The position numbers and the translations under genes are program-made. Positions 1 to 64,000 of a stretch of 64,000 bases of DNA are shown piece by piece. This DNA comes from Peredibacter starrii (GTDB taxonomy: Bacteria > Bdellovibrionota > Bacteriovoracia > Bacteriovoracales > Bacteriovoracaceae). The notes below the pieces were generated by a model. That model saw only the letters and a program-made list of their open reading frames with translations, was not told the DNA's origin and searched no databases. The DNA lies in assembly GCF_034259205.1 (NCBI RefSeq), contig NZ_CP139487.1:2232001-2296000 (forward strand), read 5' to 3'. How positions within the stretch are numbered: position 1 is the stretch's first letter; the number at the start of each line of letters is the position of its first letter.

Positions 1-138
1 TAAGGTCTCAGAAGCGTGAAGCCTTTCCTTAAGAGTTGTGAGATTTGGATTTTGTTCAATCAATTCATTAATAGTCGTCTCATTGAGAGTCGTGGCGCTC
101 AATGGTAAACTTATTAATAACAATAATAACCATTTCAT
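1..138 (-). CDS. TolC-type outer membrane efflux protein, N-terminal fragment
   Basis: Partial: 46 codons run off the left edge. The start ATG at 138-136 opens a hydrophobic signal peptide (MKWLLLLLISLPLSA) followed by a stretch reading NELIEQNPNLTTLKERLHAS, which resembles the start of TolC/CusC-type channel proteins (first helix with an NPxL element). It lies 12 bp downstream of the small secreted protein gene and in line with the RND pump gene on the same strand. That position makes it the likely outer-membrane channel of the same tripartite exporter. The family call rests on a short piece plus context. Confidence 0.6.
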   Translation of the reverse strand, partial: MKWLLLLLISLPLSATTLNETTINELIEQNPNLTTLKERLHASETL

Positions 139-150
139 AAAAACCTTTTC

Positions 151-594
151 TTAGTCGAGATTTGAAAAACCGACGAACAATTTCTGCGTTCCTTTAGTTA
201 GAAACAAATCAATGTTGAATGGTTTATATTCAACTTGTGGAAGTTGCGCCTCGTAGTGGTTTCCGGCCTTCTTGAATTTGAAGTCTCCGAAGTAAGTGAA
301 CTTACCTTTTTTCTTTGCTTCTAATTTCGCTTCTACTTCATTTCCAAAAGCCGCGAGATCCATAAGGTTCATTTTGTTATCGAAAAGATAAAGGCTCAGC
401 TTTCCTGAAGCAGCACGAACTAATTCGGCCTTAAAAAGAACTTTGGCATGGTCACCTTTGCCTGCCTCGGCCTTATCAACGATAGGGGAAGTAATTCCAC
501 CAAATTTACCACCCTCGGTAAGTGAACCATGTCCACCTTCGTGCGCGAAAGCTGAAAGATTTAGAATCATAAGTGCCGTGATTAATAGTTTCAT
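151..594 (-). CDS. Small secreted protein of the metal-efflux operon, function unknown
   Basis: 147 residues with a signal peptide ending near AFA, then a mature N-terminus HEGGHG that could bind metal. The rest is hydrophilic and Lys-rich with alternating hydrophobic residues, suggesting a small beta-sandwich. No family is recognised. Its ATG directly abuts the TAA of the RND pump gene, and the GAGGAG ribosome site lies inside the end of that gene, so the two are translationally coupled. Context suggests a periplasmic accessory to the exporter. The His/Gly-rich N-terminus is the only direct hint of metal contact. Confidence 0.75.
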   Translation of the reverse strand: MKLLITALMILNLSAFAHEGGHGSLTEGGKFGGITSPIVDKAEAGKGDHAKVLFKAELVRAASGKLSLYLFDNKMNLMDLAAFGNEVEAKLEAKKKGKFTYFGDFKFKKAGNHYEAQLPQVEYKPFNIDLFLTKGTQKLFVGFSNLD

Positions 595-3500
595 TTAAAA
601 CTCCTCATTTTTTAATTGTTCATTTTTATCAATATATCTTTGTGAAGCATTTTTACCAAAGAGATAAAACACCGCCGGTGTTACGAAAAGGTCCAGTAGG
701 GTAGAAGTCAAAAGACCTCCCACGATTACAACGGCAACGGGGTGGAGAATCTCTTTCCCGGCCTCGCCTTTTGCGAATAACAATGGAGTTAGGGCAAGAA
801 TGGCAGTCAGGGCCGTCATGAGAACGGGGACAAGTCTTTCTAGAGTTCCCCGGATAATCATCGCTCGACCAAATTTTTCACCTTCTTCCGTCATAAGATG
901 GAGATAGTGAGAAATCATCATAATCCCATTTCTTGAAGCGATCCCACAAAGAGTCACAAAAGCAATGAGCGAAGCGATCGAAAATGACCTTTCTGTCAGA
1001 TAGATGGCCCCTACACTACCAATGAGTGCGAGCGGAATATTGAGCATAATTTGAAACGAGAGAACTGCCGAATTAAAGTGGAAGTACAGAATCAAAAAGA
1101 TCAATAAAAGAGAGATAAGACCCAGCCAGATCATTTGCTGAGAAGACTTCATCTGACTTTCAAACTGGCCCCCTACTTCCATATGATAACCTTCCGGCCA
1201 CTCAATTTCTTTTGAGGCCTTCTCGATTTTTGACACCAGTTCCCCAAGATCAACTCCGTGTGAGTTTGCAGAAACCACAAGTCTACGTTGCAGACCTTCA
1301 CGATTAATCATATTCGGGCCACTGCCTTTATAGACGTTTGCCACGTCTTTAACTTGAATATGATCACCAGTCGGAAGAAGTCTCAAACGAATGTTCTCAA
1401 TGGTCTCTGGATTTGAACGTGATGGTTCATCCAGTCTCAGCATGATTCCGTGAATCTGCTGACCTTCAATGACGTTACCGACACTGTAACCATTCAGCAT
1501 GGCCTCCATGTCCTGTGCCATGGAACCAGCACTCATGCGGGCCCTCTTCACTTCTTCTTTATCAATGAAGATCTTGAGTTGTGGGATTTGTACCAGCGGT
1601 TCCACTTGGAGATCTTCCAGACCTTTAATGTCTTTAATTTTTTCAAAAATTTCCCCACCCAGACGACGAAGTTCAACAATGTCTGGACCGAAGATCTTTA
1701 AAGCAATCTGTGAACGAACACCTGAAAGCATATGATCCAGGCGATGTGAAATTGGTTGACCCAGGTTTACAAACACTTCTGGCCATACAGATTTCACCTT
1801 CTCTCGGATGTCGTTGAAGATTGCTTCTCTGGGCCTTTCTGATTTTTTGAAATCAATGTCGATCTCGTTCCAGTTTACACCTTCGGCGTGCTCATCCATT
1901 TCTGCTCGGCCCACACGACGGGTAGTTGATTTCACTTCCGGGATCGTTAAGAGGGCCTTCTCTACTTCAAGACCTTTTCTGTTTGATTCAGTCAAAGAAA
2001 TACCAGGAGTGGCCTGTAGGCCCAGTGTCGCTGAACCTTCATTGAAGGCCGGCAAGAAATCTCTTCCCATGAAAGGAACTGCTGCGACTGCGATGAAAAA
2101 CATCACAGTTGCGCCACTCATAATGAGATAGGGTCTATTTAAAGTGTGATCCAAAAGTTTTGCGGCCCACTTTTTGAGCGTCCTAACTGTAAGTCCATCT
2201 TTCTCTTCTTTAATAGATTCAGCATTTCTACCAAGGAGGTAGTAGCAAAGAACTGGAGTAAGCGTCAGCGAGACAAACAGAGAGGCCAGAATAGAAATAA
2301 TGTAAGCATGACCCATAGGTGCGAAGAGTTTTCCTTCAAGTCCACCTAAAGCGAACAATGGAATGAAAACCAGAACCACAATGATGGTTGAGAATACAAT
2401 GGAATTCCTTATTTCTTTTGAGGCCTCATAGATAACTTTCAAGACCGGCCTAGGATTGGAAAGATGTTTATTCTCATTTAGACGTCGGTGAACGTTTTCC
2501 ACGTCCACAATGGCGTCATCCACGAGTTCCCCAATGGCAACTGCAAGACCTCCAAGTGTCATGGTGTTTACACTGATTCCAAAAATCTTAAAGATAAGAG
2601 CTGTTAGCACAAAAGAAAGAGGAATGGCCGTAAGAGTGATAAATGTAGTTCTCCAGTTAAGTAGGAACAACATCAGGATGATCACAACCATGATCGTTCC
2701 GTCTCTTAAGGCCTCAGTCACGTTTCCGATGGCGTTCTCAATAAAGTGAGACTGTTTAAAGAGGTCGGATTTAATCTCTACACCACTTGGGAGTGACCTT
2801 TTGAGATTCTCCAATTCTTTCTCAATTTGACGAGTAAGAGAAGTTGTTTCGGCCGTAGGTTGCTTCTGAATGGTCATCACAACTGATGGGACACCATTGA
2901 CTGAACCGTTTCCTCGTTTAAAGTAGGCCCCTACTTTAACTTCTGCGATGTCCTTCACTTTTACTGGATTTCCCAAATGTAGACCCACGAAGGCCTCTTC
3001 AATGTGCTTTACCGTTTCTGCACGGCCAATTGTTCGGATGAGATATTCCTTCTCTCCAATATCAATGAAGCCCCCTGAAGTATTGTGGCCAATTTCAGCA
3101 AGAGAGTGTTTTAGGTCTTCAATGGTAAGACCCTTCGCCTGAATTTTTTCGGCCGACACGAGAATCTGATACTGCTTAAGATCACCACCAATTGTAATGA
3201 TCTGACTCACTCCAGGAATCGCCAGGAGTCTGGGCCTGATGGTCCATTCCGCCAATGTCCTGAGTTCCATGGGACTTACATCTTCTTTGGGAGAAGTGAG
3301 ACCCACAAACATAATTTCACCCATAATGGATGAACTTGGAGTCATAACGGGAATAATTCCTTCCGGTAATTTCTCACGAGCGAGCTGCAGTCTTTCCGAC
3401 ACAATTTGACGGTTTTTAAAAATGTCAGTACCCCAATCGAATTCAGCATAAACAATCGAAATACCCGCACCGCTACTGGAACGGATTCGCACCAGACCCG

Positions 3501-3729
3501 GTAGACCATTTAGAACGTTTTCAATTGGCATGGTCACCTGAACTTCTGTTTCTTCAGGTGCCAGTCCTTTGACTTCTGTCATGACCGTTACAACCGGTCG
3601 ATTGAGATCAGGGAACACATCTACCGGGAGCTTTAAGGCCTCCCATGTTCCGATGATCAAAAGAATAATACTTACTGCTATAACAGCAAGTCGTTGGCGC
3701 AGGGCCAATTTAATAATTGAATTAAGCAC
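595..3729 (-). CDS. Heavy-metal efflux RND transporter, CusA/CzcA type
   Basis: 1044 residues, full length for an HME-RND inner-membrane pump that exports metal cations using the proton gradient. Seen in the sequence: N-terminal TM helix, PVDVFPDLNRP after TM1, a first periplasmic porter domain, a TM bundle around residues 340-500 with GELVDDAIVDVENVHRR in the fourth helix, a second porter domain (about 560-860) and a second TM bundle to the C-terminus. The acidic TM4 motif is the HME signature region, in a variant that differs from the classical CzcA and CusA forms, so the metal cannot be assigned. The operon continues with a small secreted protein and a TolC-type gene. The periplasmic adaptor is not in the window and may lie to the left. 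Confidence 0.93.
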   Translation of the reverse strand: MLNSIIKLALRQRLAVIAVSIILLIIGTWEALKLPVDVFPDLNRPVVTVMTEVKGLAPEETEVQVTMPIENVLNGLPGLVRIRSSSGAGISIVYAEFDWGTDIFKNRQIVSERLQLAREKLPEGIIPVMTPSSSIMGEIMFVGLTSPKEDVSPMELRTLAEWTIRPRLLAIPGVSQIITIGGDLKQYQILVSAEKIQAKGLTIEDLKHSLAEIGHNTSGGFIDIGEKEYLIRTIGRAETVKHIEEAFVGLHLGNPVKVKDIAEVKVGAYFKRGNGSVNGVPSVVMTIQKQPTAETTSLTRQIEKELENLKRSLPSGVEIKSDLFKQSHFIENAIGNVTEALRDGTIMVVIILMLFLLNWRTTFITLTAIPLSFVLTALIFKIFGISVNTMTLGGLAVAIGELVDDAIVDVENVHRRLNENKHLSNPRPVLKVIYEASKEIRNSIVFSTIIVVLVFIPLFALGGLEGKLFAPMGHAYIISILASLFVSLTLTPVLCYYLLGRNAESIKEEKDGLTVRTLKKWAAKLLDHTLNRPYLIMSGATVMFFIAVAAVPFMGRDFLPAFNEGSATLGLQATPGISLTESNRKGLEVEKALLTIPEVKSTTRRVGRAEMDEHAEGVNWNEIDIDFKKSERPREAIFNDIREKVKSVWPEVFVNLGQPISHRLDHMLSGVRSQIALKIFGPDIVELRRLGGEIFEKIKDIKGLEDLQVEPLVQIPQLKIFIDKEEVKRARMSAGSMAQDMEAMLNGYSVGNVIEGQQIHGIMLRLDEPSRSNPETIENIRLRLLPTGDHIQVKDVANVYKGSGPNMINREGLQRRLVVSANSHGVDLGELVSKIEKASKEIEWPEGYHMEVGGQFESQMKSSQQMIWLGLISLLLIFLILYFHFNSAVLSFQIMLNIPLALIGSVGAIYLTERSFSIASLIAFVTLCGIASRNGIMMISHYLHLMTEEGEKFGRAMIIRGTLERLVPVLMTALTAILALTPLLFAKGEAGKEILHPVAVVIVGGLLTSTLLDLFVTPAVFYLFGKNASQRYIDKNEQLKNEEF

Positions 3730-3774
3730 AACAAGTCCTTACTTAGATTAAAAGCGAAAACAAGAATGAAAGGA

Positions 3775-4077
3775 CTAGGCTATAGGAGGATGAAAGATGG
3801 TGGATTCGAACTGTGAGATTTGGAGCTCATCAGTGGGAAAAAATTCTGTACTTGGAATAGAGTTCGGTCCGCTTAACACAACGGAGTCTTGAGGCAATAT
3901 CTTGACGTGATTCACAGGAGAGCAGTGACAATGGTTCTGAGATAAGGGCGACTTATCTTCATGATCGTCATGATGTTCCATTTCAATTGAATGAGATGGC
4001 TCAACTTCAAAATTGCAGCAATCAGCAAAAACGCTGGTGGAAAAAAGAATGGTGAAGATTAAAAATAAGGCCTTCAT
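3775..4077 (-). CDS. Small Cys/His-rich periplasmic protein, probable metal binder
   Basis: 100 residues: signal peptide to about residue 18 (ending VFA), then DCCNFEVEPSH, an EMEHHDDHEDK cluster and an NHCHC motif. Four Cys and many His and acidic residues in about 45 positions point to metal binding. It is first in the minus-strand metal-efflux operon, 45 bp before the RND pump, so a periplasmic metal sensor or chaperone role is inferred. No family is recognised. A possible -10 (TAAAAT, 4087-4092) sits only 9 nt before the ATG and no Shine-Dalgarno is visible. Confidence 0.7.
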   Translation of the reverse strand: MKALFLIFTILFSTSVFADCCNFEVEPSHSIEMEHHDDHEDKSPLSQNHCHCSPVNHVKILPQDSVVLSGPNSIPSTEFFPTDELQISQFESTIFHPPIA

Positions 4078-4141
4078 TATGATAGAATTTTAGCCTAGGT
4101 TTCTTTCACAAGGCAAATTTAAATTAACTAGTCAGGAAAAC

Positions 4142-4480
4142 ATGATGTTACGAGAGAAGAAATTTGAAGATGAGTTGCAGTTTTATCGTTTGGCCCTTAC
4201 ATCAAAGGACAACACTAAGGTTCGCCATCATTTGGGACGAGCTCATGTCCTTTCTCAGAACTCAACTTTGAAGCACCTTTATGTACATGCTTTAATGTTT
4301 GGTTTTGCTTTGAGGACATTTGATTTGAAAGAAACTTTTGGACAAATTCTTCGTTTAGTTGTCACAGTTCCTGGCCATATGATTGGAAAAGTTCCGAGAG
4401 GCAATATTGGTTGGAGCACAGTGGGACTTACACAAGTCATGCAAGTCCCGGAGGATTTAGAGTCAGTACTAACGGAGTGA
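4142..4480 (+). CDS. DUF3703 family protein
   Basis: 112 residues matching the DUF3703 pattern: an N-terminal amphipathic helix, HHLGRAHVLSQ, a paired His/aromatic helix (HLYVHALMFGFALRT), then VPGHMIGKVPRGNIGWSTV and a C-terminal VPEDL. No molecular function is established; members often occur next to mercury and other metal-resistance genes, which fits the divergent metal-efflux operon here. AGGA lies 5 nt before the ATG. The last 12 bp overlap the convergent HNH nuclease gene. Confidence 0.8.
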   Translation: MMLREKKFEDELQFYRLALTSKDNTKVRHHLGRAHVLSQNSTLKHLYVHALMFGFALRTFDLKETFGQILRLVVTVPGHMIGKVPRGNIGWSTVGLTQVMQVPEDLESVLTE

Positions 4481-4951
4481 CTTTAGATATTTGAAGATCT
4501 TCGGAGCTTCAGCAAGGTTGAGCTTCGCTGTTCTAATAAGGTCAACCAACTCAGCTTGCTTGATAAGACCCTGACTTAGTTTTTCACATCCTACCGATTC
4601 AACCGGATCAGTAATTTTGTAAACTGATACGTGTTGAGGCCACAAGTTATTTTCAAGATTACTTCCGCCAGCACAAAGAGGAATAAAATGATCAATCTTG
4701 AAAGTCGCGCGGTCACCACTTAAACGGTAACCTAAGTTATTTCTGTATGAAATGAAGATGGCCTCTTTTGTGAATGAATTCACAGCGCGCTCACAATAAG
4801 CAATTTGCTCTGGGTAGCGGTATGAATCAGCGTGATCACAAAGTGAGCCTGGAGTTAAACGAGGATCTGGATTTTTCGGATAGGCCATCGGAACGGCAGC
4901 GTTAGCAGTAAGTGTGAACAGAGTAAGAGCTAGAACAGCAATTCTTTTCAT
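4469..4951 (-). CDS. Secreted HNH-type endonuclease
   Basis: 160 residues with a cleavable signal peptide (ending TANA, about residue 19). The core FKIDHFIPLCAGGSNLENNLW matches the beta-beta-alpha metal finger of HNH nucleases: DH, then GG-SN-NLW. Conserved Cys residues (about 38, 53, 93 and 121) may form disulfides, as expected outside the cytoplasm. It probably cleaves DNA in the periplasm or outside the cell, plausibly to degrade DNA as nutrient. It is preceded by arsC on the same strand, 48 bp away, with a hairpin over its own ribosome site. Confidence 0.78.
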   Translation of the reverse strand: MKRIAVLALTLFTLTANAAVPMAYPKNPDPRLTPGSLCDHADSYRYPEQIAYCERAVNSFTKEAIFISYRNNLGYRLSGDRATFKIDHFIPLCAGGSNLENNLWPQHVSVYKITDPVESVGCEKLSQGLIKQAELVDLIRTAKLNLAEAPKIFKYLKSLR

Positions 4952-4956
4952 TCAGG

Positions 4957-4977
4957 CCTCGATGTTAATTTTCGAGG
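4957..4977 (-). promoter_or_regulatory. Hairpin over the ribosome-binding site of the HNH nuclease gene
   Basis: On the minus strand CCTCGA (4977-4972) and TCGAGG (4962-4957) form a 6-bp stem with a 9-nt AT-rich loop. The GAGG Shine-Dalgarno, 5 nt before the ATG at 4951, is the 3' arm of the stem. Folding would mask the ribosome site. No T-tract follows, so it is not a terminator. A role in limiting nuclease translation is inference. Confidence 0.4.
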
Positions 4978-4999
4978 TTTATAGGGCAGGGATTGGCCG

Positions 5000-5347
5000 T
5001 CAGTCAATAAGACTTAGGACATTTTCTGGTGGGCGTCCTATAACTGCTTTATTGCCTTTTAAGACAATAGGGCGTTCAAGGAGCTTTGGATGATCCAAAA
5101 GAGCTTTAATGACGTCCTGAGAGTTATTTAGATCGATTTTAAGGGCCTGGAACTCTTCTTCTTTCGTTCGAACCATTTCTTTGGGGTGAATATTTAAAGT
5201 CTCAATAATTTTTAGTAAGAGCTCGCGGTTCAAACCACCATTGAGGTACTCAATGATTTCTGGTTCGATTCCGTGTTCTTTGAGGATGGCCAGAGCGTCT
5301 CGGCTTTTAGAGCAGCGAGGGTTGTGAACGATTTGAAATTTTGTCAT
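5000..5347 (-). CDS. arsC: ArsC-family arsenate reductase (thioredoxin fold)
   Basis: 115 residues of the glutaredoxin-coupled ArsC/YfgD family. It has the active-site segment HNPRCSKSR (catalytic Cys12) and Arg residues in VRTKE, ERPIV and IGRPPE that hold the oxyanion in E. coli ArsC. The length is nearer to YfgD (about 119) than to plasmid ArsC (about 141), and no arsB, acr3 or arsR lies nearby. Arsenate reduction is therefore likely but not certain. It starts 9 bp after the stop of the large lipoprotein gene on the same strand. Confidence 0.85.
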   Translation of the reverse strand: MTKFQIVHNPRCSKSRDALAILKEHGIEPEIIEYLNGGLNRELLLKIIETLNIHPKEMVRTKEEEFQALKIDLNNSQDVIKALLDHPKLLERPIVLKGNKAVIGRPPENVLSLID

Positions 5348-5356
5348 TTAATTCTT

Positions 5357-8300
5357 CTATTGAGGGAAATTGTTATTGACCGTCCAGCCTCTATTGCTGA
5401 GAGCGACCTGTGCATTAGAATCAAAGATTGCTGGATTGTAAACTGTTGGAGCTTCTAGCGTGATGCCGACACCTGACTGACCAGTTAGGGCAGCACGAAC
5501 TAGAAAGTTACTCCAATTTGTAACATCAATATCACTTTGATAGAACATGTCTATTACGTTATCAACCTGGCCAAAATCCCAACTTGACGTATCTGGATTT
5601 GCAGAAGTGGCACCATAGAACATGTAAGTCATCATCGTCACATTTGATGTGTCCCAATTCGATGTATCAGGATTTGCGACCGTGGCGTACTTAAACATGC
5701 TATCCATTGATACTACATTGGCCGTGTCCCAGTTGGATGTATCTGGATTGGCAATGGTAGCACCATTGAACATATTATGCATTTCGATGACGTTGCTAGT
5801 GTTCCAGTTAGATGTATCAGGGTTGGCAATTACTGCACCTTGAAACATACCACCCATGTTAGTTACATTTCCAGTGTTCCAGGTCGCAGTATTAGGATTT
5901 GCGGATGTTGCATTCCGGAACATGTATCTCATAAAAGTAACCTGAGAAGTGTTCCAATTCATAGTGTTTGGATTGGCCGCAGTTGCACCGTCAAACATGC
6001 TTTCCATTAATGTAACATTACTCGTGTCCCAATTTAATGTATCAGGAGTAGCAGACGTGGCATTATAGAAGAGAGAAGACATGTTAGTTACACTTGATGT
6101 GTTCCAATTCATAGTGTTTGGATTCACTTGAGGGGCCTCACTAAACATCGAGCCCATATTAGTTACTTGATTGTATACACCACCATTGAATACAGTTAAA
6201 TTGAGACAACCTTTAAAAGCTCCATAAAGATTTTTCCATCCCATTTCACCAAAGTCAGTGACCTCTTTGATTTTATCTTTTGATCCTCCACCGTTAAACG
6301 ACCAGGCCTCCATGACACCAATGATGGTCATAGTATAGTTTCCGGCGGTGGCATATGTGTGAGAGGCCACATTACCAGTGAAAGTTTCGGCAGCTGAACC
6401 ATCCCCCCAATCAACTTTAAAATTATAAATGTTTCCGGTTGGTAGTGGGAGATTGATGGTCTCATTAGCTGATGTCGTTTGCCATTTAGAGATGAAGGGC
6501 GCTTTTACTCGGTAGGCCACAGATGTTGAGGTACAGGGCGAACCATTTCCAGCTTGATCATATTGTCTTGAGTAAAATTGATATTGCTGAACCCCTAAAC
6601 CAGACACAGTCAAAATGTGAGAGGTTGTTGAAATTGGCAATTGAGTCGCCAATGTCGAACAAGAAGCATCATAATAAATTTTTACCTGTCCACCAATTTC
6701 AAGATTGCTCGCTTGAATATAAAGTTGTTTGTCGTGAGCAGCGTCGGCCGTGGGTGAATTGCGGGTAATGGTTGGCTGCACTGGGGCGGTGTAATCAATC
6801 AAAATGGTAGTTGCCTGATTGTGAACAGGTAGACCCAAATGCTGGACCACCAGATTCAACACCCCTTCAGGAATTCCTCCGGCCACGGTGTAACTGATTT
6901 GATAAATAGTCCCACCCTGCGGGGTAATAGTCGCATTATTTCCATTTAACATTGCGGTCAATGGTAAAGACGTATAGTTGGAGGTGAAGTTGATAATGAT
7001 CGTATCACCCATTTTAGCAAAAGAATTATTGGTCATGTTACTTGAGGTAGCGCTGACTCCCGTGATTTGAACTGGCTGATAAGTATAGTTTACGGGAGAC
7101 GAACAAGACGAGATGTTGCCTGCCGGATCCGTTTGTTTCACATAGATTGTATGGTTACCCTGCACCAGTGGACTTGATGTGATGATTGAAGTAGAGCCAG
7201 TGTAAGTTCCGGATTGAATACTCATTGAGCAGGTCGGATCAGAATAAAGACTAAAGTTCGCGTTGGTCGCGAGGTTACTCACCTGGAAGGTCGGAGTGTT
7301 GTCATAAGAAGGACTAATAACTGGATCGATAAGTGTTATGTTCGGAGCTGTAATCGGTGGGTAATAGTCGACCCCTGATCCTGTCGTTATTGCGCTATAA
7401 GCATTTCCTTCAGCTGTAATTTCAAAACTGATCACACCTGCTGGTTCAGAAGAGGTCAGTACGCGAGTGACCGTATATGTGTTACCTGAACCTGTAACTG
7501 TGGCCGGAACCGAATTGATAGTAGCTGAAAATGTCGCCGGTCTATTCGTTGTAATATTTAGATAAACAGAGTCTCCAGACTTTGCAAAGGCCGGATTAGC
7601 GTTTGAAGAACTGATTGTAATTGAATTTAGAACTAACGCTTGAGAACCTCTTTGGCCAAAAAGATTTACTGTATAGCCATTACTGTGAACAACCGAAATT
7701 GCATCACTTGAAGGATAGGCAAGCCCCCATGGGAAATAGTGACGAACTTTTCCAGTGGAACAATTTCCATCAAGAAAAGTTTCAACCGCGGTGGCATATA
7801 TCCCTTCAGAATTTCCGTAAGGCAATCTTATGTCGGTTGATAGTGTTCCATTAGGTGCTGATCTGGCCGCGATACAAGGACTGTTCAAACCAACATCTGA
7901 GTTAATTGCAGATTTTGATTCATAGCTCACTAGCCTTACTCGATAAGATTCAATCAGGCCGCGCTGAGAATCATCACAGGTGCTTCCAAAACCTGAAACG
8001 CTTGAGATGTTTTGACAAGACGTTAGACTTAACGTTGCAATCCCGGCGGTCGCCCTGAAAGTCGCCGGAACGAAAGCATCATTTTTACAGTTATTACTAT
8101 TGATCGAAATTTCTACGGTGGCTTTTGGGTCTTTTAAATTAGCATTAGATTCACCACAAAGAAAGTTTCCATGTAATGCTTCAACACCGTCCCAACCAAC
8201 CGCTTTGAAGTTATAGTCACCATGTTCGAGTGTGATGTTCTTTGTGGTAGATTGAAATGAGATGGCCGCAGTTGTGTTTTTAGTTTTATTAGTAATGTAG

Positions 8301-8428
8301 ACCATCAGGCCACCAGTTGAGCCTGTAATGGAAAATGAACGCGATACTGATAGCGTTGTATTTGTTCCTTGACCGCCGGAACAACCCCAGAGTGAAAGCA
8401 AAATTAGAATGAAACTAAAGACCTTCAT
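5357..8428 (-). CDS. Large surface lipoprotein with Ig-like, PKD-like and DUF285 repeats
   Basis: 1023 residues. Lipoprotein signal peptide ending LLSLWGC (Cys16). Residues 30-260 carry several Cys; about 270-650 are Ig-like beta-sandwich repeats separated by proline-rich linkers; about 660-700 contain VDWGDGSAAETFTG and a SHTYATAGNYTMTI strand typical of a PKD fold. The C-terminal third has eight 25-residue DUF285/BspA-like repeats (core NPDTSNWDTSNV then MFxxAT). DUF285 repeats occur in surface adhesins and Mycoplasma lipoproteins. Probably exported and displayed at the surface for adhesion. It ends in VNNNFPQ with no anchoring domain. Followed by arsC at 9 bp. Confidence 0.8.
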   Translation of the reverse strand: MKVFSFILILLSLWGCSGGQGTNTTLSVSRSFSITGSTGGLMVYITNKTKNTTAAISFQSTTKNITLEHGDYNFKAVGWDGVEALHGNFLCGESNANLKDPKATVEISINSNNCKNDAFVPATFRATAGIATLSLTSCQNISSVSGFGSTCDDSQRGLIESYRVRLVSYESKSAINSDVGLNSPCIAARSAPNGTLSTDIRLPYGNSEGIYATAVETFLDGNCSTGKVRHYFPWGLAYPSSDAISVVHSNGYTVNLFGQRGSQALVLNSITISSSNANPAFAKSGDSVYLNITTNRPATFSATINSVPATVTGSGNTYTVTRVLTSSEPAGVISFEITAEGNAYSAITTGSGVDYYPPITAPNITLIDPVISPSYDNTPTFQVSNLATNANFSLYSDPTCSMSIQSGTYTGSTSIITSSPLVQGNHTIYVKQTDPAGNISSCSSPVNYTYQPVQITGVSATSSNMTNNSFAKMGDTIIINFTSNYTSLPLTAMLNGNNATITPQGGTIYQISYTVAGGIPEGVLNLVVQHLGLPVHNQATTILIDYTAPVQPTITRNSPTADAAHDKQLYIQASNLEIGGQVKIYYDASCSTLATQLPISTTSHILTVSGLGVQQYQFYSRQYDQAGNGSPCTSTSVAYRVKAPFISKWQTTSANETINLPLPTGNIYNFKVDWGDGSAAETFTGNVASHTYATAGNYTMTIIGVMEAWSFNGGGSKDKIKEVTDFGEMGWKNLYGAFKGCLNLTVFNGGVYNQVTNMGSMFSEAPQVNPNTMNWNTSSVTNMSSLFYNATSATPDTLNWDTSNVTLMESMFDGATAANPNTMNWNTSQVTFMRYMFRNATSANPNTATWNTGNVTNMGGMFQGAVIANPDTSNWNTSNVIEMHNMFNGATIANPDTSNWDTANVVSMDSMFKYATVANPDTSNWDTSNVTMMTYMFYGATSANPDTSSWDFGQVDNVIDMFYQSDIDVTNWSNFLVRAALTGQSGVGITLEAPTVYNPAIFDSNAQVALSNRGWTVNNNFPQ
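5576..6175 (-). repeat. Eight tandem 75-bp coding repeats (DUF285 units)
   Basis: Near-identical words built on gtcccaattNgatgtatc begin at 5576, 5651, 5726, 5801, 5876, 5951, 6026 and 6101, exactly 75 bp apart. Each encodes one 25-residue unit with a W-(D/N)-TS-V-M-MF pattern. The exact periodicity and high DNA similarity suggest recent unit duplication and potential for copy-number change. Confidence 0.9.
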
Positions 8429-8540
8429 TAGTGAGACTTATCGGAACTTCCCCAAGGAAATTTATCTAATTAATCTTATAAAAATGGGCGGACTTGTCGG
8501 GTAATTAGGGGTTTGGTAAGGTAACTTTAAGGGGACCTAT

Positions 8541-8747
8541 ATGGATGAGAAACGTATTATCGACTTGGAAATCAGATTTTCACATCTGGACGACTTTATT
8601 GATCAACTTAATAAGATTGTTACAGACCAACAGAGAACAATTGATCGTTTGGAAAAAGAGATTTTAGATCTTAAACGTTCGGCCACTGGTGGAAGTGGAG
8701 TAGACAGCACCCGAAGTTTGAAAGACGATAAGCCTCCTCATTACTAA
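8541..8747 (+). CDS. slyX: SlyX family protein
   Basis: 68 residues, the usual SlyX length. An N-terminal coiled coil (about residues 3-48, with LEIRFSHLDDFIDQLNKIV) ends in the family's conserved C-terminal KPPHY. Function is unknown; E. coli slyX lies near slyD. AAGGGGACC upstream of the ATG is a good ribosome site. It converges with the diheme cytochrome gene, with 6 bp between the stops. Confidence 0.85.
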   Translation: MDEKRIIDLEIRFSHLDDFIDQLNKIVTDQQRTIDRLEKEILDLKRSATGGSGVDSTRSLKDDKPPHY

Positions 8748-8753
8748 TAAAAG

Positions 8754-9446
8754 TTAGAACCCATCCATAAAGTCTTTCAGGTACTTCTGCTCCTTCTGAG
8801 ACAAATCTCCGAAAGGCGGCATGTGGGTATTCTTCACCATAAAGTCGATGGTAATTCCGTTTTGTCTTGTTAAAAAGCCTCTGGAGAAGAGGCCTTGATC
8901 CTGATGGCACTTCATACAGGCCGGTAGGGTCAACGGCGTATTACTGATCTTGCCCTCATGACGGAAAGGTACATCGCCCACCTGATTCTGGGCCGAATTA
9001 ATATTTTCGAGTTTCCCGTAGAGTTTAATTCTTAGATTTAAAAGTCCCACTTGAATTTTTTCTCCAAGAGAATTGAATTCCATGGGGCGAATAGCTCGGG
9101 GCCCATTCGGGTGACACATAAAACAAGAGACTTTAAAAGGCACTTCTTTCTCTTTACCGGTGAATTCATTCACACCGGGAGCGAGTTGATAGAAACGAGT
9201 CTTTTCATTTTTAACGGTAATGACGAGCTTGTCCCAATTCTCTTTTTTGGGAGTGAGGCCTTCATGACTCTGTCTCATGATCCACACATCTTGACCATCT
9301 TTCCATTGCCATGTGATTTCATTGTAAACAATGGCATCTTCTGCGGTTCTTGATTCGGCCGATGCAAAAGTAATAGGTGATGTGAGAAATTTGTAAGATG
9401 CGATCACTCCCAAAAAGAGAGTGATCGCAAAAATGGCAATTTTCAT
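8754..9446 (-). CDS. Diheme c-type cytochrome, exported
   Basis: 230 residues. An N-terminal hydrophobic segment (about 1-20) acts as signal or anchor. Two CxxCH heme sites: CFMCH near residue 111 and CMKCH near 178. NTHMPPFGDLS near the C-terminus offers a Met axial ligand as in class I cytochromes. It probably transfers electrons in the periplasm; the partner is unknown. It overlaps the upstream small secreted protein gene by 4 bp (ATGA), so the two are co-translated. Confidence 0.8.
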   Translation of the reverse strand: MKIAIFAITLFLGVIASYKFLTSPITFASAESRTAEDAIVYNEITWQWKDGQDVWIMRQSHEGLTPKKENWDKLVITVKNEKTRFYQLAPGVNEFTGKEKEVPFKVSCFMCHPNGPRAIRPMEFNSLGEKIQVGLLNLRIKLYGKLENINSAQNQVGDVPFRHEGKISNTPLTLPACMKCHQDQGLFSRGFLTRQNGITIDFMVKNTHMPPFGDLSQKEQKYLKDFMDGF

Positions 9447-9826
9447 TGATAGTCGCAGCTTAAGTAAGTTTCTTTACCATCAAAAGAAAGTTTTGAAGTC
9501 ATAGTTGTGAAGGACTTATTGTTACAATTACGACGATTACATCCGCCACCTGGCTCATAAAGTTTATAGCTGATAGTAAGATCGGCCTTGGCCCCTTCAG
9601 GACTCATCATTTCATACTTATAGATCTTATATAGGGTATCGTTTGTGACTGAATATGCACCGTTAAGTGAAGTTATTTTTCCGTTCTCATTTAATGTTCC
9701 AATCGCCTCTTGATTTGATTTGTCCTGAACAGTAATTTGAACTCCCTGCCCATTAGAACAGTTATACCCCGCGACAGCTACCTGAGAAATGAGGGCCAGA
9801 CCTAAAATTGCTAGAGATTTATACAT
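9443..9826 (-). CDS. Small secreted Cys-containing protein, function unknown
   Basis: 127 residues with a signal peptide ending VAVA. The mature protein has five Cys (including GGGCNRRNCNN and LSCDYQ) and alternating beta-strand character, suggesting a disulfide-bonded periplasmic or secreted domain. No family is recognised. It is the first gene of a two-gene unit with the diheme cytochrome, with a 4-bp overlap, and is divergent from the LysR regulator. AGGAGAGG precedes the ATG. Confidence 0.72.
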   Translation of the reverse strand: MYKSLAILGLALISQVAVAGYNCSNGQGVQITVQDKSNQEAIGTLNENGKITSLNGAYSVTNDTLYKIYKYEMMSPEGAKADLTISYKLYEPGGGCNRRNCNNKSFTTMTSKLSFDGKETYLSCDYQ

Positions 9827-9928
9827 TTGCCTCTCCTTTTGTTGTTATGTGGCTCTTTTAAGTTACAAATCTTTCTGTTATTTATAAAATTAATTGATTT
9901 AATCCAGTCATTAGAATAATTAATAGGT

Positions 9929-10762
9929 ATGAAACTATCTAATTTGGGCCTTATGGCCTTCCATCAATGTGCTGTTAGTCTGAATGTCACTATTGCCGCT
10001 GGTAAACTGGGGATTACTCAATCTGCTTTGTCTCAGCGACTTGCTGCGCTGGAGAGTGAATTAGGGGTGACTCTTTTTATCAGAGATCCTAAGGGCCTGA
10101 TCCTTACTCAAGAAGGAGCACGCCTTCTGCGATACACGCAGTCCTCTGAAGGACTTGAGAATGAACTTTTGGATGAAATAAGAGGTAGTAAGGAACTTGG
10201 AGGGGGCATTCGTATCGCGGGTTTTTCTTCGGTATTGCGATCAATGATCATTCCTTCTCTTAGTCCATTTTTAAGAAAACACACCAAGGTCCATGCGGAT
10301 TTTCAGTCTTATGAAATGCAAGAGCTCCCTAAAGTTCTTCTAACGGGAAGAGCAGATTTTATTATTTTAGACTATGAGATGAATAAAAAAGGCATACTTC
10401 AAGAGAATCTTGGTTTTGAGGAGTATGTGGTGATTGAAAGCTCTAAGTACAAGTCTCCGGAAGATGTGTATCTGGATCATGGCCCAGATGACAATGCCAC
10501 AGAGTCATTCTTTCATTTTCAAAAGAAGTCTCTCCCTTACCGTCGTTCATTTATGGGAGACGTTTATGGGATTATTGAAGGAGTGGAAGAAGGGCTAGGG
10601 AGAGCGGTGATGAGTCGACATTTAGTGGAGGACAATAAAAAGGTGAAGATTCTTAAAGGGTATAAACCTTATAAAAGACCAGTGACCCTTCACTATTATG
10701 AGAGGGCCTTTTATCCAAAACTTTTCCAAGAGATTGTGCAAAATTTAAAAGGGCCGGCATAA
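9929..10762 (+). CDS. LysR-family transcriptional regulator
   Basis: 277 residues. The N-terminal winged helix-turn-helix (1-60) reads TIAAGKLGITQSALSQRLAA and then ELGVTLFIRD, classic LysR. The rest is the periplasmic-binding-like effector domain. The HTH recalls ArgP/IciA regulators. It converges with the MetNIQ operon and is divergent from the small secreted protein, so its target is not obvious. Its stop codon lies in the loop of a hairpin that probably terminates the opposing operon. Confidence 0.88.
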   Translation: MKLSNLGLMAFHQCAVSLNVTIAAGKLGITQSALSQRLAALESELGVTLFIRDPKGLILTQEGARLLRYTQSSEGLENELLDEIRGSKELGGGIRIAGFSSVLRSMIIPSLSPFLRKHTKVHADFQSYEMQELPKVLLTGRADFIILDYEMNKKGILQENLGFEEYVVIESSKYKSPEDVYLDHGPDDNATESFFHFQKKSLPYRRSFMGDVYGIIEGVEEGLGRAVMSRHLVEDNKKVKILKGYKPYKRPVTLHYYERAFYPKLFQEIVQNLKGPA

Positions 10763-10769
10763 CCGGCCC
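10744..10769 (-). terminator. Terminator of the metN-metI-metQ operon
   Basis: GGGCCGG (10751-10757) and CCGGCCC (10763-10769) form a perfect 7-bp GC stem with a 5-nt loop. On the minus strand the stem is followed by TTTTAAATTTT, as expected for intrinsic termination 7 bp after the metQ stop. On the plus strand no T-tract follows. Confidence 0.75.
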
Positions 10770-10776
10770 CATATCA

Positions 10777-11559
10777 CTACCATCCACGTGGCAGTTTATA
10801 TCCCTTAAATCTATTCTTAGCGTATTTTTTGAAACCTTCTGAGTTCAAAGCTTTTTGAACTTCTTGAATATGGGCCGTTTTAACATCGGCCGTTTTCGTC
10901 ACTGCCCAGTTCACATAAGCATCACTCTTTTCTTGGAAGAGAGCTTCTGTGAGTTTCAGCCCTGAAAGAGTGGCATAGTTACCGTTGATAATGGCAAAGT
11001 CCACATCTTCACGAGAGCGCGGAAGTTGGGCCGCCTCAAGTTGCACAATCTTAATCCCTTTCAAGTTCTTCGCGATGTCTCCCGGAGTAACTCTTAAAAG
11101 ATCTGCTTTCGCAGGAAGCTCAATCCATTTAAGATCAGCAAGGATCACAAGCCCGCGTGCCAGATTGCTTGGATCATTGGGCACTGAAACTGTTGTCCCT
11201 GCCTTCACCTGATTAAGCGCTTTTGACTTCCCTGCATAAAGACCCAGTGGAGCAGTTGGAACTTGAGAAAGGGCCGTCAGTTTAAGACCTTTCTCTTCAG
11301 CAAATTGATCGAGGTAAGGTTTATGTTGGAAAATATTCACATCAAGTGCACCTTGAGCAAGAGCAATATTTGGTGTCACGTAATCAGAAAATTCTACCAG
11401 GCGAACTTTATAGCCTTTCTTTTCAAGTTCTGGACGTAGACCATCTTTCACGAGTTCGGCGAAATCTCCCGGCGTTGTTCCGATCACGATTTCTTTTGAA
11501 GAAGGATTGTAAGCAAAGGCATTTAATGAAACTAAGAGTAATGCAATAAAGGTTTTCAT
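10777..11559 (-). CDS. metQ: MetQ/NlpA-family substrate-binding protein
   Basis: 260 residues, the periplasmic solute-binding component of a methionine-type ABC importer. Family motifs: IVIGTTPGDFAEL, ALDVNIFQHKPYLD, SVPNDPSNLARGL and DFAIINGNYA. The signal peptide ends NAFA with no lipobox Cys, unlike the lipoprotein MetQ of E. coli, so the mature protein should be soluble in the periplasm. It follows metI at 10 bp. The NlpA family binds L- or D-methionine and relatives; the poly-Cys leader upstream of the operon makes cystine or another sulfur compound possible. Confidence 0.88.
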   Translation of the reverse strand: MKTFIALLLVSLNAFAYNPSSKEIVIGTTPGDFAELVKDGLRPELEKKGYKVRLVEFSDYVTPNIALAQGALDVNIFQHKPYLDQFAEEKGLKLTALSQVPTAPLGLYAGKSKALNQVKAGTTVSVPNDPSNLARGLVILADLKWIELPAKADLLRVTPGDIAKNLKGIKIVQLEAAQLPRSREDVDFAIINGNYATLSGLKLTEALFQEKSDAYVNWAVTKTADVKTAHIQEVQKALNSEGFKKYAKNRFKGYKLPRGW

Positions 11560-11569
11560 TTAGTGACTC

Positions 11570-12217
11570 CTAACGACGATTAAAGTGAGAGGCGAGACGC
11601 CCACCCAATAGTTGAATAATTTGAACTAGCACTATGAGAACGACGATCGTGATGATCATCACATCTGTCTGGAAACGGTAGTAACCATAGCGAATGGCGA
11701 GATCTCCAATTCCACCGCCTCCAACAATTCCGGCCGCAGCTGAATATGAAAGAAAACTTACAGTAAGTGTTGTGAAACCAAGAATGAGAGAAGATCTGGC
11801 CTCGACAAATAAAACACTGAAGATAATTCTTGGAAGACTTGCTCCCATGGATTCAGCGGCCTCAATTACTCCTTTAGGAACATCATTAAGTGCAAGTTCC
11901 ACGATCCTGGCAAAGTAAGCGATGGCAGCGATAGATAATGGAACTGAAGCAGCAATCGGCCCGATGGTGGTCCCAGTAACGAAACGAGTAAAAGGTCCAA
12001 CTGAGATCAGAAGAATCACAAAGGGAAATGATCTGACGATATTGATCACGGTTCCGACGACGAGTGAAAGAATTCTGTTCTCTCTCAGCCCACCTTTTCT
12101 CCATAAGAAAAGATAGGTACCAATAATACTTCCAAAGATAAGTGCCGCAATGAGGCCAATGGAAAGCATGGTCAGAGTTTCTTGAAGCGCTTGAAGAAGT
12201 TCAGGTAGTAAGTTCAT
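11570..12217 (-). CDS. metI: MetI-type ABC transporter permease
   Basis: 215 residues, normal MetI length, with five or six TM helices. The cytoplasmic coupling loop reads DVPKGVIEAAESMGAS, matching the EAA motif of binding-protein-dependent permeases. SAAAGIVGGGGIGDLAIRYGY is the typical MetI C-terminal signature, and QTDVM follows. It overlaps metN by 4 bp and precedes metQ by 10 bp. It forms the membrane channel for the substrate delivered by the MetQ-type protein. Confidence 0.92.
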   Translation of the reverse strand: MNLLPELLQALQETLTMLSIGLIAALIFGSIIGTYLFLWRKGGLRENRILSLVVGTVINIVRSFPFVILLISVGPFTRFVTGTTIGPIAASVPLSIAAIAYFARIVELALNDVPKGVIEAAESMGASLPRIIFSVLFVEARSSLILGFTTLTVSFLSYSAAAGIVGGGGIGDLAIRYGYYRFQTDVMIITIVVLIVLVQIIQLLGGRLASHFNRR

Positions 12218-12936
12218 GCGATCTCCAGAAATGTTTTGCCAAATTCGGTAGTAGGGTGAATTTCGCTATTAAGAACATCCAACTTTTCATGGACAAGGCC
12301 ATCTTTCATGAGTGCAACTCGGTTACAAAGTCGCTTCACAATACTCATGTCATGAGTGGCGATAATAATAGTGATTCCAAGTTCCTTATTAATTTTTTGA
12401 AGATAGTTAATCACCTCAATCTTCGTAATAGGATCGAGTGCACTGGTTGGTTCATCCGCAAGGAGAAGTTCCGGGTGGTTCGCAATTCCACGAGCAATCG
12501 CCACACGTTGCTTCTGGCCGCCGGAGAGTTGATTTGGATAAGAACCTGCCTTCTCAAAAAGTCCCACCGTTGTAAGACACTCTTTCACGCGAGCATCGAT
12601 GTCGTTTTTGTTCCAACCTGCAAGTTTAAGCGGGAAGGCCACATTATCGGCAACAGTCTTGTTTGTCAGAAGATTGAAGTGCTGAAAGATCATCCCAATT
12701 TTTTGGCGACTCTTACGAAGATCATTTTCTGATTTTGCCATCAGGTCTTCATTATTTAAGAGTACTTTTCCGGTGGTCGGACGCTCTAATAAGTTAATGG
12801 TTCTAAGCGCGGTGGATTTACCTGCACCTGAAAGACCAATCAAACCAAAGATCTCTCCTTGATTGATGGTGAGATCAATCCCCTTCAAAACCTCTGTCCC
12901 GTGAAAGGACTTGGTAATGGATGATAACTGAAGCAT
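12214..12936 (-). CDS. metN: MetN-type ABC transporter ATPase lacking the NIL domain
   Basis: 240 residues. Walker A GLSGAGKST, Q-loop IFQHFNL, signature LSGGQKQRVAIARG, Walker B LLLADEPTSALDP and H-loop ATHDM are all intact. E. coli MetN is about 343 residues because of a C-terminal NIL/ACT-like domain that binds methionine and causes transinhibition. Here the protein stops just after the ATPase domain, so that feedback should be missing. GAGGAG lies 9 nt before the ATG. The operon leader carries a five-cysteine ORF. Confidence 0.9.
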   Translation of the reverse strand: MLQLSSITKSFHGTEVLKGIDLTINQGEIFGLIGLSGAGKSTALRTINLLERPTTGKVLLNNEDLMAKSENDLRKSRQKIGMIFQHFNLLTNKTVADNVAFPLKLAGWNKNDIDARVKECLTTVGLFEKAGSYPNQLSGGQKQRVAIARGIANHPELLLADEPTSALDPITKIEVINYLQKINKELGITIIIATHDMSIVKRLCNRVALMKDGLVHEKLDVLNSEIHPTTEFGKTFLEIA

Positions 12937-12993
12937 AAGTCGAACTCCTCAAAAGGAATCAACCGGTTCAAGTGCGAATGTAGGTGGCAGTGT

Positions 12994-13117
12994 AAAGAAG
13001 AAAGAGAAGAATCTCTTTCGCGCTTTAGCTGTTTTTCGCCCGCAAGCTGCACTCAAATCGGCGTTTTAAATTTCATTCTTTACTGCGTGCTAATTCGTCA
13101 TGAATCCGAGTGGATTC
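12994..13117 (-). promoter_or_regulatory. Structured leader between the poly-Cys ORF and metN
   Basis: Minus-strand RNA holds two clear hairpins. GAATCC/GGATTC (13117-13102, 6 bp, tetraloop) begins 16 nt after the leader ORF stop. GAAAGAGA/TCTCTTTC (13019-13000, 8 bp, tetraloop) is followed by UUCUUU, a weak terminator-like tail. A CGCC/GGCG pairing lies between. These could form an attenuation device coupled to ribosome stalling on the cysteine codons. No SAM or other known riboswitch core is recognised. The mechanism is inference. Confidence 0.4.
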
Positions 13118-13133
13118 CAAGGTTTAATTTAAA

Positions 13134-13163
13134 TTAGCAACAACAACAGCAAAGTCTGTTCAT
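13134..13163 (-). CDS. Poly-cysteine leader peptide (MNRLCCCCC)
   Basis: A nine-codon ORF reads ATG AAC AGA CTT, then TGC TGT TGT TGT TGC, then TAA: Met-Asn-Arg-Leu followed by five Cys. It lies about 200 nt upstream of metN on the same strand, just after the 13199 gene. A promoter-like element (13201-13173) would start transcription within a few bases of the ATG, and no Shine-Dalgarno is present. Leaderless poly-Cys uORFs that act as cysteine-responsive attenuators are known in mycobacteria. By analogy, cysteine shortage would stall ribosomes here and alter expression of the transporter operon. Confidence 0.6.
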   Translation of the reverse strand: MNRLCCCCC

Positions 13164-13172
13164 ATGATGCGC

Positions 13173-13201
13173 ATACTAACAGCGGTTTTTTGGCCTGTCT
13201 A
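13173..13201 (-). promoter_or_regulatory. Predicted sigma-70 promoter for the poly-Cys leader and metNIQ
   Basis: Minus strand: TAGACA (13201-13196), 17-bp spacer, TAGTAT (13178-13173) preceded by TG one base before it (extended -10). The -35 overlaps the stop codon of the upstream gene. A start 7-10 nt downstream would fall at 13166-13163, at the ATG of the poly-Cys ORF. Confidence 0.55.
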
Positions 13202-15190
13202 GACAGAATCTTTGAAACCTATAATTGAGTGGGTGCTGTCACAAACTGGTTTATTTTTTGAATGTCCACAACGGCAAAGCCTCACATTTTCAGTTCGTAA
13301 GACCACTCGACCTGTACCGGAACAGATTTCTAAATTGCCGGAAACTGAAAGAGGGCCGTCATTCAAGCGGTTGATTAATAGTTTTCCATCACGGGATTTT
13401 AGTTCAGTCGCATCGGCCGTTTCTGGTTCACCGGTGGCCAAGAATCCCACCTCTTTATGGGTGTGATCGCAAAATGGTTTCCGTTTGGACTGGCCACAAC
13501 GACAGAGAGTGGCCCGGAAGCCTTCTGGTTTACCATCGACTTCTAAATCGGCAAGAAATGCATAGGGACCATTTTCATAAAGCCTAATCACATTCACAGG
13601 TGGAGCTTTTTCATCCTCTAATTCAGTTTTGCTTTTATAGGTCAGCGCACCTGAGGGACACTCTTTAATCACGGCCGCTAGTGATTCTGGTCTAGAATTT
13701 TCAGGAAAGAGCCATTTACCCGGAGTATTCGGTTTAAAGGTTTGGATCATCTCCGTAACACAGTGGCGGGAGTGAATACACTTATGAGCGCAGAACGAAA
13801 TTTTAATTTGCTCAGATTCGGCGGTTTCCAAGACCTCATTACTTTGAGGTAAATCTTGAGGTCGATCACTCTTATCGGTTTGAGTGGGAGTCATATTATT
13901 TCTTCGGGCGACGAGGCGATTCATTTTTTCACGGGTCTTTTTCATTTCCTGAATCACATGCTCCAAGCGATCAATACAATGATTAAGACTTGGCTTTTCG
14001 GGACAGGCCATGCTCGCAATCTCATGCTGCATTTTACTTAGAACTTGATCGATGGCCGTGGCCCGCTCGAGCATGATGTCGAATTCATTCTGTTTGGCGA
14101 GGGGATTAAGTGTCCTCACCATGGCAAAACTCATTCCGGCAAAGAGGGTTGGATTATCTTCCGTGGCCGGAATGAGAGTGAGTGTTTCACCAATCACGGC
14201 CATTATGTGCATAAAGGTAAAGGAAATTTCTAGTATTTCATGCTTCTCGACTCTGTCCCGATCTTCTACGAGATAAACTTGTGTCAGCATTCTTAGCATG
14301 GCCCCGTAAAAAGCATTCGCGAGATCCATATACTCTGCACTTAGAGGGTGGGTCACCCACACCCGATTCTCTTTGATGATGGGTTCTCTCATCACTGGGT
14401 TTCGTGCCACGTTTCGACCAGGTTTGAAATTGGGATTCTCTTTGAGTAATTGTTCATACTCAGCCTTGATTTTACTGAACTTATCAAAATGAGAATTCTC
14501 AATTGTAGTGGCGCCTTCGCCTTGAGTAACAATGGTTTCAATTGCTTTTAATGCAGAGGCCTTATCGTGGACTGAAATAAAACCAGGGAGGGGGGAATCC
14601 GCAGGGGTGATCTGCCGGTCACGATTACCGCAGAAGAGTTGTTTCTCTCCTAAATTATGACAAAGATGAATAAAGGCATTTCGAATCGCTTCATATAAAT
14701 CACCGACAGTTTTATAATCGCCGGAATTGGGCATGAGTCTTCCACGAGGGGGACGTCGGTGATAATCAACAGAAGGAGTAAAAGACTGCCCATCATTAAC
14801 TTCATAATTTTGTGGACGCTCTAGATAAATGAAGTGATCAAGAGTTTCCATGGTAAATGGTGCGAGTTCTTGCACGAGTCCTGAAGGATAGTATCCGGCC
14901 GCCACTGGAAAATTTGGACGCATGAAATTAGGAGTTCCACCAATAGAAGAAACGAGGTTGGCCACCAGACTTAAATGTGTCATCTCTTCCAGGCACACAC
15001 TTAAAATCACTTTGCGCCAGCGTTCAATGGTCTCCAGTTCCTTGTCGCTCACTCCCTCACTGGGTGATCGCTTGAGGCTAAAGAGAGCGTATAAGTAGAG
15101 GCACATGAGATTATGCTCGAGTTCTGCGGCCTCAGATAGGGCGCCAAAGAGATGGATGCGTGACTCAATGACTACGTCTTCACTACTCAT
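13199..15190 (-). CDS. Ferritin-like domain protein fused to Fe-S and two CDGSH domains
   Basis: 663 residues. Residues 1-270 are a ferritin-like helical domain: AAELEHNLMCLYLYALF and LEEMTHLSLVANLVSSIGG supply E/ExxH ligands, as in the VioB/iminophenylpyruvate-dimer-synthase ferritin-like family. About 280-430 are more helical sequence. About 470-530 are a divergent 4Fe-4S mono-cluster domain (CAHKCIHSRHC, later KECPSGAL). Two CDGSH-type 2Fe-2S sites follow: CRCGQSKRKPFCDHTH and CRCGHSKNKPVCDSTH, with the C-x-C-x2-S-x3-P-x-C-D spacing. Redox or iron-handling enzyme, reaction unknown. It follows the truncated hemoglobin gene by 52 bp on the same strand, suggesting a shared oxygen/NO or iron theme. 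Confidence 0.82.
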   Translation of the reverse strand: MSSEDVVIESRIHLFGALSEAAELEHNLMCLYLYALFSLKRSPSEGVSDKELETIERWRKVILSVCLEEMTHLSLVANLVSSIGGTPNFMRPNFPVAAGYYPSGLVQELAPFTMETLDHFIYLERPQNYEVNDGQSFTPSVDYHRRPPRGRLMPNSGDYKTVGDLYEAIRNAFIHLCHNLGEKQLFCGNRDRQITPADSPLPGFISVHDKASALKAIETIVTQGEGATTIENSHFDKFSKIKAEYEQLLKENPNFKPGRNVARNPVMREPIIKENRVWVTHPLSAEYMDLANAFYGAMLRMLTQVYLVEDRDRVEKHEILEISFTFMHIMAVIGETLTLIPATEDNPTLFAGMSFAMVRTLNPLAKQNEFDIMLERATAIDQVLSKMQHEIASMACPEKPSLNHCIDRLEHVIQEMKKTREKMNRLVARRNNMTPTQTDKSDRPQDLPQSNEVLETAESEQIKISFCAHKCIHSRHCVTEMIQTFKPNTPGKWLFPENSRPESLAAVIKECPSGALTYKSKTELEDEKAPPVNVIRLYENGPYAFLADLEVDGKPEGFRATLCRCGQSKRKPFCDHTHKEVGFLATGEPETADATELKSRDGKLLINRLNDGPLSVSGNLEICSGTGRVVLRTENVRLCRCGHSKNKPVCDSTHSIIGFKDSV

Positions 15191-15242
15191 GGCCTGAATA
15201 TAGGAAGAAGCCTTGAATCAAGTCATTATACTTGGCGGAATC

Positions 15243-15683
15243 TTACTTAGTCTTACTGGAACGGATCCAGCCGAAAAGTTTTCGAATGGTGCGATAAATG
15301 GGACGCATGATTTGATCAATGAGGCTTGTTTTGCGGGTGATAATATCTGGTGCATGAGATGCTACAAAGTTCATGATGAAGGCCGTGTCTTCCTTGCTAA
15401 CACCTCGGTCAAGAAAGACCTGGCGAAAAGCGATAGCAATTTCCGCATATTGGAACTTCGTAATACCCATTCGAGCGTGAACTTCTTTAACATTCCCGCC
15501 CTCATAAAGATCGGGGCCACCAATGGCACGGATTAAGTAATGAGTCTGTTGGCGAGAGAGCCATTCCAGGTCTACCCCAATGAAATGATAGGCAATTTCC
15601 GGATGATCAAACATCTCCAGGTAGAGCCCATAGATGCACTGATGGAAGAAATCGTAGCCGCCGTATTTCTCGTAGATTGTCAT
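15243..15683 (-). CDS. Truncated hemoglobin (group 1-like)
   Basis: 146 residues. TIYEKYGGYDFFHQ, an HPEIAYHFIGVDLEWLSRQQTHY block, AIGGPDLYEGGNVKEVHARM (His as proximal F8 ligand) and a FRQVFLDRGVS helix match truncated globins, which bind O2 or NO. A basic tail of about 30 residues extends past the globin fold (IRKLFGWIRSSKTK) and could touch the membrane. It is upstream of the ferritin-like/CDGSH gene. NO detoxification or oxygen delivery is inferred from the family. Confidence 0.88.
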   Translation of the reverse strand: MTIYEKYGGYDFFHQCIYGLYLEMFDHPEIAYHFIGVDLEWLSRQQTHYLIRAIGGPDLYEGGNVKEVHARMGITKFQYAEIAIAFRQVFLDRGVSKEDTAFIMNFVASHAPDIITRKTSLIDQIMRPIYRTIRKLFGWIRSSKTK

Positions 15684-15787
15684 ATTATTCCATTATGACA
15701 TGAAGCTTCTGGCATTCAAGCCCTGATTTACTTCCCAAAGGGTTTATGGAATAAAAATTGTCCACATTTCTTTACCTGAGGGGAAAT

Positions 15788-16198
15788 ATGAAAATTTTAG
15801 TTTTAGCTGCTGCTTTATTAACCATGAGCTCTGCGTTCGCTACAGAGCTTAAATTTAAGTGCGAAATGAAAGACGTTCACTACATGAACGAATTCTCACT
15901 TGAGGCAAAAGTCGTGTCACTGGATGCTGACAAATTTGAGAACGTTGAATTTGATTTCACTCTTAAGAAAGCTGGATTCAATACAGAGCTCGAGCGTCTT
16001 GTTGTTAATCGTACTGGAGACATTAAACATTTTGAGGCCGGAACATTTGGTCAGAAGAGAAGCGTTGGTCTGATCTCTGCTGTCAAAGGTGCTGAAGTTG
16101 AAATGGTGAGTCTCTTCATCGATTTCGCTGGTCCGTTCCATTCACAAATCCGTTTGTTGAACGGAATGACTTATTACGGGTCTTGTTATTCTCTCTAA
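15788..16198 (+). CDS. Small secreted protein, function unknown
   Basis: 136 residues from the ATG at 15788, chosen because GAGGGG lies 5 nt upstream and the protein then begins with a clean signal peptide (ending SSAFA). An in-frame upstream start at 15758 lacks these features. The mature part is beta-rich with Cys near both ends (KFKCEMKD and GSCYSL), probably one disulfide. No family is recognised. It precedes the LysE-type exporter on the same strand by 70 bp but a separate leader lies between. Confidence 0.7.
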   Translation: MKILVLAAALLTMSSAFATELKFKCEMKDVHYMNEFSLEAKVVSLDADKFENVEFDFTLKKAGFNTELERLVVNRTGDIKHFEAGTFGQKRSVGLISAVKGAEVEMVSLFIDFAGPFHSQIRLLNGMTYYGSCYSL

Positions 16199-16229
16199 TC
16201 TTTACATGAAATAAAGGTGCCTCCATTAG

Positions 16230-16280
16230 AAGACTTCCCTAGAATTCGTCCCTACCAGGGGGCGAAGAATGGGAAGTCTT
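16230..16280 (+). promoter_or_regulatory. RNA structure enclosing the start region of the LysE/ArgO gene
   Basis: AAGACTTCCC (16230-16239) is perfectly complementary to GGGAAGTCTT (16271-16280), which includes the G of the start ATG and codons 2-4. Inside the loop, TCCCT (16249-16253) pairs with AGGGG (16257-16261), which is the purine-rich ribosome site. The nested structure would block initiation when folded. It could be a thermosensor, ligand switch or protein-bound control element; none is a known class that I recognise. Confidence 0.5.
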
Positions 16281-16973
16281 TTCTTGGAAGGATTGGTACT
16301 GCAAGCAAGTTTGATTTTTGCTTTAGGCGCACAAAACTTATTTGTATTAGAGGCCGGTCTTCAACGTCGTCACCATCTTACTGTTTCGTTCGTCTGCTTT
16401 TTCTGCGATTTTATTATGATCATGCTAGGGGTCGCCGGAGCAGCAACTCTCTTCGCTAAATTTCCAGAATTTAAAATCGGGATTGGTATTCTTGGTGTTT
16501 CTTTCTTATTCACCTATGGCGTAAGTAAAATTTTTGCTAAGCCCGAGACCGCACCTGAGGCATCTTCCAAAATCATTGAGACCTCTCTAAAACGCAGTAT
16601 CATCCTGGCCGCAACCTTTAGTATCTTGAACCCTCACGCTTATTTGGACGCATTCATCTTAATTGGGGGCTTCTCAACGAAGTATGATTCTTTAAATGAT
16701 CGTCTCATTCTGGGCTCAGGAGCTGCGTTCTATTCCGGGCTATGGTTTGTCCTTCTTTCGAGTTTCTCGTCCAAAATGAAGCCCTTTCTCAATCAACCAG
16801 TACGCATGCAAAAGGTCATGGCCATTGCAGGTCTCGCATTAGTTATCCTTTCAGGCAAATTAGGAATGGACGTTGTGAACTGGATTAAGATGGAATTTCA
16901 CCACGAGCTGGCCGTGAGTATCCTTCAATATCCCATGCCACCGGGGAACATGTTTACTTCAATTCTATTCTAA
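16269..16973 (+). CDS. LysE/ArgO-family amino acid exporter
   Basis: 234 residues with about six TM helices. N-terminal LIFALGAQNLFVLEAGLQRRHH is the LysE/ArgO signature (GAQN, then basic residues after TM1). SILNPHAYLDAFILIGG is the second conserved block with the NPHAxLD motif of the family. Such carriers export lysine or arginine from the cytoplasm. No LysG/ArgP regulator is adjacent; instead the start region lies in a predicted RNA structure. It abuts the convergent JmjC/cupin gene stop to stop. Confidence 0.9.
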   Translation: MGSLFLEGLVLQASLIFALGAQNLFVLEAGLQRRHHLTVSFVCFFCDFIMIMLGVAGAATLFAKFPEFKIGIGILGVSFLFTYGVSKIFAKPETAPEASSKIIETSLKRSIILAATFSILNPHAYLDAFILIGGFSTKYDSLNDRLILGSGAAFYSGLWFVLLSSFSSKMKPFLNQPVRMQKVMAIAGLALVILSGKLGMDVVNWIKMEFHHELAVSILQYPMPPGNMFTSILF

Positions 16974-17831
16974 TTACTGATGAAGTCTCTTCTTCCACAA
17001 GAGATAACTTTCCAGATATTCCTTAGAGCCCATTTCTTCGGCAAGATTTTTACCCAGTTTACCCATGGCCTCTTGATAGAATTTGATTTCTTCTTCGAAG
17101 TCATCAAAAGTCATGTGAATAGGCATGCGAGTGCGCCAGAATGGTTTTTGTGCCAAATACTTAGGAAGATACTGAACCATATCAATGGCCGACGAAGGCA
17201 TGATGCCAATTGAAATGTGCATGGATTCTTTTTGAGTCTTTGCGATATGCCACCAGCCCGATGGGATATACAACCAATCACCTTCATCTAAAGTCACATT
17301 GATTTCAATGGGAGTTTTTTCATTCTCATAGCCCAAGTTTTTAGGAATGGAGCTGATGAGTGGATTCGGGTGAACTGTATTGGGGCGAATTGTGTAGGCC
17401 TTGCTACCTTGTACTTGAATGATGAAGACTTCCTCAACGTCATAGTGCCAACCAAAGGCATTATGGCCCTCAGGGGTGCAATAAAGCTGAATATCAACGT
17501 CTGAATGGAATGAACGAGCAAAGTCCTGAGCAATGGCGTTGAACATCGGAGAAGCTTTTTCAGCATAACGAACCAGAAGAGTGTGTCCCTTTTTGTGATG
17601 CTCTTTTGCTTCCTTAGAATCGATGTCCACGTAGTCTTTGATGACTTTTCCGTCTTGAACAATCCTTAGGACCGATTTTTTTGTATCAATAATGTCTTCA
17701 ACAACTTTCCAGTTGAGAATTTCTTTGAAGTCAGTTGCCCCGTGAGTTTTGGAAAAAGGCAATCGGGTAAAGTGCTTAGGTAAGAAACTAAGGTTTGGGT
17801 CTTCACCCAAGAGCTTTCTAAGGATGTTCAT
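16974..17831 (-). CDS. Cupin/JmjC-type 2-oxoglutarate oxygenase-like protein
   Basis: 285 residues from the ATG at 17831; a GTG three codons upstream is also open but GGGGG fits the ATG better. The double-stranded beta-helix carries HYDVEEVFIIQVQG (HxD metal ligands), KAYTIRP (possible 2-oxoglutarate contact) and YIPSGWWHIA (distal His). This matches cupin_4/JmjC bacterial oxygenases such as ribosomal protein hydroxylases, or related storage cupins. The substrate is unknown. It lies 22 bp after the DoxX gene on the same strand. Confidence 0.82.
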   Translation of the reverse strand: MNILRKLLGEDPNLSFLPKHFTRLPFSKTHGATDFKEILNWKVVEDIIDTKKSVLRIVQDGKVIKDYVDIDSKEAKEHHKKGHTLLVRYAEKASPMFNAIAQDFARSFHSDVDIQLYCTPEGHNAFGWHYDVEEVFIIQVQGSKAYTIRPNTVHPNPLISSIPKNLGYENEKTPIEINVTLDEGDWLYIPSGWWHIAKTQKESMHISIGIMPSSAIDMVQYLPKYLAQKPFWRTRMPIHMTFDDFEEEIKFYQEAMGKLGKNLAEEMGSKEYLESYLLWKKRLHQ

Positions 17832-17853
17832 GGCCCCCACTATAGCGTGGAAA

Positions 17854-18321
17854 TTAGTCTAAGGCACCTTTTCCTTTACTGATGGCAATATGACCTGACC
17901 CCAAAAACATAATGGCCACGGCACCCAGAAAATAAAGGGCATTGAGTTCAATCATCCAACCGCCAGTAGGAGAGATGTCATTTAATTCTGCGGCATGGAC
18001 TAAAAGAATTGCGACCAGCATATCGAAGGCAATCAAGAATCCGGCGAAGCGCACTTTATACCCAAGGATGAGTAGGATAGGTGCAATCACTTCTCCTAAA
18101 AATACTCCCCATGAGAAGAGCGCTGGCATTCCCACACTGCTTAAGGCCTCTCCGATTTGATCCGTACCGTAGAGTACCTTATGCATTCCGTGAAAGAGCA
18201 TGAGCCCGCCGATGGCGACTCGTAGAACAAGTCTTCCGACATCGTCTTTTTGAAAACGGATGACATCTGTAATGTCATAGTCAGAACGCTCAGACGTATT
18301 TATATCGTTGGTTTTTTCCAT
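17854..18321 (-). CDS. DoxX family membrane protein
   Basis: 155 residues from the ATG at 18321, which has AGGAGG 5 nt upstream; a TTG further up is less likely. Four TM helices with VLRVAIGGLMLFHGMHKV, a GEVIAPILLILG segment and a C-terminal MFLGSGHIAIS, the DoxX pattern. DoxX proteins are linked to quinone-dependent thiol or sulfur oxidation in some organisms but most are uncharacterised. A hydrophilic cytoplasmic stretch of about 30 residues precedes TM1. Confidence 0.85.
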   Translation of the reverse strand: MEKTNDINTSERSDYDITDVIRFQKDDVGRLVLRVAIGGLMLFHGMHKVLYGTDQIGEALSSVGMPALFSWGVFLGEVIAPILLILGYKVRFAGFLIAFDMLVAILLVHAAELNDISPTGGWMIELNALYFLGAVAIMFLGSGHIAISKGKGALD

Positions 18322-18395
18322 AAAACCTCCTCGATACAAAAAATTTTAGCGCTATGAGAGAGAAGAGAAATTTAAGAAGTGGTAAAGGCAGAAAT

Positions 18396-18422
18396 AAAAA
18401 GGCCCACCTTTTCAGGCGGGCC
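18396..18422 (-). terminator. Rho-independent terminator after the small Ala/Pro-rich lipoprotein gene
   Basis: Minus-strand GGCCCGCC/GGTGGGCC stem (18422-18415 with 18408-18401, one G-T pair) with a short loop and TTTTT at 18400-18396, located 25 bp after the lipoprotein stop. Confidence 0.85.
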
Positions 18423-18446
18423 AATTTTAATTTGATTTAATTCAAA

Positions 18447-18659
18447 TTACTGAGCAGCAGGAGCGTCAGCTGGAGCAGCTTCAGCAGGTGCAGCTTCAGC
18501 AGGAGCAGCTTCAGTTGGAGCAGCTTCTGGAGCTGGAGCAGCTTCAGCTGGAGCAGTTTGCTCAACAGTTGTACCTTCTGCAGGAGCAGCTTCTTCTTTT
18601 TTGTTACAAGCAACAGCTAGAACAACTAGAGCAGCAGCGATTACTAAATACTTAGACAT
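18447..18659 (-). CDS. Small Ala/Pro/Glu-rich lipoprotein
   Basis: 70 residues. The lipobox LAVAC places the lipidated Cys at 18; next come NKKEE and then a low-complexity tail built from EAAPA units repeated about nine times. It is probably a short flexible lipoprotein tethered to the membrane. AAGGAG sits 7 nt before the ATG, and a strong terminator follows, so it is likely well expressed as a monocistron. No function is recognised. Confidence 0.78.
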   Translation of the reverse strand: MSKYLVIAAALVVLAVACNKKEEAAPAEGTTVEQTAPAEAAPAPEAAPTEAAPAEAAPAEAAPADAPAAQ

Positions 18660-18820
18660 AAAATTCTCCTTTTTTGATTCATCTTTTTTAACAATTAATC
18701 AGATGATCCTAATTCTTGATTGAATACCTATAAATTTAGCGAAACTCTTTTACCTCCGCAAGAGGCTACCTTTAATATTTTTAACAGCTTGATGCGGGTA
18801 ACTTGTTGCGCGCTGCAGTG

Positions 18821-19663
18821 CTAAAAATTCATAGTTTTTTTGCGACAAAGGGTAAAGGCCAGAAGTTGCGGATAGTAAGCAGCTTCATTGATAAAAATGG
18901 GGTAAAGCCGTTCCTTTGTTTCCAGAGAGAGCTCTCTGCCATCGAAGGTTTTGAAAGGTGTATAGCGTCCTTCAATGGCCCTAAAATCTTGTCCCTGGAA
19001 TGCTGGATGGATATAACCATCAAGCTCGCTATTTTCATTCTGAGGATAAAAAATATCCTCTATTTCTTCATAAATTTCCAGGGGGCCGCCCGTCAATGTG
19101 GCCAGAGTCGAAATACCCCTTAAAACTTCCTTTAGTACTTGCACTGTTCCTTCGAGAACTGGGCCACTAAGTACGCCATTTGCAACGGGTCCGACCTCAA
19201 TCATCATGCCAAAATCTGACTGAGAGGCGAGATACTTTTTTGTTGGATCAGGTGAAACGATGACACGGCAATCGGGAAGTGTTTTGGTCATTTCTCGTGC
19301 GACATGAAAGTTTGTCGGTTGGTTATGAGAGATGATGACGGTGTTTCCCATGTTGGACGTGGTGGTGTGAAGATCAATCACAAAACATGGTTCTGCATCA
19401 ATCATTGCTTTCAGTTCTTTCGCGCGGTGATGCTCAAAAGAGTTTGGGCGATCTTCATGCAGAAATTGGAAAGCACGATTCAGATCTTCGTCTTTAAATC
19501 TCTTGTTAATTTTAAATGCTTCCGGATTGGCCAGAATGAAATGGAGATCAAGATCTTTAAATTCTTCAGTGAGGGCCTCAGCGTATTTTTTGACCGCATA
19601 GATTCCAGTCCATTCATTGCCGTGTGTACCGCCAAAGATCAGGACTTTCCTCAATGCTTTCAT
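18821..19663 (-). CDS. Aspartoacylase / AstE-AspA family zinc deacylase
   Basis: 280 residues of the M14-like zinc carboxypeptidase fold. The zinc site is GGTHGNEWTG (H, E) plus DLHTTTSNMG (H). RFKDEDLNRAF holds the substrate-binding Arg motif (DLNRxF) of aspartoacylases, and IEVGPVANG carries the catalytic Glu. The family cleaves N-acyl-amino acids (N-acetylaspartate, N-succinylglutamate). It overlaps the RimK-like ligase gene by 4 bp, so the two are co-translated. That points to a role in hydrolysing or trimming an acylated peptide or amino acid made by the ligase locus. Confidence 0.88.
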   Translation of the reverse strand: MKALRKVLIFGGTHGNEWTGIYAVKKYAEALTEEFKDLDLHFILANPEAFKINKRFKDEDLNRAFQFLHEDRPNSFEHHRAKELKAMIDAEPCFVIDLHTTTSNMGNTVIISHNQPTNFHVAREMTKTLPDCRVIVSPDPTKKYLASQSDFGMMIEVGPVANGVLSGPVLEGTVQVLKEVLRGISTLATLTGGPLEIYEEIEDIFYPQNENSELDGYIHPAFQGQDFRAIEGRYTPFKTFDGRELSLETKERLYPIFINEAAYYPQLLAFTLCRKKTMNF

Positions 19664-21150
19664 CTTTTCTCCTCAATTCTCCTCACGAACTCATGAATGA
19701 CATTGTGATACAGGTCCATTCCGGAGATGGCGTCTTCTACATCTGCATCAATATTTGGATTGTCGTTAATTTCAATGACGTAGGCCTTACCATTTTTTTC
19801 TTTCACGTCTACACCATATAAACTATCTCCCACAAGATGAGAAAGTTTCAGCGCAGTATTGATGACGTGTTTCGGCACTTTTGAGATAGGGAAGGTCTCG
19901 GCCTCACCTACATGAACGCCTTTTTTCACTTTTTTGCTATGGTCGTAAATCTGCCAGTGACCCTTCGTCATATAGTACTTGCAGGCAAAGAGAGCGCGAT
20001 CGTTAAGGACCCCGATCCTCCAGTCAAAATCAGTATAAAAATATTCCTGGGCCAAAAGGAGAGCGGTCTTCTTGAAAAGATCATCCGTCACTTTGATTAA
20101 TTGTTCAGGACTTTCAACTTTAAAGACACCTTTAGAAAATGAACCATCCGGAATTTTAATGATCATCGGAAGGCCAATCTCATCTACCGCCTGTTTTAAT
20201 TGCTCCGGACTACTACTGCTTAAGATAATGGTCTTAGGAGAGTTGATGTTGTTCGATTTTAAAAGATTGTGCATGTAGATCTTGTTAGTACAACGAAGAA
20301 TCGACATCGGATCATCTATCACCACTAATCCGTCAGACTCGGCCTTCTTAGCGAAGCGATAGGTGTGATGGTTAAGAGCGGTGGTTTCACGAATAAAAAG
20401 CGCATCGTATTCAGCGATGCGGGCGTAGTCTTTCTTCTCAATGAGCTCAACTTGAACGTCATTTTCTTTACCGGCCTTAATAAAATTGGCCAGGGCCTTT
20501 TTATCACTTGGAGGAAGGGCGTCCGCGGGATTGTGAAGGATCGCAAGATCATAGCGATACTTTTTCTTCGCCTTCGGTTTTCTCCAGATCTTTCCAGAGT
20601 AGTGATCAAGGGCCGAAGCAAACTTATCTTCATCTGTATTTGAAAGAGCGTTTAAGCTTCCCGGTCTGATCGAGTGAATTTCCCATTTCTTGTTCCACTC
20701 AAAATCCACGTGAAGGATAGGGGCAGGGAAGAGATCAAAGACCTGTCTTGCCACGTCCTGAAGTTGTTCACGATCAGTTCTTCCGAAAAAGATAGTGATG
20801 GAAAAGCCTTCCGAAGGGTTTTGGTTTTTAAAGGCCTTTTGAATGGCCATGTCGAGATCTTCAGTTTGCAGGTTATAAAGAAACGATCTTGAAAGATCGT
20901 TTACGGCCTTCACTGATGGAATAACGGAATGGCCCCGGGCCTCGGCAAGGAGAGAACAGTAATAACCATTACTAAGGTATTTATAGTTACGGCAGAGATT
21001 GATGATCTTAATTCGCTCTTTATTGCCGTCTTTTTCGAAACGGCCCTCATCCCAATTGACTAGATAGTCTTTCGGAGTCATGAGTTGTTCCACCGGGTAA
21101 TAAGAGTTCCAGTCCTTCAGTTTCTCGACAATGACAATAATACGGGCCAC
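19660..21150 (-). CDS. RimK-like ATP-grasp ligase with RLAN-type N-terminal domain
   Basis: 496 residues. The start is GTG with GGAAGG upstream. Residues 1-190 resemble the RimK-like ATP-grasp N-terminal (RLAN) domain: RIIVIVEKLKDW, YLVNWDEGRFEKDG, NLCRNYKYLSNGYYCSLLAE. Residues 200-490 are the ATP-grasp domain: DDPMSILRCTNKIYMHNLL, IIKIPDGSFSKGVFKV (ATP Lys and glycine-rich loop), DWRIGVLNDRALFACKYY, and VIEINDNPNIDADVED (Mg-binding E/N/N). Such enzymes join an amino acid to a carboxylate through an acyl phosphate. The acceptor is unknown. It shares an intergenic region with the divergent GNAT-C39 gene and overlaps the aspartoacylase. Confidence 0.87.
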   Translation of the reverse strand: MARIIVIVEKLKDWNSYYPVEQLMTPKDYLVNWDEGRFEKDGNKERIKIINLCRNYKYLSNGYYCSLLAEARGHSVIPSVKAVNDLSRSFLYNLQTEDLDMAIQKAFKNQNPSEGFSITIFFGRTDREQLQDVARQVFDLFPAPILHVDFEWNKKWEIHSIRPGSLNALSNTDEDKFASALDHYSGKIWRKPKAKKKYRYDLAILHNPADALPPSDKKALANFIKAGKENDVQVELIEKKDYARIAEYDALFIRETTALNHHTYRFAKKAESDGLVVIDDPMSILRCTNKIYMHNLLKSNNINSPKTIILSSSSPEQLKQAVDEIGLPMIIKIPDGSFSKGVFKVESPEQLIKVTDDLFKKTALLLAQEYFYTDFDWRIGVLNDRALFACKYYMTKGHWQIYDHSKKVKKGVHVGEAETFPISKVPKHVINTALKLSHLVGDSLYGVDVKEKNGKAYVIEINDNPNIDADVEDAISGMDLYHNVIHEFVRRIEEKR

Positions 21151-21195
21151 GTGCCTTCCATGTTTTGAATTATCTAGTACAATAGCAGAAGCAGA

Positions 21196-22341
21196 ATGAA
21201 GGCCTCAATGAAAAATAAATTAAAATTCGAATCCCAACTAGTAAAAATACGGAAAGCAAAAGTAGGCGATATTCCGGCGCTTCTGATTTTAGAAAATGCA
21301 TGTTTTAACTACGACCAACTTGGTCGAAGAAACTTTCATTGGATGATTAAAAAGGCCCATTCCATTCTCCTTGTTCTTGAATACAAGAGTGAACTGATTG
21401 GTTATGGGCTAGTTCTTATTAATAGCGGCACTAGTCTTGCTCGTCTCTATTCCATTTGTACCTTAAAAGAATTTCAAGGCCATGGTCTGGCATCGAAGCT
21501 CATCCAGGAGCTTGAAGTGAAGGCCGCTCAAGATGAGGACTGTGCTTATCTTCGTTTGGAAGTGAAAGAAAACAATCGCGGCGCCATCAAGCTCTACGAA
21601 AAACTTGGTTATGTAAAATTCACTGAGAAAGAAGACTATTACGACGATGGGCAAACTGCTTTATGTTTTGAGAAACGAATTCGTGTTCTTAAAAAACGCC
21701 CAGGCCTGGATGTTCCCTATCATCAGCAAGGAACAGATTTTACCTGCGGCCCTTCCTGTCTTCTGATGGCGATGAAGACTTTCAATCCAAAATTTGAAAT
21801 GACCTTGTCCAATGAGTTACAGATCTGGCGAGAGGCCACTACGATTTTTATGACCTCAGGACACGGAGGTTGCGGACCTCATGGCCTTGCCTTGTCTGCT
21901 TGGCGCCGAGGATACAAGGCAGAAATGTACCTCTCTCATAGTAACGTTCTTTTTTTGGATTCAGTTCGAAGCCAGGATAAGAAAAAAGTTATTGAACTGG
22001 TTCACAAGGACTTTGAGAAAAGAATTTCCGAAACCAACATCAAGGTTCATCGCAAACGTCTGACTTTAAGTGACTTAAAGGAGATATTGAAGGACGGAGG
22101 AATTCCTCTCGTTCTAATTACCACTTATCATTTTGATAATAACCGGGCCCCTCATTGGGTAGTGGTTACGGCCTACGATGATAACTTCGTTTACATTCAC
22201 GATCCGGATCAACATTCTCCGGAAAATCACATTGGTGTTATCAGCCGCATTCATATTCCTATTCAAGAGGATCAATTCTTAAAGATTTCCCGCTGGGGGA
22301 AAGATCGCATGGCCGCAACAGTGGTTGTTTATCCAGAGTAG
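21196..22341 (+). CDS. GNAT acetyltransferase fused to a C39-like peptidase domain
   Basis: 381 residues. Residues 15-165 are GNAT: LYSICTLKEFQGHGLASKLI is the acetyl-CoA loop (Q-x-x-G-x-G/A) and NRGAIKLYEKLGYVKF the C-terminal signature. Residues 175-380 are a C39-like papain-fold domain: TDFTCGPSCLLMAM gives the nucleophile Cys, APHWVVVTAYDD the His, and IHDPD the third residue. GNAT-C39 fusions beside RLAN/RimK-like ligases have been noted in comparative genomics as probable peptide-modification systems. The start is uncertain: ATG 21208 has AAGG nearby and would drop four residues. The RimK-like gene diverges 45 bp away. Confidence 0.87.
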   Translation: MKASMKNKLKFESQLVKIRKAKVGDIPALLILENACFNYDQLGRRNFHWMIKKAHSILLVLEYKSELIGYGLVLINSGTSLARLYSICTLKEFQGHGLASKLIQELEVKAAQDEDCAYLRLEVKENNRGAIKLYEKLGYVKFTEKEDYYDDGQTALCFEKRIRVLKKRPGLDVPYHQQGTDFTCGPSCLLMAMKTFNPKFEMTLSNELQIWREATTIFMTSGHGGCGPHGLALSAWRRGYKAEMYLSHSNVLFLDSVRSQDKKKVIELVHKDFEKRISETNIKVHRKRLTLSDLKEILKDGGIPLVLITTYHFDNNRAPHWVVVTAYDDNFVYIHDPDQHSPENHIGVISRIHIPIQEDQFLKISRWGKDRMAATVVVYPE

Positions 22342-22401
22342 TTTACTACAGAAAGTTTTGTCAGTTGTATCGATCTTAACAATTGGTGTATCCTATTGGA
22401 A

Positions 22402-23622
22402 ATGCGAATTGAAGTCACCGTTGGCTCTAACGAACCAACCATCTATCCACTGTCATTGCCCAAGATTACTGTCGGTTCATCTGACAATTGTGAAATTGTA
22501 ATCACAACCAATGGGATTAGTCGTAAGCACATTACGATCGTTACTGAAAACGATTCTTACTTCATTATTGATCAGGGGAGTACGAACGGTAGCTTCATTA
22601 ATGAAGAAAGACTTGTTCCTGGTAAGAAGACAGAATTTACTTCGTTCTTTCCAGTCCGCCTTGGTGATGACGTTACCATCAGCCTATTGAGTGATGAAGA
22701 AAAGCTGGACAAGATTCTTGTGCCACTTCGAGAAAAAACCGAGGCCTCGCGCCCTGATATTTCTCGTTCGGATATTACGTCGACGTCTTTGAATCGTAAG
22801 ATGTTACGTCAGGATAAAACAGGAACTCACACGAATCTAAAAATTCCTAAACCTCCTGGAAAATCTAAAGCTGAACCTTCAGTCAGTGTGCTGGACCGAG
22901 CAAAAAAAATTAATGTCATTCCATTGGCCGCTTTTGGTATTCTCGCCTTTGCGGTTTATTGGAATTTATTTGTTATTGAGAAAGAACCGAATCCTGATGA
23001 TCTGGCGAATGCTCCTCAACAGGAATTTAAAATTGAGAAGGCCATACCGGTTGAAAGGCCCGTCAGTCATCATGTACCGAAAGAAGAACTTCTTCCTAAA
23101 GAAGGTTTTGCTAAGTACCAAGCTGATCTGAAATGTGTCTCTGATGTTGAACAGTATTTCTGTAATCTCATTCCAGGGCTTAAAGTCGCTCCATACGGTG
23201 CGGTTCAATTTAAGTTGAATGTTTATTTAATGCTGGATGGGACACCTTATTTCGATGAGGCCAAGAAAAGCACAGATCCCTTTGCTCCCATCATAACTCC
23301 GGGAGTTTCTCCAGGAACGACGGTTGCTCAGGGTAACAATCAAGAAAAAGAAAGTTACACTGATACTCAATACAACATGGGAGTTTATCTTTTTCTGCTA
23401 AAGCATCTTCCAGAGTTGGATGAGGCCAAAACTCAAGACATGAACATTCTTGTGGCGTTTTATACTAAAAATTCGCCCAACACTCCTGTTAAGGTGATTG
23501 CTTTTACAAGCAAGGGATTCAACAAGTTGAAACCAACCTTAAAAGAAGATCAGCTGATTCAGATTCGTGGTGGCGGAGACTCTGCAATGGCCCCTCTGAA
23601 AGAGGCCATTGAGATTTATTAA
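22402..23622 (+). CDS. FHA-domain membrane protein
   Basis: 406 residues from ATG 22402. Residues 20-100 are a forkhead-associated domain: ITVGSSDNCEIVI, GISRKHITI, DQGSTNGSFIN, the residues that bind phosphothreonine. A disordered linker follows, then one TM helix around 170-190 (VIPLAAFGILAFAVYWNLFVI region), then a periplasmic domain of about 200 residues with no known family. FHA outside a kinase suggests control by a Ser/Thr kinase or a secretion-related assembly. It starts 60 bp after the GNAT-C39 gene on the same strand; its last 4 bp overlap the convergent cytochrome gene. Confidence 0.83.
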   Translation: MRIEVTVGSNEPTIYPLSLPKITVGSSDNCEIVITTNGISRKHITIVTENDSYFIIDQGSTNGSFINEERLVPGKKTEFTSFFPVRLGDDVTISLLSDEEKLDKILVPLREKTEASRPDISRSDITSTSLNRKMLRQDKTGTHTNLKIPKPPGKSKAEPSVSVLDRAKKINVIPLAAFGILAFAVYWNLFVIEKEPNPDDLANAPQQEFKIEKAIPVERPVSHHVPKEELLPKEGFAKYQADLKCVSDVEQYFCNLIPGLKVAPYGAVQFKLNVYLMLDGTPYFDEAKKSTDPFAPIITPGVSPGTTVAQGNNQEKESYTDTQYNMGVYLFLLKHLPELDEAKTQDMNILVAFYTKNSPNTPVKVIAFTSKGFNKLKPTLKEDQLIQIRGGGDSAMAPLKEAIEIY

Positions 23623-25295
23623 AGTGTTTTAAGGAATTCAACCAACTCGCGTTTTTCCGTCTGAGAATAGATCTCTTGTCCGTCCTTCAGGAAAATTTTC
23701 TCATCATGTCCTAGATTCGAAAGTCCTTCTTTCCTTGCATCGTATAGGAAGTCCGGATCTTTTTTCCATTCGGCCGGGGCCTTTGATCCGATTGGATAAC
23801 CAACACAATCCTGATCGAAATCACGTTCCTTATTTTTTGCCGGACCTGCGACATATGTTTTTGGACGAAGAGAACCACGAGTAAGAACCGCGCAGAGATT
23901 CGGAGCAGAGTTGTTATGGAAATACGGCCAGCGTGACCAGATTCCATCTAGCGGAGGTGGTACATAACCTTTTTGAGGTTCAACCACTGTTCCAATCGTT
24001 TTTGAGATGGCAAGGCGATTAAGATCGGCCGCAAAAGCTCTCATGCCCAGATAACGACCAGGATCAGTTCCCACGTCTCTCACTGGAGTTTTTTTATGGT
24101 AGGTGACTTTTGCATTCTGAATGAGTTCAGTTTGAGAGAGTCTCTCTGCGCCGGGGAGATCCCAACCTTTCTCATAGGTACCATGGCAGCGCTGGCATGA
24201 TTGCACATAATGCTTTTGTCCTCTCTGTGCCATGGCAATATCGATAGAGTTTTCTCCGAAGAATTTTTCATAGCGGGGAGGTTTACTCGCGAATACCGCG
24301 GCCGTCAGGGCCTCAATCGTTTTATGATTTGAAGTTAACCAACCTTCTAATTCATGAAGATCAGTACCTCTTCCGATTTCATTCCAAAGGAAGTTTGTAT
24401 GAACCGGGTTACCTGAAACAATTGAACCGTCTGATAGCCAACGGTTTTTATACTTAACGTTCCACCATACTGCCGGCTTACTGTCGGCCGCCTTTTTCTC
24501 GAGTTCATTTGGTCTTGGATGACGAAGAGATCTCTCAGTTCTAGAGGCATAAGCATCTTGTTCACGTTTTGAGAGGGAGAGTGCCACTTGAGCGAGAGAC
24601 GTATCAAGGCCCACCGAGATGGGCTCACGAACTCCCACATATTTCAAATTATGCTTGGCCTTGACCAGAATTTGTCTTTCTCCTTCTGTCGCGTGAAGAA
24701 GATCTCTGAAAATGAATGTGTTTACATAGGGAGCGAGCATGGCCCCGCGACGGAAGAATTCATTGGCGCGAGGAAAACGGTTTGTCAGTCCTAAAACCTT
24801 TACTCCGAATAGATCAGAAGTGTGACAAGCGGCACATCCGAAAGTTAGGGCAACTCCGTCTGGCGTCTCCATGAGAGTAGCGCCCATCGGTAGTTCTTTT
24901 TCTTTTGATGTTAAAACCGGAAAAGCATTCGGTGTTTCAGTTTGAGTGTCAGTCGGGAAGTCATGAAGGCCCAACCACTTATAAACCTCATCCATGCTTT
25001 TAAATGGTGAAACGGTTTGAGTAAGTCTGTACAAGAGTTCACGAACCGGATCATTTGGTTTTGAATCGAAGAAATTTTTCAAAGGTTCATAAGGAATTCT
25101 AAGTTGGCTGACTGTCACTGGATAGAAAAGAGCGTGTCTTCGGCCATCCATGACTGTTTTTGAAAAGGCCCCTGGTGAAAGCTCGTAAATATTCTCTCGA
25201 GGACTCGTAACTTCAAAGTCCCTGGTCCAGTTGGGCTGGGCCAGAACCGAAGATGATATAGTAAATAAAAATAATTTAAGCAGGTGTTTTTTCAT
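23619..25295 (-). CDS. Diheme c-type cytochrome, large, periplasmic
   Basis: 558 residues with a signal peptide ending VLAQ. Two heme sites: GCAACHTSD near residue 155 and CQRCHGTYEKG near residue 368. Between them lies a long helical domain; WSRWPYFHNNSAPNL with CAVL follows the second heme. The layout (two CxxCH about 210 residues apart, YFHN-type motif) recalls cytochromes related to di-heme peroxidases and RoxA-like oxygenases, but the reaction cannot be stated. It is a single gene with convergent overlap at its 3' end. Confidence 0.82.
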   Translation of the reverse strand: MKKHLLKLFLFTISSSVLAQPNWTRDFEVTSPRENIYELSPGAFSKTVMDGRRHALFYPVTVSQLRIPYEPLKNFFDSKPNDPVRELLYRLTQTVSPFKSMDEVYKWLGLHDFPTDTQTETPNAFPVLTSKEKELPMGATLMETPDGVALTFGCAACHTSDLFGVKVLGLTNRFPRANEFFRRGAMLAPYVNTFIFRDLLHATEGERQILVKAKHNLKYVGVREPISVGLDTSLAQVALSLSKREQDAYASRTERSLRHPRPNELEKKAADSKPAVWWNVKYKNRWLSDGSIVSGNPVHTNFLWNEIGRGTDLHELEGWLTSNHKTIEALTAAVFASKPPRYEKFFGENSIDIAMAQRGQKHYVQSCQRCHGTYEKGWDLPGAERLSQTELIQNAKVTYHKKTPVRDVGTDPGRYLGMRAFAADLNRLAISKTIGTVVEPQKGYVPPPLDGIWSRWPYFHNNSAPNLCAVLTRGSLRPKTYVAGPAKNKERDFDQDCVGYPIGSKAPAEWKKDPDFLYDARKEGLSNLGHDEKIFLKDGQEIYSQTEKRELVEFLKTL

Positions 25296-25425
25296 CGAAA
25301 TATTTTTCTAGGCCGGACAACAAAGGTCAACTTCTCTTTTCTAACATTGCGAATGGGATTGAGTGTTAGAAAAAAAAACGTTTTGGTTGGTTGACGGGGG
25401 TCAGGTTTTTAAGAATCATGATTGG

Positions 25426-25497
25426 CGAAATCATAAGCCATGATTTCACCTCCCAGATTAATAAGGGCCATCGTCGTGACCGCGATGGCCTTTTTTA
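25426..25497 (+). ncRNA. Candidate small RNA with exposed CCUCC motif
   Basis: A plus-strand unit of about 70 nt between two minus-strand genes. A promoter-like TTGACG (25391) and AATCAT (25414) are 17 bp apart. The predicted start is just before a perfect hairpin GAAATCAT-AAGCC-ATGATTTC (25427-25447). ACCTCCC (25448-25454) follows and should be single-stranded, able to pair with Shine-Dalgarno sequences. The unit ends in a GGCCATCG/CGATGGCC terminator with TTTTTT. No ORF is present. The terminator may instead serve the opposing gene, so this remains a candidate. Confidence 0.45.
25466..25496 (+). terminator. Rho-independent terminator at the end of the candidate small RNA
   Basis: GGCCATCG (25466-25473), 9-nt loop, CGATGGCC (25483-25490), then TTTTTT. 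The T-tract is on the plus strand although no plus-strand protein gene lies upstream. It overlaps the stop codon of the minus-strand receiver-like gene and might work weakly in that direction too. Confidence 0.75.
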
Positions 25498-26100
25498 TTT
25501 CTGATTCTGAATTTTAAGAAGTTCTGCCTCAAGCTTATCTGCATTCAAAGGCAATTGAAGGTAACCGTTAGCACCAGACGCAGTCTTGGCATGAAGCTTT
25601 GCTTTCTCAGGCGAGATCGCGCGCGCAAGGATCAAAGTTTTTGTGTGCGGAAATTTCTGTTTAATCTGAGCAGTCAATTGGTTCACTGCTTTTGCATTCA
25701 CATCGTAGTTAAACACCACAACCTGAAATGTTTTTGAAGCAAGAAACTTATTCAACTCGGCCAGATCTTTTGCAAGATGATATTCAAATCCCTCGGGGAA
25801 TTTGTCTTTGGACTTCTGGAAGAAATCAGACTGAAAATCGAAAAGAATCACAGGAAAAGAAGTTTTTGCTGCGACTGGTTTCACAGCTGCTTTAGCAACT
25901 GGAACAGGAGTCTTCGTTTGTGTTTTTGGTTTTTGAGCTAGAACTTTTTGAGCATACGTCTCACTATCAACGTCACCGACGTTGAACTCAAGTTCACTCG
26001 CGATATTGGCAAGGTCTTCTTCTTGTTTAAGCTTCTGCTTCTTTAGAGCGTTGAGGTCCAACACAACCGTTGGTTTGTCGTCCTCTTCAACATTCGACAT
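25495..26100 (-). CDS. Receiver-like (degenerate response-regulator) protein
   Basis: 201 residues. An acidic/Lys-rich N-terminus (about 1-60) and an Ala/Pro/Lys linker are followed by an alpha/beta domain (about 80-200) with the rhythm of a response-regulator receiver: FPVILFDFQSDF, VVVFNYDVNA at the phospho-acceptor strand, TLILARAISPEKA and GANGYLQLPL with the usual K-P replaced. The normal acidic pocket is not clear, so it may be a non-phosphorylated receiver. Divergent from the 26241 gene. Partner unknown. Confidence 0.6.
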   Translation of the reverse strand: MSNVEEDDKPTVVLDLNALKKQKLKQEEDLANIASELEFNVGDVDSETYAQKVLAQKPKTQTKTPVPVAKAAVKPVAAKTSFPVILFDFQSDFFQKSKDKFPEGFEYHLAKDLAELNKFLASKTFQVVVFNYDVNAKAVNQLTAQIKQKFPHTKTLILARAISPEKAKLHAKTASGANGYLQLPLNADKLEAELLKIQNQK

Positions 26101-26240
26101 CAGAGGGCTCCCATAGAACTGTATTTCAATATCTTACACCTATTCGGCTATTTTATCCTTGAGATTTAATAAGAAATACTTAAGAGCGTAAAGTAACTGT
26201 TCCTATGTCCGATAAGATTAATAAGGAAAGGTAATTATTA

Positions 26241-26819
26241 ATGGCTTTTGACGATCTAGAACTCGAATTCGAAGACGAGGACGAGTCCAAAAAAAAGAAG
26301 TCAGATGCGGTCCATGAGGTCGTGGATCTTGAATTCCATGCCTCTGAAGCGTCTAAAAAGACCCCTCAGGCAGTGCCTGCCCGGGGACCGGCCACTTCAC
26401 CCAATATTCCTAAAATACAAAATAAGATCGCAGAAGTTAAGAAACTAGCTGAGGCCCGCCCCACCAGTTCTCCCGCTCCTGTTCAACGCCCCACTAAGGT
26501 TTCTTCCATGTCCCAGTCCAATCCTTCGATTCAAGGTGCAACCGCTCTTAAAGAAGACAATGTTGTCGATTTAGAATCATCGCAGGTCGTTCAACTCCGC
26601 GAGCAAGTTCGAAAAGTGGAATTTGAAGCAGAGGTTAAAGTCGCTGTCGCTGAATTTAAGGCAGAGGTTTTGGGCGAAATGCTTGGCGATATGAAACTTC
26701 TCGAACATCAAATCGGGCAGTTGCTCGCTCGCATCAATGCTAAACATCCTGACGTCAAACAAGAAGCACTGATGATAAAAAAGCTTCTTGCCGATTTCAC
26801 TGCTAAAAAAAGAAAATAA
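26241..26819 (+). CDS. Acidic, coiled-coil cytoplasmic protein, function unknown
   Basis: 192 residues. The N-terminus is strongly acidic (DDLELEFEDEDESKKKK), the middle is Pro/Ser-rich and disordered, and residues 110-190 form a long amphipathic helix ending in a basic tail KKRK. No family is recognised. AAGGAAAGG precedes the ATG. It begins a three-gene plus-strand run with a secreted protein and an esterase. The acidic start with a VVDL motif also occurs in the divergent receiver-like protein (TVVLDL), which may reflect a shared docking segment. Confidence 0.7.
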   Translation: MAFDDLELEFEDEDESKKKKSDAVHEVVDLEFHASEASKKTPQAVPARGPATSPNIPKIQNKIAEVKKLAEARPTSSPAPVQRPTKVSSMSQSNPSIQGATALKEDNVVDLESSQVVQLREQVRKVEFEAEVKVAVAEFKAEVLGEMLGDMKLLEHQIGQLLARINAKHPDVKQEALMIKKLLADFTAKKRK

Positions 26820-26846
26820 GCTCATACCTTCTTCAAGGATGAACTT

Positions 26847-27665
26847 ATGCCACTTCTTTTAGTTCTTCTGTCCTTTGTAAGCTTTGCCTTCGCCGGATTT
26901 GATAAAGTAACAATCAAGAATTTGGAGCTGGCCTACAGTGCCCCTCACGGAAAAGGCACGGTGGAGAAAGTGACTCTTGGATTTTCTCTTGCCCCAGAAA
27001 TTTATCCAATTGAGGTGAATCGCACTGCTGATTCCTTCGAACTCATGACTCCTTTTCTGGATGTGGCATGGAGAAATCCCTGGAAGTTCTTCCATGATCT
27101 GGAGAAACTCGAGACCAGAAAATTTAATCTCAGCGCGGGCGGAACAAAACACACTCTATCGACTCCATATCTTTCCATGCAACCACAAGAGCGGGGAGAG
27201 TATAAAGCTGAAAATGTCTCGGCCTCTTGTGAAGGTACATTCACTGGAAAATTAGACATCAGATTATTTGAGGACTGTCGTGAGAAGATGAATGTGGTGG
27301 CAAAGAGATTCGATGTCCCCACTGATTTTATTCTCTATCGTATTCTTCACGATGCTCCATCAGTGCCTCGGGAGATTGATGTTCCGACCTATGATCTGGA
27401 ATTTAATTCGAAGAAGGGGGATTATTCACTTTTCTTCACCTTCAAGTATATTTTCCTCGCAAGACTTCGCGCATATGGACATTTTCAATACGAAAATAAT
27501 TATAAAACTATCGCCATTAGAGTGGATCAGGTAAAATTCGGCTATCTTCCAGTGACAAGTTTTGTCTTAAGAAGACTAAAAGAAATTAACACCAATCCAA
27601 ATGTGACGGTAGACCCTCCTTGGATTCGAATCAATGTAGGAAATGATGAAGGCCAATCGAACTAA
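26847..27665 (+). CDS. Secreted protein, function unknown
   Basis: 272 residues with a signal peptide ending FAFAG. The mature protein is beta-rich with two Cys near the middle (SASCEGT and FEDCREK), probably a disulfide, and an amphipathic segment near VTSFVLRRLKEI. No family is recognised. Its stop lies 23 bp inside the following esterase gene, so the two are probably co-translated. AAGGA precedes the start by 9 nt. Confidence 0.75.
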   Translation: MPLLLVLLSFVSFAFAGFDKVTIKNLELAYSAPHGKGTVEKVTLGFSLAPEIYPIEVNRTADSFELMTPFLDVAWRNPWKFFHDLEKLETRKFNLSAGGTKHTLSTPYLSMQPQERGEYKAENVSASCEGTFTGKLDIRLFEDCREKMNVVAKRFDVPTDFILYRILHDAPSVPREIDVPTYDLEFNSKKGDYSLFFTFKYIFLARLRAYGHFQYENNYKTIAIRVDQVKFGYLPVTSFVLRRLKEINTNPNVTVDPPWIRINVGNDEGQSN

Positions 27666-28323
27666 TATTGCAGGAATTGAAACTTTGACTGTTTTGGGTG
27701 AAGACCCAAGTGTGGCCGTAATCATGCTTCATGGTTACGGCGCTAATATGAATGACCTTTTCCCCCTGTGGGAATTGTGGCACGAAGAAAAGTTCAACTG
27801 GTATTTTCCGAATGGAGTTCTTCCTCTGCCTATGGGCTATTACGAAGGACGTTCTTGGTTTTCTATTGATATGGAAAAACTTGAGAAGGCCATGCGCGAA
27901 GGCACTCATCGCGATATGAAGGGTTCTGTCCCTCCGGAGTTAGACACAACTCTTCAGATGCTTGAGCATTTTGTCAGTGAAGTTTCTAAAAAACATAAGA
28001 CCGTTATCCTGGGTGGATTTTCTCAAGGGGCCATGTGCACGTCGCATTTGGCAATGAAGGAGAGTTTGAAGTTAGATGGAATTGTTCTTCTATCTGGTGC
28101 TCTTCTTGCGGAAGACAAATTTCCTAAGGCGGCCCGAGCTCTTCCATTTTATCAGTCTCATGGCACACAGGATCCAATTCTTTCCATCGACGGAGCAAGA
28201 GATCTTGAAAAGAAGCTTCACTCGATGAATTTCACAGGAAAACTCCATGAGTTCAGAGGTGGACACGAAATCCCGGCCTCAGTCATTCATGAAGTAAAAA
28301 TCTTTTTAAAACAATTTGTTTAA
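27643..28323 (+). CDS. Alpha/beta-hydrolase, carboxylesterase/phospholipase type
   Basis: 226 residues of the YpfH/EstB group. LHGYGANMNDL holds the oxyanion hole, GGFSQGAMCTSHLA the nucleophile Ser in G-F-S-Q-G, HGTQDPILS the catalytic Asp and RGGHEIP the His. It probably cleaves short-chain esters or lysophospholipids in the cytoplasm, as no signal peptide is seen. Two adjacent ATGs (27643, 27646) share the AGGA site. Its end overlaps the convergent 28320 gene by 4 bp. Confidence 0.88.
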   Translation: MMKANRTNIAGIETLTVLGEDPSVAVIMLHGYGANMNDLFPLWELWHEEKFNWYFPNGVLPLPMGYYEGRSWFSIDMEKLEKAMREGTHRDMKGSVPPELDTTLQMLEHFVSEVSKKHKTVILGGFSQGAMCTSHLAMKESLKLDGIVLLSGALLAEDKFPKAARALPFYQSHGTQDPILSIDGARDLEKKLHSMNFTGKLHEFRGGHEIPASVIHEVKIFLKQFV

Positions 28324-29342
28324 TGTCTAAGAAGTAAATGAACTGTATCTTCCGTGGAACGCCCAAAGCTTTCACGGATGATCTCAAAGTTCTGATTGAA
28401 TCTCGCACCACGAACCCCATAGTTCGAACCACAATATCCGCCGTAAATGTCCTTGATGTCCCAAAGATCTTTGACCGGATCGAGTCTTTCCGGATCTGCA
28501 TATAAATAACGATAGTCTTTTGATGAAGTGAGAAACTCGTAAGAGAGTGTCAGCATCAATGAGGCCGCATAGGCCATATCTTTAGTCGCGCCTTCTTGCT
28601 CGAGTGACATGGCAAGGAAAAGCGGAACATAGAAGTGATAGATGTTGCGATTAAGGTGTTTGACGATTTCTGGTGGATAGAAAAGTTCACGGAAGTGTTC
28701 TTCTGAATTATCCAGAATCATATTAATGGTATCGATCACGCGACCTAACCATTCTTTATTGTTTTGAAAATTGGCGTTGCCGCGAGTTCCGGCCGTCTCT
28801 AAATAGGCGAGGTGGAGTTTCATGATGGAAGTGTCCTGAAACAATGTCGCCATGACGAGAGCCGTCATGTAAGGAGTCTTGTAATAACTTTGAGTAATTG
28901 CCCAAATATTTGGTCTCTCCGCCCGATTCACCAAATAACCATATAATCTTTGATTAAGATCATTCAGATATTGGCCAGTTCGAGGATTATTTAGAAGGAC
29001 CAGAAGATTTGATTTAAAGGCCACGAATACAAATGAGCTGGGAGTCCAGCTTTCTTCACCACCTGGAGCAGGGGCGCGAAGTTTATCATGGGAAAAAATG
29101 ATGTCGTAATCGAGAAGATCGATCATTTTCCTCACGGCCGCTCGACATGGGGCCTTTTCTCTCTCTAGCATATAGCGGTCACAGCGTTTTCCGATGACTG
29201 ATGCCAGTGCTAGATTTCTGACACCTTCTTGTTCAGTAATAAATCGGAGTAAACCATTTGAACGACGAAGCGCAGTATTGCTAGTCGCAAAAACATTCAC
29301 TGATAAAACCAAGAATGCGAGTACGAGAAAAAATAATTTCAT
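28320..29342 (-). CDS. Secreted helical protein, function unknown
   Basis: 340 residues with a signal peptide ending VNVFA. The mature protein is mainly alpha-helical with Cys pairs (GKRCDRY and KAPCRAA; YGGYCGSNYG), probably disulfides in the periplasm. No family or catalytic motif is recognised. It diverges from sucA, with a 168-bp shared promoter region. Single gene. Confidence 0.7.
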   Translation of the reverse strand: MKLFFLVLAFLVLSVNVFATSNTALRRSNGLLRFITEQEGVRNLALASVIGKRCDRYMLEREKAPCRAAVRKMIDLLDYDIIFSHDKLRAPAPGGEESWTPSSFVFVAFKSNLLVLLNNPRTGQYLNDLNQRLYGYLVNRAERPNIWAITQSYYKTPYMTALVMATLFQDTSIMKLHLAYLETAGTRGNANFQNNKEWLGRVIDTINMILDNSEEHFRELFYPPEIVKHLNRNIYHFYVPLFLAMSLEQEGATKDMAYAASLMLTLSYEFLTSSKDYRYLYADPERLDPVKDLWDIKDIYGGYCGSNYGVRGARFNQNFEIIRESFGRSTEDTVHLLLRH

Positions 29343-29443
29343 GTAGGAAGCTTACTTGGCATACTCTAATGGTCAACTAAAATGAACTCACATTTCGCGT
29401 TAAGTCACCAATTCTTAACATTTGAAATTTCTGGGTTTTAAGA

Positions 29444-29472
29444 TTTTCACTCGAAGTCAGATGTCTTATAAT
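29444..29472 (+). promoter_or_regulatory. Predicted sigma-70 promoter of sucA-sucB
   Basis: TTTTCA (29444-29449), 17-bp spacer, consensus TATAAT (29467-29472). The predicted start near 29479 leaves a 30-nt leader before the sucA ATG at 29511. Confidence 0.6.
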
Positions 29473-29510
29473 ATCCGCAAACATCAACCCACTTTTACGA
29501 GTTAAATCTT

Positions 29511-32258
29511 ATGACAGTTTCCAATGATTACTCCTATGTTTCATCTTCCGATAACGCTTTCATCGACAGCCTTTATACTGACTTTAAGAAAAATCCAGAT
29601 TCAGTGGATTCTTCATGGCGCCAGTTTTTCCGTGGCGTTGAATTCGGTTTAAACCGTCCGGCCGAAGGTCAAGAAGCTGGTGGAGCAGTCGTTGGAAATC
29701 TTGGAAAAGAATTTAAAGTTTATCGTTTGATCGATGCTTACCGTTCACGCGGACATTTAATTTCTACGACGAACCCTATTCGTGAACGCATGAATCGTTT
29801 TCCTCGTCTTGAGCTTGAAGATCATGGTTTGACTTCTGCTGACCTTGAAGAAACTTTTGGTATTGGTGAAGTTGTAGGTCTTAAGAATGCAAAACTAAAA
29901 GATATCATTGGTCACCTTCGTAACATCTACTGCAGCACAATCGGTGTTGAGTATATGCACTCTAACGACACTGAAATTCGTGAGTGGTTCCAGAAGAAAT
30001 TCGAAAACCAAGCAGCAGATAGAAACTTTGGTATCGATAAGAAAAAAAGAATTCTAACTAAACTTAACGAAGCAGTTGCTTTCGAAAACTTCCTTCATAC
30101 AAAATACGTTGGTCAAAAACGTTTCTCACTTGAAGGCGGAGAAAATACAATCCCAGCATTAGACGCCATCATCAATAAATCTGCCACTCATGGTGTAGAA
30201 GAAGTTGTGATCGGTATGGCCCACCGTGGTCGCTTGAACGTTCTGGCAAACGTGATGGGTAAAACATACGAATACATCTTCAATGAATTTGAAGGCCAGG
30301 CAACTCCGGACCTTACAATGGGTGACGGAGACGTGAAGTACCACATGGGTTACGCTTCACAAGTTACGACAACAGGTGGCCAGAAAGTTTATCTAAAACT
30401 TATGCCGAACCCTTCTCACCTTGAAGCGGTTTCAGCGGTTGTTCTTGGTTACTCTCGTGCTCAAGGCGACACTCTTTACAAAGAAGATCCAAATAAGATT
30501 CTTCCAATCATCATCCACGGTGACGCTGCAGTAGCGGGCCAGGGTATCTGTTACGAAACTGTTCAGATGTCGGCCCTAAAAGGTTACAATGTTGGTGGAG
30601 CGGTTCACTTCGTGATTAACAACCAAGTTGGTTTCACGACTGACTTCGATGATGCTCGTTCATCAATCTATTCAACTTCAGTTGCTCGCGTTCTTGAAAC
30701 TCCGGTGATTCACGTTAACGGTGATGATGCTGAAGCTGTTGTGTACGCAGTTGAACTAGCTTCTGAATTCAGGGCCAAGTTCCACAAAGATATTTTCGTA
30801 GATATGGTTTGTTACCGTAAGCACGGTCACAACGAGTCTGATGAGCCTAGATTCACTCAGCCTAAGTTCTACGCTCTAATTTCTAAACACGCTAACCCTC
30901 GTGAAGTTTATAAAGATAAACTTATCGAAGGGAAACAAATCGAAGCGCAACTTGCTGTGACGATGGAAGAACAATTCAAAAATCTTCTTCAAGAGCGTTT
31001 CAATATGGTGAAGCAGAAGCCGCTTCCATACCTTTATCAGAAGCCTGAAGAGCAGTGGAAGGCCTTCCGTCGTTCTACTCCGAAAGACTTCGACTATTCT
31101 CCGAAGACAGCGATCACGCTTGATACAATGGAGAAAGTTCTTAAAGGTCTGACTTCACTTCCTGCGAATTTTAAACCTATTCAGAAGATCGATAAGCTTC
31201 TTGAAGAGAGATCGAAGCGTTTTGCTGACGATCAACTTGACTGGGCACTGGCCGAGCACATGGCCTACGGTTCACTTCTTCTTGAAGGCATTAACGTTCG
31301 TATGTCAGGTCAGGACTGTATTCGTGGTACATTCTCTCACCGTCACGCGGGTGTGGTTGATGAGAACTCAAACACTCGTCACATCTTCCTTCAGAACTTT
31401 GCTGAGAAGCAAGGTAAGTACAAAATCTATAACTCACTTCTTTCTGAGTACGCAGTACTTGGATTTGAATACGGTTACTCACTAGGCTCTCCTCAGTCTC
31501 TTGCGATCTGGGAAGCTCAATTTGGTGACTTCGCTAACGGCGCTCAGACAATCATTGACCAGTTCATCTCTTCTGGAGAGTCGAAGTGGCAAAGACAATC
31601 AGGTGTTGTGATGATGCTTCCACACGGTTACGAAGGTCAGGGGCCTGAGCACTCGAATGCTCGTCCTGAGCGTTTCCTTCAGCTAGCTGCTGAGTGGAAC
31701 ATGGTAGTAGCAAACCTTACTACTCCGGCGAACATTTTCCATGCTCTTCGTCGTCAAGTGAAGTGGGACTTCCGTAAGCCACTTGTTATCTTCACGCCGA
31801 AGTCACTTCTTCGTCACCCTGATTGTGTTTCTCCTAAGAAGGACCTTATGGAAGGTTCGTTCCAAGAGATCATCGATGATGCTGACGTGAACGCTAAAGA
31901 CGTTAAACGTCTTATTATGTGTACTGGTAAGGTGTTCTACGATCTAAAAGCAAAACAACAAAAAGATAAGCGTAAAGACGTGGCGATTGTTCGTCTTGAG
32001 CAACTTTACCCAATGCCAGAAGAGCAAAGCTGGAAGCTTCTTGAGAAATACAAGAACGCTGAGAAAGTGTGGGTACAAGAAGAGCCGAAGAACATGGGTG
32101 CTTTCACATTCCTACGTCGCTATGTTCAGTTTGATGATTTCAAACTGATTGCTCGTAAGTCTTCTGCTTCTCCTGCGACTGGATACGCAAGTGTTCACGC
32201 TCAAGAGCAGGCGAAGATCGTGAATGGCGCTTTCGCAGATAAAATTGAATCAGTATAA
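29511..32258 (+). CDS. sucA: 2-oxoglutarate dehydrogenase E1 component
   Basis: 915 residues, full length. It decarboxylates 2-oxoglutarate using thiamine diphosphate and passes the succinyl group to E2 in the TCA cycle. N-terminal FIDSLYTDFKKNPDSVDSSW is the E2-binding segment of the family. EVVIGMAHRGRLNVL, HGDAAVAGQGICYETVQMS, the ThDP/Mg motif and VCYRKHGHNESDEP are conserved E1o blocks. The C-terminal half holds the transketolase-like pyrimidine domain (SGQDCIRGTFSHRHAG, LPHGYEGQGPEHSNARPERF). sucB follows at 19 bp. Codon use is biased to GCT, GTT and CGT, as for a strongly expressed gene. Confidence 0.97.
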   Translation: MTVSNDYSYVSSSDNAFIDSLYTDFKKNPDSVDSSWRQFFRGVEFGLNRPAEGQEAGGAVVGNLGKEFKVYRLIDAYRSRGHLISTTNPIRERMNRFPRLELEDHGLTSADLEETFGIGEVVGLKNAKLKDIIGHLRNIYCSTIGVEYMHSNDTEIREWFQKKFENQAADRNFGIDKKKRILTKLNEAVAFENFLHTKYVGQKRFSLEGGENTIPALDAIINKSATHGVEEVVIGMAHRGRLNVLANVMGKTYEYIFNEFEGQATPDLTMGDGDVKYHMGYASQVTTTGGQKVYLKLMPNPSHLEAVSAVVLGYSRAQGDTLYKEDPNKILPIIIHGDAAVAGQGICYETVQMSALKGYNVGGAVHFVINNQVGFTTDFDDARSSIYSTSVARVLETPVIHVNGDDAEAVVYAVELASEFRAKFHKDIFVDMVCYRKHGHNESDEPRFTQPKFYALISKHANPREVYKDKLIEGKQIEAQLAVTMEEQFKNLLQERFNMVKQKPLPYLYQKPEEQWKAFRRSTPKDFDYSPKTAITLDTMEKVLKGLTSLPANFKPIQKIDKLLEERSKRFADDQLDWALAEHMAYGSLLLEGINVRMSGQDCIRGTFSHRHAGVVDENSNTRHIFLQNFAEKQGKYKIYNSLLSEYAVLGFEYGYSLGSPQSLAIWEAQFGDFANGAQTIIDQFISSGESKWQRQSGVVMMLPHGYEGQGPEHSNARPERFLQLAAEWNMVVANLTTPANIFHALRRQVKWDFRKPLVIFTPKSLLRHPDCVSPKKDLMEGSFQEIIDDADVNAKDVKRLIMCTGKVFYDLKAKQQKDKRKDVAIVRLEQLYPMPEEQSWKLLEKYKNAEKVWVQEEPKNMGAFTFLRRYVQFDDFKLIARKSSASPATGYASVHAQEQAKIVNGAFADKIESV

Positions 32259-32277
32259 GCTGTTAAAAGGATAAGTT

Positions 32278-33501
32278 ATGGTTGATGTAAAAGTTCCAAG
32301 TGTTGGTGAATCCATTTCTGAAGTAACGATCGCGAGCTGGCTTAAAAAAGACGGCGACATTGTTAAATTAGATGAAGCTATTTGTTCAATTGAATCAGAT
32401 AAAGCGACACTAGAAATCTCTGCTCCCAAAGCAGGTAAATTGAAAATTTTAGTTAAAGAAGGCGAGACTGTTGCTATCGGTACAAAAGTTGCTGAAGTAG
32501 ATGAAACGGCTTCTGCTGGTGCCTCAGCGCCGGCCGCTGCCGCTCCTGCTCCTGCGCAAGAGGCTCCCAAGGCCGCTGCGGCCCCGGCTTCAACTGGTGG
32601 CGATAAGAATTATCCATCTCCAGCTGCTTCTAAAATCCTTGCTGAGAAGGGTGTAGACGCTTCTTCGGTTCAAGGTTCTGGTAAAGATGGCCGCATCACT
32701 AAAGCGGACGCTATGGGTGCTCAGGCAGCTCCTGCAGGTGCAACTGCTTCAGATTCATCTCTTAAATCTCTCGCTCACCAGACAATGGCATCATCTTTCT
32801 CTCGCGAAATTCGTCGTGAGAAAATGACTGGTCTTCGTAAGACCATCGCTTCTCGTCTCGTTGCTGCTAAGAATACAACGGCAATGCTCACAACTTTCAA
32901 CGAAGTTGATATGAGTGCTGTTATGGAACTTAGAAAGAAATATAAAGATTCATTCAAAGACAAGCACGGTGTTGGTCTTGGCTTCATGAGCTTCTTCACA
33001 AAAGCTGCTTGTGCTGCCCTTAAACAATACCCGGCCGTAAATGGCATGATTGATGGTAACGAAATCGTTTTCCACAACTATGCTGACGTTGGTGTTGCTG
33101 TATCAACTCCAAGAGGTCTAGTGGTTCCGGTAATCCGTAACGCTGAATCTATGGGAATGGCGGCGATTGAATCAAAAATCATTGAGCTTGCGACTCGCGC
33201 TCGTGACGGTAAAATTACAATTGAAGAAATGCAGAACGGAACATTCACTATTACAAACGGTGGTATCTTCGGTTCAATGCTTTCAACTCCGATCCTGAAC
33301 GCTCCTCAATCAGCGATTCTTGGTCTTCACAATATCGTTGAGCGTCCAGTAGCGGTCAACGGTCAAGTCGTGATCCGTCCGATCATGTATCTTGCTCTTT
33401 CTTACGATCACCGTATTATCGATGGTCGTGAGTCAGTTTCATTCCTAAAAGCAGTTAAGGAAATGATCGAAGATCCTGCTCGTCTTCTTCTTGATATCTA
33501 A
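32278..33501 (+). CDS. sucB: Dihydrolipoyl succinyltransferase (E2 of 2-oxoglutarate dehydrogenase)
   Basis: 407 residues. One lipoyl domain (1-76) with the lipoylated Lys in ESDKATLE; an Ala/Pro-rich hinge; the E3-binding domain (about 110-145, [14 protein letters not shown] and [13 protein letters not shown]); and the catalytic core with [13 protein letters not shown], where His is catalytic. It transfers succinyl groups from E1 to CoA. AAAGGATAAGTT lies before the ATG. A terminator-like hairpin separates it from lpdA. Confidence 0.97.
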
Positions 33502-33517
33502 TTCTTAGTTTAATCAG

Positions 33518-33546
33518 GGGCCCTTTTTGTAAGGGCCCATTTTTTT
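33518..33546 (+). terminator. Intrinsic terminator between sucB and lpdA
   Basis: GGGCCCTT (33518-33525), 5-nt loop, AAGGGCCC (33531-33538), then A and seven T. It lies 16 nt after the sucB stop and 14 nt before the lpdA ATG, next to the lpdA ribosome site (CAGGTG). It should reduce readthrough so that lpdA is made at a lower level or from another promoter. Confidence 0.85.
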
Positions 33547-33560
33547 CAGGTGTATTATTT

Positions 33561-34964
33561 ATGGAACAGTTTGATGTAGTAGTTATTGGCTCGGGTCCTG
33601 GTGGATATATTGCTGCCATTCGCGCGGCCCAACTTGGTTTTAAAACGGCCATCGTTGAAAAATATAAGACCCTTGGTGGAACATGTACAAACGTTGGTTG
33701 TATCCCATCTAAGGCGTGGTTAGATTCTTCTGAAAGATATCATGAACTGACTCATTCATTTGACGTTCACGGAATCACTGCCTCAGGTGTGAAGCTTGAT
33801 GTGGTGAAGATGGGTGATCGTGTGGCGAAGGTTGTTGCTGACAACACAAGTGGCCTGAACTTTCTTATGAAGAAAAACAAGATCACAGTATTTCAGGGCC
33901 TTGGTTCTTTCAAAGACAAGAACACAATCTCTGTTAAAGGTGATTCTGAAACAAAAGAAATTCAGGGTAAAAATATTATTATTGCCACTGGTTCTAAACC
34001 TTCATCTCTTCCAAATGTAAAAATTGATAAAGAAAGAATCATCACTTCGACTGAAGCTTTGAAACTTAAAGAAGTTCCAAAGCACATGATCGTAATTGGT
34101 GGTGGTGTTATTGGTCTGGAGATGGGCTCAGTATTTAAGCGCCTGGGTGCAAAAGTTTCTGTGGTTGAATTCGCTGATTCCATCATCGCGACTATGGATG
34201 CTGACCTTGGAAAAGAGCTTAACAAAGTTCTAAAAAAAGAAGGCATGGAGTTCTATCTTGGCCACGGCGTAACAGATGTTATCCGTAAAGGTAATGAGCT
34301 AACAGTTAAGGCCAAGGCAAAAGCTGATGGCTCTGAAGTTGAACTTAAAGGCGACTACGTGCTTGTGGCCGTAGGTCGTCGTCCATACACTGAGGGCCTA
34401 AACCTTGAGGCCGCGGGCCTTCAAGTTGATGAGCGCGGACGTGTGGCCGTGAATGATCACCTTCAAACTGCTGTACCTCATATCTACGCCATTGGTGACG
34501 TGGTTAAAGGTGCCATGCTTGCTCATAAAGCTGAAGAAGAAGGCGTTTATGTGGCCGAGCTTATCGCGGGCCAGAAGCCTCACGTAAACTACAACTTGAT
34601 TCCAGGTGTTGTTTATACTTGGCCAGAGGTTTCAGCAGTTGGTGCTACTGAACAAGAGCTAAAACAAAATGGTGTTCAATATAAGGTAGGGAAGTTCCCA
34701 TTCGTGGCCTCTGGTCGCGCCAGAGCTTCAAATGAGAAAGATGGTTTCATCAAGGTTCTTGCTGATAAAAACACAGACGAGATCCTGGGTGTTCACATGA
34801 TCGGTCCACGAGTGGCCGACCTTATTGCAGAAGCAGTGATCGCGATGGAATTCCGTGCTTCGGCCGAAGATATCGGTCGCTCATGCCACGCTCACCCAAC
34901 TTATGCTGAGGCCTTCAAGGACGCTTGTTTAGCGGCCTCTGAAAACCGCGCTCTGAACATGTAA
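33561..34964 (+). CDS. lpdA: Dihydrolipoyl dehydrogenase (E3)
   Basis: 467 residues. FAD-binding VIGSGPGGYIAAIRAAQ; redox disulfide GGTCTNVGCIPSK (Cys-x4-Cys); NAD-binding VIGGGVIGLEMGSVFKRLG; second FAD motif YAIGDVVKGAMLAHKA; and the dimer-interface HAHPTYAEAFKDA with the catalytic His-Glu. It reoxidises the lipoamide of 2-oxoglutarate and probably pyruvate dehydrogenases. It follows sucB after a terminator hairpin, so its expression may be partly separate. Confidence 0.97.
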   Translation: MEQFDVVVIGSGPGGYIAAIRAAQLGFKTAIVEKYKTLGGTCTNVGCIPSKAWLDSSERYHELTHSFDVHGITASGVKLDVVKMGDRVAKVVADNTSGLNFLMKKNKITVFQGLGSFKDKNTISVKGDSETKEIQGKNIIIATGSKPSSLPNVKIDKERIITSTEALKLKEVPKHMIVIGGGVIGLEMGSVFKRLGAKVSVVEFADSIIATMDADLGKELNKVLKKEGMEFYLGHGVTDVIRKGNELTVKAKAKADGSEVELKGDYVLVAVGRRPYTEGLNLEAAGLQVDERGRVAVNDHLQTAVPHIYAIGDVVKGAMLAHKAEEEGVYVAELIAGQKPHVNYNLIPGVVYTWPEVSAVGATEQELKQNGVQYKVGKFPFVASGRARASNEKDGFIKVLADKNTDEILGVHMIGPRVADLIAEAVIAMEFRASAEDIGRSCHAHPTYAEAFKDACLAASENRALNM

Positions 34965-34973
34965 TTCTCCTTC

Positions 34974-34999
34974 GGGCACCTTCTAAAGGTGCCCGATTT
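34974..34999 (+). terminator. Hairpin terminator after lpdA
   Basis: GGGCACCTT (34974-34982), CTA loop, AAGGTGCCC (34986-34994), then GATTTC. The stem is strong but the T-tract is short. It lies 10 bp after the lpdA stop. Confidence 0.7.
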
Positions 35000-35111
35000 C
35001 AGATACTTAATGCACTTTTACTTTCACTGGCGAAAGTGATTAAACTTTGATCATACTACAAAGCTTTTTCACTCTTAAACCCATTCATCTTTATTCGTTT
35101 TACAATAGGGC

Positions 35112-35732
35112 ATGCGATTTATTTTGATGCTGTCCCTACTTACTTTTTCATTTTCTGGATTTGCCCAATCGAAGGCCACTCAGAAACTGTTTAAATCCAT
35201 TCAAAAAAACGATGTAGTGCTTGCTCAAAGCGCGCTCTTAGAAGGTGCGGATGTGAATGGCATTGATGACTTTAAAAAACCTACAACCACAGTTCTTATA
35301 GAAGCGGTAAAACATAAACGAGATAAAATTGTGTCTCTGCTGTTAGGCTCCCGCGCAGATGTGAATCAACGAAGTCCTAAAGATTTCCTGACTGGTCTCA
35401 TGATTGCTTCCAAGAACAATGATGCTCGCATTTTGAAGATTCTCCTCGCAAGCGATGCTGATGTTAATTTAGAAAATCTAAGAGGCGAAACGGCCCTTCA
35501 TATTGCGGCCTTTAATAATTCAACCGACGCAGGAAAACTTCTCATTTCTTCTCGTGAAATTGACGTGAATGCGGGTGGGGAAAATTGTGCACTTGTAACC
35601 GCCGCCAAAGAAGGTCATTCAGGTATGACAATTCTTTTAAAGAGCGTAGTGAATCCGGTTTGTCTTGAAAAAGCACTTCAGAGTGCAGAGAAAAATAACA
35701 AAGATGTGATCGTCAGAATTTTAGGCCGCTAG
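35112..35732 (+). CDS. Secreted ankyrin-repeat protein
   Basis: 206 residues. The signal peptide ends FSGFAQ; then four to five ankyrin repeats (about residues 30-190), seen as GADVNGID, LLLGSRADVNQR, LLASDADVNLEN, RGETALHIAAFNN and REIDVNAGG. Ankyrin proteins bind protein partners; the export signal places this one in the periplasm, where catalase-linked ankyrins have been described. A possible -10 TACAAT ends 5 nt before the ATG. The last 12 bp overlap the convergent PH-like gene. Confidence 0.87.
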   Translation: MRFILMLSLLTFSFSGFAQSKATQKLFKSIQKNDVVLAQSALLEGADVNGIDDFKKPTTTVLIEAVKHKRDKIVSLLLGSRADVNQRSPKDFLTGLMIASKNNDARILKILLASDADVNLENLRGETALHIAAFNNSTDAGKLLISSREIDVNAGGENCALVTAAKEGHSGMTILLKSVVNPVCLEKALQSAEKNNKDVIVRILGR

Positions 35733-36164
35733 ATTCATTTCAGAGTATTTCTTCGCTTCCAACCATTCTTTTACTTTGTCTGCATTATCGATAAAAAAGT
35801 AGGTCTTCTTACCTGTTTTGGTTTTAATCGTAAGACTTGCGAAGGACTGTTTTTCCTCACTGACTTCAACACTCAAAATATCTTCGTATCGAATGGAATG
35901 CTTGAAAGAAAAAAACTGACTATGCAGCTCGTGCTCATCAAAAAAGACCTGGTGACGAAGATCGTAAGTAACGAAGCTTAGGATCATGAGAGAGAGAAAT
36001 CCACCAAGCACCATCACACTTAAGTTTGTGATTTCAGAGGGCCCTAATTTGACGATGGCATAGCATTGAATGGCATAACAGAAGACGATAAAGGGGACCA
36101 CTCGGACCATATGATCCAAATGCTTCTCTCGGGTAACTTGCAATGATTTTTTTACCTCGTTCAT
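35721..36164 (-). CDS. Small membrane protein with PH-like domain (paralog A)
   Basis: 147 residues from the ATG at 36164. An upstream open stretch of 56 codons crosses the histidine kinase start and lacks protein character. Two TM helices (about 23-45 and 50-75: VVPFIVFCYAIQCYAIV, SVMVLGGFLSLMILSF), then a cytoplasmic beta-rich domain: HQVFFDEHELHSQFFSFKHS and IRYEDILSVEVS. This layout fits bacterial PH-like proteins (YdbS/YcxB type). It is clearly paralogous to the 37441 gene; both point inward onto the GAF-histidine kinase region. Confidence 0.72.
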   Translation of the reverse strand: MNEVKKSLQVTREKHLDHMVRVVPFIVFCYAIQCYAIVKLGPSEITNLSVMVLGGFLSLMILSFVTYDLRHQVFFDEHELHSQFFSFKHSIRYEDILSVEVSEEKQSFASLTIKTKTGKKTYFFIDNADKVKEWLEAKKYSEMNLAA

Positions 36165-36236
36165 TGTTTGTCTATTCGGAGTTATTTTTGGTTTTATGAG
36201 AGAATTTTTTGAACTCAAAAAAGGACCTGAAAATAG

Positions 36237-37454
36237 ATGACTAAATTCGACGAATCTTGGGAACTGCACCGTCTGATGGAGCTCAAATCTTATGAGATCC
36301 TGGATACTGAAAGAGAACCCGCCTTTGATCAAATAACCTCATTAGCTTCCGTTATTTGCGGAACACCGATAGCAGTTATTAGTCTTTTGGATGCCCAAAG
36401 ACAGTGGTTTAAATCTGCAGTTGGCCTTGACGCCACTGAGACTCCTCGTTGTGTTTCTTTCTGTGATCATGCCATCCGACAAGACGGCATCATGGAAATT
36501 TCAGATGCAACTTCTGATCCACGCTTTAGTGGTAATCCACTGGTGATTGATGCTCCATATATACGTTTTTATGCTGGTGCACCTTTAATCTCTCCTAATG
36601 GACATGCACTTGGCACTTTATGTGTCATTGATGATAAACCCGGCTCTCTTTCTGAAAAGCAAAAGGCCTCGCTCATGCATCTTGCCGAGCAGGTTGTGGC
36701 CCAAATGGAACTTCGTAAGAAGAATCTTGAATTGACCGCGGCCAAAAGAAAGCTTGAAGACCAGCAAGAGCTTTTGATCAATAAGGCGAAACTTCAAACC
36801 ATTGGAGAACTGACTGGTGGAATCTGTCATCAAATCAGTAATCCTCTGACCATCATTGTTGGTCGCGCAATGATGCTTCGTTTGCGACTGAAAGAAAAAG
36901 ATGTCGCAAGCAAAGAAGAAATCATGAGTGAGCTCGATGTGATTGATCAAACCGTCAATCGCGTCTCGAGTGTCTTAAAAGCACTTAAGACCTATTCCAA
37001 AGATATGGGGGAGGAAGTCACTGAATGCCATTTGGAAGATTTGGTGGAAGATAGTCTGCTGCTCATGAAGAGTCGTATGGATAAGATTGAAGTAGATATC
37101 GACACTGAAAAACGTCTCAAAATTAAAGTGAATAAGAATCAACTTACCCAGGTGATCTTAAATGTCATAGGGAACTCGGTTGAGGCCCTCGAGAATCATG
37201 GCAATAAACAGATTTCTGTTTCGGCCTGGAGTGACGATAAGCACGCTTACCTTGATATTAAGGACAATGGGCCCGGCATTAAAAACACCGACGCACAAAA
37301 CGTGTTCGTTCCGTTCTTTTCAACGAAGCCACTTCATTTTGGGATTGGACTTTCGAATGCCAAAGCATACCTAGAGCAAAATCAAGGGAAACTCCTGCTC
37401 TTAAAAGAGCAGGGTCCTACTACATTTAGGATTCAAATTCCTAAGGCCTCTTAG
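36237..37454 (+). CDS. GAF-domain sensor histidine kinase
   Basis: 405 residues, no TM helix. GAF domain (about 10-155) with the common prelude ESWELHRLMELKSYEILDT and motifs AVISLLDAQRQWFKSAVGL, RCVSFCDHAI and FYAGAPLISPNG. A coiled linker follows, then the H-box TIGELTGGICHQISNPL (phospho-His), N-box VILNVIGNSVEAL, D/G1 IKDNGPGIK, F box FVPFFSTKP and G2 GIGLSN. It senses a ligand or redox state in the cytoplasm; no response regulator is adjacent. It is flanked on both sides by paralogous PH-like membrane proteins on the opposite strand. Confidence 0.93.
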   Translation: MTKFDESWELHRLMELKSYEILDTEREPAFDQITSLASVICGTPIAVISLLDAQRQWFKSAVGLDATETPRCVSFCDHAIRQDGIMEISDATSDPRFSGNPLVIDAPYIRFYAGAPLISPNGHALGTLCVIDDKPGSLSEKQKASLMHLAEQVVAQMELRKKNLELTAAKRKLEDQQELLINKAKLQTIGELTGGICHQISNPLTIIVGRAMMLRLRLKEKDVASKEEIMSELDVIDQTVNRVSSVLKALKTYSKDMGEEVTECHLEDLVEDSLLLMKSRMDKIEVDIDTEKRLKIKVNKNQLTQVILNVIGNSVEALENHGNKQISVSAWSDDKHAYLDIKDNGPGIKNTDAQNVFVPFFSTKPLHFGIGLSNAKAYLEQNQGKLLLLKEQGPTTFRIQIPKAS

Positions 37455-37860
37455 ATTTCTTTTTTTGAATATAGTTTTCGATCAATTCCGGTGAATCCAC
37501 ATGGTGAAGCCGGATTGTACTTCCGTCATGGGCGTGAAGAGTCACTTGTGCATAGTGAAAACGCGACTTCTTAATCTCTACGTGAACCACATTCTGATAA
37601 AGCATTTCTTCTTTGATCTTCAAAAGATCAAAGCGGGCCTCAATGTAATTGGGTTTCAGGATCACTTTGTGATGAATATCGTAAAAGTGATACAGAAGAA
37701 TAATCAGTGCCAGACCCACACCTAAGAAAACATTCATGTCATTTGAGAGGTGAGGAGGGGCAAACTTCTGATAAATGTAAACTTGTGCGAGGTAAAGGAC
37801 GACAAGGAACGGGGTCAAGCGCGCCATGTAGCGCTGATGATTGTTACGAGTGATTTGCAT
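37441..37860 (-). CDS. Small membrane protein with PH-like domain (paralog B)
   Basis: 139 residues from ATG 37860, chosen over 37869 because AGGA then sits 8 nt upstream. Two TM helices (RLTPFLVVLYLAQVYIY and MNVFLGVGLALIILLYHF), then YDIHHKVILKPNYIEARF and a beta-rich C-terminus. It aligns along its length with paralog A (two TM, a YD-(L/I)-(R/H)-H motif after TM2, then a soluble PH-like domain). The last 14 bp overlap the histidine kinase gene. Function unknown. Confidence 0.75.
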   Translation of the reverse strand: MQITRNNHQRYMARLTPFLVVLYLAQVYIYQKFAPPHLSNDMNVFLGVGLALIILLYHFYDIHHKVILKPNYIEARFDLLKIKEEMLYQNVVHVEIKKSRFHYAQVTLHAHDGSTIRLHHVDSPELIENYIQKKKSKRP

Positions 37861-37997
37861 TAAAAACATCCTGTTTTATATGATGCATCATCTTCGTCTA
37901 TTACAAATTATCCTTCAAGGGAGAAGATTTGAAATTTTGAATGATGGAAAGAGTCGGGTAATCGAAAAGTTCGTTATGCCAAACTCACGGAATTGCA

Positions 37998-38026
37998 TAG
38001 TCAGTATTTCTCTAACAGGTTAGAAT
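37998..38026 (+). promoter_or_regulatory. Predicted promoter of acnA
   Basis: TAGTCA (37998-38003), 17-bp spacer, TAGAAT (38021-38026). The predicted start near 38033 gives a leader of about 23 nt holding AAGGGAG before the GTG start. Confidence 0.4.
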
Positions 38027-38055
38027 ATCTCATAAATTTTTCAAGGGAGTGAACA

Positions 38056-40746
38056 GTGTCAGACAAGAGACTCGATACTTTTAAAACTCGCCAGACCCTG
38101 AAGGTCGGCAATAAATCTTACGACTACTTTTCACTTAAAGCAGCTCAAGCAGCTGGTGTGGGTGATGTAGAAAACCTTCCATACTCGCTGAAAGTGTTGA
38201 TGGAAAACCTTCTTCGTAATGAAGATGGTTTCACTGTTTTCGGTGACGACATTAAGGCCATGGGCCAATGGACGAAAGACAAGAAGTCGACTCGCGAAAT
38301 TAACTACTATCCTGCTCGCGTTCTTATGCAGGACTTTACTGGTGTACCAGCGGTAGTTGATCTGGCAGCTATGAGAGATGCCATGAAAGCAGTTGGTGGT
38401 AATCCTCAAAAAATTAACCCTCAGGTTCCAGTTGATCTGGTAATCGATCACTCAGTGATTGTTGATTACTCTGCAACTCCGGATGCATTCACAAAAAACA
38501 TGAACCTTGAATACGAAAGAAACGGCGAGCGCTACAAGTTTCTTAAGTGGGGACAAAAAGCATTTAAAAATTTCCGCGTAGTTCCTCCTGGTACAGGTAT
38601 CTGTCACCAAGTGAACGTTGAATATCTTGCTCAAACTGTTTGGACAAAAGAAGAAGATGGTAAGACCATCGCTTACTGTGACACTTGCGTTGGTACAGAT
38701 TCACACACAACTATGGTGAACGGTCTTTCTGTTCTTGGTTGGGGTGTTGGTGGTATTGAAGCAGAAGCCGCGATGCTTGGCCAAGCTGTTACAATGCTTA
38801 TTCCAGAAGTTGTTGGTTTCAAACTTACTGGTAAAACTAAAGAAGGCGTAACTGCAACTGACGTAGTTCTAACTGTTACAAATATGCTTCGTAAAAAAGG
38901 CGTAGTTGATAAGTTCGTTGAGTTCTTCGGTCCTGGTCTAAAAGATCTGACTCTTGCTGACCGTGCAACAATTGCAAACATGGCCCCAGAATACGGTGCT
39001 ACTTGTGGTTTCTTCCCGGTTGATGAAAAAACGATTGAATATCTTCGTTTCACAGGTCGTGATGAAGAGCGCGTTCAACTTGTTGAAGCTTACGCAAAAG
39101 AGCAAGGTTTCTGGAGAAACGATTCTAAAGATCCTATCTTCACAGACACTCTTGAATTAGATCTTTCTACTGTTGAGCCATCACTTGCTGGTCCTAAGCG
39201 TCCTCAAGACAGAATCGCTCTCTCAAACATCTCTGAAGGTTTCAAAAAAGACCTGGTTTCTGAAACTGGTTTCAAAGTAAAAGCTGACGACGCTAACGTT
39301 GCTCAGAAAGTTGATGGTAAGGATTTCACAATTACTCACGGTGATGTGATGATCGCTGCGATCACTTCTTGTACAAATACATCTAACCCATCAGTTCTCA
39401 TCGCTGCTGGTCTAGTTGCTAAAAAAGCAAACGCTCTTGGTCTTACGAAAAAGCCATGGGTGAAAACTTCTCTGGCCCCGGGATCTAAAGTTGTAACTGA
39501 TTACCTTGAGGCCGCTGGTCTTCAACCTGAACTTAACAAGCTTGGTTTCAACCTTGTTGGTTACGGTTGTACAACTTGTATCGGTAACTCAGGTCCTCTG
39601 GCCCCTGAACTTTCTAAGGCGATCAAAGACGGTAACCTTACTGCGTCAGCAGTTCTTTCTGGTAACCGTAACTTTGAAGGCCGTGTATCTCCAGACGTTA
39701 AAGCCAACTACCTTGCTTCACCTCCGCTAGTTGTTGCTTACGCAATCGCTGGTAACGTGAAACTTGATCTTACTAAAGATCCAATCGGTAAAGGTTCTAA
39801 CGGTAAAGATGTTTACCTAAAAGACATCTGGCCTACTTCACAGGAAATCTTCGAAGCTTCGAAGGCAATTACTCCTGCGATGTTCAAATCTCGTTACTCT
39901 GACGTGTTCAAAGGTGATGAGTTCTGGCAGAAGGTTCCAGTATCTGAAGGCGAAACTTACGCTTGGGATTCTGCTTCGACTTACATCAATAACCCTCCAT
40001 ACTTCAAAGGTATGAAGAAAGATCCAGAAGCGATCAAAGATATCGTTGGTGCAAATGTTCTTGGTTTATTCGGTGATTCAATCACGACTGACCACATTTC
40101 TCCTGCTGGTTCATTCAAGCCTGAAACTCCGGCCGGTTCATACCTGGTTGGCCGTGGTGTAAAACCAGCGGACTTCAACCAATATGGTGCTCGTCGTGGT
40201 CACGATGAAGTTATGACTCGTGGAACATTCGCTAACATCCGTCTTAAAAACGAGATGGTAAAATCTGGTAAAGAGGGTGGATTCACAACATACATCCCAA
40301 CTGGTGAAGAAACGACCATCTATGATGCTTCAATGAAGTATCAAGCAGCTGGTAAACCACTCGTGGTTCTTGCTGGTAAAGAATACGGTACAGGTTCATC
40401 TCGTGACTGGGCAGCGAAAGGTACTCGTCTACTAGGTATTAAAGCTGTTATCACTGAGAGCTTCGAGCGTATTCACCGTTCTAACCTTATTGGTATGGGT
40501 GTAATTCCTCTTCAATTCACTGGTGGTGCTACTCGTAAATCACTTAACCTTGATGGTTCTGAAGAAATCACAATCCACGGTCTGGCCGATATGAAACCTA
40601 AAGCTCAACTGAACGCTGAAATTAAGCGTAAAGATGGCTCGGTTGAAAAAGTGGTTTTCCACTCTCGTATCGATACGGCCAACGAACTTGAGTACTACAA
40701 AAACTCAGGTATCCTTCACTACGTTCTAAGAAAGCTAAATGCTTAA
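38056..40746 (+). CDS. acnA: Aconitate hydratase
   Basis: 896 residues, AcnA/IRP1 type. It interconverts citrate and isocitrate in the TCA cycle. 4Fe-4S ligand Cys lie in SCTNTSNPS and [12 protein letters not shown]. Further marks are [35 protein letters not shown] and [16 protein letters not shown] (catalytic Ser and swivel domain). The start is GTG with AAGGGAG 6 nt upstream. Single transcription unit ending in a strong hairpin. Codon use is like sucA, with few GCC codons. Confidence 0.97.
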
Positions 40747-40751
40747 TTGAG

Positions 40752-40784
40752 AATAGGGGGCCGTTCTGGCCCCCTATTTCTTGT
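40752..40784 (+). terminator. Terminator after acnA
   Basis: ATAGGGGGCC (40753-40762), 5-nt loop, GGCCCCCTAT (40768-40777), then TTCTTGT. A perfect 10-bp stem 6 bp after the acnA stop; the T-tract is imperfect. Confidence 0.8.
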
Positions 40785-40851
40785 CAACACACTCCTAAGC
40801 GTTAATAATAGATGAGTTAAGTCGTTTATCCACTGTCACCAAAGGACAAGT

Positions 40852-41637
40852 ATGGGTAGTCATGCACTCTATTCATTAAAAAATTCTCGTGTACTTATAA
40901 CCGGCGCTTCCTCAGGGATTGGCCGTGCTATGGCGTTTTCTATGGCCATGCGTGGTGCTCATCTCTTTCTTCTTGCCCGTCGTGAAGAAAAACTTTTAGA
41001 AGTGAAGTCCGAAATTCAAACAGAGTTTCCGAATGTGAAAGTTGATGTCATTGCTTGTGATGTAAATGATTCACACGCTGTGGAACTCATCAAAAAGATC
41101 ACGGAAGAAAAAGTCGATGTTCTGGTAAACAATGCTGGGCTTGCTCTTGGCCGCGAAAAACTTGAACTCTCGCAGCTCACGGATATGGAGCAGATGATCA
41201 GCACCAATATCACGGCAAACTTCAAACTTGTTCACCTGACACTTCCTTGGATGTTAAAAGCAGGGAAGGGAGACATTATTAATTTGTGTTCTGTGGCCGG
41301 ACATTACACCTATCAGGGTGGGGCGGTTTATTGTGCCACAAAACATGCAGTAAATGCTTTCACCCGTGTTGTTCGTGAAGAAACGGCCGGGAAAAATATT
41401 CGTGTTATGCAGATTTCACCCGGAATGGTGAACACGGAATTTAGTAAAGTTCGCTTTAAAGGTGATCAGAAAACTGCCGACTCAGTCTATGCCGGGATGG
41501 TTCCTCTTGAGGCGGATGATATCGCTCGCATGATGACATTCATGCTCGAGCAACCTCGTCACGTCGTGATTGATGAAATTATTACGATGCCGACGGACCA
41601 GGGAAGTCCCACTACAGTGGTAAGGAAGCACTCGTGA
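40852..41637 (+). CDS. Short-chain dehydrogenase/reductase
   Basis: 261 residues of the classical SDR fold. Cofactor site VLITGASSGIGRAMA, NNAGLALG after beta-4, catalytic Ser in NLCSVAGHYTYQG and Y-x3-K in YCATKHAVN. The Arg after beta-2 (LARREEKL) favours NADPH. It resembles YdfG/serine-dehydrogenase-like SDRs; the substrate is unknown. AAAGGA precedes the ATG. It overlaps the dihydroorotase-like gene by 4 bp (GTGA). Confidence 0.9.
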   Translation: MGSHALYSLKNSRVLITGASSGIGRAMAFSMAMRGAHLFLLARREEKLLEVKSEIQTEFPNVKVDVIACDVNDSHAVELIKKITEEKVDVLVNNAGLALGREKLELSQLTDMEQMISTNITANFKLVHLTLPWMLKAGKGDIINLCSVAGHYTYQGGAVYCATKHAVNAFTRVVREETAGKNIRVMQISPGMVNTEFSKVRFKGDQKTADSVYAGMVPLEADDIARMMTFMLEQPRHVVIDEIITMPTDQGSPTTVVRKHS

Positions 41638-42896
41638 AAGTTATTGATGCTATTACCGTTACTTCAACGGATGTAAAACGCCAGCAGATTCAGTTTGATG
41701 AAACGACTGGATTGATTGTGGCAGTAGGGGACTTGAACCTTACACCTGATTATAGTTTTGGAAATGATTGTTACTTATTCGCAGGAATGGGGGACGTACA
41801 TATTCATGCCCGTGAGGATGTCTCGGGCAAAAATAATTATAAAGAAGATTTCACCAGCGCTCGTGCTGCCCTTCACAACGGAGGACTTTGTCACGCGGGC
41901 GATATGCCGAATAACCCAGTTCCACCTGTGGATGATAAAAGTTATGAAGCAAAAGTTAAACTCGCTGAAAAGGTCGACGGAGAAATCTGGGCCTATGCGG
42001 GAATAGGCCCGGAAACAAAACCTCTAAGCTACCCTGTTCCTTATAAGGTCTACATGGGTCCATCGATTGGAGAGTTGTTCTTTAAAGATCTTCCAACTCT
42101 GGAACACACGCTTGAGAATTATCGCGGCGAATGTGTAAGTTTTCACTGTGAAGATCCGCTTATTCTTGAGGCCCACAAAAGTGCCACTCATCACCATGAT
42201 CGACGTCCGGTGGAGGCAGAAGTTATCGCCACAAAAGACGCTCTCATGATGATTCAAAAATTTAATCTTAAAGGGAAACTCTGCCACTATAGTTCTGGTG
42301 AAGGTCTTCGTCTTATTCGTGAAGCTCGTACACAAGGTGTGGAAGTTCAGATTGAAGTGACTCCACAGCACTTGTTCTATGATATCGAACACATTCTTGA
42401 AAAAGATCTTAAGGTCTTTCAGATGAATCCACCGATTCGTCATGAATATGATCGTTCCGCACTTCTGATGGCCCTTAAAAATGGCGAGATTGATTTTCTT
42501 GCCACTGATCATGCTCCTCATACCCATGAGGAAAAAGAAAAAGGCACATCTGGATTAACTGGTCTGGATACGTTTGGACCCTTCGTGACCTGGCTGATTA
42601 ATGACCAGGGCCTCGATCCAAAACTTATTGCTAAAGTGGCGGCAGAAAATCCTGGAGACTTCTATAATCAGTTCCTGCCAAGCTGGCAGAAAATTTCTAA
42701 AGCATTCACTGGCATGGGTAATGGTCTTGGATATTTAAAACCTGGTTTCAGAGCTAACTTTTCGATTCTCAATATGAAGCGTCCACTGACAGTGGCAGCT
42801 GACAATCTAAAAACGAAAGTTGGCCACTCGCCATTTATGGGTGTGACTTTTCCTGGTTCTGTAGAAGCTCTCTTTATCGGGGGTAAAAAGGTATGA
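41634..42896 (+). CDS. Dihydroorotase-type amidohydrolase
   Basis: 420 residues. Metal-site HxH in GDVHIHARED, a Lys in YKVYMGPS as in type I dihydroorotases, VSFHCEDP, LCHYSSGEG, IEVTPQHL and FLATDHAPH (catalytic Asp). Dihydroorotase closes carbamoyl-aspartate to dihydroorotate in pyrimidine synthesis. No other pyr gene is nearby, and related hydantoinase-like enzymes share these motifs, so PyrC is probable rather than certain. GTG start overlapping the SDR stop; its own stop overlaps the next ATG. Confidence 0.85.
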   Translation: MKVIDAITVTSTDVKRQQIQFDETTGLIVAVGDLNLTPDYSFGNDCYLFAGMGDVHIHAREDVSGKNNYKEDFTSARAALHNGGLCHAGDMPNNPVPPVDDKSYEAKVKLAEKVDGEIWAYAGIGPETKPLSYPVPYKVYMGPSIGELFFKDLPTLEHTLENYRGECVSFHCEDPLILEAHKSATHHHDRRPVEAEVIATKDALMMIQKFNLKGKLCHYSSGEGLRLIREARTQGVEVQIEVTPQHLFYDIEHILEKDLKVFQMNPPIRHEYDRSALLMALKNGEIDFLATDHAPHTHEEKEKGTSGLTGLDTFGPFVTWLINDQGLDPKLIAKVAAENPGDFYNQFLPSWQKISKAFTGMGNGLGYLKPGFRANFSILNMKRPLTVAADNLKTKVGHSPFMGVTFPGSVEALFIGGKKV

Positions 42897-43945
42897 AAAT
42901 GATCGTTGGAACCCTGGTTGTTTTTGCTTTTCTCTTTGTGGGCATCATCGCCTGGAGTGCCTATCCATGGAGCATTGGTGAATCAACCGCCGAGTTTGAA
43001 GTTCATCATATTGATCCGGAAGTCATGGTTGATATGGAAGATCGTCCTTCAGTGGTAAAAGTTCTTACCTGGAACATTGGGTATCTTTATGGCCAGGGTT
43101 CTGAAGGTCCGGGCTATGAGCACCGTGGGAAAGAATATTACGAAGAAAAATTAAAAGAATTTGCTCAGCAAATTAAAGACTGGAATCCGGACGTCATCTG
43201 TCTTCAGGAAGTGGACTTTGAATCTTCTCGTTCAGGGGATTTGAATCAGGCCCAGTATCTGGCTGCGAAGGCGGGATATCCCTATGTGGCAGAGGCCGTG
43301 TCTTGGGACGCCAATTACATTCCATTTCCTTACTGGCCATTGAAAAACAATTTTGGCCGTGTGAAATCCGGGGGAGCGATCCTTAGTAAATACCCTTTAA
43401 AAAACCACTCAGTCACCCTACTTGAAAAACCTCAGTCTCAGCCTTGGTGGTATAACCTTTTCTATCTACATCGCTATTTCCAGACTGTGACGATTGAATT
43501 GGATGAAAAAGAATACAAAATCGTAAACCTTCATCTTGAGGCCTTTGATAAGATTGACCGCTTAAAGCAAGTTGGGCAGCTCGTGGATAAAGTGAAGCGT
43601 GAGGGAATTGATTTTGTGGCCGGGGACTTTAACATGCTTCCAGCAAGTGCCACGAAACGCTCAAAATTCTACAATGAAGACGATTATGAGAACGATGCGA
43701 GCTATGAAGGGATGCAGGTCTCGAAGCTTTCTGAGGTCGTTCCTGATGATATTTACGCGAAAGACGAGAAGACTTATTTCACGTTTCCGGCCTGGGCACC
43801 AGATCGTCGACTTGATTATATCTTCTATAAACCGGGCCTTAAAATGATGAGGGCCGAAGTTTTAAGTTCGGCCCTCTCGGATCATTTGCCCCTTAGGGCC
43901 ACATTTCAAATTGGTTCACCAAAGTTTAATCCATATTCACAATAA
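42893..43945 (+). CDS. Endonuclease/exonuclease/phosphatase-family protein, membrane-anchored
   Basis: 350 residues. N-terminal TM/signal segment (about 3-22), then an EEP fold: VLTWNIGYL, VICLQEVDFE (metal Glu), NLHLEAF (His), AGDFNMLPAS (D-x-N), DRRLDYIFY and SDHLPLRA (catalytic His). The family covers DNases, sphingomyelinases and inositol phosphatases. Export and the EEP motifs suggest hydrolysis of phosphodiesters, perhaps lipids or nucleic acid, outside the cytoplasm. Third gene of the SDR-dihydroorotase operon (ATGA overlap). Its 3' end overlaps mltD by 20 bp. Confidence 0.87.
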   Translation: MKMIVGTLVVFAFLFVGIIAWSAYPWSIGESTAEFEVHHIDPEVMVDMEDRPSVVKVLTWNIGYLYGQGSEGPGYEHRGKEYYEEKLKEFAQQIKDWNPDVICLQEVDFESSRSGDLNQAQYLAAKAGYPYVAEAVSWDANYIPFPYWPLKNNFGRVKSGGAILSKYPLKNHSVTLLEKPQSQPWWYNLFYLHRYFQTVTIELDEKEYKIVNLHLEAFDKIDRLKQVGQLVDKVKREGIDFVAGDFNMLPASATKRSKFYNEDDYENDASYEGMQVSKLSEVVPDDIYAKDEKTYFTFPAWAPDRRLDYIFYKPGLKMMRAEVLSSALSDHLPLRATFQIGSPKFNPYSQ

Positions 43946-45593
43946 TTTTTTGACCAGGGTAGATTGAGCGCTGCTTGAGAGAGTTGATCTTTACAAGCGC
44001 CTCGATCGGCTGGTTAAACTCACGAGCAACCTTCGTCAGGTGATCGCCTTTTCTTACTGTATAGATACCTTTCTGAGTACCTGGAAGAACGATTTTTTGT
44101 CCTACCTGAATCTGACCACGCTTTAGATTGTTGGCCGTTTTAATTTTTGAAACATTTAGATCAAACAAACGGGCAAGGTCTGTCAGATTATCACCACGCT
44201 TAACTTTATAAACGATTGGCCTGTTAGTAACTTTAACTTTTGGAGTTTGGGCCACAGTACGAGTTGCAACTTTTTGCTCATCTCTTTCCTCAAGCTTCAG
44301 TCGTTGACCGATTTTTACTCTTGTTCTCCAAGATTTGAAATCATTGGCCATCGCCAGTTCTCTTGGCGTCATGTTGTACTTACGGGCAATTGATACAAGA
44401 GTTTCGCCACGACGAACATGGTGAAGTTTAGGTTTTACTTCTGTTTCAACTTTAGCTTCTTTTTCAACATGGGCCGTGCGGCGGTTTAGATCACGACGAG
44501 ATTCAGGTTTTGAAAATTTTGCCACTTCAACTGGAGCTGCGATTTCATCCAGGCGGTAGCTGTACTTAGATTTTGGCACGCGAAGGTAGTAAGTACCTGC
44601 GAAGTGTCTTGGAGTTGAAGTACGACGAAGTTCAGGGTTAAGTTTCTTTAAAAGAGCAACGTCGATATTCATACGACGAGCAACTGAAACAAGAGAGATG
44701 TTCTTCTTAACTGGTTTAAGCTCAGTTAGATCAAAAAGACGGTGTTTTTTCTTAGGGATGACGAAACCGTATTTTTCAGCGTTATTTACTACGTGCATGG
44801 CCGCAAGAACTTTTGGAACGTAGTTAATTGTTTCAGAAGGAAGATGTTTGTTACGAGAAAGCTCATAGAAGTCACGTGTTCCGTGCTTCATAATTCGGCG
44901 GATGATTCCGTATTCACCAGCATTGTAGCCAGCAAGAGCAAGTTCCCATGAAGATAGAACGTTATGCATGTCTTTAAAGTACATTGCTGCGGCCTTTGTA
45001 GACTTGAATAGATCTTGTCTTTCATCAATTTCAGACGTGATTTTTAGACCATAACGAGCACCTGTGCCACGGATGAATTGCCAAGGACCCACTGCCGAAG
45101 CATGAGAGCGAGCGCCTAGGTAATAACCAGATTCAATAAGGCCAACGAAATAAAGTTCTTTCGGAAGACCGTGGGCCTCAAAGATCGCCTCAATGTGATG
45201 ACGATATTCTTCACCGTTATTGATAAAACGTTGCATACGATCACGGTTTTGTTTTGTGAAGTAATCTACCCAAAACTGCATACGCTTAGTGTTTTTCTTT
45301 GCGAGGAAGTTACGTGCGTAGGGAACTTCGTTATTTTCAGAATCGGGAAGCTCTTTATCGATTTCAGCGTCACCAACAGTTGTTTTGATGGAATCATCAT
45401 CCGCATCGGCCTCGGCCATCTCGTGAGTATACTCACCGTTTTGTTGGGCCTTTTCAAAAACTTCATCATCTTCGATTTGAACAGTTTCCATGAGACTGCT
45501 CATTTCGCGAGACGGAGTTTTTTTCATTTGGGAACAGCTCATTAAGAGCATCGATGAAAGCGTAAGCGTAGAAAGAACAGATATTTTCTTCAT
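43926..45593 (-). CDS. mltD: Membrane-bound lytic murein transglycosylase with LysM domains
   Basis: 555 residues. Lipoprotein signal ending MLLMSC; acidic linker; SLT catalytic domain (about 140-270) with LYFVGLIESGYYLGARSHAS (catalytic Glu in IESG), AVGPWQFIRGTGARYGL and ALAGYNAGEYG. Three LysM domains follow (VRRGETLVSIARKYN, VKRGDNLTDLARLF, VRKGDHLTKVAREF) that bind peptidoglycan. It cleaves glycan strands with 1,6-anhydro-muramic acid formation. In a predator, similar enzymes may act on prey wall, but the lipobox fits self-wall turnover. Confidence 0.93.
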   Translation of the reverse strand: MKKISVLSTLTLSSMLLMSCSQMKKTPSREMSSLMETVQIEDDEVFEKAQQNGEYTHEMAEADADDDSIKTTVGDAEIDKELPDSENNEVPYARNFLAKKNTKRMQFWVDYFTKQNRDRMQRFINNGEEYRHHIEAIFEAHGLPKELYFVGLIESGYYLGARSHASAVGPWQFIRGTGARYGLKITSEIDERQDLFKSTKAAAMYFKDMHNVLSSWELALAGYNAGEYGIIRRIMKHGTRDFYELSRNKHLPSETINYVPKVLAAMHVVNNAEKYGFVIPKKKHRLFDLTELKPVKKNISLVSVARRMNIDVALLKKLNPELRRTSTPRHFAGTYYLRVPKSKYSYRLDEIAAPVEVAKFSKPESRRDLNRRTAHVEKEAKVETEVKPKLHHVRRGETLVSIARKYNMTPRELAMANDFKSWRTRVKIGQRLKLEERDEQKVATRTVAQTPKVKVTNRPIVYKVKRGDNLTDLARLFDLNVSKIKTANNLKRGQIQVGQKIVLPGTQKGIYTVRKGDHLTKVAREFNQPIEALVKINSLKQRSIYPGQKIIVNMD

Positions 45594-45715
45594 GAAAAAG
45601 AACCTCGCAGCGGTTTTAGACGTCTTGTCAGATTATTTTATGATAGCACTCAGGATTGTCTTTGCAACAAATCTTAGTAGGAAAAATCATCCTTTGTGGA
45701 AACATCACTTTTTCA

Positions 45716-45721
45716 TATAAT
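45716..45721 (+). promoter_or_regulatory. -10 element of the retropepsin gene, nearly leaderless
   Basis: Consensus TATAAT ends 6 nt before the ATG at 45728, so transcription would start on or beside the start codon. The -35 is weak (TTTGTG, 45693-45698, 17-bp spacer). No Shine-Dalgarno is visible. Confidence 0.5.
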
Positions 45722-45727
45722 CAATGA

Positions 45728-46222
45728 ATGGACAGTGAAGTAAAAAGTGAATCAAAAATTATTGGCTGGCGTGAATGGGTCTCAATGCCAAACCTGGGTC
45801 TGGTTGCCATCAAAGGCAAAGTAGATACTGGTGCGAAAACGTCAAGCTTGCATGCGTTTGATATTGCCCTCGAAAAGAAGGGTGCTAAGACCTATGTGAA
45901 CTTCAAGGTTCACCCGATTCAAGGTGACTTCACCGTGGTAGTTTCTTGTCGTGCCCCTCTGGTGGATATCCGTTCTGTTACTGATTCCGGTGGCCACAAG
46001 GAAGATCGTTATGTCATTCGCACGACAATGGTTCTGGCCAATATCAAAAAGAAGATTGAGCTGACTCTTTCAAACCGCGAGACCATGAAGTTTCGCATGC
46101 TGATTGGCCGTGCGGCCTTGAAGCACTTCTATATTGATCCGACTCAATCTTATCTGGCCGGGAAAACCATCAAGCAGAAGCGCTTCATTAAGGAAGTTAA
46201 GGCGATGCGGGGTAAAGCCTAG
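45728..46222 (+). CDS. Retropepsin-like aspartic protease (RimB / COG4067)
   Basis: 164 residues. GWREWVSMPNLGLVAIKGKV then DTGAKTSSLHA is the catalytic D-T-G motif; FRMLIGRAALKHFYIDP is the C-terminal conserved block. The family, once called ATP-dependent zinc protease, trims poly-glutamate tails from ribosomal protein S6 in concert with RimK (RimB in Pseudomonas). Here no rimK is adjacent, but a RimK-like ATP-grasp lies 24 kb upstream at 19660. Its last 26 bp overlap the convergent pterin dehydratase gene. Confidence 0.88.
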   Translation: MDSEVKSESKIIGWREWVSMPNLGLVAIKGKVDTGAKTSSLHAFDIALEKKGAKTYVNFKVHPIQGDFTVVVSCRAPLVDIRSVTDSGGHKEDRYVIRTTMVLANIKKKIELTLSNRETMKFRMLIGRAALKHFYIDPTQSYLAGKTIKQKRFIKEVKAMRGKA

Positions 46223-46550
46223 CGTGGGCCTCATCAATCTTTGCTGCGACGATGAAGTCATTTTCGACCAGGTTATTATTGGTATGGGTCCAGAGTTCGA
46301 TATCGCAGTGGCCCCATCCTAAATGGATTTCCGGGTGATGCTTTTCTTCCTCTGCAATTCGACCCACTTCATTGGTAAATTCCAGGGCACGTTTAAAATT
46401 TTTAAATTTAACATCGCGACGTATGCGTGAGTTGTTCTCTGTCAGTTTCCATTCTGGAGAGAGGGACTTTAAGAGACGTTCTTTTTCTTCCTGTGAAAGT
46501 GGTGGAACGTAAGTTGAGCATGGAATACATTTTTTATCTTTAAGATCCAT
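46197..46550 (-). CDS. phhB: Pterin-4a-carbinolamine dehydratase
   Basis: 117 residues from the ATG at 46550; a longer upstream frame is low-quality sequence antisense to the gamma-glutamyltransferase start. Motif: AEEEKHHPEIHLGWGHCDIELWTH with H-H-P and the W-T-H ending holds the active-site His residues. It dehydrates 4a-hydroxytetrahydrobiopterin during aromatic amino acid hydroxylation. N-terminal CIPCST carries two Cys, as seen in many bacterial forms. Confidence 0.9.
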   Translation of the reverse strand: MDLKDKKCIPCSTYVPPLSQEEKERLLKSLSPEWKLTENNSRIRRDVKFKNFKRALEFTNEVGRIAEEEKHHPEIHLGWGHCDIELWTHTNNNLVENDFIVAAKIDEAHARLYPASP

Positions 46551-46601
46551 ATCTTTTCTCCTAGACTCGAAAAAGTATCCTTTATTTATCAGGAGTCGTA
46601 A

Positions 46602-48308
46602 ATGCGTGCTGTCTTGTTGTTGATGCTTTTGCTCGGTTGTTCTCACAAGGTGAGAATTGTTGCGCCGACTGCAGTTGAACCTCGAGTTGCTCATGAAGCA
46701 AGTGCCAAAGAAGTGATGGTTGCGACCCAAGGTCAGGCCACAACACGTGCTGCTCTAAAAATCTTTAATCAAGGCGGAAATATCATCGATGCTTTCGTCG
46801 CTGCCTCATTTGCCATCTCAGTTGAGCGTCCTCATTCAACAGGAATCGGTGGCGGTGGATTTCTTTTATACTTTGCTAAAGAAGAAAATAAGGTCTACGC
46901 GTTCGATTTCCGCGAAGTGGCCCCACTTCTTGCGACATCTAATATGTACTTAACAAAAAAAGGTGATCCACAACCACTTCTTTCACAAGAAGGTGCTTTA
47001 GCAGTGGCGACTCCGGGATTGGTAAAAGGTCTTTACGAGATTCATGGCCGTTTCGGTAAACTTCCTTGGAAAGATACAATCAGGCCAGCGATTGAACTGG
47101 CCCGCAATGGTTTCCCTCTTTATGAACAACTTCAAGAGGCCCTGACTGATCGTCGTTCTCTTTTACAAATGGATCCTGAGGCCAAAAAAACATTTTTTAC
47201 TCAAGACGGAAGAGTGCCTCTTCTGGGAACCATCATCTATCAAGAGAACTTGGCCAAGACACTTGAACTTATTGCAGATAAAGGTGAAGAAGGTTTCTAT
47301 AAAGGCAAAGTCGCCGATGCTATCATTAAGACCGTTAAAAAGAAGCGTGGTCTATTAACTCATAAAGACTTTAAGGCCTATGAAGTCAAAGAACGCGAGC
47401 CAGTCACGGGTGCCTACAAAGGTCTTAAAATTTTCTCAATGCCACCTCCAAGTTCAGGTGGGATTCACGTGATTCAAATTCTTAAAATGCTTGAGCCACA
47501 TGACTTGAAAGATAAAGGACCTCAATCAACTGAAGCGGTTCATTTAACTGCCATGGCCATGCAGAGGGCCTTCATTGATCGCGCCAACTATTTAGGTGAT
47601 CCTGACTTTAATCCAGTTCCAGTCAAAGAACTTCTGAATGAAAAGTATTTAAAAAAACTTTCCCGTTCTATTGATGTTGAGAAAGCGACTCCGGCCGATA
47701 AAGTAAAGGCGATTCCGCTTCCTTATGAGTCTTCAGATACGGTCCACTTCTCAATCGCGGATAAGGAAGGAAATCTTGTTGCCTCAACTCAGACCATCAA
47801 CGGATGGTTTGGTTCAGGTGTGATGGCCCAAGGTACAGGTATTGTTCTTAACAACGAAATGGATGACTTCGCTCAAAAAGCAGGAGCTCAAAACCTATTT
47901 GGTGCTGTTGGAGGGAGGAATAACTTAGTTCAACCAAGAAAGCGTCCACTCTCAAGCATGTCTCCCACGATCATGACAAAAGACGGTCAACCTTTCATGG
48001 CGGTTGGGTCACCATCGGGAACTCGAATCATTACTTGTGTGGCCCAAACAATTCTGAACTCTGTTGAGTTTGAAATGCCTCTTTATGAAGCGGTTGCCGC
48101 CACTCGTATTCACCAACAATGGTTGCCGGATCAGTTAAAGATCGAAGCTCCTTATCTTGATCCAAAAGTTGAGAAAGAACTAAAGGACCTGGGCCATAAT
48201 GTGGTTCATGAAAGACTTGGTTGTTCAATTCAGGCGATTAAGAAAACGAAGAAGGGTTGGGACGGAGTAAGTGATCCGAGAGGAGAAGGTCTCGCTCTCG
48301 GATTGTAA
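46602..48308 (+). CDS. ggt: Gamma-glutamyltransferase
   Basis: 568 residues. A lipoprotein-like signal ends LLLLGC (Cys13), so the enzyme should be membrane-tethered outside the cytoplasm. Family blocks: RPHSTGIGGGGFLLY, FDFREVAPL (substrate Arg), and the autocleavage site ESSDTVHFSIADKEGNLVA, where Thr becomes the N-terminal nucleophile of the small subunit. Later PLSSMSPTIM and GSPSGTRIIT are the oxyanion and glutamate-binding loops. It cleaves glutathione and gamma-glutamyl peptides. AGGAG precedes the ATG. Confidence 0.95.
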   Translation: MRAVLLLMLLLGCSHKVRIVAPTAVEPRVAHEASAKEVMVATQGQATTRAALKIFNQGGNIIDAFVAASFAISVERPHSTGIGGGGFLLYFAKEENKVYAFDFREVAPLLATSNMYLTKKGDPQPLLSQEGALAVATPGLVKGLYEIHGRFGKLPWKDTIRPAIELARNGFPLYEQLQEALTDRRSLLQMDPEAKKTFFTQDGRVPLLGTIIYQENLAKTLELIADKGEEGFYKGKVADAIIKTVKKKRGLLTHKDFKAYEVKEREPVTGAYKGLKIFSMPPPSSGGIHVIQILKMLEPHDLKDKGPQSTEAVHLTAMAMQRAFIDRANYLGDPDFNPVPVKELLNEKYLKKLSRSIDVEKATPADKVKAIPLPYESSDTVHFSIADKEGNLVASTQTINGWFGSGVMAQGTGIVLNNEMDDFAQKAGAQNLFGAVGGRNNLVQPRKRPLSSMSPTIMTKDGQPFMAVGSPSGTRIITCVAQTILNSVEFEMPLYEAVAATRIHQQWLPDQLKIEAPYLDPKVEKELKDLGHNVVHERLGCSIQAIKKTKKGWDGVSDPRGEGLALGL

Positions 48309-48311
48309 GAT

Positions 48312-49184
48312 TTATTTTTGATACATGGGATCTGTATGCTGAAGCCATATAGGTCCCATCGGTGCAGGAAGATTCGTTTTATCGAAAACCACACCCTGGG
48401 CCATCTGATTCTTTTCCACTGAATAGTAAGTTTGTTTTAATTCGATTTTCTTTTTAACCCAATCATTCATCTTGTCCGGATTCCAGAACGTCAGAAGCTT
48501 ATGCTTCTCTTTGTCCGTGGCCCATTTATCTCCGTGGGTAAGGACTTTAAATAAGCTTACTCCTTCATCTGTGACAGGAGGCCCGGCGAGTTCAAGAGGA
48601 ATGTAGATAGATTGTGACCAACTATCTTTCATCTCTTGTTCCATGACTCCGGCCACTTCAAGGAAGCTCACACCAAAGGCCGAACAACCTGAGCCTTCAC
48701 CATAGCGAGGACGATTCGCAAGACCATAATAGCGGCCCACATTTTTCTCACGGTACTCATTTAGGTATTGAGTTGTGCGCTTACACTGGCCGTCGTTTAA
48801 AAGGAATTTTGTGAATGTGACTTTTCCTTCAGAGAGTAAACTGTTCAGTTCATCTTTTAAATCTTGAGACTTCTCGAGCTCTCCTTCAAAGCTGTGATAG
48901 AGAATCCCTAGACCCCTTTGATTTACCATAAGCTGAGTCACCGGATCCAAGCTCTTGCCAGACATGCCAGTTAGTTCATACTGATCACCACATTTAAGTT
49001 CCACAAAAACGTGGCCCATAAATCGGGAGTCGAAGCTTAGTTTGTTTTTCACCGCAGATTTCAGGACCGCCGAAGGGGAGGACCAATCATATCCTTTGGG
49101 TGAAGGTTTAAAAAAAAGGGTCATTTCATTCTTTGCCCAAGAGCTTCCGGACAAGAGAAGAGCTGTAAATATGAGGTTTTTCAT
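48312..49184 (-). CDS. Secreted protein, function unknown
   Basis: 290 residues with a signal peptide ending SSWA. Notable: FMGHVFVELKCGDQYELTG, LNDGQCKRTTQYLNEY and GEGSGCSAFGVSFLEVAG, with three Cys and a conserved-looking His. The pattern recalls permuted papain-like (NlpC/DUF-type) enzymes with Cys and His on separate segments, but I cannot name a family. It is convergent with ggt and divergent from the symporter gene. Single gene. Confidence 0.65.
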   Translation of the reverse strand: MKNLIFTALLLSGSSWAKNEMTLFFKPSPKGYDWSSPSAVLKSAVKNKLSFDSRFMGHVFVELKCGDQYELTGMSGKSLDPVTQLMVNQRGLGILYHSFEGELEKSQDLKDELNSLLSEGKVTFTKFLLNDGQCKRTTQYLNEYREKNVGRYYGLANRPRYGEGSGCSAFGVSFLEVAGVMEQEMKDSWSQSIYIPLELAGPPVTDEGVSLFKVLTHGDKWATDKEKHKLLTFWNPDKMNDWVKKKIELKQTYYSVEKNQMAQGVVFDKTNLPAPMGPIWLQHTDPMYQK

Positions 49185-49231
49185 AAATCCATTTTCTCTC
49201 CGCTTTAAACTTCTTACGAGGAGGGAAAAAT

Positions 49232-50683
49232 ATGCTTTCTCTATTGAATTTTCTCTTTTTGATCGAGATATTAGACCCCATGAACTGGGAGCTTTTCGGA
49301 ATTTCTATTTATGTCGTCGGGATGATTGGATTGGGATTTTATTTCTCAAGACGAATCAAGAACCAGGACGATTACTTCTTAGGTGGCCGTACACTGGGGC
49401 CCCTGCTCGCTACGTTCGCCATCTTTGCTACCTGGTTTGGTGCCGAAACCTGTATCGGGACTGCAGGAGCAGTTTATCAAAATGGTCTATCAAGTATTCA
49501 TGCTGATCCCATGGGTTACACTATTTGTTTATTAGTCATGGGTCTCTTCTTTGCCAAGGTGTTATGGTCAAAGAAGATCACAACAATCCCTGATCTGTTC
49601 CGCCATCGGTATTCACCTTCAATTGAAAAGCTCACGGCCCTTTTACTCATTCCTAGTTCGGTCATCTGGGCGGGTGCTCAGGTGCGGGCCTTGGGTCAGA
49701 TTGTTCATGCTACGACTGACTTTGGTCCTGTACTGGCCGTAACCGTGGCCGCCATTGTGGTTATCATTTACACCATGTGGGGTGGGATGCTCGCAGACGC
49801 TTATGCGGATCTCATTCAAGGTATCGCCATTATTATGGGTCTAATTTTTCTTCTCTGTTCTGTGATTTATGATTTAGGTGGAATTGGTGCTGCCCTTTCA
49901 ACTATCCCGACTGATAAATTGAGTCTGGGTGGGGGAGATATGCTTCATTTGAGTTTACTCGGAAAGATGGAGTTGTGGCTTGTTCCGATTTTTGGATCCA
50001 TCATGACTCAGGAACTAGTGAGTCGTGTGGCCGCCAGTCGTTCATCTCATGTTGCAAGAAACTCTACTCTTAGAGCTGCGAGCATTTATTTCCTGGTGGG
50101 ATCAATTCCGGTGATCATTGGTCTTATTGGTGTGAACTACATGCCGGGATTGAAAGATCCGGAAACTCTTATGCCGGTTCTCGCGAAAAATCATCTTCAC
50201 TATGTTTTCTATATTATTTTTGTGGGTGCACTTATCTCGGCCATCCTTTCAACGGTTGATACGACTCTTCTTGCGAGTTCAGCACTATTAAGTCAAAACT
50301 TAGTGAATCCGCTTCTTCCGAATCTTTCAGACAAAAAGAAAGTTTTGATCGCAAGACTTGGAACTCTTCTTTCAGGTGTCACTGCTTACGTCATTGCTTT
50401 TTCTTCGGATTCAATTACAAGTTTAGTTGAAACTGCTTCAAGCTTAGGTGGACCTTCCATTTTTGTTTTAACCATGATCGCCTTGTGGGACAAACGGGGA
50501 ACTGCACTTAATGCTGGGTTTGCTATGGTGATGAGTATCGTGACTTGGTTATGTGGTCATTATATTTGGGACTTAGAGTATCCCGTAGTATTAACGGTAC
50601 TGGTGTGCGGTCTTAGTTATTTCCTTTCCCTGCCATTTACGGCCATTTCGAAAGACAATCATCTCGAGGCAGTATCCGAGTAG
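49232..50683 (+). CDS. Sodium:solute symporter (SSS family)
   Basis: 483 residues with about 13 TM helices. DDYFLGGRTLGPLLATFAI is the SSS family start motif; FATWFGAETCIGTAGAVYQNG, VYTMWGG-type segment (IIYTMWGGMLADAYADLIQ) and SAILSTVDTTLLASSALLSQ (sodium-site helix) follow. It imports an unidentified solute with Na+. AGGAGGG lies 7 nt before the ATG. It is followed by a 182-bp gap with no gene in which I see no feature beyond an AT-rich promoter-like stretch upstream of the giant lipoprotein. Confidence 0.93.
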   Translation: MLSLLNFLFLIEILDPMNWELFGISIYVVGMIGLGFYFSRRIKNQDDYFLGGRTLGPLLATFAIFATWFGAETCIGTAGAVYQNGLSSIHADPMGYTICLLVMGLFFAKVLWSKKITTIPDLFRHRYSPSIEKLTALLLIPSSVIWAGAQVRALGQIVHATTDFGPVLAVTVAAIVVIIYTMWGGMLADAYADLIQGIAIIMGLIFLLCSVIYDLGGIGAALSTIPTDKLSLGGGDMLHLSLLGKMELWLVPIFGSIMTQELVSRVAASRSSHVARNSTLRAASIYFLVGSIPVIIGLIGVNYMPGLKDPETLMPVLAKNHLHYVFYIIFVGALISAILSTVDTTLLASSALLSQNLVNPLLPNLSDKKKVLIARLGTLLSGVTAYVIAFSSDSITSLVETASSLGGPSIFVLTMIALWDKRGTALNAGFAMVMSIVTWLCGHYIWDLEYPVVLTVLVCGLSYFLSLPFTAISKDNHLEAVSE

Positions 50684-50865
50684 ATTGATTTATTGTGCCT
50701 ACTATCTGTGTCCATCTGTAAAATTATCTTTATTCTGAGGCAGGATGTTCCTTGATGACCATCGTAAGTCATGAATATTCCTTTAGGTATTCTTTGAGAC
50801 CCTTCCATATATAAAGTAAGTCTAGAATTGTTCGATAGGTCTAAATATATTGGAGAGTTAGCTAG

Positions 50866-53800
50866 TTGAAATTGAAAGGTATTAATTTTTTATTCATAAT
50901 GCTACTGATGACGGCCGCTGGCTGTAATCCATCTGGTTATGTGAAAGTTGATGTCTTTCAAGATCTCTTTAAAAATAATCCACCAACTCTTAGTTCATTT
51001 ACCTGTGCTTCTACTTCACTAACTGAAGGTGACACTCTTTCCTGTTCGGCAATTGGTAATGATACTGGAGACTTCACCTATCGATTTTCGCTCCAGAATA
51101 CTTGTGGGAGCGCAGTTATTGATGCTGATTCAGGTGTCATCAACTTACTGACAGACAATAGTTTTGTTCCGGGCTGTGTTCTTTCTATAGAGGCCTTTGA
51201 TGGAGAGTTTACTTCATCGTCTATCCAAGTTCCGATCACTGTTGCCAATACTGTTCCAACCTTATCAATATCTGATGTTACTCTTCCTGAGGACTCTGTT
51301 TTAATCGCTAATGATGCCGCTGTTCAGTCATCTGAAGGGGACAATGGTGTTTATGCTTTAGACAATGCGGTCACAACTGGGACAAAGTGTTCGACAGTAG
51401 GAACATTATCTATTGATGCAGTAACTGGTGCCGTTTCTTTGAATGCTCCTAACTGGGTGGGAAGTTGTAATATTACTGTGACATATGATGATGGTAATGG
51501 TGGTGTGGCCACAGATGAATTTACCTATACAGCGACTAATATTAACGATGGCCCCATCATAAGTGGTAGTTGCGGTGGTTCAGTGAATCAAGATGCCGCC
51601 TATTCTTGTTCAGCACTCACGGCGAATGATCCTGAAGGAGACACGTTTACTTGGGAGTTTGGGCCGACTCATGATTGTGCTTTCCTTGCCATCGACAGCT
51701 CAACTGGTGCTATCACAGGAACTCCAGATGATAATGAAGTTGGAAGCTGCACACTTGCTGTGAGAGGCACCGATGGAACAAATTATTCTCAAATCGTCTA
51801 CACCCGATCAATTACCGTAAATAACCTTCAACCGACCTTAAATATTACCAATAAGTCTACTAACGACACCATTGGACCTGTAGTCGTCGCCACTGATGCA
51901 GAAGTTCAGTCTAACGAGGAAGGCCTCGGAGTTTATGCTCTAGATAATGCCACGACTTCCGGAACTAAATGTAGTGATAACGGTGTTGTGAGTATTAACA
52001 CTACTAATGGAGAAGTGACTTTTGATGGAGTCGATGGGTGGACCGGCACTTGTAATATTAAGGTGGTCTTTGATGACCAGAATCCAACTCTGAATTTAGT
52101 TGCTGATGAATTCACACTTACAGTTGTTGATAATGTGGGCCCAGTTGCACTAAGTGTGAGTTCACTTCTGGCCGATGGAACATACAATTTAGGTTCAACC
52201 ATTTCAATTCGTGTGACGTTTAATGAACCTGTGACAGTCACGGGTTTCCCAAAAATTCTGTTAGAAACGGGCTTTATTGATCGAGAGGCAACGTATGTCT
52301 CTGGAAGTGGCAGTGCCAATCTTACCTTTAATTATACTGTTGAAGCAGATGACTTCTCCGCTGATCTTGATGTGGCCGCAGCGGCCGTAATCGTTCTTAA
52401 TGGTGGAACTTTAGTTGATATTTCTTCTAATGCTGCAACATTAAATTTGCCAGCGGGAGCAAATCCAAACTCACTACCATCTCAGAAAAACATTGTTGTC
52501 GCCGGGACCTTCCCGTTCGCTGAACTTCAAAATATCCCGACTCCCATTGCTCGCACGAGCTTGACCGATATGACAGTTGGTGGAACAGGCGTGACTCACT
52601 ATCGATATAAATGGGGGATTAAGGCCGCAACCGATTGTAGTGTAGCGACAGGGTATTCCGCAGAAACTGATATCTCACAAAAAATTGTGGAGAGTCTTAC
52701 ATCAGTCGTAGTCGGTAATCCAGTTGCGTTTTGTGTAGTCGGAAAAAATGCTAGTGATGTCTGGCAGCCATATTCTGCCGCAACTCGAGTTGAGTGGATC
52801 AAGGGTGAGTACTCGATGGGCCCAATTTCACTCGCTGGACTCAGTAATCTTCCAAACTGGAAAGATGTCATCATTGATAGTTTTGGCAGAATTGTGGCAA
52901 GAAACGCCCGCGGAGAAATCTTTCGATCTGTTGATAACGGAACGACTTGGCAGCTTCAATGTAAAATCGTGAATGACGATAATGCCCACTTTAAAACTTC
53001 TCCAACTGCGGGTCACACTTATCTAATTACCAACGGTAATCTTCATAAGGTTGAATCTTATAATGGGGCCCCTTGCCCTCAGAAAACGTCGACTATCACA
53101 GATTTTAACTATACCTATTTTTATTCACCGATTGCTATCGACAGTGACGGAAGTATTTATCTCTTTTTAGCGGATGCTAGTGGTCAGCGAGATTTATTAT
53201 ACAAATCTGCGGACCAAGGTGAAAATTGGATCCTTCATAACACGCTTACAGGGAATGGTTGGTCATCTTCTTTTGCCATTGATCCTAATGATAAAAATAA
53301 GATGGTGCGGTTTGCTGCTGATGATGTGAATTCAACTCGCCAGGGACTTTATACATCATCTAATGCTGGTATTACATGGACCATGACTAGCACCAAAGAT
53401 CTGACATTTGTTGATCTGAAATATAATCCGGCCCAAAGTAATTCGTTTTATGTGGCCACCGGAGACTATTCAACTGATGGTGGTGTTAACCTTACACTTG
53501 GAACTAACACCATCCTTGTGACGGATTCACGTCGTTTTCACATTGATACAGATGGCTCAGGATATTTTCTTCAGGAGAGTGGTGTTAACACACTCCTAAG
53601 AAAGAGCACCAACTACGGAATTGCGGCCCATAGTGTGCTATATACCTTTCCAAACATCAGTTCTAACAAGAACAGTCAGGCGATATCTACTCGCGGACCC
53701 CTTATCGCCGCAGTCATGGGTGGAAGACTGTATGTGAGTACCAACAGTGGTAGTAGTTTTAATCTTATCAACTGGCAGGGGACCAAGCTTGCTCTTATGA

Positions 53801-56800
53801 CTGGTATTACTACTAAAGATGGTAAAACTGTTTATGGGGTCACCGCTGATTGGAACATTGTTAAATCAAGTGACATCGGTGAAACCTGGTCACTAAAATA
53901 CACCAATGGACGAGGTTGTTTTAGTAAAGAGCCTCGTATTGACACTCATGAATTAGAGGCCAATCGTTTTTCTGTATGGGCCAATGGATCAAACTGTGGC
54001 CAATACGCTTCAAGTATTGATGGTGGTAATACCGTGAGTACTGGTCTTCTTGCCTTAAATCAGAGCTTTCAATCCCATGTGTATAATCCTCTTGATTCAA
54101 ATTTTGAGGGTTTTCGTGCCCAAGCATACTATCGTCAAACCAATGATGGTGGGTATGATTGGAAAGCTTTTAATAATTTCCCGTCTACAATGGCCACTAA
54201 TCCAGATGCCTTTCATGATTCACAGAATGGGAATAAACAGTGGCTAGTGGATACTTCTTCATTTGGTAGCGTGGTGGTTACGAATCTCGCGACAATCACT
54301 CAATCAACTGTTGCTACTGGCCTGGCCACTGTTGCAGGCATGGATGCGTTTGTAAATGATGCTGGGGTCTTTGAAGTTCGAGTGATTGATCGCACGGGTA
54401 AAATTCGTCGTAGTCTAGATCAGGGAGCGACTTTTTCGGATCTGGGGGTGGCCCCAGGACTTCCTATTTGTACTGTTCGATATTTTTATTCTTTGCCTCA
54501 AAACCGAAATGTTATGGCCACGATTTGTGCCAATGGTGATGACCTAACTTTCACAACTAATAATGGTCAGACTTGGAGAACAATTGATTTTGATGGGCTT
54601 TATGGAATTAATTGTGATGCAAGTGCCGTGGCACTTCATCCTAATAAGTTTTTCGTGGCCTGTAAGTCTTATGATGTTCTTTATGTGAAATATAATGCGA
54701 TCGAACTTATTAATGATGTAACAGATAGTATTCTCTCCAATGCAGATCATGGCCTTGGAAGACCCATCGTTAATAATACAATTGCCAATGAGTTTGCGAG
54801 CACGGAATACGCGATTATTCCTTTAAATGGTACTTGCGATGGTTCTTTAACTTTTTCACCTTCTGTTCCACTTTCTAATGATCCAGCTTTCTCTTCCACC
54901 GGAGATTATCAAGTCTGTGTTCGATTAACTGATGCTTCTTCTGTGGTCACCTTTGATCGAAGCCCGATTATTAGTTTTGACAGTTCTGTTCCTGCCGCTC
55001 CAACTTTTAATTTGGCCGGCGCTCTAAGTGATGCCCTTTTGAAACGTCATGAATTTATGGACGACGGAAATCCTGTCGTAACAGGTATTAGTGGGTCAGG
55101 TTTTGATAATAGTTCGTTTGCCATCATTCCGGCGGCCGGTATTTGTAATAGTTCCCATCGCTATTCCTTCTCTCAGCCGATTGGGACCCTGGCCAACCAG
55201 TTTGTTTCAATTTCTCCCGGCTCCTGGAAAGTTTGTATGAAGCTCTCTGATAGGGCCGGTAACGGTGAAGTCTACACTCAATCTCCAACTTTTACTTATA
55301 GTGATGCGACTGTATATTCAAAACTCGTGAATCTCCCTTCGCCGATTTCAAATATTCTTAATTTAAATATTAATGTTACGGGAACTAATGTTAGTTCTTA
55401 CCGTTATAAAGTTGGTCAATCCTCTAATACAAACTGTGCTGCCGGAGCGGGGTACAGTTCTCCAGTATCAAGTGCCAATCCAATCACCGATTCACTAGTG
55501 ACGTTCAAGCCAAGCACGATCGAGCAGGCCACACAATTAAAAATTTGTGTCGTGGGATCTGACGCTTCAGGAAACTGGCAAGCATTTAAAGAAGCAACCA
55601 TGTACGAGTGGAGTCTTTTCAGATATTCCGCCGAGAAGATTGTTGTTGGTAATGCTTCAGAAGTAGAAAACTGGAAGAGTGGTTGGGTAGATCTACATGA
55701 CCATTCTATCTTTTATGCAACTGACTATTCGGGAATGGTTTATAAAAGTAATAATGGCGGGGCCAGCTGGAGTGGTCTTTGTCGTATACCCATAAGTGCC
55801 AATAGTTTGGTGTATGGTGATATGGCCTATGTTCAATCACATTATGCTGACAGAACTCTCTACGTACCTATGTATGGTGATGTCTATAAGGTTCAAGATT
55901 TAGGTGGAATTGATTGTTTAAATGTTACCGCCGATCTGCCATACATATCTACCAATGCTGCCAATGTAAACTTCAGCATTGGCCCATCGGGAGTTCTATA
56001 CGCGCAAACACTGGATGGCGGCGAACAAAGGGATAGTATCTATAAAAGCACTAATGGTGGTCTTTCTTGGACCAGAACTGGTGGCGGAATTATTTATATA
56101 GAAAGCTATACTCCTTCTATCTCCATGAGGCCAGATCCCAATGTTCCAGGCAGACTATTTGCTACTTTCGTTGAACCATCAAGACCGGACATGTATGGAG
56201 TTTATCGCAGTGACGATGATGGGGCCAACTGGACAAAACTACAAACATCGACTGGAAGGCTCTTTTTAACTCCGGCGCTTCAAACACCTGGTAAATGGTC
56301 TGCCTTTAATGCCATGGCCCCAAGTACTGGTCTGTGTACGACTAACGACTGGGTGACGTCAAATACCTGCACGAGATATAGTGCTGATACTCCTAGTAAC
56401 ACTCAAAACCAAGGCCGTTTTCAATCTTTAAATGGTGACATCTTCAGCACTACTTCGATGTATTGGGCAACTAACATGCCTTCTTATATGCTTAAAAAAT
56501 ATCAGGCCGGTGACAATTCATCTACGGTTGACGTGGCCCTCGTTCCACCAGTTCCCCTGAGTTCTAACTTTCCACTCTATGCTATTCAAGGATCTTCATA
56601 CATCGCTACGGCGGTGGGACGTATGTATATTTCCACCAACGGTGGAGCAAGTTTCACTAAGATCCCGGCCGCAAACCCAGAAAATTTTCCTCTCCTTCTG
56701 GAAGGTGCTAAAAACGGCAGTAAAAATTTGATGGTCATGCCTCCAACAAGTTATTTAGGTGGCCACAAGAAAGTGTTCATGTCTCAGGATTTTGGTGAGA

Positions 56801-59800
56801 GCTGGGTGGCGCATGCCGATCCAAATGATCGCTGCTATCAGAATACATTGGCCGCAATGGGTGATCTAGATCATTCCCGATTCTCTGCATTTGTTAGTAC
56901 CTCATGCGCTACCGATAATTTTAATTCTTTCACGGACTCTTATGTAACAAAAAGTACCTTGGTTGGAATTGAAGGTAAGGCAGTGGATATTTCTAATCCT
57001 CAAGAAGGCTTTCTATTTGGTAATTACTATATGGCCAAAACCAGTAGTTATTGGCAGCACTATGATTATAAGAACTTTGTGATGCCTTTTATCGCTCCAT
57101 CAACTGTTTTTAAATTACATCCAGAGGGCTATGTTGACCCAAGAGATTCAAATAGATTTTTTGCTCTGACTGTAAACCAAAATGGTGATGTGAATTATCC
57201 AATTCGCTTAAGTCTTGTGGACTATGGGGCCGGTACTTGGACTAATTTAACTCCTAATACGAACTTACCTGTCCCTTCGAGTTTGGCCCTGGCCCATGAC
57301 GGTTCTGGTGGACACTATCTTTATGTCATTGCAAGTGATGGTAGGCTGGAGCGTTCAACGGATTATGGTGCTTCATTTAGTGTCATAAATTCCAATACCA
57401 TGACCTCAGGTTCTTCTTGTAACAGTAACCGTAAATATTATGTGGATCCGGACAAACCACAATACCAACAAACTTCTTGTAGTGGTGAATACTTCAGTAT
57501 CAATGGTGGGTTGAACTTTAATCGAATTCTTTCTTCTTTTCAAACTGACAGAAGTTTTGATGGTTGTATAATTGTTCCAAAATATTTCGATGGTAAGCAC
57601 ATTTATGTGAGATGTGCCCTCGGTCTGATGAAACTTAAACTGTCTGACTTTGATTTGTGGACCAGTCAGAATGATCGAAATCTAGATGCCAACGAACAAG
57701 GGATGGATCTGCCTTTAGTTCAAGTCACTGAACCAGGGCAATATAGCTCAATCTCCTATGCGGTTGTAGGGGCCAATGTTACTTGTGATAACAGTTTAAC
57801 TTATTCGGCCTCTATTCCTACTACAACCGATCCGGCGTTTACGACCTCTGGTAAATACAAGGTTTGCGTTAAGTATAATGATGGGTCTGTGAAGTTCGCT
57901 GAAACAAGTTATTTGAATTTTACTTCCGGGGCCGCAGTATTTACCAGTGTTGCTCTGGCAAATGATGTGGCCGATGGCGTTTTAACTGAGAATGAAAAAC
58001 AAGATAGTCATTTGCCACTTTTAAAAAATCTTGTCGCTTCAAATTACAATTCAATAGTCTATCAGGTCGCGGTCAGTGGCGCCAATTGTAGCACGCTCAC
58101 TGATTACAAAACTCATCCGCCTCTAGCGAACCTGGAAGGTCATGAGTTGTCCATGTCGGATGGCAACTCTTATAAAGTGTGTTTAAAGCTTAGAAATCAT
58201 TCTGGTGCTGTCTATGGTTCATCTCCAAGCTTTACCTATGAAGAAAACTTCCCTCATGCCGAACTCGTGGCGGAGCTTGGTTTAGTTGAGAAAAATATCA
58301 ACATTACTTCGGCCGTCTCGGGTTTGGATTTGACGACTTATAAATATAAATTTGGCCGTGCCGAGTTCCTGCAATGTGCTTCAGATACTAATTATAGTTC
58401 AGAAGTTTCTGTGGCGACTCAAATTACTTTGCCTCTAGCAACGGCCGAGCTGGATAAACAATATAAACTTTGTCTGGTTGGGAAAAATAGCGCCAATGAA
58501 TGGCAACCTCTGCATTTAGCGACGGAATATTCTTTCTTTGTGAATAAGTTTCGGATCACAGCCTTCTCTCCTGGTTCATTTAATATTGGTAACTGGATAG
58601 ATATGGCGATCCATGAAACTGACCCTAATTATATGGCCCTAATGTCCCATAGTGGCCATGTTTATCGTACCCGAGACGGAGGAGTGACCTGGAACGTTCT
58701 TTGTAAGATTGCAGAAAATGTCACTTTCACAAATAATCAACGGTATAAACTTCTGATCGCTAATGACGGACCAAAAACAATTTATACCTCCTCTTCTTTC
58801 TCTTCAGGCGGTTCCTACCGAGTGGAGGATAGAGGTGGGGACAGTTGTACTAAAGTCTCAAGACATCACATCGCATTGGATAGTGTTGGCCGTGTTTACA
58901 GTGTAAGTGGCTCTTTAGATAGTTCGAATCCGACCGGCGCCTATCGCTCAGCTGACCAAGGAAGAAGCTGGGTCCGTCTCTTATCACTATCTTCAACTGT
59001 CCTTGATGGAGTCATTCATGTTAATCGCAACAATGATGACAATATTTTGGTGGTGAATGACTCTTCGACTGGCTCTATGTTTGTTACGAATGATGGAGGA
59101 CTCAACTGGACTTCACGGGGAAGCTTGGGAGGTTTTTTAAGAACCCAATCTTTGATTTCGTCTCCGACTTTGGCCAACACATTTTTTCAACCTCTAAATG
59201 GCGTTTATACTACCGATGGAGGAGCAACCTCTGCGTCTTTAATTGGGGCAATCAATTTTAGAGGTGATGGTAGGGCCTATCGACTTCGTGTTGTTAGCGA
59301 CGCAGAAACAGTATTAGAAACAAATACGGATGTATTCAATAGCGGAACTTGGACAACTGTTTATACCTTTAATGGTTTTGGCCATAACAACTATGACAAT
59401 TTAGTGGTATCTGGAAATACCATCGCGGTGATCTTTGCCCGTCGACTCTATTTATCGACTAACGGTGGTGCGACCTTTGCCGTTCAAAATATATCTATGA
59501 ATAGATTTGCTTTCAATTCATTCGAAAGAACCGCAACCAAGATATATGGATTGACTAACAGTAACGCTATATTTGCTTCGTCTGACAATGGTGTGAGCTG
59601 GAATTTCATATCTCAAATTGAGAACGACGTAGGTCTGGCCAAAACTTTTATGCTTCCATCAACAGGTAATGGTCAGTTAATTGTTGCAACTAATAACTAT
59701 ATCCATACTTCAAGTGATGAATTCAATACTAATAAAACAAGGCATTCTCGAGTCACCCTGAGTTTTTGTTTTTATGAGAACGTAGCGCAGGCAAATCAGA

Positions 59801-60420
59801 TGCTGCTTGGAACTCAGAACGGTCACGTCGCAACAACAGATGGCTATGTGACAAATTCCGTCAGTGCTGAATCGATTACCAATACCTGTTATTCAGAGCC
59901 GCGTCTCTATATGAATCCAGCAGATCCTAATTTTATTATCAACACAAGCTGGAGTACATTTGTTGTATATAATATGACAACCAACACTTCAGTACCGTTT
60001 GTGACGGGATTACCGAATACCATTTCGGATATTGAGATGTACGAGGATGGCGGTAACTATGTTTTAAGGGCCATTGATACTCGAGGAACGATTCGTGAAT
60101 CACTTAATTTCGGAACAACTTTCTCTCCTGTAGGGGCCATAAATCCTTATGCTTCTTCAGATTCACTTTCAAATTCAAAGATGAACTCTGAAATTACCGA
60201 TAGAAATTTCATTCTCAACCATACGGGACAGAATTTGGCCTACACCTTCGATGGTGGTAATACTTGGGAAACTCAAATTAAAACTGCCAACATGCAGGGT
60301 GTGCTTAAATGTACTGCCATGAATGATGTCATCCCTTTCAAGGTGGGTGGAGTTCAGAAGGCCATTGCCTCATGTAGTAGCGACACTGAAGCTGGCCGGG
60401 CCTTAATCATTGAGTTCTAA
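50866..60420 (+). CDS. Giant lipoprotein (3184 residues) with three Asp-box propeller-like modules
   Basis: TTG start with GGAGAG 8 nt upstream; signal peptide with lipobox TAAGC (Cys20). Residues 35-480 are Ig/cadherin-like repeats (for example SLTEGDTLSCSAIGNDTGDF, and VALSVSSL strands). Then three modules begin near residues 549, 1483 and 2461, each opening with an (Y/K)RYK-G…C…YS domain and continuing with Asp-box units (SVDNGTTWQLQC, STNGGLSWTRT, TRDGGVTWNVL), six or seven per module, as in sialidase/VPS10/YCF48 beta-propellers. Ig-like spacers separate modules 1-2 and 2-3. No catalytic residues are recognised. Probably a surface protein that binds glycan or prey. Not obviously an operon member; a small coiled-coil gene follows at 23 bp. 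Confidence 0.85.
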   Translation: MKLKGINFLFIMLLMTAAGCNPSGYVKVDVFQDLFKNNPPTLSSFTCASTSLTEGDTLSCSAIGNDTGDFTYRFSLQNTCGSAVIDADSGVINLLTDNSFVPGCVLSIEAFDGEFTSSSIQVPITVANTVPTLSISDVTLPEDSVLIANDAAVQSSEGDNGVYALDNAVTTGTKCSTVGTLSIDAVTGAVSLNAPNWVGSCNITVTYDDGNGGVATDEFTYTATNINDGPIISGSCGGSVNQDAAYSCSALTANDPEGDTFTWEFGPTHDCAFLAIDSSTGAITGTPDDNEVGSCTLAVRGTDGTNYSQIVYTRSITVNNLQPTLNITNKSTNDTIGPVVVATDAEVQSNEEGLGVYALDNATTSGTKCSDNGVVSINTTNGEVTFDGVDGWTGTCNIKVVFDDQNPTLNLVADEFTLTVVDNVGPVALSVSSLLADGTYNLGSTISIRVTFNEPVTVTGFPKILLETGFIDREATYVSGSGSANLTFNYTVEADDFSADLDVAAAAVIVLNGGTLVDISSNAATLNLPAGANPNSLPSQKNIVVAGTFPFAELQNIPTPIARTSLTDMTVGGTGVTHYRYKWGIKAATDCSVATGYSAETDISQKIVESLTSVVVGNPVAFCVVGKNASDVWQPYSAATRVEWIKGEYSMGPISLAGLSNLPNWKDVIIDSFGRIVARNARGEIFRSVDNGTTWQLQCKIVNDDNAHFKTSPTAGHTYLITNGNLHKVESYNGAPCPQKTSTITDFNYTYFYSPIAIDSDGSIYLFLADASGQRDLLYKSADQGENWILHNTLTGNGWSSSFAIDPNDKNKMVRFAADDVNSTRQGLYTSSNAGITWTMTSTKDLTFVDLKYNPAQSNSFYVATGDYSTDGGVNLTLGTNTILVTDSRRFHIDTDGSGYFLQESGVNTLLRKSTNYGIAAHSVLYTFPNISSNKNSQAISTRGPLIAAVMGGRLYVSTNSGSSFNLINWQGTKLALMTGITTKDGKTVYGVTADWNIVKSSDIGETWSLKYTNGRGCFSKEPRIDTHELEANRFSVWANGSNCGQYASSIDGGNTVSTGLLALNQSFQSHVYNPLDSNFEGFRAQAYYRQTNDGGYDWKAFNNFPSTMATNPDAFHDSQNGNKQWLVDTSSFGSVVVTNLATITQSTVATGLATVAGMDAFVNDAGVFEVRVIDRTGKIRRSLDQGATFSDLGVAPGLPICTVRYFYSLPQNRNVMATICANGDDLTFTTNNGQTWRTIDFDGLYGINCDASAVALHPNKFFVACKSYDVLYVKYNAIELINDVTDSILSNADHGLGRPIVNNTIANEFASTEYAIIPLNGTCDGSLTFSPSVPLSNDPAFSSTGDYQVCVRLTDASSVVTFDRSPIISFDSSVPAAPTFNLAGALSDALLKRHEFMDDGNPVVTGISGSGFDNSSFAIIPAAGICNSSHRYSFSQPIGTLANQFVSISPGSWKVCMKLSDRAGNGEVYTQSPTFTYSDATVYSKLVNLPSPISNILNLNINVTGTNVSSYRYKVGQSSNTNCAAGAGYSSPVSSANPITDSLVTFKPSTIEQATQLKICVVGSDASGNWQAFKEATMYEWSLFRYSAEKIVVGNASEVENWKSGWVDLHDHSIFYATDYSGMVYKSNNGGASWSGLCRIPISANSLVYGDMAYVQSHYADRTLYVPMYGDVYKVQDLGGIDCLNVTADLPYISTNAANVNFSIGPSGVLYAQTLDGGEQRDSIYKSTNGGLSWTRTGGGIIYIESYTPSISMRPDPNVPGRLFATFVEPSRPDMYGVYRSDDDGANWTKLQTSTGRLFLTPALQTPGKWSAFNAMAPSTGLCTTNDWVTSNTCTRYSADTPSNTQNQGRFQSLNGDIFSTTSMYWATNMPSYMLKKYQAGDNSSTVDVALVPPVPLSSNFPLYAIQGSSYIATAVGRMYISTNGGASFTKIPAANPENFPLLLEGAKNGSKNLMVMPPTSYLGGHKKVFMSQDFGESWVAHADPNDRCYQNTLAAMGDLDHSRFSAFVSTSCATDNFNSFTDSYVTKSTLVGIEGKAVDISNPQEGFLFGNYYMAKTSSYWQHYDYKNFVMPFIAPSTVFKLHPEGYVDPRDSNRFFALTVNQNGDVNYPIRLSLVDYGAGTWTNLTPNTNLPVPSSLALAHDGSGGHYLYVIASDGRLERSTDYGASFSVINSNTMTSGSSCNSNRKYYVDPDKPQYQQTSCSGEYFSINGGLNFNRILSSFQTDRSFDGCIIVPKYFDGKHIYVRCALGLMKLKLSDFDLWTSQNDRNLDANEQGMDLPLVQVTEPGQYSSISYAVVGANVTCDNSLTYSASIPTTTDPAFTTSGKYKVCVKYNDGSVKFAETSYLNFTSGAAVFTSVALANDVADGVLTENEKQDSHLPLLKNLVASNYNSIVYQVAVSGANCSTLTDYKTHPPLANLEGHELSMSDGNSYKVCLKLRNHSGAVYGSSPSFTYEENFPHAELVAELGLVEKNINITSAVSGLDLTTYKYKFGRAEFLQCASDTNYSSEVSVATQITLPLATAELDKQYKLCLVGKNSANEWQPLHLATEYSFFVNKFRITAFSPGSFNIGNWIDMAIHETDPNYMALMSHSGHVYRTRDGGVTWNVLCKIAENVTFTNNQRYKLLIANDGPKTIYTSSSFSSGGSYRVEDRGGDSCTKVSRHHIALDSVGRVYSVSGSLDSSNPTGAYRSADQGRSWVRLLSLSSTVLDGVIHVNRNNDDNILVVNDSSTGSMFVTNDGGLNWTSRGSLGGFLRTQSLISSPTLANTFFQPLNGVYTTDGGATSASLIGAINFRGDGRAYRLRVVSDAETVLETNTDVFNSGTWTTVYTFNGFGHNNYDNLVVSGNTIAVIFARRLYLSTNGGATFAVQNISMNRFAFNSFERTATKIYGLTNSNAIFASSDNGVSWNFISQIENDVGLAKTFMLPSTGNGQLIVATNNYIHTSSDEFNTNKTRHSRVTLSFCFYENVAQANQMLLGTQNGHVATTDGYVTNSVSAESITNTCYSEPRLYMNPADPNFIINTSWSTFVVYNMTTNTSVPFVTGLPNTISDIEMYEDGGNYVLRAIDTRGTIRESLNFGTTFSPVGAINPYASSDSLSNSKMNSEITDRNFILNHTGQNLAYTFDGGNTWETQIKTANMQGVLKCTAMNDVIPFKVGGVQKAIASCSSDTEAGRALIIEF
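52510..60420 (+). repeat. Three long diverged protein modules within the giant lipoprotein
   Basis: Module starts at about 52510, 55311 and 58246, roughly 2.8-2.9 kb apart. Shared landmarks: a segment with C-x-GYS, VVGK/VCVVG-type strand ending in W-Q (VWQPYSAA, NWQAFKEA, EWQPLHLA), then NW and a first Asp box ending in LC(K/R)I. The DNA is diverged, so duplication is old. The third module lacks the trailing Ig-like spacers. Confidence 0.75.
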
Positions 60421-60443
60421 AGCACTTTTGATATGATTTAATC

Positions 60444-60722
60444 ATGAATAAACAATTTCTAATTTTAGTCTCACTTTTAACTCTTAATCTTTTGACCACC
60501 GGCTGGCTTTTATATCAATACAAGAACGCTCCCCCAGTAGAAGAAAACATCCGCGTCCGCGTGGGACAAAGTGATCGTTTTATTGCTGAAAGTGCCAATG
60601 AGATTGAAAAACTTAAAGGTGAAATCCAGAAGCTTCAGAATGAAAATCTAAAGCTCAATGAAGGTCTGTCGGCCCATTCTCAGTTACTGCAGGCCCACGA
60701 CCAAGAACTAAGAAATAAATGA
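60444..60722 (+). CDS. Small membrane-anchored coiled-coil protein
   Basis: 92 residues. One N-terminal TM helix (about 5-24, FLILVSLLTLNLLTTGWLLY), a short linker and a coiled coil (about 50-85: NEIEKLKGEIQKLQNENLK). No family is recognised. It starts 23 bp after the giant lipoprotein gene and may be co-transcribed with it, which would fit an accessory role in its transport or assembly. That link is inferred only from position. Confidence 0.65.
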   Translation: MNKQFLILVSLLTLNLLTTGWLLYQYKNAPPVEENIRVRVGQSDRFIAESANEIEKLKGEIQKLQNENLKLNEGLSAHSQLLQAHDQELRNK

Positions 60723-60733
60723 TTTGGAATTTT

Positions 60734-60761
60734 TCTGCCTTGAGCTTTCACTCAAGGCAGA
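60734..60761. terminator. Perfect 11-bp hairpin between convergent genes
   Basis: TCTGCCTTGAG (60734-60744), 6-nt loop, CTCAAGGCAGA (60751-60761). Flanked by T on the 5' side and A on the 3' side, so neither strand has a proper downstream T-tract. It lies between the coiled-coil gene and the convergent histone-fold gene and may stop or shield both transcripts. Confidence 0.55.
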
Positions 60762-60774
60762 GAGATAAGAAAAA

Positions 60775-61173
60775 TTAAGTTAGAGAAGTCGGAGCAGTGA
60801 AATCGCGATCCATAACAGTCTTACGTTTATCTGCCTTCGCGTTTTCAATCGCCTTAAGACAAATAGTTTGAACACGAACTGTAAGTTGATCGATCGCTTG
60901 TGATGAAGTTGAAAGACCAAGCTCATCTTTGATTAGTTTTTTTACTTTTGACGCAACTACCAACGCTTCTTGAATGTCAGATTTCTCGACGTAAAGATTG
61001 AAATCCTTGCCCATAACAGTCTTGCGACCAAGTTTTTGTGCATGGGCCATCGCATCACGACAGGCCTTTACGATATCTTGGTTAAGCGGCTCGAAAAAAC
61101 CGGCCGACGTATTCATATCTGCTTTCTCTTTGATAAATTTCTTAACTTTAGAAATAACGATCAAACTTTCCAT
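60775..61173 (-). CDS. Histone-fold doublet protein (DUF1931-like)
   Basis: 132 residues made of two similar halves. Half 1 (about 1-60): ISKVKKFIKEKADMNTSAGF … ACRDAMAHAQKLGRKTVMGKDF. Half 2 (about 66-127): ASKVKKLIKDELGLSTSSQA … ICLKAIENAKADKRKTVMDRDF. Each half has helix-strand-helix character and the R-K-T-V-x-x-x-D-F ending of histone folds. The pairing in one chain matches DUF1931 pseudo-dimeric histones, which occur in Bdellovibrio and Aquifex. Probably DNA-binding and nucleoid-organising. Single gene with its own promoter-like element and a GGAG site. Confidence 0.83.
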   Translation of the reverse strand: MESLIVISKVKKFIKEKADMNTSAGFFEPLNQDIVKACRDAMAHAQKLGRKTVMGKDFNLYVEKSDIQEALVVASKVKKLIKDELGLSTSSQAIDQLTVRVQTICLKAIENAKADKRKTVMDRDFTAPTSLT

Positions 61174-61215
61174 GAGGAGCTCCTTAAAACTAGCGTGGAA
61201 ATAAAGTGCTTTTTA

Positions 61216-61244
61216 ACTATCCTCGAAGTCCGTCTCTAGGGCAA
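61216..61244 (-). promoter_or_regulatory. Predicted promoter of the histone-doublet gene
   Basis: Minus strand: TTGCCC (61244-61239), 17-bp spacer, GATAGT (61221-61216). The predicted start near 61209 leaves about 36 nt before the ATG at 61173. Confidence 0.4.
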
Positions 61245-61347
61245 GAGTAAAACCCGCCTTTCTATCTAAATTGTTCACTATACAAACAATGTAGACTAAG
61301 CTAACTTTTTCCATCAGTTTTCATTCTATAAACCGTAGGATTTTTTC

Positions 61348-62586
61348 ATGGATGACACACAACGCATTGTGATGACAGGGATCGGATTAACAGCTCCTAA
61401 TGGGAACAATCTCGCTGATTTTCGCTCTGCTCTGTTAAATTGTAAGTCAGGTGTAAAGCACACTGAGATTCGTTACATGGGTCAACAAGTGGCCGGCATG
61501 TGCGATTTCGATGAATACAAATATCAATCAAAAAAACTTCGTCGTCGTGGAACTCGTGCGGGATCAATTTCTATCTACTGCGCGAATGAGGCGATTCAAG
61601 ATGCAAAACTTGACTGGGCCAACATTGATAAATCGATGGTTGGTGTTTATCTCGGAATCACTGAACACGGTAACGTGGAAACTGAGGAAGAGATTTATCA
61701 AATGCACCAGAACAATCTTGATTGGAAACTTTGGTCTCCTCACCACAATCCAAGAACAGTAGCAAACTCACCTGCAGGTGAAGTCACTCTGAATTTGAAC
61801 ATCACTGGCCCTCATTACACTCTGGGTTCTGCCTGTGCTGGTGGTAACGTAGGGATCATTCAAGGTGTTCAACAACTTCTTCTAGGAGAAGTTGATCTTG
61901 CTCTTGCTGGTGGTATTTCTGAGTCTTCTCAGACTTTCGGGATTTTTGCTGCATTCGCTGCTCAAGGTGCTCTTGCTCAACACGAAGACGCAACAAAAGC
62001 TTCTCGTCCGCTTGATAAAAACCGTAATGGAATCGCCATCTCTGAAGGTGGATGTGTTTACGTACTTGAGCGTCTTTCAGATGCTAAAAAACGTAATGCT
62101 AAAATCTACGCGGAGATCGTGGGCTACGCGATTAACTCTGATGCCTCAGACTTCGTTAACCCGAATACTGATCGTCAGGTAGAGTGTATGCACAAAGCGC
62201 TTAAGAAAGCGGGTTTAAAACCTTCTGACATCGATATCTTGAATATGCATGCAACTGGAACCGGAACTGGTGACGTTAATGAAACTCTGGCCGTTCGTCG
62301 TGCTTTTGAAGATTCAAATAAGACTTACGTGAATTTCACGAAAGGTCACATCGGTCACTGTATGGGTGCTGCAGGTTCATTAGAGCTTGCTGGAAACATT
62401 CCAAGCTTTGATGATGGTGTAGTTCATCCTGGTATGAACATTACAGAACTAGATCCAGAGTGTGATATTAAGAACCTCGTTTATAATCAGCCAAAACAAG
62501 TCGGCAACATTAACTACATTCTGAACAATTCATTCGGAATGCTAGGAATTAACTCAGCACTTATTGTTAAGAAGTTTACTGCTTAA
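61348..62586 (+). CDS. Beta-ketoacyl-ACP synthase, FabF-like
   Basis: 412 residues. Catalytic Cys in TLGSACAGGNVGI, first His in MHATGTGTGDVNE, Lys and second His in FTKGHIGHCMGAAGS, and the C-terminal NNSFGMLGINSA. It condenses malonyl-ACP with an acyl-ACP to extend a chain. It is co-oriented with an ACP gene 10 bp on and an FAD oxidoreductase, with no fabD or fabG, so it looks like a specialised chain-extension unit rather than housekeeping fatty-acid synthesis. AGGA precedes the ATG. Confidence 0.92.
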   Translation: MDDTQRIVMTGIGLTAPNGNNLADFRSALLNCKSGVKHTEIRYMGQQVAGMCDFDEYKYQSKKLRRRGTRAGSISIYCANEAIQDAKLDWANIDKSMVGVYLGITEHGNVETEEEIYQMHQNNLDWKLWSPHHNPRTVANSPAGEVTLNLNITGPHYTLGSACAGGNVGIIQGVQQLLLGEVDLALAGGISESSQTFGIFAAFAAQGALAQHEDATKASRPLDKNRNGIAISEGGCVYVLERLSDAKKRNAKIYAEIVGYAINSDASDFVNPNTDRQVECMHKALKKAGLKPSDIDILNMHATGTGTGDVNETLAVRRAFEDSNKTYVNFTKGHIGHCMGAAGSLELAGNIPSFDDGVVHPGMNITELDPECDIKNLVYNQPKQVGNINYILNNSFGMLGINSALIVKKFTA

Positions 62587-62596
62587 GGAGAACTAT

Positions 62597-62839
62597 ATGG
62601 ACGTACGTCAAATCGTTATTGATATCATTTCTGATATCGCCCCTGATGAAGATACATCAAACCTTGATGACAAGGTTTCTCTTCGTGAACAACTAGATCT
62701 AGATTCTATGGATTTCCTGGACATCGTTATGGAGCTTAGAAAGCGTCATAAAATTGAAGTTCCTCAGGAAGACTATCCAAAGCTAGCGACACTTGAATCA
62801 TGTGTTGCTTACCTTTCACCAAAATTCGTTACAGCTTAA
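62597..62839 (+). CDS. Acyl carrier protein
   Basis: 80 residues. QLDLDSMDFLDIVMELRKRH contains the Ser for the phosphopantetheine arm (D-S-M). Acidic helices as in ACPs. AAGGAG lies 6 nt before ATG 62597, which sets the start; an upstream in-frame ATG lies within the ketosynthase gene. It carries the acyl chain for the neighbouring ketosynthase and probably for the FAD enzyme that starts 4 bp after its stop. Confidence 0.92.
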   Translation: MDVRQIVIDIISDIAPDEDTSNLDDKVSLREQLDLDSMDFLDIVMELRKRHKIEVPQEDYPKLATLESCVAYLSPKFVTA

Positions 62840-62843
62840 TTCA

Positions 62844-64000
62844 ATGAGATACGATGCAATTGTCATCGGTGCCGGGATGTCGGGGCTTGCCGCCGGCATC
62901 CGATTGGCAATGTTTGATAAGAAGGTCGTGGTTCTAGAGAAGCACTCCATTCCTGGAGGGCTCAATTCCTATTACCAACGAAGAAACTTTGATAGGGGTG
63001 GCATTCGTCAATTTGATGTGGGCCTTCACGCCCTTACTAATTTTATTAAGAAAGGCGAGAAGGGTAAACCATTCTCAAAACTCTTAAAACAGCTTCGTCT
63101 TTCTTACGACGATTTCAAGCTTTGTCCTCAAACTCATTCGAAAATTTCTTTTCCAGGCATGGAGCTAAAATTCTCCAATGACTTTGAGTTACTTCAGAAC
63201 GAAGTTTATGAAAAGTTTCCTCATCAGATCGACGCTTTCAATAAACTCGTTGATAAAGTTCGCACATTTGATGAATTGAATTTAAATCAAGGCTATTCAT
63301 CTTCAAGAGAAGTACTCAAGCAACTTATCTCTGATGAGCTTCTGGTTGAGATGCTTCTTTGTCCTCTTCTGATCTATGGCTCGGCCTGGGAAGATGATAT
63401 GGACTTTGCTCAATTCGTGATCATGTTCAAGTCGCTTTACTTCGAAGGTTTCTCACGCCCAGAAGGTGGGGTTCGCACTATCATTTCTCTACTTATGAAA
63501 AAGTTAGAAGATGCGGGAGGAGAAATTCGTTTTAAAGCGGCAGTAAATGAGATCCTGACAAATGATCAAGGTGCCGCAGTAGGTGTGAATGTTGGTGGTG
63601 AAGTTCTTGAGGCCCCAGTTATTCTTTCATCGATTGGTTACCCTGAGACTGTAAAACTCACTCAGAAAATGGAAATTGCTCCTCGCGTGGGTGCCATGAC
63701 GTTCTTAGAGAGTATTTTTGTCTTTGATAAAAAGATTCCTCAGAGCTCGAACGATTCAACTATCGTTTTCTATAATAACGCTCCTGAGTACGCTTATCGC
63801 CCGGCCAAGAATTACTTTGATGCCACTTCAGCAGTTGTTTGTTTTCCAGATAACTACGAGGCCCACAAGACTGAAGGCGAGGGCACGATTCGTATTACTT
63901 ATATGGCCAACTACCATCAGTGGCGTGAACTAGGTCGTACGGACTACGATGAAATGAAGGACAAAGTAAGTGCCAGTGCACTTGAACTCGTTCAAAAACT
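62844..64000 (+). CDS. FAD-dependent oxidoreductase, phytoene desaturase/CrtI-like, partial
   Basis: 385 codons, open at the right edge. ATG at 62844. The N-terminal Rossmann motif reads AIVIGAGMSGLAAGIRLA, then VVVLEKHSIPGGLNS, the FAD-binding start of the CrtI/retinol-saturase-like group. RPEGGVRTIISLLMKKLEDA is a second family block. It likely introduces or removes double bonds in a lipid or polyene carried by the adjacent ACP. The start is 4 bp after the ACP stop; the three genes form one operon that continues outside the window. Confidence 0.85.
   Translation, partial: MRYDAIVIGAGMSGLAAGIRLAMFDKKVVVLEKHSIPGGLNSYYQRRNFDRGGIRQFDVGLHALTNFIKKGEKGKPFSKLLKQLRLSYDDFKLCPQTHSKISFPGMELKFSNDFELLQNEVYEKFPHQIDAFNKLVDKVRTFDELNLNQGYSSSREVLKQLISDELLVEMLLCPLLIYGSAWEDDMDFAQFVIMFKSLYFEGFSRPEGGVRTIISLLMKKLEDAGGEIRFKAAVNEILTNDQGAAVGVNVGGEVLEAPVILSSIGYPETVKLTQKMEIAPRVGAMTFLESIFVFDKKIPQSSNDSTIVFYNNAPEYAYRPAKNYFDATSAVVCFPDNYEAHKTEGEGTIRITYMANYHQWRELGRTDYDEMKDKVSASALELVQK

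Follow-up and report, generated by a model that had tools for sequence, protein, structure and literature searches.

Leaderless upstream open reading frames with runs of cysteine codons are known from mycobacteria (Canestrari et al., 2020, as cited in PMC9031893 and PMC13236596), where they act as cysteine-responsive attenuators; a sequence-only reading of the present locus had relied on this comparison. Candidate cysteine leader peptides with Cys runs near the stop codon have also been described for actinobacterial cys and cbs operons (PMC1262725), and a spacer of Candidatus Pelagibacter ubique is listed with a "SAM-II/SAM-V riboswitch" in PMC2704228. Among open-licence papers we found none that links a SAM-II riboswitch with Bdellovibrio or metN and recognised none that combines a Cys leader peptide with a SAM riboswitch, and the passages of one such paper on SAM-II and deltaproteobacteria contained no placement of SAM-II in this group. 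Riboswitches of the SAM-II class are OFF switches, in which abundant SAM lowers expression.

In the 64,000-nucleotide stretch of DNA analysed here (the window), a metNIQ-type importer operon is preceded by a spacer of 262 nt, which reaches to a gene ending at 13199 on the same (minus) strand. We propose that the leader in this spacer holds two sensors in series, a SAM-II switch and, in front of it, a lineage-specific poly-Cys attenuator, and we put the probability of this reading at about 0.5. The ORF, the aptamer, the operon and the complementary stretches are all present, and the following features are referred to below:

13201-13173, minus strand: promoter-like site TAGACA-17-TAGTAT (9/12 consensus matches; one found against 0.5 expected in shuffles)
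13163-13134, minus strand: nine-codon ORF MNRLCCCCC, candidate near-leaderless cysteine leader peptide (from the sequence)
13154-13131, minus strand: strand 1, the Cys codons and stop, which can pair with 13096-13078 (1:2)
13118-13076, minus strand: strand 2 region, with the Cys codons (1:2) or 12999-12955 (2:3) as alternative partners
13117-13102, minus strand: hairpin GAATCC-ACTC-GGATTC (from folding)
13067-13013, minus strand: almost certain SAM-II riboswitch aptamer, ACGCC-GATTTGA...GCTTGC-GGGCG...CAGCTAAAGCG (covariance model, and Rfam below gathering)
13019-13000, minus strand: weak terminator-like hairpin GAAAGAGA-TTCT-TCTCTTTC followed by TTCTTT (one found against 0.3 expected in shuffles)
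12999-12955, minus strand: strand 3 region, which can pair with 13118-13076
12950-12945, minus strand: metN Shine-Dalgarno site GAGGAG (by eye from the sequence)
12936-12214, minus strand: metN-like ATPase, 240 aa (TIGR02314, 270.3 bits, cut-off of 499.7 not reached)
12217-11570, minus strand: metI-like permease (NF008049, 155.6 bits, cut-off of 212 not reached)
11559-10777, minus strand: metQ-like substrate-binding protein (PF03180, 252.4 bits, above cut-off)

The gene upstream of the spacer (15190-13199, 663 aa) combines a ferritin-like domain with a weak VioB match, a Fer4_19 domain and two CDGSH stretches. Transcription may read through from this gene into the leader.

The element at 13067-13013, which lies between the poly-Cys ORF and metN and had been overlooked in the sequence-only reading, can with little doubt be assigned to the SAM-II class by homology. 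The conserved blocks GATTTGA, GCTTGC and GCTAAAG are all present in this order, together with a P1 of 4 bp (CGCC/GGCG). A pattern based on these blocks gave matches in 20 of the 368 genomes of the phylum, its backwards control matched one genome (G003), and 12 of the 20, the window included, share a near-identical aptamer. The matches in the other eight genomes (G302, G068, G308, G236, G221, G145, G344 and G367) were rejected: by eye they are without the shared aptamer frame, and model R1 is silent there at E <= 0.001. Using a covariance model built from the alignment of 11 relatives, with the window left out, the aptamer was found in the 64 kb of the window with 78.5 bits (E 2.2e-18), the next best match having 11.6 bits. 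Across the phylum the model identified 14 of 368 genomes, 11 of them being the training set and the window, G333 and G208 being new. In a permissive Rfam search of the spacer, RF01726 (SAM-II; 19.3 bits, E 0.21, gathering 44) and RF00521 (SAM_alpha; 16.6 bits, E 0.16, gathering 36) matched at the same place and on the same strand; at the gathering threshold, which is a cut-off of the library and not a biochemical definition, Rfam places SAM-II neither in the window nor at the loci of the 11 relatives. RF01726 alone turned out to be unusable in this phylum, with weak matches in 181 of 290 genomes and none of the 290 reaching the cut-off, and the best RF01726 match of the genome (1839714, 26.8 bits) was dropped; by eye it resembles part of a coding region.

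P1 is paired in 97.9% of cells, with one both-sides change (C-G to A-U), one mispair and three of the four pairs invariant, and the P2 pseudoknot (GUGC/GCGC in the window) is paired in 81.8% of cells over 12 sequences and has no both-sides change. The covariation of P1 and P2 together was not above controls (49 of 500 shuffles did as well, and a +2 slide did better), and the conservation of the aptamer lies mainly in its sequence. Of the 12 leaders with the aptamer in this phylum, 11 are richer in C than in G over the 60 nt downstream of it, and by eye a CTGCC-like word is repeated among them. Rho might load in this region; for Rho-dependent termination the C excess is no more than suggestive.

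The genes behind the aptamer point to methionine and sulfur metabolism. MetQ (PF03180) was identified in 8 of 368 phylum genomes at E <= 1e-10, and in seven of these (G000, G275, G154, G028, G260, G346 and G089) the aptamer is located before metN; in the eighth (G062) metN lies directly behind another frame and there is no aptamer match. A second MetQ of G260 is situated at a contig end (C154), and its leader falls outside the readable sequence. In other genomes the aptamer precedes cystathionine gamma-synthase (G178), cysK followed by a metF-like frame, with metF named by eye (G287), or MTHFR/metF (G336 and G333), and in G330 (L181, 1834-2, minus strand) it precedes one open frame consisting of a MetX-like acyltransferase and then a cystathionine gamma-synthase part, a possible MetX-MetB fusion. 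A gene of methionine, cysteine or folate-sulfur metabolism is found next to the match in 12 of 14 genomes, the exceptions being G046 (GNAT) and G208 (30.3 bits, doubtful). Because the aptamer is present in the window and precedes metN in nearly all MetQ-bearing genomes, SAM is most likely the signal for the operon, and methionine or a closely related compound its substrate. SAM-II riboswitches thereby become likely regulators of the import and synthesis of methionine in Bdellovibrio-like bacteria.

Furthermore, 80 MetN loci outside the phylum were searched with the covariance model. One of them, from an alphaproteobacterial MAG (L062), has a match of 38.3 bits (E 4e-7), located some 50 nt upstream of metN. 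Its leader carries the aptamer, and its MetN groups within the clade formed by the phylum's eight MetN, which suggests a transfer of the aptamer-metN unit or else a mis-binned contig. Four Halomonadaceae loci (L097, L134, L120 and L116) show partial, weaker matches before metN (14.3-21.2 bits, E 0.011-0.64), with GCGCCGATTTG...TTGCGGGCGCC...GCTAAAAGGG in the leader sequences, and at one Halomonadaceae locus, that of Phytohalomonas, RF00521 passes its gathering score. In the same four leaders the SAM-II-like aptamers are followed by what by eye are apparent strong GC-rich terminators before metN. It seems that SAM-II before metN recurs across groups.

In front of the aptamer, the nine-codon ORF with five terminal Cys codons described in the sequence-only reading is indeed present (ATG AAC AGA CTT TGC TGT TGT TGT TGC TAA, 13163-13134, minus strand), and so are the two hairpins reported between it and metN, at 13117-13102 and 13019-13000. 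The promoter whose start was said to coincide with the ATG could be retained in part: there is a promoter-like site, its 9/12 match being weak evidence for a promoter, and 9 nt separate the end of its -10 box from the ATG. The predicted start would lie at the ATG or a few nucleotides upstream of it, so that the ORF would be near-leaderless and the exact coincidence is lost. As the 20 nt upstream of the ATG show nothing that resembles a Shine-Dalgarno sequence and the promoter-like site ends 9 nt upstream, the ORF would need leaderless or near-leaderless initiation. A second, weaker promoter-like site, detected in a laxer scan (8/12), ends 10 nt before P1 of the aptamer, and a transcript could also begin past the ORF. 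The best promoter-like site of the window ends 108 nt before P1; the laxer scan of the 11 relatives revealed a site within 36 nt of P1 in seven and none in the other four.

To judge whether the Cys run is more than chance, its frequency is informative. The genome of 4,153,408 bp contains TGYx5 in 7 copies, spread over 5 places; the four other places lie within long stop-to-stop frames, and the run in the leader is the only one in the genome outside long frames. At the genome's TGYx5 rate about 2e-4 matches would be expected in the 262-nt spacer, an estimate made after the fact. These numbers, and the position of the ORF behind the best promoter-like site and within a structure stabler than shuffles, speak against the strongest rival explanation, according to which the SAM-II riboswitch is the sole regulator, the Cys run is nothing but a TGT-rich stretch due to chance and the mini-ORF is unused. 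We nevertheless regard this explanation as a serious possibility, if at less than even odds. The promoter before the ORF is weak and another weak site lies past it, runs of five TGT/TGC codons are common in the phylum (295 of 368 genomes), and a short ORF with a Cys cluster is missing from all 11 other SAM-II leaders (searched from 400 nt upstream to 250 nt downstream of the aptamer) and from all 80 metN loci (searched over as much as 700 nt upstream of metN). Among 30 loci with five-Cys runs, one per genome and drawn from the 295 genomes, no further leader-like ORF was found; in two of the 30 (L196 and L203) the run is not covered by a frame of 100 codons, and in both a start codon upstream of it is lacking. 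A search in the genus for four Cys codons followed by a stop, in which 30 of 55 places were examined, yielded no leader. A single one of these places, with the ORF MFTLCCCC (L227, in G009), lies outside long frames, but its spacer separates opposite-running flagellin-like genes (named by eye) and it was rejected as a leader.

The other 25 genomes of the genus that were examined, several of them incomplete, contain no MetQ, and therefore the nearest relatives cannot test the conservation of the Cys run. The alignment of Cys codons upstream of metN homologs, which had been suggested as a check, was only partly possible for this reason and came out against conservation. In the genomes compared here the poly-Cys ORF is found in one only, and conservation gives it no support. 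The idea that the operon senses cysteine has other grounds in its favor, namely a genome-unique Cys run, a sulfur operon, a promoter-like site and a fold stabler than that of shuffles. Taking both sides together, we assume that the chance of a working cysteine attenuator in front of the SAM-II switch is roughly one in two.

The predicted folding of the leader is part of these grounds. The whole leader has a fold z of -3.21, better than 200 of 200 shuffles, and for the ORF domain (13163-13075, 89 nt) the fold z is -2.92, with 1 of 200 shuffles as good; in these models the surroundings of the ORF look non-random. The 2:3 duplex (13119-13074 with 13000-12953) has an energy of -33.9 kcal/mol, which was reached by 0 of 2000 shuffles on either side and is matched at 5 of 6384 window positions, itself included, and the helix encloses the aptamer and the hairpin at 13019-13000. 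The 1:2 duplex alone was equalled by 32 and 97 of 2000 shuffles (1.6-4.9%), and a duplex between the aptamer loop and the segment ahead of metN by 84 of 2000. A duplex between the Cys codons and the aptamer's 3' element was discarded, 525 of 2000 shuffles being as good. With Turner 2004 parameters the probability of 2:3 increases from 0.06 in the free RNA to 0.995 with 13163-13137 masked as by a stalled ribosome. In robustness runs with varied temperatures, starts and ends (12 per parameter set), masking flips the fold in all 12 Turner 2004 runs, where P(2:3) of the free RNA reaches 0.27 at most. With Turner 1999 parameters it does so in 9 of 12 runs, and in the remaining three P(2:3) on masking is 0.34. 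None of the 12 Andronescu 2007 runs shows a flip driven by masking, as 2:3 dominates there without a ribosome.

We further infer a transcription start, translation of the ORF, a switch with a direction and effects of two ligands, which would act as follows. The SAM-II riboswitch, present by homology, would lower the expression of the importer when SAM is plentiful, as known for its class. A ribosome would enter the poly-Cys ORF at or near the 5' end and, upon shortage of Cys-tRNA, would stall on the Cys codons; stalling would free strand 2 from these codons, and the freed strand 2 would pair downstream of the aptamer, with the segment that leads up to the metN Shine-Dalgarno site. This pairing would take the 5' arm (GAUUCC) of a small hairpin over the Shine-Dalgarno site, and expression would go up. 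In its full form, in which translation of the mini-ORF decides the fold around SAM-II and import answers to cysteine by stalling and to SAM by binding, such a two-input leader is rather doubtful. The modelled opening cost of 12951-12945 falls on masking from 5.67 to 3.82 kcal/mol, which fits an ON response upon stalling, but the bases of the Shine-Dalgarno site do not become more accessible on average (mean unpaired probability 0.353 before and 0.302 after masking), which gives no support. With the aptamer forced to fold, P(2:3) is 0.999 and the opening cost 4.13; in the model, SAM acts in the same direction as stalling and opposite to the expected OFF. The SAM step may proceed via the weak terminator or via Rho, or may need the pseudoknot, the folding programs working without pseudoknots.

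It is improbable that the 2:3 helix around the aptamer merely serves structure or stability, with the Cys codons being part of an inverted-repeat-rich addition that senses nothing, as this leaves a Cys run that ends in a stop codon at a sulfur operon unexplained. The absence of any equal among the shuffles of the 2:3 helix and its preference by the Andronescu parameters without a ribosome are in line with such a role, and so is the promoter-like site close to the aptamer in seven of the 11 relatives, by which the stretch before the aptamer looks like an addition.

With respect to the importer, the top family matches are MetN, MetI and MetQ, the NCBIfam cut-offs being missed for MetN and MetI and the Pfam cut-off being passed for MetQ. 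The match of the window's MetN spans only positions 1-241 of the 343-residue MetN model, and in the seven other MetQ-bearing genomes the MetN frames, counted from a point 40 aa ahead of the P-loop up to the stop codon, comprise 245-248 aa; across the whole clade the C-terminal regulatory part seems to be absent. In E. coli MetN, the C-terminal part lets methionine inhibit transport. Because the window's MetN seems to be without it, RNA control may bear more of the importer's feedback. The N-terminus of MetQ (11559-10777), MKTFIALLLVSLNAFAYNPSS, is a signal peptide in which by eye no lipobox cysteine is seen, and therefore MetQ is probably a soluble periplasmic protein rather than a lipoprotein.

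The genome encodes two proteins of family PF00291 that pass models for cysteine synthase, and two enzymes of family PF01053. Of the latter, one belongs to the cystathionine synthase/lyase group but stays below the equivalog cut-offs, and the other is weaker. A frame of 1256 aa that contains an S-methyltransferase domain is probably MetH. We infer that imported methionine can feed SAM, and perhaps cysteine through transsulfuration; since methionine may feed cysteine in this way, cysteine control of a methionine importer would be sensible. A model along the lines of the original proposal, in which the poly-Cys attenuator is the sensor of the operon and the importer takes cystine, has the presence of the ORF in its favor but is very improbable, and cystine as the substrate is unsupported, given the SAM-II aptamer in the same leader, the best matches to MetN, MetI and MetQ, the lower score of the window's MetN against the L-cystine ABC ATPase model TcyN (202 bits versus 270 bits for the MetN model) and the relatives' aptamers, which precede metN, cystathionine gamma-synthase, cysK, metX and metF.

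Compared with described SAM-II riboswitches (metA motif; RF00521, RF01726), the aptamer shares the blocks GATTTG, CTTGC and GCTAAAG, a short P1 and the location before methionine or sulfur genes, and the proximity of a promoter-like site to P1 (at most 36 nt in 7 of 11 relatives) is a further likeness. It differs in the four pairs of P1, in a score below the Rfam gathering value, in a P2 without covariation support and in the phylum, Bdellovibrionota; moreover, about 95 nt with an ORF separate the presumed start from the aptamer in the window. With the mycobacterial poly-Cys uORFs, as far as the citing papers portray them, the ORF has in common its very short length, the terminal consecutive Cys codons, the start codon at or near a predicted 5' end and the sulfur operon, whereas here it occurs in one genome only and in another phylum, the operon encodes an importer and not cysteine biosynthesis, and a SAM-II aptamer follows downstream. 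The candidate leaders of the actinobacterial cys and cbs operons likewise have Cys runs near the stop and no convincing terminator, Rho having been suggested there as an alternative, but they can be aligned among mycobacteria, and the passages describing them mention no riboswitch alongside the peptide. If the poly-Cys ORF is functional, a ribosome-based cysteine sensor and a small-molecule riboswitch would be combined on the leader of one operon. In the Pelagibacter spacer, as it is listed, SAM-II also shares its leader with a second sensor, SAM-V, the two presumably sitting in tandem; both sensors bind SAM there, whereas here the other one would be a translated leader peptide.

Follow-up and report, generated by a model that had tools for sequence, protein, structure and literature searches.

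What might a RimK-like ligase, a zinc hydrolase and an acetyltransferase fused to a cysteine peptidase do together, and do their genes form a unit? The three genes lie side by side in the window, by which is meant the whole 64,000-nucleotide stretch analysed (positions 2232001–2296000 of a genome of 4.15 Mb in one contig, from a relative of predatory bacteria that is closest to the Bacteriovoracaceae). On the minus strand, an AstE/AspA-family zinc hydrolase closest to aspartoacylase (AspA, 18821..19663) follows a ligase made up of an RLAN domain and a RimK-like ATP-grasp domain (19660..21150, GTG start), and on the plus strand a GNAT domain with the RimI/Ard1-like N-alpha-acetyltransferase fold is fused to a DUF3335 C39-like cysteine peptidase (GNAT-C39, 21196..22341). 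An earlier, sequence-only reading had named these ORFs and their identities, and the Pfam and NCBIfam profiles agree with it. It had also taken the ligase and AspA to be co-translated; the ligase stop and the AspA start overlap by 4 nt (ATGA), which is consistent with translational coupling.

The same reading placed a divergent promoter in the 45-bp intergenic gap (21151..21195, no strand assigned), an assignment made from geometry only. The annotated starts do diverge, with 45 bp between them, but the opening 9–15 residues of the GNAT ORF are unconserved in the family alignment, so the true gap may be 45–90 bp, and in gammaproteobacteria the pair mostly forms a co-directional operon running from GNAT-C39 to RLAN. 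Since a sigma-70 consensus scan of the gap returned no promoter match, a shared promoter is not claimed. About 160 bp downstream of AspA there is an ORF for a small Ala/Pro/Glu-rich lipoprotein (18447..18659, minus strand), which is syntenic in the lineage and is followed by an intrinsic-terminator-like hairpin with a T tract (18401..18422, minus strand).

The GNAT-C39 fusion matches PF00583 (1.4e-17) and PF11814/DUF3335 (1.1e-82), and scores 276.9 bits against a cut-off of 25 for the DUF3335 C39-like peptidases. The Cys-His-Asp triad (C184, H320 and D336) and Q178 are conserved in the family alignment. By both sequence and fold, the GNAT domain is nearest to the protein N-terminal acetyltransferases RimI, Ard1, Naa10 and Naa30; the predicted structure of the fusion (mean pLDDT 86) has RimI and Ard1-type N-terminal acetyltransferases as its best structural matches, and the top 50 matches listed were to GNAT proteins only, with none for the C39 half. 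The ligase matches PF14401 (2.5e-50) and PF08443 (7.4e-13), belongs to the RLAN ATP-grasp family at 170.5 bits against a cut-off of 25, and keeps the ATP-grasp residues K290, K332, R378, D448, E460 and N462, which are invariant or nearly so in the family alignment. A structure search with its model, whose confidence is modest (mean pLDDT 69), returned RimK as the best match, with D-Ala-D-Ala ligase and ArgX/LysX among the top matches.

These GNAT and ATP-grasp domains come from the same broad families as those of the ribosomal modification enzymes RimI and RimK, but the module carries additional RLAN and C39 domains and falls below the corresponding cut-offs, both for the RimK S6-glutamate ligase (equivalog NF007764, 35.9 against 331 bits; subfamily TIGR00768, 88.7 against 143.4) and for the RimI S18 acetyltransferase (TIGR01575, 69.3 against 86.4). 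The genome contains a separate RimK (277.6 bits) and a second RimI-like gene (68.4 bits, likewise below the 86.4 cut-off), and with the cut-offs missed and these genes present elsewhere, the trio is ruled out as the ribosomal RimK/RimI.

AspA matches PF24827 (6.4e-26) and PF04952 (1.2e-11), scores 245.8 bits for the aspartoacylase equivalog NF002601, whose cut-off is 180, and, among solved structures, is most similar to mammalian aspartoacylase (1e-40). In the alignment of family members, the zinc ligands H14, E17 and H99 and the catalytic E156 are invariant, and R55, N62, R63 and Y263 are invariant or nearly so. The sequence-only reading had named loss of active-site residues in orthologs as a sign against it; each of the three families has kept its catalytic residues.

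A comparison with human ASPA, in which residue roles follow PMC10998430 and the human sequence was taken from the PDB alignment, shows that the acetyl pocket (T118, F282, E285, A287 and Y288; PMC10998430) is retained in AspA, except that Q184 is replaced by N, which fits an acetyl group supplied by the partner GNAT. R168, which is credited with aspartate selectivity in the human enzyme (PMC10998430), is matched by neither Arg nor Lys in AspA, where the loop is two residues shorter (KKYLASQSDFGMMIEVG), and the feature specific for N-acetylaspartate, an R168 equivalent contacting the aspartate side, is therefore lacking; Q148 is found in 19 of 20 aligned members. Bacterial homologues outside the locus likewise have no R168-type Arg, so its absence is not peculiar to the locus, and the locus-linked copies have an LxSQ motif in common at this site. 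The residue pattern suggests that AspA is an N-acetyl-amino-acid deacylase preferring a side chain other than aspartate.

The distribution of the genes was surveyed in 192 genomes from the phylum to which the window belongs, 229 gammaproteobacteria and the relatives' loci (L002–L023), with neighbours detected by profile searches on all frames. RLAN occurs in about a tenth of the phylum genomes (19 of 192) and about a fifth of the gammaproteobacteria (50 of 229), and strong DUF3335 matches occur in 13 of 192 and 33 of 229 respectively. All 13 phylum genomes with strong DUF3335 also contain RLAN, adjacent in every case, as do 32 of the 33 gammaproteobacterial carriers, 29 of them within ~2.5 kb (Fisher p 5e-16 for the phylum and 4e-25 for the gammaproteobacteria, values that are descriptive because the genomes are related). 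A functional link between the ligase and GNAT-C39 is thus supported across two phyla, and a linked acyltransferase/peptidase partner of RLAN ligases has been kept over large evolutionary distances. A few loci have the GNAT without C39, including that of Dokdonella.

AspA is a lineage-specific third member that lies outside this RLAN-DUF3335 core. Among the relatives' loci the order GNAT-C39, RLAN, AspA recurs and the outer flanks vary; AspA is present in every complete Bacteriovoracaceae-type locus but one (L020), which has the GNAT part only, and a copy lies near the locus in one further genome (G188). The co-conservation of the three genes, which the sequence-only reading had set as its test, holds for the ligase and GNAT-C39, but for AspA it is confined to the window's lineage and the nearby copy in G188.

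Within that lineage the three genes are also absent together. In a genome placed in the window's genus (G184, 92% complete), profile searches found no RLAN, no DUF3335 and no AspA above the cut-off; the p25495-CytC-FHA block on one side and the small lipoprotein on the other are retained, exactly GNAT-C39, RLAN and AspA are missing between them, and three pseudopilin-like ORFs (a pilin call made by eye) occupy their place. In another genus of the same family (G138), FHA adjoins a homologous lipoprotein without the trio. Because the genes are absent as a block between kept flanks, the trio behaves as one unit, and a genus with both carriers and a block-lacking genome offers a natural comparison. 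The lipoprotein, which is kept in G184 without the trio, is probably a mere neighbour.

The chemistry is hinted at more clearly by a sister architecture than by the trio on its own. This architecture is frequent among RLAN loci without GNAT-C39; in it, a standalone C39 lies upstream of RLAN and a GCS2-like ligase and an N-formylglutamate-amidohydrolase-like (FGase) protein lie downstream; one example is on a Legionella plasmid. The 17 GCS2/FGase loci form one clade in the RLAN tree (SH-aLRT 100), and the GNAT and GCS2 partnerships are separated by a single change on that tree, so GNAT and GCS2 seem to fill the same slot, with the FGase zinc hydrolase seeming to stand in for AspA. GCS2 (PF04107) enzymes are small-molecule amide ligases. 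A carboxypeptidase-type zinc hydrolase joins the ligase in three lineages, as AspA, as FGase and, beside GNAT-C39 in one gammaproteobacterial group, as an M14 zinc carboxypeptidase; each of these types typically sets free an amino acid whose alpha-carboxylate is unblocked. With the two architectures compared, a small number of assays would cover the chemistry that is left to consider.

The trio is filed here as a variant of RLAN ligase/GNAT-DUF3335 systems that had already been noted, as the sequence-only reading also said. GNAT-DUF3335 fusions are recorded in PMC10318531, which points to the comparative genomics of RLAN ATP-grasp proteins by Iyer et al. (2009; PMID 20023723); DUF3335 is fused to GNAT in those systems as in the trio, and they were proposed to be peptide ligases or acetylases. 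Neither the version with AspA, nor the absence of all three genes together, nor the comparison of the GNAT/GCS2 and AspA/FGase slots was found in the literature searched, which did not include Iyer et al. itself.

The reading tentatively preferred, at a little below an even chance, is that the genes form a cytosolic module for making and recycling a short peptide or amino-acid conjugate that is N-acylated, and in this case N-acetylated. Gene content, linkage, block absence, partner swapping and intact catalytic residues are observed, and from them a set of reactions, with their order, substrates and cytosolic location, is proposed. The GNAT domain would put an acetyl group on the alpha-amine of a short peptide or single amino acid. 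The RLAN/RimK-like ligase would then spend ATP to couple an amino acid, probably an acidic one like Glu, to a carboxyl group. The C39-like cysteine peptidase fused to the GNAT may cut the ligated bond and so control pool size, and AspA would hydrolyse the released N-acetyl-amino acid, the amino acid and acetate returning to metabolism; at most loci AspA is missing, and deacylation there would fall to an enzyme encoded elsewhere or would not take place. In the sister version, a GCS2-type ligase would be the initiating or capping enzyme instead of GNAT, and an FGase-like zinc enzyme would take the role of AspA. A small-molecule product is favoured because the GNAT is swapped for a small-molecule ligase family and zinc hydrolases releasing free amino acids are repeatedly recruited. 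The logic of ligation, acylation, cleavage and deacylation put forward by the earlier reading is supported, and that reading as a whole is supported in part.

Also counted towards the make-and-recycle cycle were the RLAN-DUF3335 linkage in two phyla, the block absence in G184, the kept acetyl pocket, the separate RimK, RimI-like and glutathione-synthetase-like genes elsewhere in the genome and the lack of a conserved precursor ORF; counted against it were the protein-NAT-like GNAT, the recurrence of RMND1/DUF155, the GNAT loci without C39 and the pLDDT of 69 for the ligase model.

The same enzymes could instead modify a protein, possibly one linked to the ribosome, a reading that is possible if on the doubtful side. 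The GNAT would acetylate a protein N-terminus, C39 would trim N-terminal residues, the RimK-like ligase would add amino acids to a terminus or side chain and AspA would clear N-acetyl-amino acids. A protein target is favoured by the RimI/Ard1-like GNAT, by the RimK-like ligase, among whose top matches ArgX/LysX act on a carrier protein, and by a recurring neighbour, RMND1/DUF155, which in four loci follows 22–31 bp after RLAN. RLAN is present in 16 of 30 genomes with DUF155 (p 4e-5), and the two are within 8 kb of each other in five genomes against ~0.1 expected. The RMND1/DUF155 family is linked to mitochondrial translation in eukaryotes, and a JmjC_2 protein, whose family has a ribosomal oxygenase among its members, adjoins the locus in close relatives. 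Further points in favour are the close relationship of DUF3335 to PF09778 (PMC10318531) and a trim-then-acetylate precedent on actin, from which the cysteine protease ACTMAP removes acetyl-Met before NAA80 re-acetylates it. By enzyme type this too is a cysteine peptidase paired with an N-terminal acetyltransferase, but here the two form one fused bacterial polypeptide accompanied by a ligase and a deacylase, and we know of no actin-like target for the GNAT-C39 fusion. Against a protein target, the sister clade has a small-molecule ligase family in place of the GNAT, FGase acts on a free amino-acid derivative, the RimI and RimK equivalog cut-offs are missed in a genome that has separate RimK and RimI-like genes, and no conserved target protein was found beside the genes.

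For the make-and-recycle cycle, two known systems offer analogies, and the module may work like either in its logic. The NAGGN osmolyte trio comprises AsnO, Ngg and a peptidase (PA3459-PA3461; PMC8070244) and likewise has an acetyltransferase and a dipeptide-ligating step, the peptidase being encoded in the same operon; the trio described here differs in having no AsnO, in having its GNAT and ligase as separate proteins and in its type of peptidase, and it reaches only 15.5 bits, through the GNAT part, against the cut-off of 569 for the NAGGN synthetase TIGR03103, in which GNAT and ATP-grasp are one protein. The mammalian NAA/NAAG cycle relies on NAT8L, RIMKLA/B and ASPA (PMC5756261, PMC10998430), which belong to the same three fold classes as the module's enzymes, but the module's AspA lacks the ASPA specificity Arg and the module adds a C39 peptidase.

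A strict bacterial counterpart of that cycle, with the GNAT making N-acetylaspartate, the RimK-like ligase extending it to N-acetylaspartylglutamate and AspA hydrolysing N-acetylaspartate, is improbable: the matching fold classes and the similarity of AspA to mammalian aspartoacylase speak for it, but neither Arg nor Lys stands in for R168 in the shortened AspA loop, and the GNAT resembles protein NATs. A bolder form of the preferred cycle, rather unlikely as a complete proposal, would be a hitherto unrecognised N-acyl-peptide cycle of bacteria, a functional parallel to vertebrate NAAG metabolism. In it an N-acetylated dipeptide would be built and recycled by four activities, namely an acetyltransferase of the N-terminal type, a ligase resembling RimK, a C39 peptidase and a deacylase of the aspartoacylase type, and the sister version would be started by a gamma-glutamyl-type ligase.

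Production of a graspetide-like ribosomal peptide, with the C39 domain as leader peptidase, is highly improbable. Clusters of this kind are reported to contain both ATP-grasp ligases and C39-type peptidases (PMC8939145, PMC13039773), but small-ORF clustering near the genes (20–110 aa) found no family-wide counterpart of the conserved precursor peptide gene that marks a RiPP/graspetide cluster, and no transporter family was identified among the recurring neighbours. The sequence-only reading had suggested looking for a small precursor ORF; the clustering yielded one lipoprotein confined to the window's lineage, together with ORFs resembling antisense shadows of larger genes, and the lipoprotein was rejected as a precursor peptide, being lineage-limited and surviving in G184 without the trio.

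Chance proximity or a glutathione-like thiol pathway is hardly tenable: chance is excluded by the linkage statistics (5e-16 and 4e-25), and although the sister clade's GCS2 and ATP-grasp pair recalls the way two ligases make glutathione, GCS2 is missing from the GNAT-C39 architecture (type A). Glutathione synthetases also coexist with the module: of 20 carriers checked, 8 have one scoring over the cut-off, and G000 has a homologue that is more distant, so that a simple replacement of glutathione is rejected.

The RLAN ligase gene is repeatedly adjoined by a gene of the RMND1/DUF155 family, across both architectures of the locus and in both phyla sampled (retrieved loci L028, at 3088-3885, L115, L145 and L161; also L131, L153 and L160), and in four loci this gene lies 22-31 bp downstream of RLAN.

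In the window, AspA is followed, ~160 bp downstream, by the gene for a small Ala/Pro/Glu-rich lipoprotein (18447-18659, minus strand; lipobox LAVAC), after which there is a terminator-like hairpin; a small lipoprotein is found in synteny at nearly all AspA-bearing loci. It is also kept in G184, a genome of the same genus from which the AspA, RLAN and GNAT-C39 trio is absent, and where the trio's position, between the FHA protein and the lipoprotein, is held by three pseudopilin-like ORFs (L232, 3913-7508). The FHA-domain protein and a RoxA-like cytochrome c form one block (22396-25295), which is still in position in G184 and in G138, a trio-less genome from another genus of the family. A gene for a JmjC_2 protein (16974-17840, minus strand), whose family includes ribosomal oxygenases, lies near the locus in the window and several close relatives.

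In one gammaproteobacterial group, GNAT-C39 is adjoined by a divergent M14 zinc carboxypeptidase gene (L104, L106, L115, L125 and L028). The sampled genome G188 has, besides its RLAN locus, a second ligase-deacylase pairing, in which a canonical RimK-like ligase and another AstE/AspA-like hydrolase form a tight pair (L220, 2930-4801).
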